Source of the DNA: Candidatus Yanofskybacteria bacterium RIFCSPHIGHO2_01_FULL_43_32
GTDB taxonomy: Bacteria; Patescibacteriota; Minisyncoccia; 2-02-FULL-40-12; GWA2-44-9
DNA length: 37,750 nt
Direction: 5' to 3'
NCBI GenBank assembly: GCA_001794125.1
Contig: MGJF01000002.1
Coordinates: 1-37,750, forward strand
Shown: positions 1-37,750 of the stretch, piece after piece
How positions within the stretch are numbered: the first letter of the stretch is position 1
How the letters are laid out: every line of letters begins with the position of its first letter
Notes under the pieces: generated by a model
The model's database searches: none
Seen by the model: only the letters and a program-made list of their open reading frames with translations
Told to the model about the DNA's origin: nothing
Made by a program: the position numbers and the translations under genes

Positions 1-83
1 CAAAAAGAAAGTATAATAGTTTTAAGTTTATTATTTTATATTTGAATTAAAATTTAAAATTTGAGTTTTGATTTTAATTAACA

Positions 84-1847
84 ATGCATAATCTTGGTTT
101 TAAAAAAGAAACGTGGCTACCAATAGCGATCCTCATAATAACAGGTTCTTTTATCTACTCCTTTAACTTAAATAACCAGTTATTTTGGGATGACAACGAC
201 TGGATAATTAACAACAATTTTGTACACGCAATAAGCTGGGACAATATTAAATTTTGGCTCACTCATAACACTCTTGCGGGAGTGGGCCTGAAAAGCAACT
301 ACTATCGCCCGTTTCTTTTCTTTACTTTCGCCGCTAATTATATGGCCGCGGGCATAAAGCCCTTAGCTTACCACTTAACCAGCAATTTTATACACATATT
401 CAACGGCATTCTGATTTTCTGGCTGGTTCGGGAGGTGTTCAAAAGGCGACTGCTTGCCTTTTTGGTCTCAATTTTATTTCTAGTCCATCCTTTGCAAACG
501 GAGGCGATAACTTACATATCGGGCAGGGGAGACGCTCTGGTGGCGATGTTCATGCTTCTTGCTCTCGTTTTATTTCATCGGGCGGAAACAAAGAACGAGG
601 GCTGGGGTGAGAAAAATAAAATTTTATCCCTGATCTGTCTTGTTTTAGGTTTGCTTAGCCGGGAAACGGGCATCATATTTCCTTTTCTCGCGCTCGCTCT
701 CTATGTTTCATTTATATCGAAAGACAGATTTATCGCATCTATCAAGCGGGGATTGATGATAACATGGCCATACTTTGCGGCAGTTATTGTTTACGGCATC
801 TTACGGCTCACGGTTTTAAATTTTCAGAACACACTTAATTTTTATGCTGCCCCCAATCCTTATTCCGAAAATCTGCATATAAGATTGTTTTCCTTTCTTC
901 CTATTTTATGGAGTTATGTAAAACTTTTGATTATACCTATGGGCCTTCATATGGAGAGAAGCGCCATTGTTTACACCTCACTATTCCAGTGGCCGGTCTG
1001 GCCGGTTTTTTTGGGCCTTATTGGATTATTGGCATGGCTAAGACATCTTTACAAAAATCAAGCTACGGCTTTTCGTATTTGGTTTTTGGGTGTGGCGTTG
1101 TTTTTTATCCCCCTTGGGCCGGTTTCCGGTATTGCGCCCATTAACGCATTGATATATGAACACTGGCTTTATTTGCCAATGGTCGGTTTTTGGCTTGTCT
1201 TTTCTTTTTATCTTATAAAATTATTTGATTATTTTAAGACAAAAAGATTGCTCATTGCTCATTATTCATTGCTCATGGGTTTGGTGGTTTATCTTTTCTT
1301 CTTTTCTTACCAATCAATTCAGCGCAATCTTTTGTGGGGAGATCCGCTTGCTTTTTATCTGGACATTTTAAAATATGAGCCAGATAGTGTCCGCATCAAT
1401 AACAATATTGGGAACACCTACTACAATAGAAAGGATTTGGAAAATGCTGAAAAATATTATCGAATTGCCGCCTCTGAAGAAGATATATTTGCCGAACCCC
1501 ATTTTAATCTGGGGAGTATCCTCCAGTCCAGGGGTGATATTTACGGAGCAATCAAAGAGTTTGAAAAAGCGATAGAAATAAATCCTGACTTTTTTTATCC
1601 TTATCAAAATTTGGCAGTTATCTATGCGCAACAAGGCAATTTGGCTAAAGCCATAGAAAACATAGAGAAACTCAAAATGCTTATTCCTGACAATCCGCGT
1701 GTTTATTACAACTCCGCCCTAATCTATATTGCTATCAATAACAAGAAAAAGGCTCTGGAAGATGTAAATCTTGGTCTTCAATATTCTCAGCAAGATTCGA
1801 CTATGGGTAAATTGTTGGAAGAACTTTCCCTCAAATTGTTAAAATAA
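84..1847 (+). CDS. TMTC-like GT-C membrane glycosyltransferase with C-terminal TPRs
   Basis: A 587-residue protein with about ten hydrophobic segments over residues 12-410 and a soluble TPR tail from about residue 432 to 575. Visible: an Asp pair in FWDD (D36-D37) in the first extracytoplasmic loop, where GT-C enzymes carry their catalytic acid, then YRP, and HPLQTEAITYISGRGD, which resembles the eukaryotic TMTC O-mannosyltransferases and bacterial TPR-tailed homologues. The family transfers a sugar from a lipid-phosphate donor to protein on the outer side of the membrane. It is the first gene of a row with a PQQ-type propeller and a ligase-like protein. Upstream 1-83 is very AT-rich, with TATAAT at 12-17 but no convincing -35 box. 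Four 7-bp repeats lie at 1248-1275. Acceptor and donor cannot be read from sequence. Confidence 0.8.
   Translation: MHNLGFKKETWLPIAILIITGSFIYSFNLNNQLFWDDNDWIINNNFVHAISWDNIKFWLTHNTLAGVGLKSNYYRPFLFFTFAANYMAAGIKPLAYHLTSNFIHIFNGILIFWLVREVFKRRLLAFLVSILFLVHPLQTEAITYISGRGDALVAMFMLLALVLFHRAETKNEGWGEKNKILSLICLVLGLLSRETGIIFPFLALALYVSFISKDRFIASIKRGLMITWPYFAAVIVYGILRLTVLNFQNTLNFYAAPNPYSENLHIRLFSFLPILWSYVKLLIIPMGLHMERSAIVYTSLFQWPVWPVFLGLIGLLAWLRHLYKNQATAFRIWFLGVALFFIPLGPVSGIAPINALIYEHWLYLPMVGFWLVFSFYLIKLFDYFKTKRLLIAHYSLLMGLVVYLFFFSYQSIQRNLLWGDPLAFYLDILKYEPDSVRINNNIGNTYYNRKDLENAEKYYRIAASEEDIFAEPHFNLGSILQSRGDIYGAIKEFEKAIEINPDFFYPYQNLAVIYAQQGNLAKAIENIEKLKMLIPDNPRVYYNSALIYIAINNKKKALEDVNLGLQYSQQDSTMGKLLEELSLKLLK
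1248..1275 (+). repeat. Four tandem heptanucleotide repeats inside the GT-C gene
   Basis: TTGCTCA, TTGCTCA, TTATTCA, TTGCTCA follow without gaps at 1248-1254, 1255-1261, 1262-1268 and 1269-1275. The unit is not a multiple of three, so gain or loss of a copy would shift the reading frame of the gene it lies in. Confidence 0.85.
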
Positions 1848-1849
1848 AC

Positions 1850-3160
1850 ATGCTTAGCAATAAAAAAACCATCTTGATATCGGTGTCAATTGTTGCAATA
1901 AGCGCCGGTCTTTATTTTAGGGGCACCGACTTGTTGAAGAAATTAGTGGGCTATAATGTTCCGCCTCTTGAGGAGTCTACAGAGTTTCAAACTAGTAATC
2001 CGTCGCTTCCATATCTAAAACTTCCCGAAGGTTTTAAGATAAATATTTTCGCAAAAAATCTGAAAGATCCGAGGGTTATAACATTTGATTCGTCAGGAAG
2101 AATGCTTGTCAGCGAAACGGAAGGGGGGCGCGTTGTTTTGTTTGAAGACAAAGACAAAAACGGTATTGCCGAGGCAAAAAAAACCTTACTAAGCGGGTTG
2201 AACAAACCTCACGGCTTGGCATTTTATGGTTCGGGAAACACCACGTATCTATATGTAGCAGAAACACAGCAGGTAGCCCGTTACACATACGATGTTAAGA
2301 GTGGGACCGTAATATCTATCAAGGGAGAGAATGTCACTAATCTTCCGTCAGCCGGAAGACATTTTACCAGAACAATATCTTTTGGACCCAATTTTAGAGA
2401 AACTCCTTTGCTTACGGGGAAGAAGGGCGATACCACTCTTTCCCAAACCAAGTTGTATATAAGTGTCGGTTCGTCTTGTGATGTTTGTGTTGAAACTACC
2501 ACATGGAAAAGGGCGGCAATACTGGAATCTGATCCGGATGGAAAAATATTTACGGCCGAATTTGCCGGTGGATTAAGAAATTCCGTATTTTTTACCTTTC
2601 ATCCGAAAACCAAGGAAATTTGGGCGACTGAAATGGGGCGTGATAATTTAGGAGATAACCTGCCTCCGGATGAAATAAATATCATTAAAGTTGCCGGACC
2701 GGAAGACAAGTTTGGCGCTAAAAGATACGGTTGGCCTTTTTGTTACGGTAACAGGGTAAGAGATAAAACATTTAATCCTGAAAAAATAGAAAGGACGGAT
2801 TTGTCTTCCGATTGCACCCAAACAGAATCGCCGGCCATACAAATACAAGCCCATTCAGCTCCGTTGGGATTGGCTTTTATTTCCGACAAGAAGTGGCCAT
2901 CCGAATGGCAAAATGACTTGTTGGTGGCTTATCATGGCTCTTGGAATAGAAGCGAACCTGTTGGGTACAAAATCGTCAGGTATAATTTAGATACTAACGG
3001 AAATGTCCTGTCTCAAAAGCCGGAAGATTTTATATCAGGGTGGTTGGGTGATGATGGTAAAATATCCGGTCGGCCTGTTGACTTGAAGTTCGGACCAGAA
3101 GGCGCCTTGTTTATTTCTGATGATTCTGCCGGAGTAATATATAAAGTAACTCCTAAATAA
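1850..3160 (+). CDS. PQQ-dependent sugar (L-sorbosone-type) dehydrogenase-like beta-propeller
   Basis: A 436-residue protein with one N-terminal membrane segment (about residues 8-24) that probably anchors it to the outer face, then a six-bladed propeller of the glucose/sorbosone dehydrogenase family. Typical strings visible are LPEGFKINIFA, GRHFTRTISFGP, LYISVGSSCDVC, TEMGRDNLGDNLPPDE, YGWPFCYGN, AHSAPLGLAF, YHGSWNRSEPVGYK and GRPVDLKFGPEGALFISDD. In family members a conserved His acts in catalysis and Ca2+ holds PQQ; H170 or so in GRHFTRT is the candidate. It starts two bases after the preceding stop, so it is probably co-transcribed. No PQQ synthesis gene is in the window. Many proteins of this family have no proven substrate, so a binding or structural role is possible. 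Confidence 0.85.
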   Translation: MLSNKKTILISVSIVAISAGLYFRGTDLLKKLVGYNVPPLEESTEFQTSNPSLPYLKLPEGFKINIFAKNLKDPRVITFDSSGRMLVSETEGGRVVLFEDKDKNGIAEAKKTLLSGLNKPHGLAFYGSGNTTYLYVAETQQVARYTYDVKSGTVISIKGENVTNLPSAGRHFTRTISFGPNFRETPLLTGKKGDTTLSQTKLYISVGSSCDVCVETTTWKRAAILESDPDGKIFTAEFAGGLRNSVFFTFHPKTKEIWATEMGRDNLGDNLPPDEINIIKVAGPEDKFGAKRYGWPFCYGNRVRDKTFNPEKIERTDLSSDCTQTESPAIQIQAHSAPLGLAFISDKKWPSEWQNDLLVAYHGSWNRSEPVGYKIVRYNLDTNGNVLSQKPEDFISGWLGDDGKISGRPVDLKFGPEGALFISDDSAGVIYKVTPK

Positions 3161-3174
3161 CGATAAAAATTTAA

Positions 3175-3203
3175 TTGAAGAACACACGGTTTAATGATAT
3201 TCT
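3175..3203 (+). promoter_or_regulatory. Sigma70-like promoter before the O-antigen-ligase-like gene
   Basis: TTGAAG at 3175-3180, a 17-base spacer and TATTCT at 3198-3203. The predicted start of transcription, 7 bases after the -10 box, is the ATG at 3211, so a leaderless mRNA is likely. Confidence 0.5.
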
Positions 3204-3210
3204 GTTAATC

Positions 3211-5484
3211 ATGCAACAACAGAGCGTTCAAGAGTCAGGTTTAGTAAAATTTCTGCGTTTCGGCATTTATCTTACGGCATTTGTGCCACTTATTATTTTT
3301 AAGGATTATATCTCTCCTTTTCATTTTGGTAAGGTGATAATTTTTAGGAGTTTGATTGAAATTTTTGGGGCAGCTTATCTGGTTTTGATATTAAAAGACC
3401 GCTCCTACCTACCCAAAAGAAACAAAGTGTTTTGGGCATTGTTTTTATTTGTCTTGGCTTTTTCTTTAACCACCCTGACTAGTGTTTTAAAATATCCAAG
3501 TTTTTGGGGTTCGCTTGAAAGAATGGGCGGACTTTGGACTTTTTGGCATTACTTTTTGTATTTTATAATTTTGACCTCGGTTGTAACAAAACGTGAACAT
3601 TGGCAGAGGCTCTTGGATATTACTATTTTTGTGGGAGTACTGTCTGCGTTTTATGGGTTTGCCCAGAAAACTAATATTGAATTTTTTCTTGGTTCGGGTG
3701 GGCGTGACAGAATATTCGGCACCTTAGGCAACCCTGCATTATTCGCCGGCTACGAACTGTTTACGGTTTTTTTGTCTTTGATAATGTATTTTAATCTCAA
3801 AGACAGTCAAAACTTTCATGTCTACCGGCAGGCGGGTAAAAAGTTTTACCTTTTTGCCTTCGTGGTCGCCTCTATTGCCACTCTTTCAACTGCGGTTAGA
3901 GGATCGGTTTTAGGCTATGCGGTTGGAATTACTGTTTTTGCGTTTTTGTGGATGAAACACAAAAAATCCCTTATAGGGAGAAGGATTTTCAATGTTTTAA
4001 TTGGCTTGGCTGCTTTGTTTGTTGTCTTTTCAGTTTTATTCGGAAACTCTCCTTTTGTCGAAAGATACAAATATTTAAGTAGGATAACAGACTTATCTAT
4101 TACCTCAACCACAGTTCAAACTCGTTTTTGGGCTTGGCAGGCCGGATTTAAGGGTTGGAACGAGAATCCCAGAACCATTCTTCTTGGCTGGGGTCCAGAG
4201 AATTTTAATATTCCTTTTTCAAAACATTTTAATCCTAAATTTTTTGCAGGCATAGGTTCAGAAACTCTTTTTGACAGAGCTCATAACATGTTTATTGAGA
4301 TTCTCGTAACCATGGGGCTTGTAGGGTTCTTGGCTTATATAAACATTTTTGCAACATTATTTTCTTCCTTAAGACGATTGTCAAAAAATAATGATTTTGC
4401 CGTATATGGTATGGGACTTACCTCGGCGATAATTGCATATATAATCCACAACTCTTTTATATTTGACACCTCGGCCAACCTTATCGTTTTCTTTACGATT
4501 ACGGGATTTGTTTCCTACCTGTGTTCGGATGATAAAAAAGAGATAGGCGTTATTCAGCCATTCAGGATAAGCCGAATATTTATTAATTCAATAGCGATGG
4601 TCCTGGCCGTTTTGGTGGCGATATTGATATATAAAACAAATATTCTGCCGGCTAAGGCCAATTATGCAGTTACCAGAGCCATTGTTCGCGGGTGGGCAAG
4701 CGATTTTAATGGCGCTTTGGCAAAATACAAAGAGGCCTTATCTTACGATGTGCCTGGAAAGTATGAATACAGGCACAGATTTGCTCAATATCTAGTAGGC
4801 GGAGGAGGCCCCAGCTCAAAAGAAAAAGTAGTGCGAGATGCATATGTATTTGCAATAACTGAAGTTGATAAAAACATCAAAGAAAATTCTGTTGACTATT
4901 TACCCTATCTTTATGGTTCACGACTAAATATTATACTTGGCAAAGATGATCCTGAGTCGTCATACAATGACGAGGCCTTGGGTTACTCAATGAAGGCACT
5001 TGAGCTTTCACCGACATTCATAAGAACTTATTTTGAAATAGCTCAAGCATATTTAAATAAAAAAGATTATCCTAAAGCCATTGAATTTTTTCAAAAAGCA
5101 GTTGATCTTAATCCTGACACGGGATTGTCGCATGCCTACTTAGGTACGGTTAAAATTGAAAGCGGAGATTGGAGCGGTACAAATGATATAGACAAGGCTC
5201 TAAGCAGTAAAAATCCGTACACTCCTCGTCTGGAGGACTTACAAAGATTAATTAACACTTTTTTGCAAACAAATAATTTCAGTCGCGTTGCTTGGGCTTA
5301 TGAGATAATAATTCTATATCATCCCAACGATGAACCGCAAAATTTTGCGTCATTGGCAACTGCCTATGCTCGACTTGGCAGAATTGATGAAGCCGTAAAC
5401 ATGGCCCGCAGAGCAGCTCAGATTGATCCGTCTTTTGAAACAGATGCGCGGGTCTTTATACAGAATCTCGGTAGAGAGTTTTAG
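3211..5484 (+). CDS. O-antigen ligase/polymerase-like (Wzy_C) membrane protein with C-terminal TPRs
   Basis: A 757-residue protein from the ATG at 3211; an in-frame TTG at 3175 would coincide with the -35 box, so the ATG is preferred. About 12 membrane segments fill the first 480 residues, with Wzy_C features: RGSVLGYAVGI, a large loop holding TRFWAWQAGFKGW and LLGWGPENFN, then DRAHNMFIEILVTMGLVGF. These enzymes join a lipid-linked glycan to an acceptor (lipid A, protein or another glycan) on the outer face. From about residue 495 the protein has TPR units, including AYLNKKDYPKAIEFFQKAVDLNP. TPR tails are found on PglL/PilO-type protein ligases and on many CPR ligase-like proteins. The order with the TMTC-like gene suggests protein glycosylation, which is inference. 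Converges with the next gene 12 bases away. Confidence 0.85.
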   Translation: MQQQSVQESGLVKFLRFGIYLTAFVPLIIFKDYISPFHFGKVIIFRSLIEIFGAAYLVLILKDRSYLPKRNKVFWALFLFVLAFSLTTLTSVLKYPSFWGSLERMGGLWTFWHYFLYFIILTSVVTKREHWQRLLDITIFVGVLSAFYGFAQKTNIEFFLGSGGRDRIFGTLGNPALFAGYELFTVFLSLIMYFNLKDSQNFHVYRQAGKKFYLFAFVVASIATLSTAVRGSVLGYAVGITVFAFLWMKHKKSLIGRRIFNVLIGLAALFVVFSVLFGNSPFVERYKYLSRITDLSITSTTVQTRFWAWQAGFKGWNENPRTILLGWGPENFNIPFSKHFNPKFFAGIGSETLFDRAHNMFIEILVTMGLVGFLAYINIFATLFSSLRRLSKNNDFAVYGMGLTSAIIAYIIHNSFIFDTSANLIVFFTITGFVSYLCSDDKKEIGVIQPFRISRIFINSIAMVLAVLVAILIYKTNILPAKANYAVTRAIVRGWASDFNGALAKYKEALSYDVPGKYEYRHRFAQYLVGGGGPSSKEKVVRDAYVFAITEVDKNIKENSVDYLPYLYGSRLNIILGKDDPESSYNDEALGYSMKALELSPTFIRTYFEIAQAYLNKKDYPKAIEFFQKAVDLNPDTGLSHAYLGTVKIESGDWSGTNDIDKALSSKNPYTPRLEDLQRLINTFLQTNNFSRVAWAYEIIILYHPNDEPQNFASLATAYARLGRIDEAVNMARRAAQIDPSFETDARVFIQNLGREF

Positions 5485-5496
5485 AGTTCTGCTCTC

Positions 5497-6693
5497 CTAC
5501 AACAAATCTTCGATTTGTTTGACCATTTTATCGAGTTCAAATTTGAAGAGTACGGTTTGGTGGGCCTGAATCCCAAGCTCATTTCTAAGGCGGTCGTTTT
5601 CCAAAACCTCTTTAATTTTATCCGCCAATTCAACAGGATCTTTGGGTTTTATAAGCAAGCCGTTTTTACGGTCGTCTATTATTTCGGGTATCCCTCCCAC
5701 GGCTGTTGCAATGACCGGCAGTTTGGCCGACATTGCTTCAATTAAGGCCCAAGGGAAGCCCTCCTTGACCGAGGGAAGGACAAAAACATCAAAGGCCGGC
5801 AGGAACCGGTACGCGTCAGGAATCTGGCCCAAAAGAAAAACTTTTTTCTCTAATCCTTTCTCCCGTATCATTTTTTCCAGTTCGGGCCTTAATTCGCCAT
5901 CGCCGATTATAAAGAAAACAAGATCGTCGTTAGCGTCAAAACAATCAGCGGCCCCGATAAGATACTCCAGTCCCTTGGTCGGATAAAAATTAGCGATCGT
6001 GCCGACCGTGTTTTTGGCCCGGATGTTTCTGCTGGAATGTTTTGACGCTTTCTCAAAAAGTTTTTCCCGCGCTTCTTCTTTTGTCATGAGGTCAAGTTTG
6101 TAAGTTTCAACGCCGTTATGGATCAAAACCGTCTGCACTCGGGGTTCTATCTTAAGTTTTTTAGCCTGAAGCAGGTCGTGTTGATTGTTAACGATTATAA
6201 CGTCTTTCCATTTTGCACTAAGCCACTCCAAGGTTATCCAAAATAATTTTTTCCATTTGGGCCACGGATCGTTGAACGACCACCCGCCTATCCTGTAAAT
6301 AACTTTCACGGCATTTATTCTGGTTGGAAATACGGACGCCAAAGAGCCGATAAAGCCGGCCTTGGAACTGTTTAAAAACAAGACATCGGGGCGGTAGTTT
6401 TTGATCAATCTGCGGATTTCGAAAACGGCTCTGATATCGTTTAATGCCGGTTCGCGCTTTAAAAACTTGAGGGTTTGGCAGGGGATGCCCCCGGCTTTAA
6501 GAATTCTCAAAAAATCGCCGTTGCCGCTTGAACCGACCGCGACCATGAACTCATGGGTATCTCTGTCCAGATGAGAAGCGAGATTGGACAGGAATCTTTG
6601 GGCTCCGCCCAATTCCGACTGTGTAATTACGAATAAAATCCTCTTTTTGAGGTTTCCAGCGCCAGCTATAAATGGGATAGTCTTATTTTGCAT
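5497..6693 (-). CDS. GT4-family glycosyltransferase (GT-B fold)
   Basis: 398 residues from the ATG at 6693. An upstream in-frame GTG at 6723 lies inside a palindrome and adds ten residues without family similarity, so it is less likely. The N-terminal half begins KKRILFVITQSELGGAQRFL, the acceptor-side Rossmann domain with its Gly-Gly loop. The C-terminal half has FYPTKGLEYLIGA, FFIIGDGELRPELE and the EX7E motif in KEGFPWALIEAM (E311, E319), followed by VIATAVGGIPEII. GT4 enzymes are retaining transferases that use nucleotide sugars at the cytoplasmic face. It stands alone on the minus strand, converging with the ligase-like gene and divergent from the seven-gene glycosyltransferase operon. 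Donor sugar is not predictable. Confidence 0.9.
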   Translation of the reverse strand: MQNKTIPFIAGAGNLKKRILFVITQSELGGAQRFLSNLASHLDRDTHEFMVAVGSSGNGDFLRILKAGGIPCQTLKFLKREPALNDIRAVFEIRRLIKNYRPDVLFLNSSKAGFIGSLASVFPTRINAVKVIYRIGGWSFNDPWPKWKKLFWITLEWLSAKWKDVIIVNNQHDLLQAKKLKIEPRVQTVLIHNGVETYKLDLMTKEEAREKLFEKASKHSSRNIRAKNTVGTIANFYPTKGLEYLIGAADCFDANDDLVFFIIGDGELRPELEKMIREKGLEKKVFLLGQIPDAYRFLPAFDVFVLPSVKEGFPWALIEAMSAKLPVIATAVGGIPEIIDDRKNGLLIKPKDPVELADKIKEVLENDRLRNELGIQAHQTVLFKFELDKMVKQIEDLL

Positions 6694-6714
6694 AATGGTT
6701 GGGTTTTGGGCTTG

Positions 6715-6779
6715 ACCCCTCACCTTTCACGGATAATTTTCTGAACGGTAAGACCGCTAATCCGTGAAAGGTGAGGGGT
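6715..6779. repeat. 65-bp palindromic element with perfect 20-bp arms
   Basis: The arm at 6715-6734 is the exact reverse complement of 6760-6779. The 25-base centre contains a second small stem, CGGT (6746-6749) with ACCG (6753-6756). It sits between divergent genes. There is no T-tract next to the arms, so it does not look like a terminator. It may be a dispersed palindromic repeat, a MITE-like remnant or a structured RNA element. Confidence 0.85.
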
Positions 6780-6816
6780 TGATTCCATGAGTATTTTATG
6801 ACAAAATTAACACAAA

Positions 6817-7929
6817 ATGAATGAAAAATCCATCCTAAGAAGGGTTTTAGTGTTTACCACGGCCTTTCGGCCATTAGTAGGCGGGTCCGAAATAGCGCTT
6901 GAAGAAATAATCCGGCGGCTGCCGAATATTTTTTTTGATATTCTGACTCCAAGACACAGGAGAACATTCCCTGCAAAAGAGTGCGGAAGCAACTTTTGCG
7001 CTCATCGGGTTGGGTTCGGACTCGGGGAACTGCTCGACAAACTGGCGTTTCCCTGCCTCGGCTCTTTTACGGCACTCTGGCTGATGTCGAAAAACAAGTA
7101 CAAGACCATTCATGCTTATCAGGCTTCGTTTAGCGCCGGAGCGGCATTTGTTTATAAAACATTTTTTCCAAAGACCCGGTTTATCTTAACATTGCAGGAA
7201 GGCAAAAGGCTTGAGCGGCAGAATTTTTTGATTAGATATTTCAGGCACCTGATAATCAGAAAGGCAGACGTTATTACGGCCATCAGCTGTTACCTATCTA
7301 ACTATGCCAAGAAAATCAATCCAAAAGCTGAACTTCACCTTATTCCAAACGGTGTGGACTTAAACAAATTCCGGCATATGCCCAATTCCGATGACAATAC
7401 AGTCATTACTGTGTCGCGTTTAGTTTCTAAAAACGGCGTCGGAGACCTTGTCAAAGCAATAGCAATAGTCAAAAAAGAGATAACCGATGTGAAATTAATA
7501 ATAGTCGGTTCGGGACCTCTTGAAAAAGAAATAAGACAGTCCGTCAAAGATTTAAATATGGAAGATCGGGTTATCGTAGCCGGTTCCCAAAGTCCGGAGA
7601 ATGTCGCCGGTTATCTGTCCAATGCCAAAGTTTTTGTCAGGCCGTCTCTTTCGGAGGGTCTTGGAACTGCATTCTTAGAAGCAATGGCGGTTGGATTGCC
7701 GGTGATAGGCACGGCTGTCGGCGGAATTCCCGATTTTTTGAAAGACGGACAGACGGGACTATTCTGCAATGTCAGCGACCCGCAGGATCTGGCCGAAAAA
7801 ATAAAAACACTTTTGACCGACAGAGAATTAAGGACCAAACTGATATATAACGGCAGGAAATTAGTGACAGAAAAATACGACTGGAACATTATCGCCTGGA
7901 AATTCAGGGAAATATATGGATACGCTTAA
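6817..7929 (+). CDS. GT4-family glycosyltransferase
   Basis: 370 residues. Near the N-terminus PLVGGSEIALEEI is the acceptor-side glycine loop. The C-terminal domain has NGVDLNKF, TVSRLVSKNGVGDLVKA, LIIVGSGPLEKEI and the donor-binding EX7E in SLSEGLGTAFLEAM (E280, E288), followed by VIGTAVGGIPDFL. Cytosolic, retaining, nucleotide-sugar dependent by family. It is the first of seven consecutive glycosyltransferase genes reaching 14245, joined by overlaps or gaps of at most 16 bases. A weak promoter could start with TTGATT at 6779-6784, at the right edge of the palindrome. The next gene starts 14 bases before this one ends. Confidence 0.9.
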   Translation: MNEKSILRRVLVFTTAFRPLVGGSEIALEEIIRRLPNIFFDILTPRHRRTFPAKECGSNFCAHRVGFGLGELLDKLAFPCLGSFTALWLMSKNKYKTIHAYQASFSAGAAFVYKTFFPKTRFILTLQEGKRLERQNFLIRYFRHLIIRKADVITAISCYLSNYAKKINPKAELHLIPNGVDLNKFRHMPNSDDNTVITVSRLVSKNGVGDLVKAIAIVKKEITDVKLIIVGSGPLEKEIRQSVKDLNMEDRVIVAGSQSPENVAGYLSNAKVFVRPSLSEGLGTAFLEAMAVGLPVIGTAVGGIPDFLKDGQTGLFCNVSDPQDLAEKIKTLLTDRELRTKLIYNGRKLVTEKYDWNIIAWKFREIYGYA

Positions 7930-8635
7930 TCATAAATTAAAACTAAGTATCGTTATCCCGGTTTATAACGAAGAAAGAACCTTGCGGAAATTAATCAATG
8001 CCGTTGAGGCGGTTGATTTATCATTAAAAAAAGAAATTATTTTGGTTGACGACGGTTCGAGGGACAGTTCAAGAGAAATATTGGCGGAATATAAAGACAG
8101 GCATAAGATTATTTTCTTAGGTAAAAATTCCGGTAAAGGGTCGGCAATAAGAAGGGGATTTAGCCAGGCAACCGGAGACGCGGTTATTATACAGGATGCG
8201 GATTTGGAGTATGATCCGCGTGACTACATGATATTGCTGAAACCGATTTTGGACGGGGACGCCGATGTGGTGTACGGTTCCCGTTTTATAACGCCTTTGC
8301 CGCGCAGGATTTTGTACTTTTCTCATTACATGGCAAATAAAGCGATAACTTTTCTTTCAAATATTTTTACGGGACTGAATTTGTCGGATATGGAAACAGG
8401 AGCGAAAGCTTTTACGGGAAAGGTGGTCAAAGAAATTTTACCATGCCTGACGGCAAAACGCTTTGGAATTGAACCGGAGATAACAGCTCAGATTGCAAAA
8501 CATAAATTCCGGATTTATGAAGTGGGTATTTCGTATAAGGGCAGGACCTACAATGAGGGCAAAAAACTGGATTGGAAAGACGGATTAGCCGCAATTTGGC
8601 ACATAATCAGGTTTAATGTTTTTACGAGAAAATAA
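7916..8635 (+). CDS. GT2-family glycosyltransferase (DPM1/polyprenyl-phosphate hexose synthase-like)
   Basis: 239 residues with no membrane segment. GT-A fold landmarks: IVIPVYNEERTL, ILVDDGSRDSS (D45-D46), GKGSAIRRGFSQATGD, and the metal-binding DAD at D94-D96 in QDADLEYDP, followed by VYGSRF and a late basic stretch. This pattern is that of dolichyl- or undecaprenyl-phosphate mannose/glucose synthases, which charge the lipid-phosphate donors that GT-C enzymes use outside the membrane. It overlaps the preceding gene by 14 bases and ends directly against the next start, so the three are translated as one unit. Three GT-C-like proteins in the window (at 84, 21739 and 26065) would need such a donor; that link is inference. 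Confidence 0.88.
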   Translation: MDTLNHKLKLSIVIPVYNEERTLRKLINAVEAVDLSLKKEIILVDDGSRDSSREILAEYKDRHKIIFLGKNSGKGSAIRRGFSQATGDAVIIQDADLEYDPRDYMILLKPILDGDADVVYGSRFITPLPRRILYFSHYMANKAITFLSNIFTGLNLSDMETGAKAFTGKVVKEILPCLTAKRFGIEPEITAQIAKHKFRIYEVGISYKGRTYNEGKKLDWKDGLAAIWHIIRFNVFTRK

Positions 8636-9805
8636 ATGAAAAATAGTTTGAAGAAAAGAATTTTAATCGTAACAGGCATATACCCTCCTGACATAGGCGG
8701 GCCGGCTTCGTATGCAAGAACTTTGGCTCAAAGATTGTCGAAAGATTACGAAGTTAAAATTATTACATACTCATCGGTCAGGAAATATGGCCAAGATAAA
8801 AATTATCCATTTTCCGTAAAGAGAATTTGGAAGAAAATTCCCTGGTTTTTTAGGCACGCCGTATACGCCATGAAAGTTTTTTGCGCCTGTAAAAATAACG
8901 ATATTATATATTCGTTGAGTACTTTAAACGGAGCAATCCCATCTTTAATGGGTGCGAGATTTTTTAAGAAAAAGTTTTTTATTAGAATAGCCGGTGACTA
9001 CGCCTGGCAAGTGGCGGTAGAAAAAAACAAAACCGGCTTGCTGATAGATGATTTTCAAAAGGCAAAAAAAACGGGCTGGATAGGATTTTTGCATAAGGTT
9101 CAAGTTTGGGTCTGCAAAAAAGCCGATGTGATTATTGTTCCTTCTGAATATTTGGCGAGTATCGTCCGGGGTTGGGGTGTCTCGGACGATAAAATAAAAG
9201 TTATTTATAATGGAGTTGATTTTAAGAGTGCAAACATCAGTCAGGAAGAAGCCAAGAAAAAAATAGGAATTTATGGAGATATTATATTGTCTGCGGGACG
9301 CTTGGTGCCTTGGAAAGGTTTCCGCATGTTAATAAAGATAATGCCTCGCCTTTCGGAAATAAGCCAGCTTTTCCGTTTGGTCATAGTCGGCGACGGGCCT
9401 GATAAAAAAACACTAGAATCAATGGTTAAAAATCTTGGCTTAGAAAGAAAGGTTTACTTGGTCGGCAGAAAATCACAGGAAGAACTGGCAACCTACATGG
9501 CCGCCGCCGATGTGTTTGTTTTAAATTCAGGATACGAAGGTTTCTCGCATCAAATATTGGAAGCAATGACTGCCGGCGTGCCTGTCATTGCAACAGCCGT
9601 AGGAGGAAATAAAGAAGTTATAAAGCAAGGAGAAAATGGTTTCATGGTTAAATATCAGGACGAATTTAATCTTATTGAGGCCATTAAATCACTTTGGCAA
9701 AATCAGGGATTACAGGAAGAATTTAAAAAAGAAGGGAAGAAGACGGCAGAAAACTTCAGTTCTGAAAAAATGTTTGAAGAAACGGTTAAAATATTAACCC
9801 AATAA
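8636..9805 (+). CDS. GT4-family glycosyltransferase
   Basis: 389 residues. It begins KKRILIVTGIYPPDIGGPASYARTL in style with GPASY as the acceptor loop (motif near residues 20-25). The C-terminal half has VIYNGVDF, LSAGRLVPWKGFRMLI, LVIVGDGPDKKTLE and EX7E in YEGFSHQILEAM (E301, E309), then VIATAVGGNKEVI. The start codon follows the preceding stop directly, without a spacer, which fits translational coupling. In the family such enzymes add single sugars to lipid-linked intermediates at the inner membrane face. The exact linkage cannot be inferred. Confidence 0.9.
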   Translation: MKNSLKKRILIVTGIYPPDIGGPASYARTLAQRLSKDYEVKIITYSSVRKYGQDKNYPFSVKRIWKKIPWFFRHAVYAMKVFCACKNNDIIYSLSTLNGAIPSLMGARFFKKKFFIRIAGDYAWQVAVEKNKTGLLIDDFQKAKKTGWIGFLHKVQVWVCKKADVIIVPSEYLASIVRGWGVSDDKIKVIYNGVDFKSANISQEEAKKKIGIYGDIILSAGRLVPWKGFRMLIKIMPRLSEISQLFRLVIVGDGPDKKTLESMVKNLGLERKVYLVGRKSQEELATYMAAADVFVLNSGYEGFSHQILEAMTAGVPVIATAVGGNKEVIKQGENGFMVKYQDEFNLIEAIKSLWQNQGLQEEFKKEGKKTAENFSSEKMFEETVKILTQ

Positions 9806-9806
9806 C

Positions 9807-10925
9807 ATGGCCAAGCTTTTAATGATAACTGGATTGGGTGGCGCGGTGGACTTAGCTTCGGATAAAAAGGGCGCTTTTTACTATACCTTAGAAGAGTTCC
9901 AAAAATACTGGGACAGGATTGATATTGTGGTTCCTCGAATTAAGAATCCTGTAAAAAATTTTTTTGGAAATGTTTTTATCCATTCTTCGCCATTACCTCT
10001 TTTTTTTCATCCGCTATTTTTTATTTATAAAATATTAAAACTTAACCGGGAAGTTAAATTTGATTTAATGACGGTTCATGAATTCCCACCTTTTTATAAC
10101 GGGATTGGGGCGTGGATTGTTTCTGTTTTTACCGAGATATCCTATGTTCTAGAAATTCACCATGTTCCCGGTTATCCCAAAGCAGGTAATATAAAAGAAA
10201 AAATATATAGGTGGTTAATGGGTTGGTTTGTTCGTTTTGATGCAAGAAGGGCCAAGGCAGTTCGGGTGGTTAATCAGAAAGAAACGCCTGATTTTCTTAT
10301 CAAAGCCGGCGTACCCAGAGAAAAAATAATATATATCCCATCGGCCTACATTGACTTGTTGGTTTTCAGGCCGATGGATTTACCCAAGAAATATGACCTG
10401 ATATTTGTTGGCAGGTTAGTTGAAAACAAAGGGACTAACTTATTGATAGAGGCGGTAAATAAACTCAAGATAAAAAATTTAAGCTTAAAAACAATTATAG
10501 TCGGCGACGGGCCCCTAAAAGAAAAAATTAAATTACAAATCATAAAGCATAAATTACAAGATCACATTTTGCTGTATGGCCGAGCCAAAGATTCTACGGA
10601 AATAGCGCGGTTATTAAATGAATCAAAAACCCTTGTGATGCCGTCTTATAACGAAGGCGGTCCCAGGGTGATTGTAGAAGCCTTGGCTTGCGGAGTTCCG
10701 GTATTGGCAACACCAGTTGGGATAGTGCCTGATTTGCTCAAAAACGGTCATGGAGGGGAGATTATAGGTTGGGATGCTAATGACATTGCCCGAAAGGCAG
10801 AGGGGCTGTTAAATGATTCGGGTAAGTATCAAAGATACAGTCAGAGCGGTTCGGAGATGGCAGAACAATTTGAAAAGAAAAAAGCTATAAAAAACTATGC
10901 AGAAAAACTCCAAAATCTGATTTAA
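9807..10925 (+). CDS. GT4-family glycosyltransferase
   Basis: 372 residues. The N-terminal domain contains GAFYYTLEEF and VLEIHHVPGYPKAG, a His-rich loop seen in GT4 members near the acceptor site. The C-terminal domain has LIFVGRLVENKGTNLLIEA, TIIVGDGPLKEKI and EX7E in YNEGGPRVIVEAL (E283, E291), followed by VLATPVGIVPDLL. One base separates it from the previous gene, and its stop codon shares a base with the next start (TAATG). It is part of the run of glycosyltransferases that probably assemble one repeat unit in order. Confidence 0.9.
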   Translation: MAKLLMITGLGGAVDLASDKKGAFYYTLEEFQKYWDRIDIVVPRIKNPVKNFFGNVFIHSSPLPLFFHPLFFIYKILKLNREVKFDLMTVHEFPPFYNGIGAWIVSVFTEISYVLEIHHVPGYPKAGNIKEKIYRWLMGWFVRFDARRAKAVRVVNQKETPDFLIKAGVPREKIIYIPSAYIDLLVFRPMDLPKKYDLIFVGRLVENKGTNLLIEAVNKLKIKNLSLKTIIVGDGPLKEKIKLQIIKHKLQDHILLYGRAKDSTEIARLLNESKTLVMPSYNEGGPRVIVEALACGVPVLATPVGIVPDLLKNGHGGEIIGWDANDIARKAEGLLNDSGKYQRYSQSGSEMAEQFEKKKAIKNYAEKLQNLI

Positions 10926-11974
10926 TGAAGAACTTATTGATAATTGCCCAAAAGGTTGACGCAGAAGATGATTTGCTTGGGTTTTTTGTTGAGTGGATTC
11001 GGGAATTTGCTAAATATTTTGACCGGGTATCTGTAATAACGCTTACAAAAGGGAATTATCAATTGCCCGGAAATGTTTTTGTGTATTCTCTTGGTAAAGA
11101 AAGGGGCAATTCAAAAATTGCCCGGGCGTTTAATTTTTATAAATACTTATTTCAATTGGTTCCCAAATCAAGCGGGATTTTTGCCCATATGTCGCCGGTA
11201 TTTGTAGTTGCGTCATGGCCAGTAGCAATTATCTACAAGAAAAAAATAATTCTGTGGTATTTGCATCGTTCAATAACATCGAAACTCAAAATAGCTGAAA
11301 AACTTTGTTATAAAATTGTTACGGCAGTCAAAGAAAGCCTGGTCGGATTTAAAAGCAAAAAAATAGTAGAAACCGGACACGGTATTAGTGTGGAAAAATT
11401 CAAAACAGATAGGAATTGGACAGACGGGGCGGTTAAGATTTTAAGCGTAGGGAGGGTCTCCAAAATAAAAGACTATGAAACCCTTCTTCGCGCGGCCCGC
11501 ATCCTCAAAGATGGGTTTATTGATTTTAATATTGAAATAGTCGGCCGACCGATTATGCTGCCTGACTTTCCGTATTTTGAATATCTAAAATCATTGAATA
11601 AAGAACTTAATTTGGACGACGTCGTTAGGTTTATTGGATTTGTATCTCACAACAAGATTGTTGATTACTACAAAAAATCAGATATTGTTGTGGGCATGAC
11701 TCCTAAGGGGGGAATAGATAAGTCATTGCTGGAAGCTATGGCTTCGGGGGCTCTGATTTTGACATCCAACGAAGAGATGGCCAGATATCTTGGAAAATAT
11801 GATAAAGAATTAGTCTTTGACTATGGTAAGTCTAGAGATTTAGCTGATAAACTAGTGCAGGTAATTAATTGGTCGTTTCTCCAAAAGAATGAAACCTCTG
11901 ATTTTCTTTCGGATTCCGTAAAAAAATTCCATAATTTGGAAAACCTCATTGAAAAAATAACAAAATTATATTAA
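10925..11974 (+). CDS. GT4-like glycosyltransferase with altered EX7E motif
   Basis: 349 residues. The fold is clear from LLIIAQKVDAEDD at the start and, in the C-terminal half, KILSVGRVSKIKDYETLLRA, IEIVGRP and VRFIGFVSHNKIVDYYKKSD. The donor-site segment reads GMTPKGGIDKSLLEAMASG: the second Glu (LLEAM) is kept, but the position eight residues before it is Gly instead of Glu. The family uses the first Glu at the donor sugar, so activity or specificity may differ. It shares one base with the previous gene and is followed after 16 bases by another GT4. Confidence 0.82.
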   Translation: MKNLLIIAQKVDAEDDLLGFFVEWIREFAKYFDRVSVITLTKGNYQLPGNVFVYSLGKERGNSKIARAFNFYKYLFQLVPKSSGIFAHMSPVFVVASWPVAIIYKKKIILWYLHRSITSKLKIAEKLCYKIVTAVKESLVGFKSKKIVETGHGISVEKFKTDRNWTDGAVKILSVGRVSKIKDYETLLRAARILKDGFIDFNIEIVGRPIMLPDFPYFEYLKSLNKELNLDDVVRFIGFVSHNKIVDYYKKSDIVVGMTPKGGIDKSLLEAMASGALILTSNEEMARYLGKYDKELVFDYGKSRDLADKLVQVINWSFLQKNETSDFLSDSVKKFHNLENLIEKITKLY

Positions 11975-11990
11975 CATCTGACCGATAGAC

Positions 11991-13085
11991 ATGAGAACTC
12001 TTTTTTTGGGCAATTATGATCCTGGATATGCCAGAAACCGCATCCTTGTAAAGGGGATGATTGAGAATGGGGTAGAGGTAGTTTGCTGTAATGGGGGCAA
12101 TACCGGGGGGATTAGAAAATTCTGGAGATTGATGGTTGGATATTTTCAAATTCCCGATAAGCATTTTGATCTTGTAATTGTTGCATTTCCTCCGCAAGAA
12201 ACAATGGTGGCAATGGCTCCTATATTGTCTTTTATGCGTCTGTTTCGTCGCATTCCGGTAGTGGTTGATATGCTTACTTCTCACTATGAGGGTTACATAC
12301 TTGACCGGAAGAAATATTCTCCCCAGAGCTTTCATGCGAAGTGGTATAAATGGCTTGATAGAACAGCTGTCCGGTTGGCTGATTTTGCTATCGTAAACTG
12401 TACTTTGGGTGGCAAATTTTTAACTGATGAGCTGGGTATTCCTGCTAAAAAAATAATCACGGTTTTTAACGGAGCAGATGACAGTCTTTTTAAAAAACCA
12501 GAAAAAGAAAACGAACCTAAAGATTCCCAAAAATTTTTAGTACATTTTCACGGCAACTTCCTGCCTCTTCACGGTGTTCCATATATCATTCAGGCAGCGA
12601 ATATCCTGAAGAATGAAAATATCCAGTTTCAAATTGTCGGAGAGGGGAAAAGCCATAACGCGTATCGGAAAATGGCTGACGACCTTGGGCTTAAAAATAT
12701 AACTTGGACCGGCCGTGTTCCTTATGAAAGCCTCCCTTCATATATAAGCAAAGCGGATGTTTGTCTGAGCATATTTGGAGATACATCTAAAACTGAAACA
12801 GTCATACCTAATAAAATTTTTGAAGTTATCGCCATGGGAAAAGCCATTATCACAGCCGACACTGAAGCTGTGAGAGAAATATTTAAAGACGGAGAAAATA
12901 TATTATTTTGCCGGAAGGCAGACCCTACCAGTTTGGCCGAAATCATTTTAAAACTAAAGAACGACGCCGGGCTTATGAACAAAATAACCCAAAATAGCCA
13001 CGCATTATTCATGGATAAATTCAGCAAAAAGGAAATAGTCAGAGATTTAATAAATACTCTCAAGATGAAGGGCTATAAATTATGA
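11991..13085 (+). CDS. GT4-family glycosyltransferase
   Basis: 364 residues. Landmarks are LFLGNYDPGYARNRILVKGM, FNGADDSLF, LVHFHGNFLPLHGVPYII, QIVGEGKSHNAYRKM and TVIPNKIFEVIAMGKAI, the donor-site helix in which only the second Glu of EX7E is kept, as in the WbuB-like branch of GT4 (PNK/PLKxFEyma). Its start (LVKGMIENGVEVV) and middle are clearly related to the product at 28087-29142 (CIKGLSENGVEVV, FRGAFMPESGVEYAI), so the two are paralogues. It follows the preceding gene after 16 bases and overlaps the next by four (ATGA). Confidence 0.88.
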   Translation: MRTLFLGNYDPGYARNRILVKGMIENGVEVVCCNGGNTGGIRKFWRLMVGYFQIPDKHFDLVIVAFPPQETMVAMAPILSFMRLFRRIPVVVDMLTSHYEGYILDRKKYSPQSFHAKWYKWLDRTAVRLADFAIVNCTLGGKFLTDELGIPAKKIITVFNGADDSLFKKPEKENEPKDSQKFLVHFHGNFLPLHGVPYIIQAANILKNENIQFQIVGEGKSHNAYRKMADDLGLKNITWTGRVPYESLPSYISKADVCLSIFGDTSKTETVIPNKIFEVIAMGKAIITADTEAVREIFKDGENILFCRKADPTSLAEIILKLKNDAGLMNKITQNSHALFMDKFSKKEIVRDLINTLKMKGYKL

Positions 13086-14245
13086 AAATCCTGGTTACCG
13101 GCTACGCTTTCGTAAGAAAAAATTATTTAGACGTTTTTAAATATTATCACGGCAATGATGGTATTTACTTCTTGTTACCGAAAACATGGAAGATAAAAAG
13201 CGGTAAAGTTGTTTATCGGCCACCCGTTGAAGAAAATATTTTTACGACCGGAACTTATTTTCACCACTCTCAATATCCACTATTGGGCGGGTTGCTCAAA
13301 GGCTGGATGCCATGGCTACCTTTCTTTTTAATCCGGCAAAGGGAAAAGAAATTTGATATTTTGTTCAGCGCTACTGAGCCGTCTCTTTTGACGGCGCTCT
13401 ACCAAAGTATTTGGGCTAAAATTTTCGGAACTAAGCACGTTCTTTTTACCTGGGAGAACGTACCTTATCAAGACAAATTCCGAGGATTTAACTTGTTATT
13501 CAAAAGAACGATTATAAAACTCAATATGTTTTTAAGCGATGCTATTATCTGCGGAAATCAAAAAGCGGCGGCGATAATGAGAGAATATACAAAAAAACCT
13601 ACTCCGGTTATCCCAATGAGCGGAGTGGACAAGGAATTCTTTAAACGTCTTGATCTGGAAAAAAAATTCAGAGAGCACGATTTTAGAGGGAAAATAGTTT
13701 ATTCTTTCGTCGGCTCAATAAGTTACCGTAAGGGCATTCATTTGATAATCAGAGCACTGAAGGATGTTGTTGAAAAAATACCCAATGCAGTTCTTTTTAT
13801 AGCCGGTAGCGGGGAATACGAGGGAGAGATAGATAAAGTTATAAAAGAAACAGGAATGGCTTCGTATATATTCAGAGCCCCTTGGATCAGTCATGAAGAA
13901 ATGCGCGAATTGCTTTCAATTACCGATGTTTTTGTTTATCCCAGTCTGCCCTATAAAGGCTGGGCGGATCAGCTGGGATATTCAACCATGGAGGCATCAT
14001 TAATGGAGTTGCCGGTTATTACCACCAATTCGGGTTCTCTTGATGAGGTTGTCAAAGATAACAAAACAGGTATTTTGATTGCCCCTGATAATTTAGACGA
14101 ACTTCGGAGGGCCATGATTAAGCTTGGCCTTGATGAGGATTTGAGAAAAAAGCTTGGCACGGAAGCAAGAAGGTTTATGATTGAAAATTTCGGTCACGAT
14201 GTTGTCGCCGCTAAGTTTAAAGAATTTTTTCACAGTTTAAAATAA
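13082..14245 (+). CDS. GT4-family glycosyltransferase
   Basis: 387 residues, last of the seven-gene glycosyltransferase run. It has ILFSATEPSLLTAL in the N-terminal domain, then VYSFVGSISYRKGIHLIIRA, LFIAGSGEYEGEID, and a donor segment YKGWADQLGYSTMEASLME in which Asp (D296) replaces the first Glu of EX7E and E304 is the second. VITTNSGSLDEVV follows. The start overlaps the previous stop by four bases (ATGA). The stop codon is directly followed by a hairpin shared with the converging radical SAM gene. Confidence 0.88.
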   Translation: MKILVTGYAFVRKNYLDVFKYYHGNDGIYFLLPKTWKIKSGKVVYRPPVEENIFTTGTYFHHSQYPLLGGLLKGWMPWLPFFLIRQREKKFDILFSATEPSLLTALYQSIWAKIFGTKHVLFTWENVPYQDKFRGFNLLFKRTIIKLNMFLSDAIICGNQKAAAIMREYTKKPTPVIPMSGVDKEFFKRLDLEKKFREHDFRGKIVYSFVGSISYRKGIHLIIRALKDVVEKIPNAVLFIAGSGEYEGEIDKVIKETGMASYIFRAPWISHEEMRELLSITDVFVYPSLPYKGWADQLGYSTMEASLMELPVITTNSGSLDEVVKDNKTGILIAPDNLDELRRAMIKLGLDEDLRKKLGTEARRFMIENFGHDVVAAKFKEFFHSLK

Positions 14246-14264
14246 AAACCCCGATGGGGGGTTT
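14246..14264 (-). terminator. Intrinsic terminator between convergent genes
   Basis: AAACCCC at 14246-14252 pairs with GGGGTTT at 14258-14264 across a five-base loop. Read on the minus strand the stem is followed by TTTTTATTTT, so it mainly ends the radical SAM gene, whose stop codon (14263-14265) overlaps the stem. The T-tract on the plus strand is short, so it is a weaker stop for the operon ending at 14245. Confidence 0.8.
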
Positions 14265-15744
14265 AAGTAGTTGACCTTAAAATGTGCTTGGGAATATTTG
14301 TCTGACCCATTGAATGCTCGTAGCGGATAGCCGGAGCGCCGGGATTGAAGGGGATGTTTAATTTATCCCGGACATCTTTTTCAACGAAGTCTCTTAGTTC
14401 AACAAGTTGTTCCGGACTCAAATAATCGGTATAGACGAATGATTGATATCCGCCTTCAGGATTGCCCTTATAGTAATCAGCGGTTATTCGGTAATCAACT
14501 TCTATGCCGTATAATTTGTTTCCGGTTTTTTTGTAAGTATATACCCAGACATTCGGATTGTCCGGATGAGGGACGGCGTGGTCATAATAAGGTGTTCCGG
14601 GGTAGGTGGTAATAATCGTGATGTCAAAATCATCGGGTCTGACTTTCAGGAGCCAATCCCTTGTTTCCATGACTGTTTCTTGCGATTCTCCGGGGTGGCC
14701 GATAGACATTAAAGCCTTAATTTTCAGGCCATGTTTTCTGGCGATTTCAAGGCATCTGGCATTGTCTTCTCGGGTGGCTTTTTTGTTTATATTTTCCAGA
14801 ATTATTGGCGAGCCGGACTCAAAACCGACCAATATCCACCTAAAACCTGCTCGGTACATGGCTTCAGCCTGTTCTTCGGTAAAAAGTTCGGATTTGATGA
14901 AGCCTCTTAACCGGAATTCGGTATTGAGAGTTTTTTGCGTTTCGGCAATCAAATTCATTAGTTCAATGACTTTTTTATTCACATTCAACTCGTCGTCATA
15001 CATCATGAATCCTCTAATTCCGTATGTTTGAAATATGTGTTTCATCTCAGTCACGATATTTTCGCTGGTTCGCATACGTACCCGGCGAAGAGAAGGCGAT
15101 TCGCGTCCGCCGCAGAATCCGCATTCAAAAGGACATCCCAACTGGGCAATCATACTTATGGCCCGGATATTATCTATCTGGTAATGGTAGCTTTCAACAT
15201 CCACCAAATGTCTAGCTGGAAACGGCAGTTCTTCCAGGTGCTTATTGGTTAAGAATAGAACTGATTTGGGAATATCGGCGTCGATTAGTTTGGGAGCTTT
15301 TTCTTTTAAGGCATCAAAGACAGCTTCTTCGCCGTCACCGGCTACCAGCACATCAAAATCCTGGTTTAACTGATTAAGGGCCGTAGTGGCCCGCCCTTTA
15401 ATATTTAACCCCAACTCTCGTTTATATGCCGCATTTACGACCGTAACATGGGTACCGCCCAAAATAACCCTGGCATTAGGTTTGACTGACTTGATGGAAT
15501 TTAAAATTTTGACGGTTGCGGGTAATTGCGGAGTGGTGGCAGTGATTCCGAAAATTTCAACGTCGCTGGCTATACAATAGTCTACTACCACATTTTCAAA
15601 ATTAGCGATTCCTGACAAGTCTATTACATCAACTTTCCATCCGGAATTTTCCAAAACGGCCGCAACTTTTAATATACCCAAAGTCATAAATACCCGTTCG
15701 TCTAAAAGGAAGATAGACGGAGGGATTATCAGACAAATTTTCAT
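14263..15744 (-). CDS. B12-binding-domain radical SAM enzyme
   Basis: 493 residues. The N-terminal part (about 1-150) has the B12-binding layout of class B methylase-like radical SAM proteins: MKICLIIPPS, TLGILKVAAVLE, GITATTPQLPATVKI, VILGGTHVTVV and VAGDGEE. The radical SAM core starts at about residue 195 with the [4Fe-4S] cluster motif CPFECGFC (C204, C208, C211), then SENIVTEM, MMYDDELNVNKK and ILVGFESGSP. The C-terminal 120 residues resemble no domain I can name. Such enzymes typically methylate unreactive carbons or rearrange rings, using cobalamin and SAM. The substrate is unknown; the setting suggests a sugar or lipid carrier. It stands alone on the minus strand, with a predicted promoter at 15780-15808 and an AAGG-type ribosome site before the ATG. 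Confidence 0.88.
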   Translation of the reverse strand: MKICLIIPPSIFLLDERVFMTLGILKVAAVLENSGWKVDVIDLSGIANFENVVVDYCIASDVEIFGITATTPQLPATVKILNSIKSVKPNARVILGGTHVTVVNAAYKRELGLNIKGRATTALNQLNQDFDVLVAGDGEEAVFDALKEKAPKLIDADIPKSVLFLTNKHLEELPFPARHLVDVESYHYQIDNIRAISMIAQLGCPFECGFCGGRESPSLRRVRMRTSENIVTEMKHIFQTYGIRGFMMYDDELNVNKKVIELMNLIAETQKTLNTEFRLRGFIKSELFTEEQAEAMYRAGFRWILVGFESGSPIILENINKKATREDNARCLEIARKHGLKIKALMSIGHPGESQETVMETRDWLLKVRPDDFDITIITTYPGTPYYDHAVPHPDNPNVWVYTYKKTGNKLYGIEVDYRITADYYKGNPEGGYQSFVYTDYLSPEQLVELRDFVEKDVRDKLNIPFNPGAPAIRYEHSMGQTNIPKHILRSTT

Positions 15745-15779
15745 TCTGACCTTTTTTTAAACGAACCCTGGTTTAAGTT

Positions 15780-15808
15780 ACTTTAAAACGATATTTACCG
15801 ACTTTCAA
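15780..15808 (-). promoter_or_regulatory. Predicted promoter of the radical SAM gene
   Basis: On the minus strand, TTGAAA (15803-15808), a 17-base spacer and TAAAGT (15780-15785). It precedes the ATG at 15744 by 35 bases. Confidence 0.45.
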
Positions 15809-15810
15809 TA

Positions 15811-15839
15811 TTGACCCAGCATATTTTTTATTCTATAAT
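15811..15839 (+). promoter_or_regulatory. Distal promoter of the 15914 operon
   Basis: TTGACC at 15811-15816, a 17-base spacer and TATAAT at 15834-15839: a near-consensus sigma70 promoter. Transcription should begin near 15846, just before the inverted repeat at 15849-15880, so this transcript would start with a hairpin. Confidence 0.7.
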
Positions 15840-15848
15840 AACAAGCGA

Positions 15849-15880
15849 GAATGAATTGAAAATTTATTTTCAATTCATTC
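15849..15880 (+). promoter_or_regulatory. Perfect 14-bp inverted repeat (5' hairpin or operator)
   Basis: GAATGAATTGAAAA at 15849-15862 and its exact reverse complement at 15867-15880, with a TTTA loop. It lies between two promoter boxes (15834-15839 and 15902-15907). It could be an RNA stem at the 5' end of the distal transcript, or a dimer operator controlling the proximal promoter. No T-tract follows it, so it is not a standard terminator. Confidence 0.8.
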
Positions 15881-15901
15881 GAGAGAAGTTAATATACAAA
15901 G

Positions 15902-15907
15902 TATAAT
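15902..15907 (+). promoter_or_regulatory. Proximal -10 box of the 15914 gene
   Basis: A consensus TATAAT ends six bases before the ATG at 15914, so transcription from it would start at or next to the start codon (leaderless). No good -35 box is seen, and the palindrome at 15849-15880 takes up the upstream DNA. Confidence 0.5.
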
Positions 15908-15913
15908 TTTTTA

Positions 15914-17056
15914 ATGAAAAGTTTGTTGTATATAGCAAATTTAAGATTACCGACCGAAAAAGCCTATGGTATCCAGATTGCCAAAATGTGCGAAGCTTTT
16001 GCCGACCCTGAGTTGAAATTTAAAGTTGCTCTAATTTACCCAAAGAGAAATAATCCCAATATCAAAGAAAATGTCTTTGATTATTATTCGGTCAAAAATA
16101 ATTTTGAGGCCAAGAGGGTTTGGGCTCCTGATTTTTATTTTTCGGGCAAGTTAGACACAATATCAGTTTTAATAAAAAATTTTATCTCTGCTATTTTTTT
16201 AAGTATTTACACTTTGTTTAAAAAATCGGATATTATTTATTCTCGGGATGAACTGCCTTTGTTTCTATTAAGTTTTTTCAAGAACAATTTAATATTTGAG
16301 GCTCATCGTTTTTCAAATTCCCGCAAAATGTTCTACAGAAGATTTAAAAATATAAATTTAAAAGTGGTGGTTATTACTAAGCATTTGAAAGAAGATTTTT
16401 TGAGAATTGGTTTTAGACCGGAAAACATATTGATAGCTCCCGATGGGGTTGATTTGGCGGAGTTTGATACGGGTGTTTCTAAAGAAGGGGCCAGAGGTAA
16501 AACCGGTCTGCCGTTAAACGCAAGAATAGCAATGTATACAGGGCACCTTTTTGAATGGAAAGGCGCAAATGCACTTCTTGAAACCGCCCGGCAATGCAAG
16601 GATGTTTTATTTGTTTTTGTAGGAGGTATGTCGACTGATATAGATAAATTTAAAGTCAAAGCGAAATCAATGGAATTGAACAATGTTTTGGTACTGGGCC
16701 ATCAGCCACACAGGGATATCCCGATATTTTTAAAAGCAGCCGATGTTTTACTTTTGCCTAATTCTTCCCGAGAAGATGTTTCCCGATCTTATACTTCTCC
16801 TTTAAAACTTTTTGAATACATGGCTTCAAAGCGACCTATCATAGCTTCTGACATCCCTTCTTTGAGGGAGGTTTTAGACGAAGACATTGCAGTTTTTGCA
16901 GTTTCCGATGATTCAAATTCATGGGCAGATAAGATAAAATCAGTTCTGTCCGATGGTGATTTGAGCGAGAATTTGTCCAGCCGCGCTTTTGAGCGAGCGG
17001 GGAATTATACCTGGGCCAAAAGAGTGGAAAAAATCATAGGATTTATTAACTCTTGA
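15914..17056 (+). CDS. GT4-family glycosyltransferase
   Basis: 380 residues. It begins SLLYIANLRLPTEKAYGIQI with EKAYGIQIAKM as acceptor loop, and has FEAHRFSNSRKMF, VVVITKHLKEDFL, APDGVDLAEFD, AMYTGHLFEWKGANALLE and a donor segment SRSYTSPLKLFEYMASKRP, the SPLKLFEYMA form in which the second Glu of EX7E is kept. IIASDIPSLREVL follows. It is first in the operon that continues with the nucleotide-sugar genes; a 45-base gap with its own possible promoter separates it from the dehydratase gene. Confidence 0.9.
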   Translation: MKSLLYIANLRLPTEKAYGIQIAKMCEAFADPELKFKVALIYPKRNNPNIKENVFDYYSVKNNFEAKRVWAPDFYFSGKLDTISVLIKNFISAIFLSIYTLFKKSDIIYSRDELPLFLLSFFKNNLIFEAHRFSNSRKMFYRRFKNINLKVVVITKHLKEDFLRIGFRPENILIAPDGVDLAEFDTGVSKEGARGKTGLPLNARIAMYTGHLFEWKGANALLETARQCKDVLFVFVGGMSTDIDKFKVKAKSMELNNVLVLGHQPHRDIPIFLKAADVLLLPNSSREDVSRSYTSPLKLFEYMASKRPIIASDIPSLREVLDEDIAVFAVSDDSNSWADKIKSVLSDGDLSENLSSRAFERAGNYTWAKRVEKIIGFINS

Positions 17057-17081
17057 AATAGGACCTTTGTTGTTGTAAATT
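17053..17081 (+). promoter_or_regulatory. Possible internal promoter before the GDP-mannose dehydratase gene
   Basis: TTGAAA at 17053-17058, overlapping the end of the preceding gene, a 17-base spacer and TAAATT at 17076-17081, giving a leader of about 13 bases before the ATG at 17102. Confidence 0.35.
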
Positions 17082-17101
17082 ATAGGTCAAAACAATCATA
17101 C

Positions 17102-18172
17102 ATGAAAACTCCTAAAACAGCTTTGATTACGGGTATTACTGGTCAAGACGGTTCTTATTTGGCCGAACTTTTGCTTGAAAAAGGGTATAGGGTCTACGGC
17201 CTTCAGCGCCGGACCAGCACTTTCAATACAGTTAGAATTGACCACCTATACGACAACCCGAAATACCCCACTTTCACTACTGTTTACGGTGATTTATCCG
17301 ATGGTTCTAATTTGAGCCGGTTGTTGGAAAAGATAAAGCCCGATGAAATTTATAATCTCGGCGCTCAAAGCCATGTAGGTGTCAGTTTTCAAATTCCCGA
17401 ATATACGGCCAATGTTACCGGTCTTGGGGCGTTGCGGCTTCTGGATGCGATAAAGGATTCCGGCATCAAGACCAAATTTTATCAAGCTTCATCAAGTGAG
17501 ATGTTTGGCAAGGTTCTTGAAGTGCCTCAAAAAGAAACGACACCATTTAACCCGCAGTCGCCCTATGGTGTATCCAAGACCCTTGCTTATTGGATGACCA
17601 AGGTCCACCGAAACGCCTATGGTCTTTTTGCCTCAAATGGAATCCTGTTTAATCATGAATCGCCCCGCCGGGGCGAGACATTCGTCACGAGAAAAATAAC
17701 CATTGGTTTATCGCGGGTTAAGTTGGGTCTTCAGGACATCCTTTCTTTGGGGAATTTGGATGCAAAAAGAGATTGGGGCTATGCCAAGGACTATGTGGAA
17801 GCGATATGGAGAATTTTGCAACACAAAGAACCGGATGATTTTCTAATTGCAACCGGTGAAACTCATACGGTAAGAGAATTTGTTGAGGAAGTCGGAAATA
17901 ATCTCGGGTATAATATAATATGGCGGGGAAAAAGCGTTAACGAGAAGGGTTATGATAAAAAAACAGGCAAACTCTTGGTTTGCGTGGATAAAGTTTTATT
18001 CAGGCCATCCGAAGTAGACTTATTGATAGGAGATGCTTCAAAAGCGAAGAAAATTTTAGGATGGAAACCAAAAGTCACTTTTAAAAAACTGGCTCAATTA
18101 ATGACCGAACATGACTTTGGTAATGTAAAAAACAGACTAAACAACAAAAAAGTTAAAGTTAACCGAATGTAA
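17102..18172 (+). CDS. gmd: GDP-mannose 4,6-dehydratase
   Basis: 356 residues, the usual length. It converts GDP-D-mannose to GDP-4-keto-6-deoxy-D-mannose, the branch point to GDP-L-fucose, GDP-D-rhamnose and GDP-perosamine. Features: NADP-binding [12 protein letters not shown] (residues 11-22), [25 protein letters not shown], catalytic SSSEMFGKV (S131/S132, E133), YGVSK (Y155, K159) and [18 protein letters not shown], all typical of the enzyme. Its stop shares a base with the next start (TAATG). Downstream candidates for using the product are the DegT aminotransferase at 19132 and the reductase at 31228. Confidence 0.96.
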
Positions 18173-18552
18173 TGTCCGATATACTTTATAAAAATAAATT
18201 AGTAGCTATCTTTCTTAACCGTCTTCCCGGTGGCAGTATTCCTCAGACAGAAGGTAAGGAACCATTACAACTGGTGACCCTGAAGCATCCTAAGGGTAAA
18301 TATCTTGTGGCTCATGCCCACAAACCCACAAAGAGACAGACTGAAAAAATGCAGGAATGTTTAATTGTCAAAAAGGGCAAAATTAAAGCCGATCTATACG
18401 GTCCAGATAAAAAAATGTTCAAAAAAGTAATTATGAAGACCGGCGACCTCCTGCTTGTTTTAAACGGCGGTATCGGTATTCATATTTTGGAAGATGCTGA
18501 AATTCTGGAGTTAAAAAATGGGCCGTTTGTTGAAGATAAGATTCTGATATGA
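18172..18552 (+). CDS. Small cupin-like protein
   Basis: 126 residues, no membrane segment or signal peptide. The sequence suggests a cupin-type beta-barrel: YLVAHAHKPTKRQ and ECLIVKKGKIKADLYGPD, then VIMKTGDLLLVLNGGIGIHILEDAEILELKNGPF. The His pair before an E-containing strand and the late GIHILEDAEILE strand fit the two cupin motifs. Position between the dehydratase and a methyltransferase, with one- and four-base overlaps, points to nucleotide-sugar work, perhaps isomerisation or sensing, but sequence does not settle whether it is an enzyme. I would call it a cupin-like protein of unknown function. Confidence 0.7.
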   Translation: MSDILYKNKLVAIFLNRLPGGSIPQTEGKEPLQLVTLKHPKGKYLVAHAHKPTKRQTEKMQECLIVKKGKIKADLYGPDKKMFKKVIMKTGDLLLVLNGGIGIHILEDAEILELKNGPFVEDKILI

Positions 18553-19127
18553 GGCCAATAAAAAATAAAAAAATACAGCTTTATTTGGGATCCGGAAAAA
18601 GAAATATTCCGGGTTTTGTTCATGTTGACCTGGATGATTATCCTCACCTGGATTACCGGCATGACATAGTCGATTTGCCGATGTTTTCCGATAATTCGGC
18701 GGATTTAATTTATACTTCTCACAGTTTTGAATATTTTGACAGACAGGAAGGGGAACGGGTATTAAAAGAGTGGCGCCGCGTTTTAAAACCGGGTGGTGTT
18801 TTAAGAATTGCAGTTCCCGATTTTGAGGCTATGGTCAAAGTATATCTTAAACATGGAAAAGTTATGGAACATAAAGGTATATTGGGCCCCCTTTATGGGC
18901 GGATGGCAGTAAAAAAAGGTAATAAAGAAAGTTTTATTTATCACAAAACCGCTTATGATTTTAATTCTTTGAAGAAAATGTTGCAGACCGCCGGATTTAA
19001 AAACATTCACCGATATGACTGGCAGAAGACTATTCATAAGGATTATGACGACCATTCTCAGGCCTACGTACCCCACATGGACAAGAAAGGGATTTTGGTA
19101 AGCTTAAACGTGGAAGCAAAAAAATAA
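18549..19127 (+). CDS. SAM-dependent methyltransferase (class I, Methyltransf_11-like)
   Basis: 192 residues. It has a short SAM-binding loop LYLGSGKRNIPGFVHVDL (about residues 11-28; GSG as motif I), DIVDLPMFSDNSADLIYTS as motif II/III, and WRRVLKPGGVLRIAVPDFE as the post-motif strand. This matches the small methyltransferases often found in polysaccharide clusters. It overlaps the cupin-like gene by four bases (ATGA) and precedes the aminotransferase by four bases. Likely target is a sugar hydroxyl or amine on the nucleotide sugar or glycan; this is inference. Confidence 0.82.
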   Translation: MRPIKNKKIQLYLGSGKRNIPGFVHVDLDDYPHLDYRHDIVDLPMFSDNSADLIYTSHSFEYFDRQEGERVLKEWRRVLKPGGVLRIAVPDFEAMVKVYLKHGKVMEHKGILGPLYGRMAVKKGNKESFIYHKTAYDFNSLKKMLQTAGFKNIHRYDWQKTIHKDYDDHSQAYVPHMDKKGILVSLNVEAKK

Positions 19128-19131
19128 GAAT

Positions 19132-20220
19132 ATGTCTAAAACAATAAATCAAATGGAGCCGTGGTACGGCAAAGAAGAAAAGAAGGCTATTCTTGAATAT
19201 TTAAATTCGGGTGGATGGCTGATGGAATTTAAAAAGACAGAAGAATTTGAAAAGATGATTTGCGACTATACAGGAGCAAAATACTGCAGTGTCGTATCAA
19301 ACGGAACAATTAGTTTGTTTCTGGCCTTGAAAGCTCTTGGTATTAAAGATGGCGATGAAGTAATCGTGCCTGATTATACTATGATTGCTACACCTAATAC
19401 TGTAGTAATGGCCGGAGCCAGACCGGTTTTTGTTGATGTTGATGAAACCTTTTGTCTTAATCCGGATCTTGTTTCTAAGGCGATAACCTCCAAGACAAAA
19501 GCTATCATCCATGTTTCAATAAATGGCCGGGCAGGCGGATTTGATAAATTGAGGTCAGTATGTAAAAAGAAAAAGATTTATTTAATTGAAGATGCGGCGC
19601 AGTCTCTCGGGTCGTTTCATAAAGGTAAACATCTCGGTCGTTTCGGTGAATTTGGCAGTTTTTCGTTTAGTGTGCCCAAGATTATAACTACCGGCCAGGG
19701 TGGCGCTCTAATTACCGATTCTAAGGAATTATATGAAAAAGTTGAGAAGCTCAAAGATTTTGGCCGGGTTAAATCCGGTGTTGATTCGCATGATGCTATG
19801 GGTTGGAATTTTAAATTTACAGACCTGCAGGCGGTGTTGGGCATTGAACAGATGAAAAAACTTCCGGGGCGGGCCAAGCGAAAAAAAGCCATGTTGGCGC
19901 TATACCATAAACTTTTAAAAGATGTTAAAGAGATAAAATTCATTGAAACATCGTCCGGAACTTCGCCGTGGTTTATTGATGTTTTGGTTCCTGACCCGAA
20001 AGCTCTCCAGAGTTATCTGAAGGAACGGGGAATCGGTTCGCGGTTGTTTTATCCAGCCATTCACACCCAGCCGATTTATGAAACCGTTAAGGGAAAGTTT
20101 CCCGTAGCAACAAGTATCGGTAATCATGGATTGTGGCTACCGTCATCGTCTTTTCTTAAGGATTCGGATATTAAATTTATATGCAAGGAAATTTCTGGTT
20201 TTTATAAGCTTCTAAAATAG
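19132..20220 (+). CDS. DegT/DnrJ/EryC1-family PLP aminotransferase (possible perosamine-synthase type)
   Basis: 362 residues. It makes an amino sugar by transamination of a 4-keto or 3-keto nucleotide sugar. Visible: VSNGTISLFLALKALGIKDGDEVI (PLP phosphate region), FVDVDETFCL, EDAAQSLGS with D154 for the PLP ring nitrogen, and FSFSVPKIITTGQGGALITDS, where K183 is the Schiff-base lysine. GDP-4-keto-6-deoxymannose made by the dehydratase at 17102 is the natural substrate of GDP-perosamine synthase, a member of this family. That specific assignment is inference from context. No N-acetyltransferase gene is visible nearby. Confidence 0.88.
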   Translation: MSKTINQMEPWYGKEEKKAILEYLNSGGWLMEFKKTEEFEKMICDYTGAKYCSVVSNGTISLFLALKALGIKDGDEVIVPDYTMIATPNTVVMAGARPVFVDVDETFCLNPDLVSKAITSKTKAIIHVSINGRAGGFDKLRSVCKKKKIYLIEDAAQSLGSFHKGKHLGRFGEFGSFSFSVPKIITTGQGGALITDSKELYEKVEKLKDFGRVKSGVDSHDAMGWNFKFTDLQAVLGIEQMKKLPGRAKRKKAMLALYHKLLKDVKEIKFIETSSGTSPWFIDVLVPDPKALQSYLKERGIGSRLFYPAIHTQPIYETVKGKFPVATSIGNHGLWLPSSSFLKDSDIKFICKEISGFYKLLK

Positions 20221-20223
20221 GTC

Positions 20224-21237
20224 ATGAAAAACATATTGCTAATCGCGCCAACTTCATCGACGATGTGTTCTCCTATTCGCAGGGCTTTTGAGCACCACGG
20301 CTTTAAGGTGTCTTTAGTGGACTATCGCGGTAATTTTGTTTTAAATCCGGAAAACATAATTCACAGTTTTGTTAAAAACCTCCCGCCTAGAATGTTTGTG
20401 TTTTTAAAAAGGCGGGCTAAGAGGCTGGTAACGAGACAAATATTGGCAAAATCCCGAAAAATTAAACCGGATTGTGTTTTTGTTGTGAAAGGCCCCGCTC
20501 TTTTTATTGATATGCTGGCCTCTCTGCGAAAAACTTGCCCTCTTGTAAATTATTATCCCGAAACGATGGATCAGTGGGATTTGATAAAAAAAATTGCTCC
20601 ATGTTATGACTATTTTGTTGATCACGATCCCTATGTGGTGGAAATGTTGAAAAAAGAGGGATATAAAAATGCTCTGTATGTTCCATTTTCGGCAGATTTA
20701 AACGAAAAAGACCGATGGGTTAAGCCCCGGAGACATCTTTATAATATTTCGTTTATCGGAACCTATGATAAGAAATTATACGGCGAACGAGAACATATTT
20801 TAAACGAGATTAAGGATCTCGGCCTATGTTTGTGGGGAAGCAAATCATGGCTGGATACATCCCTAAAAGATTACTATAAAGGCCGGGTTAAGACTGAAGA
20901 GATTCAAAATATTTACAAAAACAGCAAAATTGTAATTAATGCTGATATTTCAAAAGAAGTATCGGGAACGGGGGTAAACTTAAGGCCGTTTGAAGCTACA
21001 GCGGCAGGAGCGATGCTGTTAAACCGTGACGATAGAAAGGACATATTTAATCTTTTTGAGGACGGAAAAGAATTTGTTTCTTTTTCCGGGACCGGTGATG
21101 TGCGTCAGAAGGCCAAATATTATCTGAATAATGAAGAAGAAAGATTAAAAATTGCCGAAGCAGGATTTAACAGAGCAAGAAATGAACATACATACATTAA
21201 GAGGATAGGAGAAATAATAAAAACTGCCGATCTATGA
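20224..21237 (+). CDS. CgeB/DUF3880-like glycosyltransferase
   Basis: 337 residues. The start KNILLIAPTSSTMCSPIRRAF and the middle DYFVDHDPYVVEMLKKEGY, VPFSADLNEK and ISFIGTYDKKLYGER match the CgeB-like GT-B proteins (Glyco_trans_1_2). The C-terminal part VNLRPFEATAAGAMLLNRDD is the donor-site region, with Glu in RPFEATA. Members are found in spore-coat and surface-glycan clusters as cytosolic glycosyltransferases. It follows the aminotransferase after three bases and overlaps the Nudix gene by four (ATGA), so it may use the amino sugar made by its neighbours. Confidence 0.82.
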   Translation: MKNILLIAPTSSTMCSPIRRAFEHHGFKVSLVDYRGNFVLNPENIIHSFVKNLPPRMFVFLKRRAKRLVTRQILAKSRKIKPDCVFVVKGPALFIDMLASLRKTCPLVNYYPETMDQWDLIKKIAPCYDYFVDHDPYVVEMLKKEGYKNALYVPFSADLNEKDRWVKPRRHLYNISFIGTYDKKLYGEREHILNEIKDLGLCLWGSKSWLDTSLKDYYKGRVKTEEIQNIYKNSKIVINADISKEVSGTGVNLRPFEATAAGAMLLNRDDRKDIFNLFEDGKEFVSFSGTGDVRQKAKYYLNNEEERLKIAEAGFNRARNEHTYIKRIGEIIKTADL

Positions 21238-21683
21238 ACAACAAAAAACCTTTTTCGTCTAAAGAGTTTAGGGCTATATATTCTAAGGTGCATCGTTTGT
21301 GTGTTGATTTGGTTATAAAAACACCAAAAGGATTGGTTTTGACTTTGAGGGACATAGAACCGCAAAAAGGAAAATGGCATTTGCCCGGCGGGACTGTGCA
21401 TTATCGGGAAAAACTTGCCGATGCAATAAAACGGGTAGCCAGAACGGAATTAAGCTCAAAAGTTAAAATAAAAGAGTTTCTCGGATATATGGAATTTCCA
21501 AACGAAGCAAAAGACAGAGGGTTTGGCAGCACGGTTAGCCTGGCATTTTTGTGTTTTTCCGACGGGGAGACTCTTAAGCCGGATGAACAATCATCAGAAA
21601 TAAGAACTTTTAATAAGTTACCCCCTAATCTTATAAAAGAACAAAGCGTTTTCTTAAGGTCTGTATGGCGAAAAATCCGATAA
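21234..21683 (+). CDS. Nudix hydrolase with Gmm-like degenerate Nudix box
   Basis: 149 residues. The Nudix box starts at G53: GTVHYREKLADAIKRVARTE keeps G53, E59, R67 and E72, but has V68 and T71 where the classical box has Glu. A similar loss of box glutamates marks GDP-mannose mannosyl hydrolase (Gmm), which splits GDP-mannose into GDP and mannose. QKGKWHLPGG precedes it. Overlap with a glycosyltransferase in a GDP-mannose-based cluster supports that role: control of the GDP-sugar pool. An ordinary Nudix role on other nucleotides is not excluded. Confidence 0.78.
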   Translation: MNNKKPFSSKEFRAIYSKVHRLCVDLVIKTPKGLVLTLRDIEPQKGKWHLPGGTVHYREKLADAIKRVARTELSSKVKIKEFLGYMEFPNEAKDRGFGSTVSLAFLCFSDGETLKPDEQSSEIRTFNKLPPNLIKEQSVFLRSVWRKIR

Positions 21684-21698
21684 AGAGTCATTGTTGCG

Positions 21699-21727
21699 TT
21701 GTCAGAAAGTCGTCCAAATGGTTTAAT
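21699..21727 (+). promoter_or_regulatory. Sigma70-like promoter with extended -10
   Basis: TTGTCA at 21699-21704, a 17-base spacer and TTTAAT at 21722-21727 preceded by TGG (extended -10). Transcription should start near 21734, leaving about five bases before the ATG at 21739. This excludes the in-frame TTG at 21727 as the start. Confidence 0.6.
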
Positions 21728-21738
21728 TGGGAGAGATA

Positions 21739-23388
21739 ATGGCTGATTTTTTCAAAAACAATAAATGGCTTTTAATTATTTTTGCCGTCTTTGTTGTCAC
21801 AAGATTTTTTGGTCTGGGGCAAATTTATCATCAGGATGAATATAGATGGGCGACTTATGTAAATCCGGCATTTGATGAAGGTTCCGGCGTTCACCCGCCT
21901 CTTACTTGGTTATTTCTTAGTTTGGCCGGGAGTGTTCTCGGTTATGATAACTTGAGGGTAGTGCCGTTTTTGTTCAGTATTTTTAATCTTTGGCTTATTT
22001 ATCTTGTTTCTTTGAAAATTTCGGGCAACAAAAAAACCGCTCTTTTTGCTACCGCTATTTTTGTAATCAATGTTTATGCGTTTATTTCAAATCTTCAAAT
22101 TGATATAGACGGAGCGACTTTGCCGTTTTTTGTTTTGCTTGGTTACTATGCTTATTTGCACATATCGGAAAAGAAGATAACAAAGAGATGGCTTCTGGTG
22201 TTTTGTGTGGCTATTGTAGGAGGATTTTTGACTAAATTAAGTTTTTTGTTATTTATCGGCGCACTCATTGTTGATTGGCTGTTGGGTTTGTATTATTCCC
22301 AAGAGAAGATGGTCTTAAAAGTTGTTTTAAAGAAAACATGGCCATGGGCATTGGGTTTTTTGGCTGCATTGGGAACGCTTTCTTATTTTTACATCACCAA
22401 ATTGGTGGTTGTTGTTGAGTATGCCGAGAATTTTAGAAGTTTCAATTTTGCTTCAAGGGCTTACTTTGATTTAGTGTTTAAAATATTTAAATCTCTTGTT
22501 TGGCTTTCGCCTTTGTTGGCTCTGCCGGTTTTATACGGTTTTTTCAAAAAAGATGTACTGGTTAAATACCGGGCATTATTTGTGTATTTGTTCATAAATT
22601 TAATTTTTTATCTTGTCCTGTTTGATTTCTCCACCCTAACAGTTGAAAGATATTTTATGTTTCTGATTATTCCGGCTGTTTTGATAAGCGCTCAGGTGAT
22701 GTCTGATTTTTTGGACAAACAACACGTCCGTAAGAATTTTTATTTTATAGCCGCCGCTGTTTTTGTTCTGGCTTCTTGTGTTATTTTTTTCCTGCCTCAT
22801 GATGTTTTGCCCCTGAACCCTAAAGAGGCATACGTAGACAGGATAAGAACTTTGGATTTTAGATTTCTTATTCCCTTCACCGGTGGTTCCGGTCCATCGG
22901 GATTTTATTTTTCGGCTTTGTTTATCATCTTAAGCTGGATGATTGCTATTGGCTCTTTTGGACTCGTTGTTTTAAAGAAAAACAGAAACTTATTTTTAGT
23001 CTTATTTATTGTTTTTGGAGTAGGGTATAATCTTGTTTTTGATAATGAATATTTATTTGGCACTGTTTATGGAAGCGTGGACAAGGTGGCCAAAGAAACC
23101 ATAGATTATGTTAATTCAAGCAATGAAGCAAAAAGGATCATTACCCATTACGATATCGGGGCATATTATTTGCGATTGAGCGGTAAATACTACTCAAGAT
23201 TTTATACAGCCCCCAAAAGAGACTATCTTCCGAAAATTACGGCTTATAGGGGTCAGTATATGATAGTGGACTTTCCGGCTATTGAGAAAGGGGGGCGATA
23301 CTGGCCATTGATAGAGAGATGTCCTTTGCTGAAAAAGTTCCAGGATAAAAAAGTGGAGTCGTATGTTTTTGATTGCTCCAAAATATGA
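21739..23388 (+). CDS. GT39/GT83-like (PMT_2) membrane glycosyltransferase
   Basis: 549 residues from the ATG at 21739. About 11-12 membrane segments. The first loop has HQDEYRW with the D33-E34 pair typical of GT-C catalysis, followed by GVHPPLTWLFLSL, the P-rich segment common in PMT_2/ArnT-like proteins. DNLRVVPFLFSIFNLWLIYLV and NLQIDIDGATLPFFVLLGYYAYL also fit. The C-terminal 100 residues (after about 440) form a soluble outer domain. The family moves a sugar from a polyprenyl-phosphate donor to lipid, glycan or protein on the outer face. It overlaps the following small membrane-protein gene by four bases. Confidence 0.85.
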   Translation: MADFFKNNKWLLIIFAVFVVTRFFGLGQIYHQDEYRWATYVNPAFDEGSGVHPPLTWLFLSLAGSVLGYDNLRVVPFLFSIFNLWLIYLVSLKISGNKKTALFATAIFVINVYAFISNLQIDIDGATLPFFVLLGYYAYLHISEKKITKRWLLVFCVAIVGGFLTKLSFLLFIGALIVDWLLGLYYSQEKMVLKVVLKKTWPWALGFLAALGTLSYFYITKLVVVVEYAENFRSFNFASRAYFDLVFKIFKSLVWLSPLLALPVLYGFFKKDVLVKYRALFVYLFINLIFYLVLFDFSTLTVERYFMFLIIPAVLISAQVMSDFLDKQHVRKNFYFIAAAVFVLASCVIFFLPHDVLPLNPKEAYVDRIRTLDFRFLIPFTGGSGPSGFYFSALFIILSWMIAIGSFGLVVLKKNRNLFLVLFIVFGVGYNLVFDNEYLFGTVYGSVDKVAKETIDYVNSSNEAKRIITHYDIGAYYLRLSGKYYSRFYTAPKRDYLPKITAYRGQYMIVDFPAIEKGGRYWPLIERCPLLKKFQDKKVESYVFDCSKI

Positions 23389-23738
23389 ACATTATAATCC
23401 AACTTATTTTATTGGTTGCCCTGATATCTATAAATTTAGTTTTTAGTTACAAAGGAAAGAGATTGTACTTGCTATATGAGACCTCTCATTTTTTAGGAGG
23501 TTTTCTTTTGGCGGTTTTACTTTTTAATTATTTGGATAAAAATTTGGTGTTATTGGCTATTTTAACGATTAGTATTCTTTGGGAGATTTACGAATTTATT
23601 ATTAATAAAAATAAAAAGATTAAAAAATATTTGGAAAATAAGTTTAGATATTTTATAACCCCAGCTACTTTTTCAGATACTTTCCTAGATATTTTGTTAA
23701 ATATTTTGGGCGCCCTGTTTTATTTGTACTTATTTTAA
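23385..23738 (+). CDS. Small membrane protein, YjdF/VanZ-like
   Basis: 117 residues from the ATG at 23385, which overlaps the preceding stop (ATGA); an upstream TTG at 23373 is in frame but less likely. Four hydrophobic segments are predictable. Conserved-looking polar residues sit in membrane regions: ETSHFLGGFLLAVLL (His and Glu), ILWEIYEF and DTFLDILLNILGALF. That pattern of H, WE.xE and D..xN resembles the YjdF/DUF2238 and VanZ-like integral membrane families. No function is established for these. Coupling to the GT-C gene suggests an accessory role at the membrane. Confidence 0.6.
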   Translation: MNIIIQLILLVALISINLVFSYKGKRLYLLYETSHFLGGFLLAVLLFNYLDKNLVLLAILTISILWEIYEFIINKNKKIKKYLENKFRYFITPATFSDTFLDILLNILGALFYLYLF

Positions 23739-23744
23739 TAATAA

Positions 23745-23791
23745 AAGAGCCCGCGAGGAGTGGCAACTACCATGATGGTAGCGGGACTCTT
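23745..23791. terminator. Branched bidirectional terminator
   Basis: AAGAGCCCGC at 23745-23754 pairs with GCGGGACTCTT at 23781-23791 (one bulged A), enclosing a second stem CTACCAT/ATGGTAG (23767-23773, 23775-23781). The minus-strand read-out ends in a T-rich stretch (TTTATTATTA) and a further GGCTCTCTTTTT follows on the plus strand at about 23802-23813. It lies between the convergent genes ending at 23738 and 23820, and can serve both. Confidence 0.7.
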
Positions 23792-23819
23792 CACAGGCAT
23801 CAGGCTCTCTTTTTACAGT

Positions 23820-24134
23820 TTACGGTGACATTGGTCTTACGTAAAACCAATATTGGAGGAATGGGCTCATCCCGTTATCTTTCTCTTGCTGCTGTTGTTG
23901 CTGTTTTACCCAGGCGGCCCGCCTTTGTTGGAACTTAGGACTGTTGGAGTAATTATGAATTCCAGCAAGTAGGAGTAATGCGCCAATTATATAAGGGGTA
24001 ACAGCGATTACCAGTTCGCATCGAGATAACCTATCCCTGCTTCTTAGGGAGAGGCGTTCGAGCCATGGCCGACGGGCAAATGGCCACCAGAGCCAGTGGG
24101 ATCCCAAGAACGACACTATTTGTTTGAATTTCAT
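23820..24134 (-). CDS. Small single-pass membrane protein with a poly-Gln tract
   Basis: 104 residues, no family recognised. An aromatic, basic N-terminus (SHWLWWPFARRPWLERL, then several Arg/Ser) is followed by one membrane helix at about 41-60 (ELVIAVTPYIIGALLLLAG), a basic stretch and a run of six Gln at about residues 79-84, then an aromatic tail. AAGGA stands five bases before the ATG, and the start overlaps the upstream stop by four bases (ATGA), which supports both genes. The part between 24000 and 24115 is visibly richer in G and C than the surrounding genes. Orientation is probably inside-basic, but topology is not certain. Unknown function. Confidence 0.6.
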   Translation of the reverse strand: MKFKQIVSFLGSHWLWWPFARRPWLERLSLRSRDRLSRCELVIAVTPYIIGALLLLAGIHNYSNSPKFQQRRAAWVKQQQQQQEKDNGMSPFLQYWFYVRPMSP

Positions 24135-24241
24135 TCAGTCCTTCTCTTTCTGGTGATTATTCCTACTTGTTGGGTCACAATGGCCAAAAGAAGCGGAATA
24201 ATAAAGAAGATAATGAACGATGCAATGGCGTATTTATTCAC
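24131..24241 (-). CDS. 36-residue membrane peptide
   Basis: The GTG start at 24241 is preceded by a strong GAGAGGGG ribosome site five bases upstream. The product is a single hydrophobic helix (YAIASFIIFFIIPLLLAIV) followed by a basic tail ITRKRRTE. It is too short for most gene callers; a longer in-frame reading from 24340 starts upstream of the predicted promoter and is not likely. Its stop is coupled to the 104-residue gene (ATGA). Small hydrophobic peptides of this kind can be membrane-complex subunits, holin-like or type I toxin-like; nothing decides between these. Confidence 0.55.
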   Translation of the reverse strand: MNKYAIASFIIFFIIPLLLAIVTQQVGIITRKRRTE

Positions 24242-24280
24242 GTTTTCCCCTCTCGCTATGAAATTTGACGAACTGTAAAT

Positions 24281-24309
24281 ATTATAGTATGATTTATTTT
24301 TAAAGTCAA
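24281..24309 (-). promoter_or_regulatory. Near-consensus promoter of the small membrane-protein operon
   Basis: On the minus strand, TTGACT (24304-24309), a 17-base spacer and TATAAT (24281-24286). Predicted start near 24274 gives a leader of about 33 bases with a good ribosome site, unlike most genes of the window. Its -35 box lies within the divergent promoter of the 24334 gene, so the two promoters overlap. Confidence 0.75.
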
Positions 24310-24317
24310 GGTTTAAA

Positions 24318-24326
24318 TGATACAAT
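24318..24326 (+). promoter_or_regulatory. Extended -10 promoter of the 24334 operon
   Basis: TGATACAAT: a TGn extension with TACAAT at 24321-24326. It ends seven bases before the ATG at 24334, so the transcript should start at the start codon. The upstream hexamer TTTTAA at 24298-24303 is a poor -35 box. Confidence 0.6.
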
Positions 24327-24333
24327 ATTACAT

Positions 24334-25314
24334 ATGTCAAAAAACATAGATTTATCTATAGTCATCCCTCTTTTTAATGAACAAGAGGTGATACCTTTTT
24401 TAATTAACGAACTTAATAGAGTTGGTCAAACTCTCGGTAAAAATTATGAGGTTATTTTAGTGGACGATGGTTCAATCGATAATACTTTTGAGTTAGTTAA
24501 AAAGGTCGCCGACCAGGACTCCAAGTTTAAGGTTATTAAATTCTCAAGAAACTTCGGCCACCAAGCCGCTTTTAATGTTGGAATTGACTTTGCCCAAGGA
24601 GATATGGTTCTGACCATGGATGGCGACCTTCAGCACCCGCCCTCCCTAATACCGACATTTATTAAACACGCCCAAGACGGTCACGATATAGTTATCGGAG
24701 AAAGATTGGATAATAAGCAGAATTCCAGATTGAGAGAAGCAGGGGGAAGAGGTTTTTATAAATTAATGAGCGCTATTACAAACTTGGAGTTCAAGAATGT
24801 TTCCGATTTTGCTTTGTATAAAAGACCGGTGGTCAACGCGCTTAAAAAACTGCCGGAGAGAGAAAGATATTTAAGGGGCATGATCCAGTGGATAGGGTTT
24901 AAAAAGAAGTATGTGCCTTATGTTGTTGAATCAAGACGCGCCGGCAAGCCGAAATATGATATCAGGAGATTAACGAAATTGGTTTTGAGTGGAATTACAT
25001 CTTTTTCGGCTTTTCCTTTGAGGTTGGCTTTCTGGATAGGGTTGTTTGTTTTGGTTGTCAGTATTGTTTTTTCTATTTACGTCGTTGCTGATTACTATTT
25101 AAACCCTAATCCGCTGGCCGCCGGTTATGCCACTATAATTTTAGCTGTTTTGTTCCTGGGGAGTATCCAGCTGATAATTCTGGGAATCGTGGGTGAATAC
25201 ATGTATAAAATGTTTAATGAAGTTAAAGGCAGGCCTCTTTATATTGTTTCGGAAACATTGAATATTGATGGGGAAAACATAAAAGAAACTCCCTATGGAA
25301 TCCACTCGTTCTAA
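24334..25314 (+). CDS. GtrB/ArnC-like GT2 polyprenyl-phosphate glycosyltransferase
   Basis: 326 residues. GT-A domain at residues 1-225 with IVIPLFNEQEVIPFL, ILVDDGSIDNTFEL, FSRNFGHQAAFNVGIDFA, the metal-binding DGD in MDGDLQHPPSLI, and RYLRGMIQWIGF near the acceptor site. Two membrane helices follow (about 232-255 and 268-290). This is the layout of GtrB, ArnC and related enzymes, which transfer a sugar from a UDP- or GDP-sugar to polyprenyl phosphate. The product would feed GT-C enzymes such as that at 26065. Its last 20 bases overlap the next gene. Confidence 0.92.
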   Translation: MSKNIDLSIVIPLFNEQEVIPFLINELNRVGQTLGKNYEVILVDDGSIDNTFELVKKVADQDSKFKVIKFSRNFGHQAAFNVGIDFAQGDMVLTMDGDLQHPPSLIPTFIKHAQDGHDIVIGERLDNKQNSRLREAGGRGFYKLMSAITNLEFKNVSDFALYKRPVVNALKKLPERERYLRGMIQWIGFKKKYVPYVVESRRAGKPKYDIRRLTKLVLSGITSFSAFPLRLAFWIGLFVLVVSIVFSIYVVADYYLNPNPLAAGYATIILAVLFLGSIQLIILGIVGEYMYKMFNEVKGRPLYIVSETLNIDGENIKETPYGIHSF

Positions 25315-26068
25315 ACAGAATATTTTTATCGTGGCAGATGATCTGGGGCTTGCCCCGGTTGTTAATGAAGGCATTTTTTTTGCGTTTAAAAACAGATTGA
25401 TTAATGGCGCTTCCTTGATGGCTAATGGAGAAGCGTTTGATGACGCTGTTCAGAGGATTAAAGATGCTCCGAGTTCCAATATCGGCATTCATTTAGTTCT
25501 GGTTGAGGAAAAATCTCTCACACAAATCAAGTCACCTAAAAATTATAAGACATTTTTTGTCAGGTATCTCCTATGCTTAATTAAAAAAAATGAAATAGAA
25601 AAAGAGTGTGAAGCCCAAATTCGGAAGATTTTGGGGGCGGGTATTAAACCGCAATTCATCAACAGCCACCAGCATCTTCATTTGCTTCCCGGCATTTTCG
25701 ACATTATTATTTCTTTGGCTAAAAAATATGGAATCCCGTATATCCGGATAGTCAGAGAGCCATTAACTTCAAGAGGTGGTTTGTTCAGAAAAACTCAATT
25801 GGTGTTTTTGAATTTTTTATCTTGGATGGCAAAAAATAAAATTTCAAGGGCCGGTCTCGGACATAACGATTTTTTTGTCGGATTCATGAATGCCGGTAAC
25901 CTGGGTCCGGATGACCTGGTTATGGCAAAAAATCTGCAAAACAAGTATTCTGATAAGGTTGTAGAATTAGGATGCCATCCAGGTTTTGAAGACCCGGAAC
26001 TTACCGGTAAATATAAACACTGGGGAGGATATCATTGGCGACAGGAATTAGAAACACTTAAGAAATGA
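25295..26068 (+). CDS. ChbG/YdjC-family carbohydrate deacetylase
   Basis: 257 residues. Metal-site residues are all in place: ADDLG (D15, D16), GIHLVL (H66) and SHQHLHLLP (H125, with H127 and H129 nearby). This family (ChbG, HpnK) removes acetyl groups from N-acetylated sugars with a divalent metal. It overlaps the preceding gene by 20 bases and the following one by four. Together with the GtrB-like enzyme it could remove the acetyl group from a lipid-linked N-acetylhexosamine, as in lipid A aminosugar pathways; that specific order is inference. Confidence 0.9.
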   Translation: MESTRSKQNIFIVADDLGLAPVVNEGIFFAFKNRLINGASLMANGEAFDDAVQRIKDAPSSNIGIHLVLVEEKSLTQIKSPKNYKTFFVRYLLCLIKKNEIEKECEAQIRKILGAGIKPQFINSHQHLHLLPGIFDIIISLAKKYGIPYIRIVREPLTSRGGLFRKTQLVFLNFLSWMAKNKISRAGLGHNDFFVGFMNAGNLGPDDLVMAKNLQNKYSDKVVELGCHPGFEDPELTGKYKHWGGYHWRQELETLKK

Positions 26069-27369
26069 AATTTTCCATAAAATCATCTCTCGTTGCTTTT
26101 TTTATAATCCTTTCCTTTGCTGTGGTAAGTTTTGGTGTTTTTGGTTTAACTCATAGTCAAGAACCAACAGGAGATGCCGGACAATACAATAATTATGCAC
26201 AAAATTTGATTTCAAGAGGTGTTTATACTATGGGGGAGTCGGGTTTTGATAATTTTAGAGAACCGGGCTACCCTTTTTTTCTTTTTGCGATATATAAAAT
26301 ATTTGGCCTTTTTAACTTTGTGGCAGTTAGGCTTGTTCAATTAATCCTACTGGCTTTTGTTGGTTATTTTATATATTTGACCTTTTCTGTTTATGGGCAA
26401 AAAAAGTTTGGTTTATTAGCCGGAATTTTGTCTGTTCTCGTACCGTATATGGGTTACTATTCGGTTGAATTGACAACGGAACTCGTATTTACTTTTTTGC
26501 TGGCTTTTTCTTTCTGGCTATTGATTAAAATAATTAAAACCGAAAAGGCCGACGTTTTTTATTATGTAGCTCTCGGGACTGTTTTAGGATATTCGGCATT
26601 AGTCAGAACTCAAATTTTATTGTTTCCGTTTCTGTTTTTTGCAGTTTATTTATTTTTCACAAGAAGCAGCCGGGTTTTTAAAAATATAGATATTAAAAAA
26701 AGCGCAATCGGCTTTTTATTTTTTGTTCTATTAATTGGCGGTTGGATAACTTATGTTTATTCTCAAAGTGGCAGTCTTTCTATTACAGAGGGCAGACAGG
26801 GACAGTTAATATATTACCGGGCTGTCAGAACTGAATTGTCATATAAAGAAACAGCTCAATATTTATCATCATGGCTAAAAAGGAGTGTCAAAGGCGGAGG
26901 GTCGGATAGTTTTCTGGATAAATACGAGTTTAAGAACTTATATGATGATTATTATCAACAAGTTTCCAATCCTCAGCAGGCTGTTGGTATGAGAAATAAG
27001 AATATTAAGACGATAATAAAGAATTTTGACAAATATTTATTGGGGAACGGAATAGAGTTTGTAAAACTAGTTTTCGTGGAGCATACTTATGCCGGTTCTT
27101 ATAATAAATATTTAAGAGCGGGATTTTATACAGGTCTCTATTTATTGTTTCTGAATGGTATTGTAAGATTTGTTTTTCTTAAACAAAAAACCTTCAGGCT
27201 TGTGTTTTGGTTGTCTCTGTTTTATTTATTTTATAATTATTTAATTATTACCGCCCTTGATGCTATACCCAGATATAATACCCCTTATCTGATGTTTTAT
27301 TTGCTGATAGGTTTAATAGGGATTTATCCCTTTCTTGACAGATACTTTCTGTTAGAAAAAAAACATTAA
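26065..27369 (+). CDS. GT39-like (PMT_2) membrane glycosyltransferase
   Basis: 434 residues with about ten membrane helices. The first outer loop has PTGDAGQYNNYAQNL (D37 as candidate catalytic acid) and then FREPGYPFFLFAIYKIFG, the R-P-G-Y-P-like segment seen in PMT_2 superfamily proteins. A polar stretch between about residues 245 and 330 is probably an outer-face loop. It is shorter than the protein at 21739 and lacks its C-terminal domain. It is coupled to the deacetylase by an ATGA overlap. Donor likely a polyprenyl-phosphate sugar made by 24334 and perhaps trimmed by 25295; acceptor unknown. Confidence 0.78.
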   Translation: MKFSIKSSLVAFFIILSFAVVSFGVFGLTHSQEPTGDAGQYNNYAQNLISRGVYTMGESGFDNFREPGYPFFLFAIYKIFGLFNFVAVRLVQLILLAFVGYFIYLTFSVYGQKKFGLLAGILSVLVPYMGYYSVELTTELVFTFLLAFSFWLLIKIIKTEKADVFYYVALGTVLGYSALVRTQILLFPFLFFAVYLFFTRSSRVFKNIDIKKSAIGFLFFVLLIGGWITYVYSQSGSLSITEGRQGQLIYYRAVRTELSYKETAQYLSSWLKRSVKGGGSDSFLDKYEFKNLYDDYYQQVSNPQQAVGMRNKNIKTIIKNFDKYLLGNGIEFVKLVFVEHTYAGSYNKYLRAGFYTGLYLLFLNGIVRFVFLKQKTFRLVFWLSLFYLFYNYLIITALDAIPRYNTPYLMFYLLIGLIGIYPFLDRYFLLEKKH

Positions 27370-27373
27370 TAAA

Positions 27374-28090
27374 ATGTATAAAGAATTAAAAATAATAGTT
27401 GTTTTGCCGGCATATAATGCGGGTGTTACTTTGGAAAAAACGATCAAGGACATTCCGTTAAATTTGACCGACGAAATAATATTGGTGGACGACAAAAGTA
27501 ACGATAACACCTTAGAAATAGCACGAAAACTAAATCTGACAGTTTATCGGCATAATCAAAATAAGGGTTACGGCGCCAATCAAAAAACTTGCTACGATGC
27601 GGCTATTGCAAAAGGGGGAGATATTATCATCATGTTGCATCCGGATTATCAATACGATCCGAAACTAATTAATTATTTTGTGGAATTTATCGGTAATGGT
27701 TATTTTGATGTTATGCTTGGATCCCGGATCCGAAGCCGTAAGGAAGCCCTGGCTGGCGGAATGCCGTTTTACAAATACATTTCGAATCGGTTTTTGACCT
27801 TAGTTGAAAACGTGGTTAGCGGCCAGAATCTTTCAGAATGGCACACTGGTATGCGTGCTTATCGGCGTGAAGTTTTAGAGCGGGTCGGTTATAGAAAATT
27901 TTCAGATGATTTTGTTTTTGATACGCAGATGCTTTTTAAGATTATTGAAGCCGGCTACGCTATCGGTGAAATACCGGTTCCTGTCAGATATTTTCCAGAA
28001 GCCTCAAGTATAAATTTAAGAAGAAGTATTTGGTATGGTTTAAGTACTCTCCTTGAATGTTTCAGGCACTTGTTTAAAAAATCGTTATGA
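27374..28090 (+). CDS. GT2-family glycosyltransferase (DPM1-like)
   Basis: 238 residues, no membrane helix. Landmarks: VVLPAYNAGVTLEKTI, ILVDDKSNDNT, HNQNKGYGANQKTCYDAAI, and MLHPDYQYDPKLI, where the usual DxD metal motif is replaced by HPD. This version is found in a common bacterial subfamily of GT2 related to dolichyl-phosphate mannose synthases. MLGSRIRSR and WHTGMRAYRREVLE also fit. It starts four bases after the preceding stop and overlaps the following GT4 by four. Confidence 0.88.
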   Translation: MYKELKIIVVLPAYNAGVTLEKTIKDIPLNLTDEIILVDDKSNDNTLEIARKLNLTVYRHNQNKGYGANQKTCYDAAIAKGGDIIIMLHPDYQYDPKLINYFVEFIGNGYFDVMLGSRIRSRKEALAGGMPFYKYISNRFLTLVENVVSGQNLSEWHTGMRAYRREVLERVGYRKFSDDFVFDTQMLFKIIEAGYAIGEIPVPVRYFPEASSINLRRSIWYGLSTLLECFRHLFKKSL

Positions 28091-29142
28091 TAAATAAAAT
28101 AATCTACATAAGCAATACGCGGCTGGACTATTCTCTTAATTCAGCATGCATAAAGGGGCTGAGTGAAAATGGGGTGGAGGTTGTCGGATTTTATGTCAAA
28201 GGTGGCGGAATCCGAGGGCTTATCAAGACAGTGTCTTTTTATTTGCACAATTCAGGCGATATTGATGCTGTGATGATTGGGTATGATAGCCCTGTTTTAG
28301 TCGCCCTTTTCCGTCCTTTTTGCCGTAAAAAAATTATTTACAATGCTGCTCTCTCGGTGTATGAGAGGATGATAATTTCAAGGGAGCTAGCTTCAAGGTT
28401 TTCGGTGAAGGCCGTTTATTATTGGTTTATTGATTTTGTGGCTGTGCATTTAGCTAATTTGGTTATTGTTGAAACGGATCATCAGGCAGATTTTTTTAAA
28501 AAGATATTTAAGATTTCCGGAAAGAAAATATACAAAAGCTGGATTGGTGTTGATGAGAACAAGTTTTTTTATAATCCGGCATTGCCAAAATACGACAGCT
28601 TCACGGTTTTGTTCAGAGGCGCATTCATGCCGGAATCCGGCGTGGAGTATGCGATAAAAGCGGCTAAGATTTTGGAAGATAAAAATATTAAATTTATCGT
28701 AATAGGCAGCGGTATTCTTCTGAAGAAAGTTAAAAAACTTGCAGAGGAATTAAAGCCCGCTAATCTGGAATTGATAACAGATTATGTTTCTTATGATACC
28801 CTGAGAACAACAATGCAGAGGTGTCATCTTTCGTTGGGCCAGCTTTCCAATCATGATCGTCTTTCCAGAACAATACCTCACAAGGCCTATGAAAGCTTGG
28901 CCATGAAGTTGCCGTATTTGACCGCTTCAAATATTGGCGTACTGGAGCTTTTAGCCCCAGGTGAGACATGTTTGGCTTGTAGCCCCGCTGATGCTAATTC
29001 TCTGGCCGAGAAGATATTGTGGGCTAAAAATAATTATCCTGTAGCGGAAAAAATAGCTGAAAATGGTTACAAACAATATCAAGACCAGCTTAAATCAAGT
29101 ATTTTAGCTGGAAACATTTTAAATAAAATATCCGGTATTTAA
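28087..29142 (+). CDS. GT4-family glycosyltransferase, paralogue of the 11991 product
   Basis: 351 residues. It begins NKIIYISNTRLDYSLNSACI and continues with GLSENGVEVVGF; the C-terminal half has TVLFRGAFMPESGVEYAIKA, KFIVIGSGILLKKVK and SRTIPHKAYESLAMKLPYL as the donor helix, with one Glu of EX7E kept. The pattern of both halves matches the GT4 at 11991-13085. It overlaps the GT2 gene by four bases. Cytosolic retaining enzyme by family; donor not predictable. Confidence 0.87.
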   Translation: MINKIIYISNTRLDYSLNSACIKGLSENGVEVVGFYVKGGGIRGLIKTVSFYLHNSGDIDAVMIGYDSPVLVALFRPFCRKKIIYNAALSVYERMIISRELASRFSVKAVYYWFIDFVAVHLANLVIVETDHQADFFKKIFKISGKKIYKSWIGVDENKFFYNPALPKYDSFTVLFRGAFMPESGVEYAIKAAKILEDKNIKFIVIGSGILLKKVKKLAEELKPANLELITDYVSYDTLRTTMQRCHLSLGQLSNHDRLSRTIPHKAYESLAMKLPYLTASNIGVLELLAPGETCLACSPADANSLAEKILWAKNNYPVAEKIAENGYKQYQDQLKSSILAGNILNKISGI

Positions 29143-29159
29143 TGTAATTGACATTAATT

Positions 29160-29915
29160 ATGGTCTTGTTAAACTTTCAAAAACAATACCGTCTCATGCC
29201 CAAAATATTTCAATCAATAAAAGAAGAACTCAAGACGATACGCAATCTCATCCATCGGCGCATAAATGTTTCGCCTAAGACTGAAACAGAGATTATAGAT
29301 TCCTTTCATCGTCTTTATTACAACTCTTATCATTTTGGGAAGGCTTGGGGCGACATGAAATGGTTAGGTACGCGTGTTACGAAATGTCCGTTGGACTGTT
29401 GGATTTATCAGGAAATATTATTTGAACAAAAGCCAGACGTTATTATTGAATGCGGGACTTCGCATGGCGGGAGTGCTTTGTTTCTTGCATCTATTTGCGA
29501 CCTTTTAAATAAGGGTCGAGTAATCACGGTTGATATTCGCAAACAGCCCGGTTTGCCTGAACACGATAGGATTAAATATTTGTCAGGGTCATCCACAGAC
29601 CCTCAGGTTGTCGCGAAGGTAAAAGAACACATTAATCCTGGAGAAAAAATATTAGTGATACTGGACTCGCTTCATACTTGCGAACATGTGCTTCGGGAAA
29701 TGAATATATACGGACCGTTGGTAAGCAAAGGAAGCTACATGATAGTAGAAGACAGCAATCTCAACGGCCACCCCGTAAAGGCGGAAGAGGTACCCGGCCC
29801 CATGGAAGCTATCTATGAATTTTTTAAAAACAATAAAGAGTTTGAAATAGATAAAAGCAGAGAAAAACTTCTTCTTACCTGGAACCCAAACGGATATTTA
29901 AAAAAAGTCAGATAA
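29160..29915 (+). CDS. CmcI-like SAM methyltransferase (cephalosporin hydroxylase/rhamnosyl O-methyltransferase family)
   Basis: 251 residues from the ATG at 29160. TTG at 29148 and ATG at 29196 (MPKIFQSIKEEL) are in-frame alternatives, and I cannot choose firmly. Core: PDVIIECGTSHGGSALFLASI (SAM loop ECGTSHGGS), GRVITVDIR, ILVILDSLHTCEHVLREM and SYMIVEDSNLNGHPV, all typical of the CmcI family. Members methylate sugar hydroxyls in glycolipids and antibiotics. The context suggests O-methylation of the glycan. It is last in the 24334 operon, ending four bases before the converging GT4 gene with no clear hairpin between them. Confidence 0.88.
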   Translation: MVLLNFQKQYRLMPKIFQSIKEELKTIRNLIHRRINVSPKTETEIIDSFHRLYYNSYHFGKAWGDMKWLGTRVTKCPLDCWIYQEILFEQKPDVIIECGTSHGGSALFLASICDLLNKGRVITVDIRKQPGLPEHDRIKYLSGSSTDPQVVAKVKEHINPGEKILVILDSLHTCEHVLREMNIYGPLVSKGSYMIVEDSNLNGHPVKAEEVPGPMEAIYEFFKNNKEFEIDKSREKLLLTWNPNGYLKKVR

Positions 29916-29919
29916 GCTT

Positions 29920-31125
29920 TTATTTTAGCAGAGATTTATAGAGTTCCAGATATTTTTCGGTCATTGTGTGCAGGCTAAAACCGGAGCGTGCTTTAGTAAT
30001 AAGAGCCTCACTCATGACGGAATATTCAGCGGGTGAGCGGGAAAGTAACCATTGAATTCCGACCAGGAGGTCTTCAGTATCTTTATAGCGGGCCACATAG
30101 CCTGTTTTTTGATGGTCAACGAGTTCCGGTATGCCACCGGTGTTAAATGAAACAGCCGGTAATCCACAGGCCATAGCCTCAAGAACTACTAGCGGACAGT
30201 TGTCGGCGATAGAAGGGTATAAAAGGATATCAGCCGCAGAGTAATATTTTGCCAATGTTGTCTGGTTGCTTGTGTAACCTATCGTTCTGACCCCGTCGTT
30301 GGTTTCGTCGGTATTACCGCCTAAATCAACGAAAAAGGCTCCAGGATTGTCCTTAAACGCTCTCATGGCCTCTTGGGCATAGTTGCCCCCCTTCCACGGA
30401 TTAGAAGCCCCCCTTTTGGCCACAATGAGGACAATACGTTTATCGGCCGGAAGGCCTAAGGATTGGCGGGATTCTTGCTTGTCATACAGCCTAAATACCG
30501 AGTTATCAATACCATTGTATATTATGGATAACGGCTTATCTTTAAGGACACCTTGTCTTACTTTATCGGCTAACCATTTGGACGGGATTGCTATGTGAAG
30601 GTTGGAGTTTTTATAGATTTTACTCTTTCTTTTTTCTAAATATTTTTCGTTATGCCAGGAGATAGAGGGATAAATATCCAAACTTGGACAAGTAAAAAAT
30701 CCGTTTTCTTTCAGAGCACCGTCAAAAGCATGAGCGCAATGGGCGGTTATAGGCCACATATCGTGAAAAGTCCAGATTACCGGTTTGATGCGTGAAATTT
30801 TTGCTAAAGTCCCGAGATTAAAATAATTACCGTGAAGATTATGGCAATGGATAATATCAGCCTTTTTGAACTGTTCTGTTTTTAAAATATGGTCAGAATT
30901 GAAAACATCAATATCGTTGGCAAGCCAGTAGGCAAGTTTTCTGCGCACTTTGCCGGAGAAAGACAAAATATCATTAAGAACAAAAACGTCTGGGTTGTCA
31001 GAATATTTTCTGCCGACAAACATGGGGCTTTGGTGCCCCTTCTTTTCAAGTTCTCTTTTGAGGTTAAAAGCGACTTGCGCTGCCCCCCCTCGGGCATCAA
31101 CAGTATTGATTTGAAGTATAAGCAT
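29920..31125 (-). CDS. GT4-family glycosyltransferase (WcaC-like)
   Basis: 401 residues. It begins LILQINTVDARGGAAQVAFNL with GGAAQVA as acceptor loop, and has FHDMWPITAHCAHAFDG, a loop typical of the colanic-acid WcaC-like branch of GT4. The C-terminal half has IYNGIDNSVFR, KRGASNPWKGGNYAQEA and IADNCPLVVLEAMACGLPA, in which Asp stands for the first Glu of EX7E (common in this branch). NTGGIPELV follows. Single gene on the minus strand with a possible promoter at 31154-31182. Confidence 0.9.
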   Translation of the reverse strand: MLILQINTVDARGGAAQVAFNLKRELEKKGHQSPMFVGRKYSDNPDVFVLNDILSFSGKVRRKLAYWLANDIDVFNSDHILKTEQFKKADIIHCHNLHGNYFNLGTLAKISRIKPVIWTFHDMWPITAHCAHAFDGALKENGFFTCPSLDIYPSISWHNEKYLEKRKSKIYKNSNLHIAIPSKWLADKVRQGVLKDKPLSIIYNGIDNSVFRLYDKQESRQSLGLPADKRIVLIVAKRGASNPWKGGNYAQEAMRAFKDNPGAFFVDLGGNTDETNDGVRTIGYTSNQTTLAKYYSAADILLYPSIADNCPLVVLEAMACGLPAVSFNTGGIPELVDHQKTGYVARYKDTEDLLVGIQWLLSRSPAEYSVMSEALITKARSGFSLHTMTEKYLELYKSLLK

Positions 31126-31153
31126 TCAGGAGAAATTAATTTCAGGTCGTTTT

Positions 31154-31182
31154 GATATACACACTTTACATTAAATAGTAAA
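31154..31182 (-). promoter_or_regulatory. Possible promoter of the minus-strand GT4 gene
   Basis: On the minus strand, TTTACT (31177-31182), a 17-base spacer and TATATC (31154-31159), about 28 bases before the ATG at 31125. It overlaps the divergent candidate promoter at 31165-31193. Confidence 0.4.
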
Positions 31183-31193
31183 TGTAGTAAATA
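31165..31193 (+). promoter_or_regulatory. Possible promoter of the 31228 gene
   Basis: TTTACA at 31165-31170, a 17-base spacer and TAAATA at 31188-31193; leader of about 28 bases without a clear ribosome site. Confidence 0.35.
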
Positions 31194-31227
31194 ATTAAAC
31201 TATCGGGCATCTTAACAAGCGGGTCTA

Positions 31228-32184
31228 ATGGATACAAAATTTAAAAATAAAAAGTTTTTAGTTACCGGCGGATCTGGATTTTTGGGCAGCTTTGTTATTA
31301 AAAAGTTGCTGAAAAAAGGCGTGCCTGAAAAAAACATATTCATTCCCCGCTCGGAGAGTCTGGATCTTCGTAAATGGGAAAATTGCATGAAAGCGGCAAG
31401 TGGCCGGAATATAGTTATTCATCTTGCCGGAAATGTGGGTGGCATAGGTCTTAACAGGGAAAAACCGGGCGAGTTGCTTTATGACAATATTATGATGGGA
31501 GTGCAGCTTTTGGAAGCGGCACGTTTGTCTGGGGTAGAAAAATTTGTGGCAATCGGCACGGTATGTGCTTATCCCAAGTTTACCCCTGTACCTTTTAAGG
31601 AATCAGACCTTTGGAACGGTTATCCGGAAGAGACAAATGCTCCTTATGGATTAGCCAAAAAAGTTCTTTTAGTCCAAGCTCAATCCTATCGCCAGCAATA
31701 CGGCTTTAATGCCATATATCTTTTGCCGGTAAATTTATACGGCCCGGGAGACAACTTTGATCCGAAGAGTTCCCATGTGATCCCGGCTCTTATTAGAAAG
31801 GCGGCTGAGGCTAAAAAGCTAAATAAAAAACATATTGATGTCTGGGGCAGCGGAAGTGCGTCCAGAGAGTTTTTATATGTTGAGGATGCTGCCGAGGGTA
31901 TAGTTTTGGCTACAGAAAGATATGATAAACCAGAGCCGGTAAATCTTGGGGCCGGTCGTGAAATTAAAATAAAAGACCTGGTTGAAATTATCTGCGGGCT
32001 GATGAAATTTGAAGGTAAGGTGAGTTGGGATAAGTCTAAACCGGATGGTCAGCCCCGGCGATGCATGGATGTTTCCCGGGCTGCTAAAGAATTTGGATTT
32101 AAAGCCCGGACGGACTTCAACCGGGGGCTGATAAAAACAATTGACTGGTATGTCTCAAAGGAAAGAAACAGAAAAACCGCTTAA
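31228..32184 (+). CDS. GDP-L-fucose synthase-like NAD(P)-dependent epimerase/reductase
   Basis: 318 residues, the usual length. Extended-SDR fold with [11 protein letters not shown] (G14, G17, G20), [19 protein letters not shown] (T111 in place of the usual Ser, C113 conserved), YGLAKK (Y140, K144) and [14 protein letters not shown]. The SxC...YxxxK set is that of GDP-L-fucose synthase, which turns GDP-4-keto-6-deoxymannose into GDP-L-fucose. The dehydratase that would supply it is at 17102. The Ser-to-Thr change keeps the hydroxyl. An epimerase for a related sugar is the alternative. Single-gene unit with its own terminator. Confidence 0.85.
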
Positions 32185-32196
32185 GGCGGTTTTAAT
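32173..32196 (+). terminator. Intrinsic terminator overlapping the reductase stop codon
   Basis: AAAACCGC at 32173-32180 pairs with GCGGTTTT at 32186-32193 across TTAAG, followed by a T-rich run (TTTTAATTTTATT). The stop codon at 32182-32184 is in the loop. Confidence 0.85.
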
Positions 32197-32217
32197 TTTA
32201 TTATAAAATAACCTCTT

Positions 32218-32237
32218 TTGACCCCTTTTGACACCTC
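32218..32237 (+). repeat. Two 10-bp direct repeats upstream of the ABC exporter
   Basis: TTGACCCCTT (32218-32227) and TTGACACCTC (32228-32237) stand head to tail, just upstream of the predicted -35 box at 32242. They match the three repeats at 35790-35819 before the BldC-like HTH gene. Confidence 0.75.
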
Positions 32238-32241
32238 CTTA

Positions 32242-32270
32242 TTGCGCAAATTCGAGAAAATTGGTATCTT
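32242..32270 (+). promoter_or_regulatory. Predicted promoter of the ABC exporter gene
   Basis: TTGCGC at 32242-32247, a 17-base spacer and TATCTT at 32265-32270, nine bases before the ATG at 32280. The leader would be two or three bases at most. Confidence 0.45.
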
Positions 32271-32279
32271 TTAGGGGTT

Positions 32280-34109
32280 ATGTTCAAGGAATTAACCGCA
32301 ACACATTTCCAAAACATAAAAAAAATCCACAGAGTTTTCGTGGTTTTTAAGCGTGCCTATTGGCAATATAGGTGGCGGATTTTAGTCACAACTTTATTGG
32401 GGTTTGTCAGCAGTCTTCTGGGCGGTCTGGGCATTAGCATGCTGATACCGCTTTTTGCTTTTGTTACCCAGCAAAACAGTACCGGCACCTCTAATGTTTT
32501 TTATCAGCTTGTTGCAAAAATTTTCTCTTTTCTCCATCTAAGTTATAATTTGCCCATCCTTTTGGTTTTAATGGTCTCGTTTTTTATCGGGAAGGCCGTA
32601 ATAACGATTCTGACCATTCATCTTAGCGATAAAATTTCTGCACAGTATGACCGCAACATCAGCTCTATGTTGTTTAAAAAAACCCTTGAAGCTGACTGGA
32701 CATTTCTTATGAACCAAAGGGTCGGATATCTTGACAGGGTAATTTCTAACGACGTTGCCGCCGGATCAAATATACTCAGAGCCATCAGTGAATTAATGCT
32801 TAGGGTTGCAAGTTTAATAACGTACGCTGCCATTGCTTTTAAATTGTCAGTTTCCATAACCCTTATGTCTTTGGTGGGAGGGGCGCTTATCCTCGTGGTT
32901 TTAAAACCCCTTTTCTTTAAGACAAGGAAACTTGCCAAACACGCAAATCTTACCGGTAAAAAACTAGGTCATCTTATCAATGAGAGTTTGATCGGCATTA
33001 AAACAATAAAAGCTTTTGCCGTTGAGCCGTCATTGGTCAAAAGGGGCTATTTTTATTTTGAAGAATTACGAAAAGCCCGCATTAAAACATCTTTGATAAG
33101 CAGTTTTCAAGGCACACTATTTGAGCCGGTCTCCCTCCTCTTCATCTCTATAATATTTGCTTATTCTTTTAAATCCCCTGATTTTAATATTGCTTCTTTT
33201 GCGGTAATAATTTACCTTATCCAAAAAATGTATTCCTATATTCAAGGAATCCAGGGCAAGCTGGACGGTATCAACTCTTTGTTTACTTATCTGGAAACGA
33301 TGCTTAGCTATCAAAAAGAGGTTCAGCAGTACAAAGAAAATACACCCGGTACTGAACCGTTCAAATTTGAACAAGAAATAAGTATTCAGGATGTTGGTTT
33401 TGCTTATCCGAATATGGAATCAAACACTTTGTCGGATATTAATTTTACAATCCAAAAGGGCGAGATGATCGGCATAATCGGACCTTCCGGCGCCGGAAAG
33501 ACCACCTTGGTTGATATTTTTTTGCAGCTATTAAAACCCCAGAGCGGAGTTGTCAAAATTGATGAAGTTGACATTAATTCCATCAAACTGGATGCTTGGC
33601 GAAAAAACATAGGATATGTTTCACAGGATGTTTTCCTTCTCAACGACACTATTGAGGCCAATATTCGCTTTTATGATGAAAGTATTTCCCGTGAGAGCAT
33701 AGAGAATGCTTCAAAGATGGCGAATATTTATGATTTTATCCAGGGGTTGCCGAATAAATTTGAAACACAGGTTGGAGAACGAGGTATTAAATTATCCGGA
33801 GGTCAAAGACAGCGCATTGCCCTGGCAAGGGTTTTGGCTAAAAAATCCTCTGTCTTAATTCTTGATGAAGCAACAAGCTCCATAGATAACGAATCGGAGG
33901 CATTGATTCAAAAATCAATAAATAATCTGAAAGGAAAAGTTACGGTCTTGGTAATTGCTCATCGCTTAACAACCGTAATGAGTTCTGACAGAATTATTGT
34001 TATAGATAACGGGAAACTTATTGAATCAGGCGCACCGTCTGAGTTGATAAAAAACCAGGATTCCTACCTGTACAAAAGCTACCATATTAAAGATAAAGAA
34101 ATTGCCTAA
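32280..34109 (+). CDS. MsbA/PglK-like ABC exporter (fused permease-ATPase)
   Basis: 609 residues. Six membrane helices lie in residues 35-330, with the type I exporter fold and the conserved VGYLDRVISNDVAAGS loop. The ATPase half has GPSGAGKTTLVD (Walker A, about 401-412), SQDVFLLNDTIEANI (Q-loop), LSGGQRQRIALARVL (signature, about 505), SVLILDEATSSIDNES (Walker B) and VLVIAHRL (H-loop). Half-transporters of this type dimerise and flip lipid-linked glycans or glycolipids outward. It is the only flippase-like gene seen in the window and is therefore a good candidate for export of the glycan built by the neighbouring enzymes. The 10-bp repeats upstream suggest control shared with the HTH gene at 35826. 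Confidence 0.92.
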   Translation: MFKELTATHFQNIKKIHRVFVVFKRAYWQYRWRILVTTLLGFVSSLLGGLGISMLIPLFAFVTQQNSTGTSNVFYQLVAKIFSFLHLSYNLPILLVLMVSFFIGKAVITILTIHLSDKISAQYDRNISSMLFKKTLEADWTFLMNQRVGYLDRVISNDVAAGSNILRAISELMLRVASLITYAAIAFKLSVSITLMSLVGGALILVVLKPLFFKTRKLAKHANLTGKKLGHLINESLIGIKTIKAFAVEPSLVKRGYFYFEELRKARIKTSLISSFQGTLFEPVSLLFISIIFAYSFKSPDFNIASFAVIIYLIQKMYSYIQGIQGKLDGINSLFTYLETMLSYQKEVQQYKENTPGTEPFKFEQEISIQDVGFAYPNMESNTLSDINFTIQKGEMIGIIGPSGAGKTTLVDIFLQLLKPQSGVVKIDEVDINSIKLDAWRKNIGYVSQDVFLLNDTIEANIRFYDESISRESIENASKMANIYDFIQGLPNKFETQVGERGIKLSGGQRQRIALARVLAKKSSVLILDEATSSIDNESEALIQKSINNLKGKVTVLVIAHRLTTVMSSDRIIVIDNGKLIESGAPSELIKNQDSYLYKSYHIKDKEIA

Positions 34110-34113
34110 ACAT

Positions 34114-35094
34114 ATGAGAAAGAAACTTTTTTTAAAAGAATTTTGTAAAAAAATTCTTCCGAAGCAGATTATAAATCTGGCAAATAAAATAAAAAACAAG
34201 TCAATCAGTATCGGACGCAGAATAGAAGCACTCAAAATAATAAAGAGTAATCTGGAAGAACTGAGCGTGAAATTAAAAAAAGAAACCCCAGATCAAAGAA
34301 TATATAGAACCGAACTGTTTAATTCTATAAAAAATATTGATAATCAAAGAGCCGAATGCACAAGTTTGTGGGACAAATACCGGCAAGACATCAGGCGGTA
34401 TATATTGAAAAAAGACCTGAGAAATTTTTTGAGATGGGATCCTGTTATTGAAACAATGTCCGCCGGAGCTCGTAAACCCGAATTTGATTATCTGCTTAAC
34501 TATAATTGGGATAAATGGTCGCCGGCAATAACGGAAACTTGGGTCGGTAATCCTCCGAAGTATAAATATTGGAAGAAAAGCAGTGGTAACTTTATAAACA
34601 CTGCCTACAATTTGTCACGGCTGATTGATTACATTCCAATTGATATAAAGCAAGCCGGTAAAATAGTGGAATTTGGCGGAGGTTACGGTTGCATGGCCAA
34701 GCTTGTTAATAATTTAGGATTTAGGGAGAAATATACGATTTTTGATATACCTGAGTTTTTATCACTTCAAAAATATTACCTGCACTCGAGCAATACAGAC
34801 GGAAATTTTAATTTTATCAGCCAGACAGAAAAGCTGGATGATTCAAATCCCGATATTTTTATAGCCACCTGGTCTCTAAGTGAATCTCCGGTTGAGTTGC
34901 GGGATGAATTTCTGAAAAAAATAGGTCAACCTAAATATGTGCTGATAGCATATCAGGCGGTCTTTGAAACGATAGACAACGTGAAATATTTTGATGAATA
35001 TATGAAAAATAACCAGGACCATGACTGGATCAATTACGAAATAAAACATTTGCCTCAAAATTATTACTTAATCGGCAAGAGAAACTTAAACTAA
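34114..35094 (+). CDS. Putative sugar O-methyltransferase
   Basis: 326 residues from the ATG at 34114, four bases after the exporter stop; a TTG at 34102 is also in frame. The first 110 residues are charged and helical, perhaps coiled coil. The SAM-binding part is KIVEFGGGYGCMAKLVNN (about residues 188-206), then YTIFDIPEFLSLQKYYL and PDIFIATWSLSESP. This matches the putative sugar O-methyltransferase family (NanM-like) seen in polysaccharide gene clusters. It probably acts on the glycan that the adjacent ABC transporter exports, possibly as terminal cap; the cap idea is inference. Confidence 0.82.
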   Translation: MRKKLFLKEFCKKILPKQIINLANKIKNKSISIGRRIEALKIIKSNLEELSVKLKKETPDQRIYRTELFNSIKNIDNQRAECTSLWDKYRQDIRRYILKKDLRNFLRWDPVIETMSAGARKPEFDYLLNYNWDKWSPAITETWVGNPPKYKYWKKSSGNFINTAYNLSRLIDYIPIDIKQAGKIVEFGGGYGCMAKLVNNLGFREKYTIFDIPEFLSLQKYYLHSSNTDGNFNFISQTEKLDDSNPDIFIATWSLSESPVELRDEFLKKIGQPKYVLIAYQAVFETIDNVKYFDEYMKNNQDHDWINYEIKHLPQNYYLIGKRNLN

Positions 35095-35114
35095 AATCCC
35101 CGGAAGGGGATTTT
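35093..35114. terminator. Bidirectional terminator between convergent genes
   Basis: AAAATCCCC (35093-35101) and GGGGATTTT (35106-35114) enclose a GGAA tetraloop. Both flanking stop codons (35092-35094 plus, 35113-35115 minus) overlap the stem. T-tracts are four bases on each strand. Confidence 0.8.
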
Positions 35115-35715
35115 ACAGATTTTCTTCTATCCTCTCGCAAAGCATGTGGATAATAGCCAAGTGGGCTTCTTGAATCAGGGCTGTGTTTTCAGCGGGGATA
35201 AGAATTGGCACATCAACGAGACCAATACTAATAAGGTTTTTTGTTTTAATGCTGAATAATCCTATTTTTTTAGCTCCTTTCTTGTGAGCGGCCCCAAAAG
35301 CATTAAAAATATTGCGGGAGTGGCCATTGTGGTAGACATCGCTTGTAGTTAAGCCGATTACCACATCTCCCGGATGGCAAAGCGCTTCAATTTGCCTTTC
35401 AAAAACGGAATCAAACCCGTGGTCGTTGCCCTGAGCCGTAAGGATAGAAGTATCTGTAGTCAGGGCAATGGCCGGTATGGCTACTCTTTTCTTTTGAAAT
35501 TGACAGACCAATTCAGCCGCAAAATGCTGGGATTCTGCTGCCGACCCTCCGTTGCCAAAAATAAGAATTTTCCCTCCGGTTGCTATGCCCTTTTCTATTA
35601 TATCGAGGGCCTTGAAAACATTCCCCCTTAGATTCTGGTCCTTCAGCATTTTGGCATACATCTCAAGCCGCATTCCGCAGTTGTCTCTGAACCAGTTAGC
35701 CACAATTTTACCCAT
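35113..35715 (-). CDS. GmhA-like SIS-domain sugar phosphate isomerase with an altered phosphate loop
   Basis: 200 residues, normal GmhA length. GmhA turns sedoheptulose 7-phosphate into D-glycero-D-heptose 7-phosphate, the first step to ADP- or GDP-heptose. Seen: FGNGGSAAESQHFAAELV (catalytic Glu in AAEL), IALTTDTSILTAQGNDHGF, VFERQIEALCHPGDVVIGL and IQEAHLAIIHMLCE (catalytic His). The usual phosphate loop TSGNS is changed: here it reads TTSDVYHNGHSRN, as if about four residues were inserted between the Ser and Gly. Function may still be kept, or the substrate may differ. No HddA/HldE kinase is visible in the window. It is divergent from the HTH gene. Confidence 0.82.
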   Translation of the reverse strand: MGKIVANWFRDNCGMRLEMYAKMLKDQNLRGNVFKALDIIEKGIATGGKILIFGNGGSAAESQHFAAELVCQFQKKRVAIPAIALTTDTSILTAQGNDHGFDSVFERQIEALCHPGDVVIGLTTSDVYHNGHSRNIFNAFGAAHKKGAKKIGLFSIKTKNLISIGLVDVPILIPAENTALIQEAHLAIIHMLCERIEENL

Positions 35716-35735
35716 TGTTTCTGAGTACTGTCGTT

Positions 35736-35763
35736 TTTATAGCATAACCCAACAAAAAGGCAA
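35736..35763 (-). promoter_or_regulatory. Promoter of the GmhA-like gene with extended -10
   Basis: On the minus strand, TTGCCT (35758-35763), a 16-base spacer and TATAAA (35736-35741) preceded by TGC (extended -10). The leader to the ATG at 35715 is about 13 bases. Confidence 0.6.
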
Positions 35764-35789
35764 CTTGATCTGATGTCCACTTCTTGGGA

Positions 35790-35819
35790 TTGACACCTTT
35801 TGATACGTTTTGATACCTT
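35790..35819 (+). promoter_or_regulatory. Three 10-bp tandem repeats covering the HTH-gene promoter
   Basis: TTGACACCTT (35790-35799), TTGATACGTT (35800-35809) and TTGATACCTT (35810-35819) follow without gaps. The first repeat contains a consensus -35 (TTGACA, 35790-35795) and the last contains the -10 (TACCTT, 35814-35819; 18-base spacer). The ATG at 35826 is six bases after the -10, so the mRNA should be leaderless. A protein bound to the repeats would block or reshape the promoter. Confidence 0.8.
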
Positions 35820-35825
35820 AGGTAG

Positions 35826-36071
35826 ATGAGTGAAATAAATCCGAATGAGGTTTATACAACCTCCGAAGTCCAATCGCTTTTGAAAATTAGTAAGAGTACT
35901 GTGAAGCGGCTTCTAAAAAACAAACTTATCCAAGCCAATAAAGTTGGCGGACACTACCGAGTTATGGGCAAAGAACTTCTTAGAATAGTGTCACCACGCA
36001 TAGAAAAAAGGGCTGTTGCAACATACCAGCGCTTAAAGAAAAAAGTTAAACGCAAAATTAAAACTTGGTAA
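35826..36071 (+). CDS. BldC/excisionase-like MerR-type HTH DNA-binding protein
   Basis: 81 residues. A single winged HTH at about residues 9-55: YTTSEVQSLLKISKSTVKRL, followed by KNKLIQANKVGGHYRV, where GGHYR is the wing signature shared by BldC, excisionases and MerR-family regulators. A basic C-terminal tail (KKKVKRKIKTW) follows. There is no effector domain. BldC of Streptomyces is known to bind DNA direct repeats as head-to-tail multimers; the 10-bp tandem repeats directly upstream of this gene fit such a protein acting on its own promoter. It is followed after seven bases by a long membrane-protein gene, with which it is probably co-transcribed. Confidence 0.85.
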   Translation: MSEINPNEVYTTSEVQSLLKISKSTVKRLLKNKLIQANKVGGHYRVMGKELLRIVSPRIEKRAVATYQRLKKKVKRKIKTW

Positions 36072-36078
36072 TCCTTCT

Positions 36079-37750
36079 ATGTCGTATTATTTTAATTTAG
36101 AAATAATAGTACTTGTCTCGGCATTGTTTGCTGTTTTTTTCTCTATAGCCACCCGCCGTATTCAGTACCATGGGCCAAATACCGATAATGAAATTATGGC
36201 CCATGCGGCTGCCCAATCTTATAAATGGCGCTGGTTGTCTGACATTCATAAATTTACCGTCAGTCCGTTTAAAACAGCGATGAGGGATGTTTCCGTTATA
36301 TTAATCTCCGTATTCCAAAAGATATTAAGAGACAAAGAAACTGACCATGCTTATGTGACTTTAGGCGGAGCCACGGTTGCCCTGTCATCGGTTCTGATTT
36401 TTTTGATAAGCAGTAATTACTGGAACCCCGCCATTGGACTTTTTTTGGGCCTCTTCCTGATCTTATCTTTTTGGCTTTGGGAGGTATCTCTTAACGGCAG
36501 TCACAACAATGTGACTACTGTGCTCTCTCTTTTATCTTTTTATTTTATCCAACAGGTAAATACCGGGAATCTGATGAGCCCGTTTTTGTGGCTAGTAATG
36601 GCGGGTGGAATTTTGTGTCTAACTCAATTTTCTTCTGCCTCTGCCCTTAAGTATATGCCACTGTTTTGGAGCGCCGTCGTTTACGAAAAATATAAGTTAT
36701 ATGCCGGACAAGGAGTTGTTTCCGGCCTTTACTCTTTGATTAAAGCCAACGATTATTACGCATTTAGTTTGTGTGCGTTGGTTTTGGCTTCTCTGGTTTT
36801 CATGGTTGCCAAGCTATCGTACAAAAAAATAGTAATTTTGATATATAAAAATCAGGCCCCTTTATTTCTCAACAAGATGATTTCCGGTAGAGAAAAGTTT
36901 AGCCTTGAACATTATCTGGAACATGCCAAAAAGAAATTTAAACAGGTCTCCTTTTTTGCAGTTTTAGGATTATTTTTTCTTCTTTTGTTTTTAAGTTTGT
37001 TGGGATTCTTGTGGGTGGTGAGTATATTAGTTGGTTTTTCTGTTGTTTTTGTTTTGCTCACCTTACCAAACATTAAAGAATCATTCGGCATCTACTTTGA
37101 CCGTTTTAAGGTCGGCCAGATTCAAACCAAGAGTCATTTTAGGCTCTATGTAGATTATTTTGCTAAAAAGGGGATTACTGTTTCAAAAGAAACGCGTGGC
37201 GGAGGCCTGAAGTGGGTTCCAAGAATTTTTTTTCGTATGGCGCCGGTTCACACCGTTATCTTTATCGTTTGCCTGGTGTTTTATGTTTTTGCCGTAATTG
37301 TTTCAAAAAACACAAATATGGCAGTTGGAGGAGCGGCAATTTTTATTTTGTCTCTATCCCCGATAATGTGGGCGGAAGCAACGGGAGCGCCCCAAATAGG
37401 AAGATCCTATTCCCCGGGTTTAGTGGGCATGTTTCTTTTCGTCGGTTATAGTTTTCATTTATTCTACGGTATATATGCCCATAATCTGATAATCCTACTT
37501 TCAATATTGGGCATTACCGTTATAGTCAACGGAAAAATATTTTTTTCTGACATCTATCCCGCAAGAATGACCATAACTAATTTGATGAAACAGATTGACT
37601 CTTTAAAAATAAAGAGATTATATACATACAGAACAAATTATAATAAAAGTTTTGTTGAGGGAGTTCCAGGTATCGCTGTTTCCGATTACGTACCCTCCAG
37701 GAACACTCCTGCACCATTTCAGGTTATATACATAGAAAGCATTGCTGATG
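36079..37750 (+). CDS. Large polytopic membrane protein, 3' end outside the window
   Basis: Open from the ATG at 36079 to the window end (557 complete codons, no stop). It begins MSYYFNLEIIVLVSALFAVF with one helix, a polar segment containing AAAQSYKWRWLSDIHKFTV, then at least ten further hydrophobic segments (for example VALSSVLIFLI, IGLFLGLFLILSFWLW, GLFFLLLFLSLLGFLWV and related stretches). A polar region at about 280-300 and 345-385 separates two membrane blocks. At about residue 519 the membrane part gives way to a soluble part (LMKQIDSLKIKRLYTYRTN) that continues past the end. No family recognised; it does not show a clear GT-C loop. It follows the HTH gene by seven bases. Confidence 0.8.
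   Translation, partial: MSYYFNLEIIVLVSALFAVFFSIATRRIQYHGPNTDNEIMAHAAAQSYKWRWLSDIHKFTVSPFKTAMRDVSVILISVFQKILRDKETDHAYVTLGGATVALSSVLIFLISSNYWNPAIGLFLGLFLILSFWLWEVSLNGSHNNVTTVLSLLSFYFIQQVNTGNLMSPFLWLVMAGGILCLTQFSSASALKYMPLFWSAVVYEKYKLYAGQGVVSGLYSLIKANDYYAFSLCALVLASLVFMVAKLSYKKIVILIYKNQAPLFLNKMISGREKFSLEHYLEHAKKKFKQVSFFAVLGLFFLLLFLSLLGFLWVVSILVGFSVVFVLLTLPNIKESFGIYFDRFKVGQIQTKSHFRLYVDYFAKKGITVSKETRGGGLKWVPRIFFRMAPVHTVIFIVCLVFYVFAVIVSKNTNMAVGGAAIFILSLSPIMWAEATGAPQIGRSYSPGLVGMFLFVGYSFHLFYGIYAHNLIILLSILGITVIVNGKIFFSDIYPARMTITNLMKQIDSLKIKRLYTYRTNYNKSFVEGVPGIAVSDYVPSRNTPAPFQVIYIESIAD

Follow-up and report, generated by a model that had tools for sequence, protein, structure and literature searches.

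The locus and its tandem repeats

The window, i.e. the whole 37,750-nucleotide stretch that was analysed, contains a gene for an ABC exporter and, 3.5 kb from it, a gene for a small helix-turn-helix (HTH) protein, each with its own array of tandem 10-bp repeats upstream. The features considered here are:

32173..32193, plus strand: terminator-like hairpin at the end of the preceding transcription unit
32218..32237, plus strand: putative two-unit direct-repeat operator of the exporter, TTGACCCCTT TTGACACCTC (pattern scan and motif model from other species)
32242..32270, plus strand: weak promoter-like pair TTGCGC (32242-32247), 17 bp, TATCTT (32265-32270), with an extended -10 TG, proposed from reading the sequence
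32280..34109, plus strand: ABC exporter of 609 aa (Pfam ABC_membrane and ABC_tran)
34114..35094, plus strand: ORF directly after the exporter, probably co-transcribed with it, no Pfam match
35790..35819, plus strand: three-unit array TTGACACCTT TTGATACGTT TTGATACCTT (pattern scan and alignment)
35826..36071, plus strand: winged-HTH regulator of 81 aa (Pfam HTH_17) with a predicted BldC-like fold and a long C-terminal helix
36079..37750, plus strand: 658-aa ORF starting 7 bp after the HTH gene and continuing to C2:38055 of the contig, no Pfam match

The two repeats upstream of the exporter, TTGACCCCTT at 32218-32227 and TTGACACCTC at 32228-32237, lie back-to-back without a gap, exactly as the original prediction had placed them, and the ATG of the exporter (32280) is 42 bp downstream. 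The hairpin separates the exporter from the preceding gene, so the exporter needs its own promoter in the gap between them. The repeat reported earlier at the HTH gene is also present, but as three units rather than two. A strict pair pattern matched the window only at 32218, 35790 and 35800, i.e. at the exporter and the HTH gene, in agreement with the claim that no tandem pair exists elsewhere in it. The single 10-mer GTGATACCTT noted before inside a coding region was found at 24388, but it is not the only one, because further lone exact matches to TTGACMCCTY lie at 4463 and 6712. The 658-aa ORF, which has a hydrophobic N-terminal part, probably shares an operon with the HTH gene.

Conservation of the array and co-occurrence with the HTH gene

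Orthologues of the HTH protein (54-81% identity) were collected across many lineages of Patescibacteria, 80 named genome loci in all (Yanofsky-, Magasanik-, Falkow-, Taylor-, Komeili-, Buchanan- and Uhrbacteria, among others); the protein is also present in other classes of the phylum. A tandem pair was found within 200 bp upstream of 75 of the 80 orthologues, whereas the rest of the same loci gave 5 pairs in 1.66 million strand-bases, which corresponds to 0.0006 expected per stretch. These 75 arrays (40 with two units and 35 with three) share a period of 10 bp and the unit TTGAYACYTT. When seven relatives from the order were aligned, the array was the main conserved block in upstream DNA that is variable and otherwise unalignable.

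Among 384 genomes of the class, 21 contained both the gene and a two-unit array, 7 the gene alone, 13 the pattern alone and 343 neither (21/28 vs 13/356, p = 4e-20; reversed control, p = 0.73), although much of this co-occurrence restates the HTH gene's own array. Within the order, 13 of 45 genomes have triple arrays (none with the reversed control), and the association of the HTH gene with triple arrays located elsewhere in the genome, i.e. in trans, is weaker (5/10 vs 4/35, p = 0.017).

The alternative that survives best, though we consider it unlikely, is that a different regulator binds the array and that the HTH gene is merely one of its targets. It would account for G041 and G042, two genomes rated 100% complete, in which arrays are present and no clear HTH orthologue was found; several of these arrays lie near contig ends. 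However, across species the HTH gene keeps its array in 75 of 80 cases while its other neighbours vary, the presence of arrays tracks the presence of the HTH gene, and the fold relative BldC (see below) binds repeats of this kind. A divergent HTH gene in G042 (C8:35860) carries no array and is not an orthologue.

Arrays in the genome and their target genes

In the whole 762-kb genome the strict pattern occurs at three places (reversed control: 0), and it is absent from 11.3 Mb of first-order Markov sequence generated with the composition of the window; tandem copies are thus not frequent at random places. The third place is a triple array at C2:59289-59318, 23.5 kb beyond the HTH gene, followed after 26 bp by the ATG of a gene encoding a fusion of a pyruvate-kinase barrel with a PUA_2 domain (PK/PUA_2). 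With a position matrix built from the 75 arrays of other species alone, the three places came out on top with scores of 29.6, 28.3 (the exporter, second-best tandem pair) and 26.8. The next-best pair scored 15.4 and pairs with wrong spacing 14.8 at most. A regulon run by the HTH protein, as the original prediction proposed, has strong support from conservation, co-occurrence and linkage, but instead of two genes it has at least three members in this genome.

The pair scoring 15.4 is a degenerate one, CTGACCCCATCTGATACC at C2:281342-281361, which abuts the ATG of a transporter-like ORF; it may be a fourth site or a chance match, and with 14.8 reached by chance we do not claim it. Pattern matches in G010, G011 (contig C4) and G025, without a third unit and apparently inside other genes, were likewise treated as chance. 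The PK/PUA_2 gene (C2:59345 onward; L004:1557-3020) sits inside a glycan cluster, and its PUA_2 domain is ATP-sulfurylase N-terminal-like.

The genes that carry arrays in trans in other genomes encode an NAD-dependent epimerase (G002), a PseB-like Polysacc_synt_2 protein (G003), DegT aminotransferases (G004, G042), a HisF-like protein (G004), a radical SAM protein (G011), glycosyltransferase-like proteins (G011, G042; assigned by sequence resemblance alone, no Pfam match), MptE-like proteins (G011, G041, G042; below the Pfam cut-off), an ABC-2 permease-like protein (G315) and a GDP-mannose dehydratase-like product (L109). The PK/PUA_2 gene carries the array in two genomes, the present one and G001 (L067). 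Of 79 loci, 50 have a glycan exporter directly after the HTH gene. ABC exporters account for 26 of these, Wzx-type flippases for 13 and ABC-2 permeases for 11. All 26 ABC exporters are orthologues of the exporter in the window, with 37-47% identity over nearly the full length. Since orthologues of the exporter so commonly adjoin the HTH gene, membership of the window's exporter in the regulon is sensible.

The repeat pair upstream of the exporter

The exporter pair differs from the array at the HTH gene in having two units rather than three, one of them with the rarer C at position 6. It ends 4 bp before the weak -35-like TTGCGC, and there is no good promoter in register with the repeat units, a geometry unlike that at HTH genes. 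A scan of 32191-32280 for consensus hexamer pairs found none with at least 9/12 matches, and TTGCGC/TATCTT falls below this threshold. No array was found within 200 bp upstream of the two closest exporter orthologues (G003 and G004; 63-64% identity), so that the conservation expected in relatives holds for the motif but not for the exporter itself in these two genomes. The missing third unit, the rarer C, the absence from the closest orthologues and the different promoter geometry would all suit a chance look-alike, with regulation confined to the HTH gene and the other genes with triple arrays. We consider this quite improbable, as the pair scores 28.3 where other chance pairs in the genome reach 15.4 at most, sits in one of the few intergenic gaps, and precedes a gene whose orthologues elsewhere are found as operon partners of the HTH gene more often than any other gene.

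If the exporter pair is an operator, the effect of its occupation could be of either sign. The array lies directly upstream of the weak promoter, where an activator would plausibly sit, and the activation proposed originally is allowed by this geometry, but the -35 box on which it was based is poor. We give activation about an even chance, and hindrance of the weak promoter somewhat less, roughly one in three.

The array is built into the promoter of the HTH gene

At the HTH gene in the window, unit 1 provides a -35 box TTGACA, followed after 18 bp by TACCTT of unit 3 as the likely -10 box; in the window's family, unit 1 contains TTGACA, and at the -10 position, 18 bp further along, unit 3 has a TACYAT-like end. 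When -10 boxes (at least 5/6 matches to TATAAT) were searched in the 75 arrays, their distances from the penultimate unit peaked at 16, 17 and 18 bp (12, 12 and 16 matches, 40 in all). About 2 would be expected over these three spacers, at ~1% per position, and neighbouring spacers mostly gave 0-4. This peak indicates that TTGACA of the penultimate unit is the -35 box and that the last unit lies inside the spacer. The start codon is often within a few bases of the HTH promoter, so the message is probably leaderless. A protein bound to an array that comprises the -35 box and the spacer would block polymerase, i.e. exert negative autoregulation. Autorepression of the HTH gene by promoter occlusion thus appears likely from the sequence, and the repression originally proposed at this gene gains good support from the way array and promoter overlap.

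In many species one unit, correctly spaced from TATAAT, does serve as the -35 box, which also fits the idea that the repeats are multiplied -35 boxes (TTGACA) strengthening the promoter, with no regulator involved. This is very unlikely, because bases outside the hexamer are conserved (C at position 7, CTT at 8-10), the 10-bp period is strict, units lie upstream of the -35 box and inside the spacer, and the repeats are rare elsewhere in the genome and tied to one gene family.

The HTH protein and comparison with known regulators

The AlphaFold2 model of the HTH protein consists of a winged HTH and a long helix (residues 57-80), with a pLDDT of 90. Its top fold matches in the PDB are BldC-DNA complexes (6AMK chain B: 50 residues, rmsd 1.3, TM 0.84 by target). 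At the sequence level BldC was the only sensible match, with insignificant phmmer E-values of 0.55-0.69, and a profile search of the PDB yielded no match with E < 0.01. On the recognition helix, the Arg30 that reads guanine aligns with Arg28, invariant in 61 relatives. On direct repeats, BldC assembles head-to-tail into cooperative multimers (PMC5859096). It can repress as well as activate, and its consensus has been judged too loose for predicting sites (PMC6428758).

BldC of Streptomyces (6AMA, 6AMK; PMC5859096) resembles the HTH protein in being a small MerR-like winged HTH without an effector domain and in having operators made of a variable number of direct repeats. However, BldC recognizes AATTXXXXC every 9 bp, whereas the unit here is TTGAYACYTT every 10 bp and far stricter; the HTH protein has an extra conserved C-terminal helix of 24 residues; and the targets of BldC are developmental, whereas those found here are glycan genes. 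By analogy and from the model, we suggest that the HTH protein acts in the manner of BldC. We do not assign it to the BldC family, since the repeat consensus and period differ and the sequence homology is not significant. The C-terminal helix (residues 57-81) is basic, ends with an invariant Trp and is absent from BldC; it may mediate oligomer contacts or the binding of a partner.

Classical MerR proteins share the winged-HTH fold and an operator that overlaps the promoter spacer. However, they bind palindromes as dimers, whereas the operators here are direct repeats, and neither a coiled coil of a known dimerisation type nor a dimerisation or effector domain like those of MerR was found in the protein. 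MamR (NF040990) gave the best NCBIfam alignment to the HTH half, but the score of 45.8 against an equivalog cut-off of 100 shows that the protein is not a member.

The HTH protein passes the cut-off of the excisionase domain TIGR01764 (36.2 vs 28.8 bits) and shares with excisionase-type HTH_17 proteins (TIGR01764; RdfS) the domain family. Least probable of all is a role in recombination, with the protein acting as an excisionase (recombination directionality factor) and the arrays serving as recombination or excision sites that bound exchangeable glycan cassettes. RdfS-like excisionases do oligomerise on DNA and appear in the fold list, and glycan loci do differ between species. However, the arrays precede start codons by distances that suit promoters, and the -10 boxes are in phase with them; the families listed for the first genes downstream at 79 loci include no integrase or recombinase, and a search of viral contigs found no relatives of the protein.

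Proposed mechanism and significance

We put at roughly 80% the probability that the 81-aa HTH protein has its operator in these repeats, with which it would repress its own gene and control surface-glycan genes in trans. The computations establish the arrays, their conservation, their link to the HTH and glycan genes and the geometry of the HTH promoter, and we infer binding, its stoichiometry, the sign of regulation and any signal. The protein would bind TTGAYACYTT in two or three copies arranged head-to-tail, each 10 bp taking up one subunit, and by analogy with BldC the binding would be cooperative. With units exactly 10 bp apart, all subunits would lie on one face of the DNA, which suits a head-to-tail chain. 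Arrays in trans would place genes of glycan synthesis and export under the same control, in this genome the ABC exporter and the PK/PUA_2 gene. A more general proposal, which we hold tentatively and as easily wrong as right, is that in scattered Patescibacteria lineages a cooperative filament of this regulator on promoter-fused 10-bp repeats forms a dedicated surface-glycan switch, with autorepression setting its level and with in-trans targets that vary by species as exchanged cassettes gain or lose the operator.

Taken at the level of sequence, the paired repeats point to a real control site and to a previously undescribed regulon for the synthesis and export of surface glycans. No earlier description of this regulon was found in the open-access literature (subscription journals lay outside the search), and no transcriptional regulon in Patescibacteria was found described in the literature searched. 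Patescibacteria are mostly episymbiotic or uncultured, and sequence here reveals a regulator together with its DNA code and its targets, all of which can be tested outside the uncultured hosts. It is through their surface glycans, the targets here, that these small cells presumably meet hosts and phages. Direct-repeat recognition by BldC-like proteins would also gain a second and much stricter example.

Two minor observations concern individual genomes. In the G014 orthologue (L065) an early stop truncates the C-terminal helix, and the upstream array is intact. In G041, G058, G064, G216, G478 and G696 the HTH genes or arrays often lie ~1 kb or less from contig ends, as if glycan loci differed between strains.
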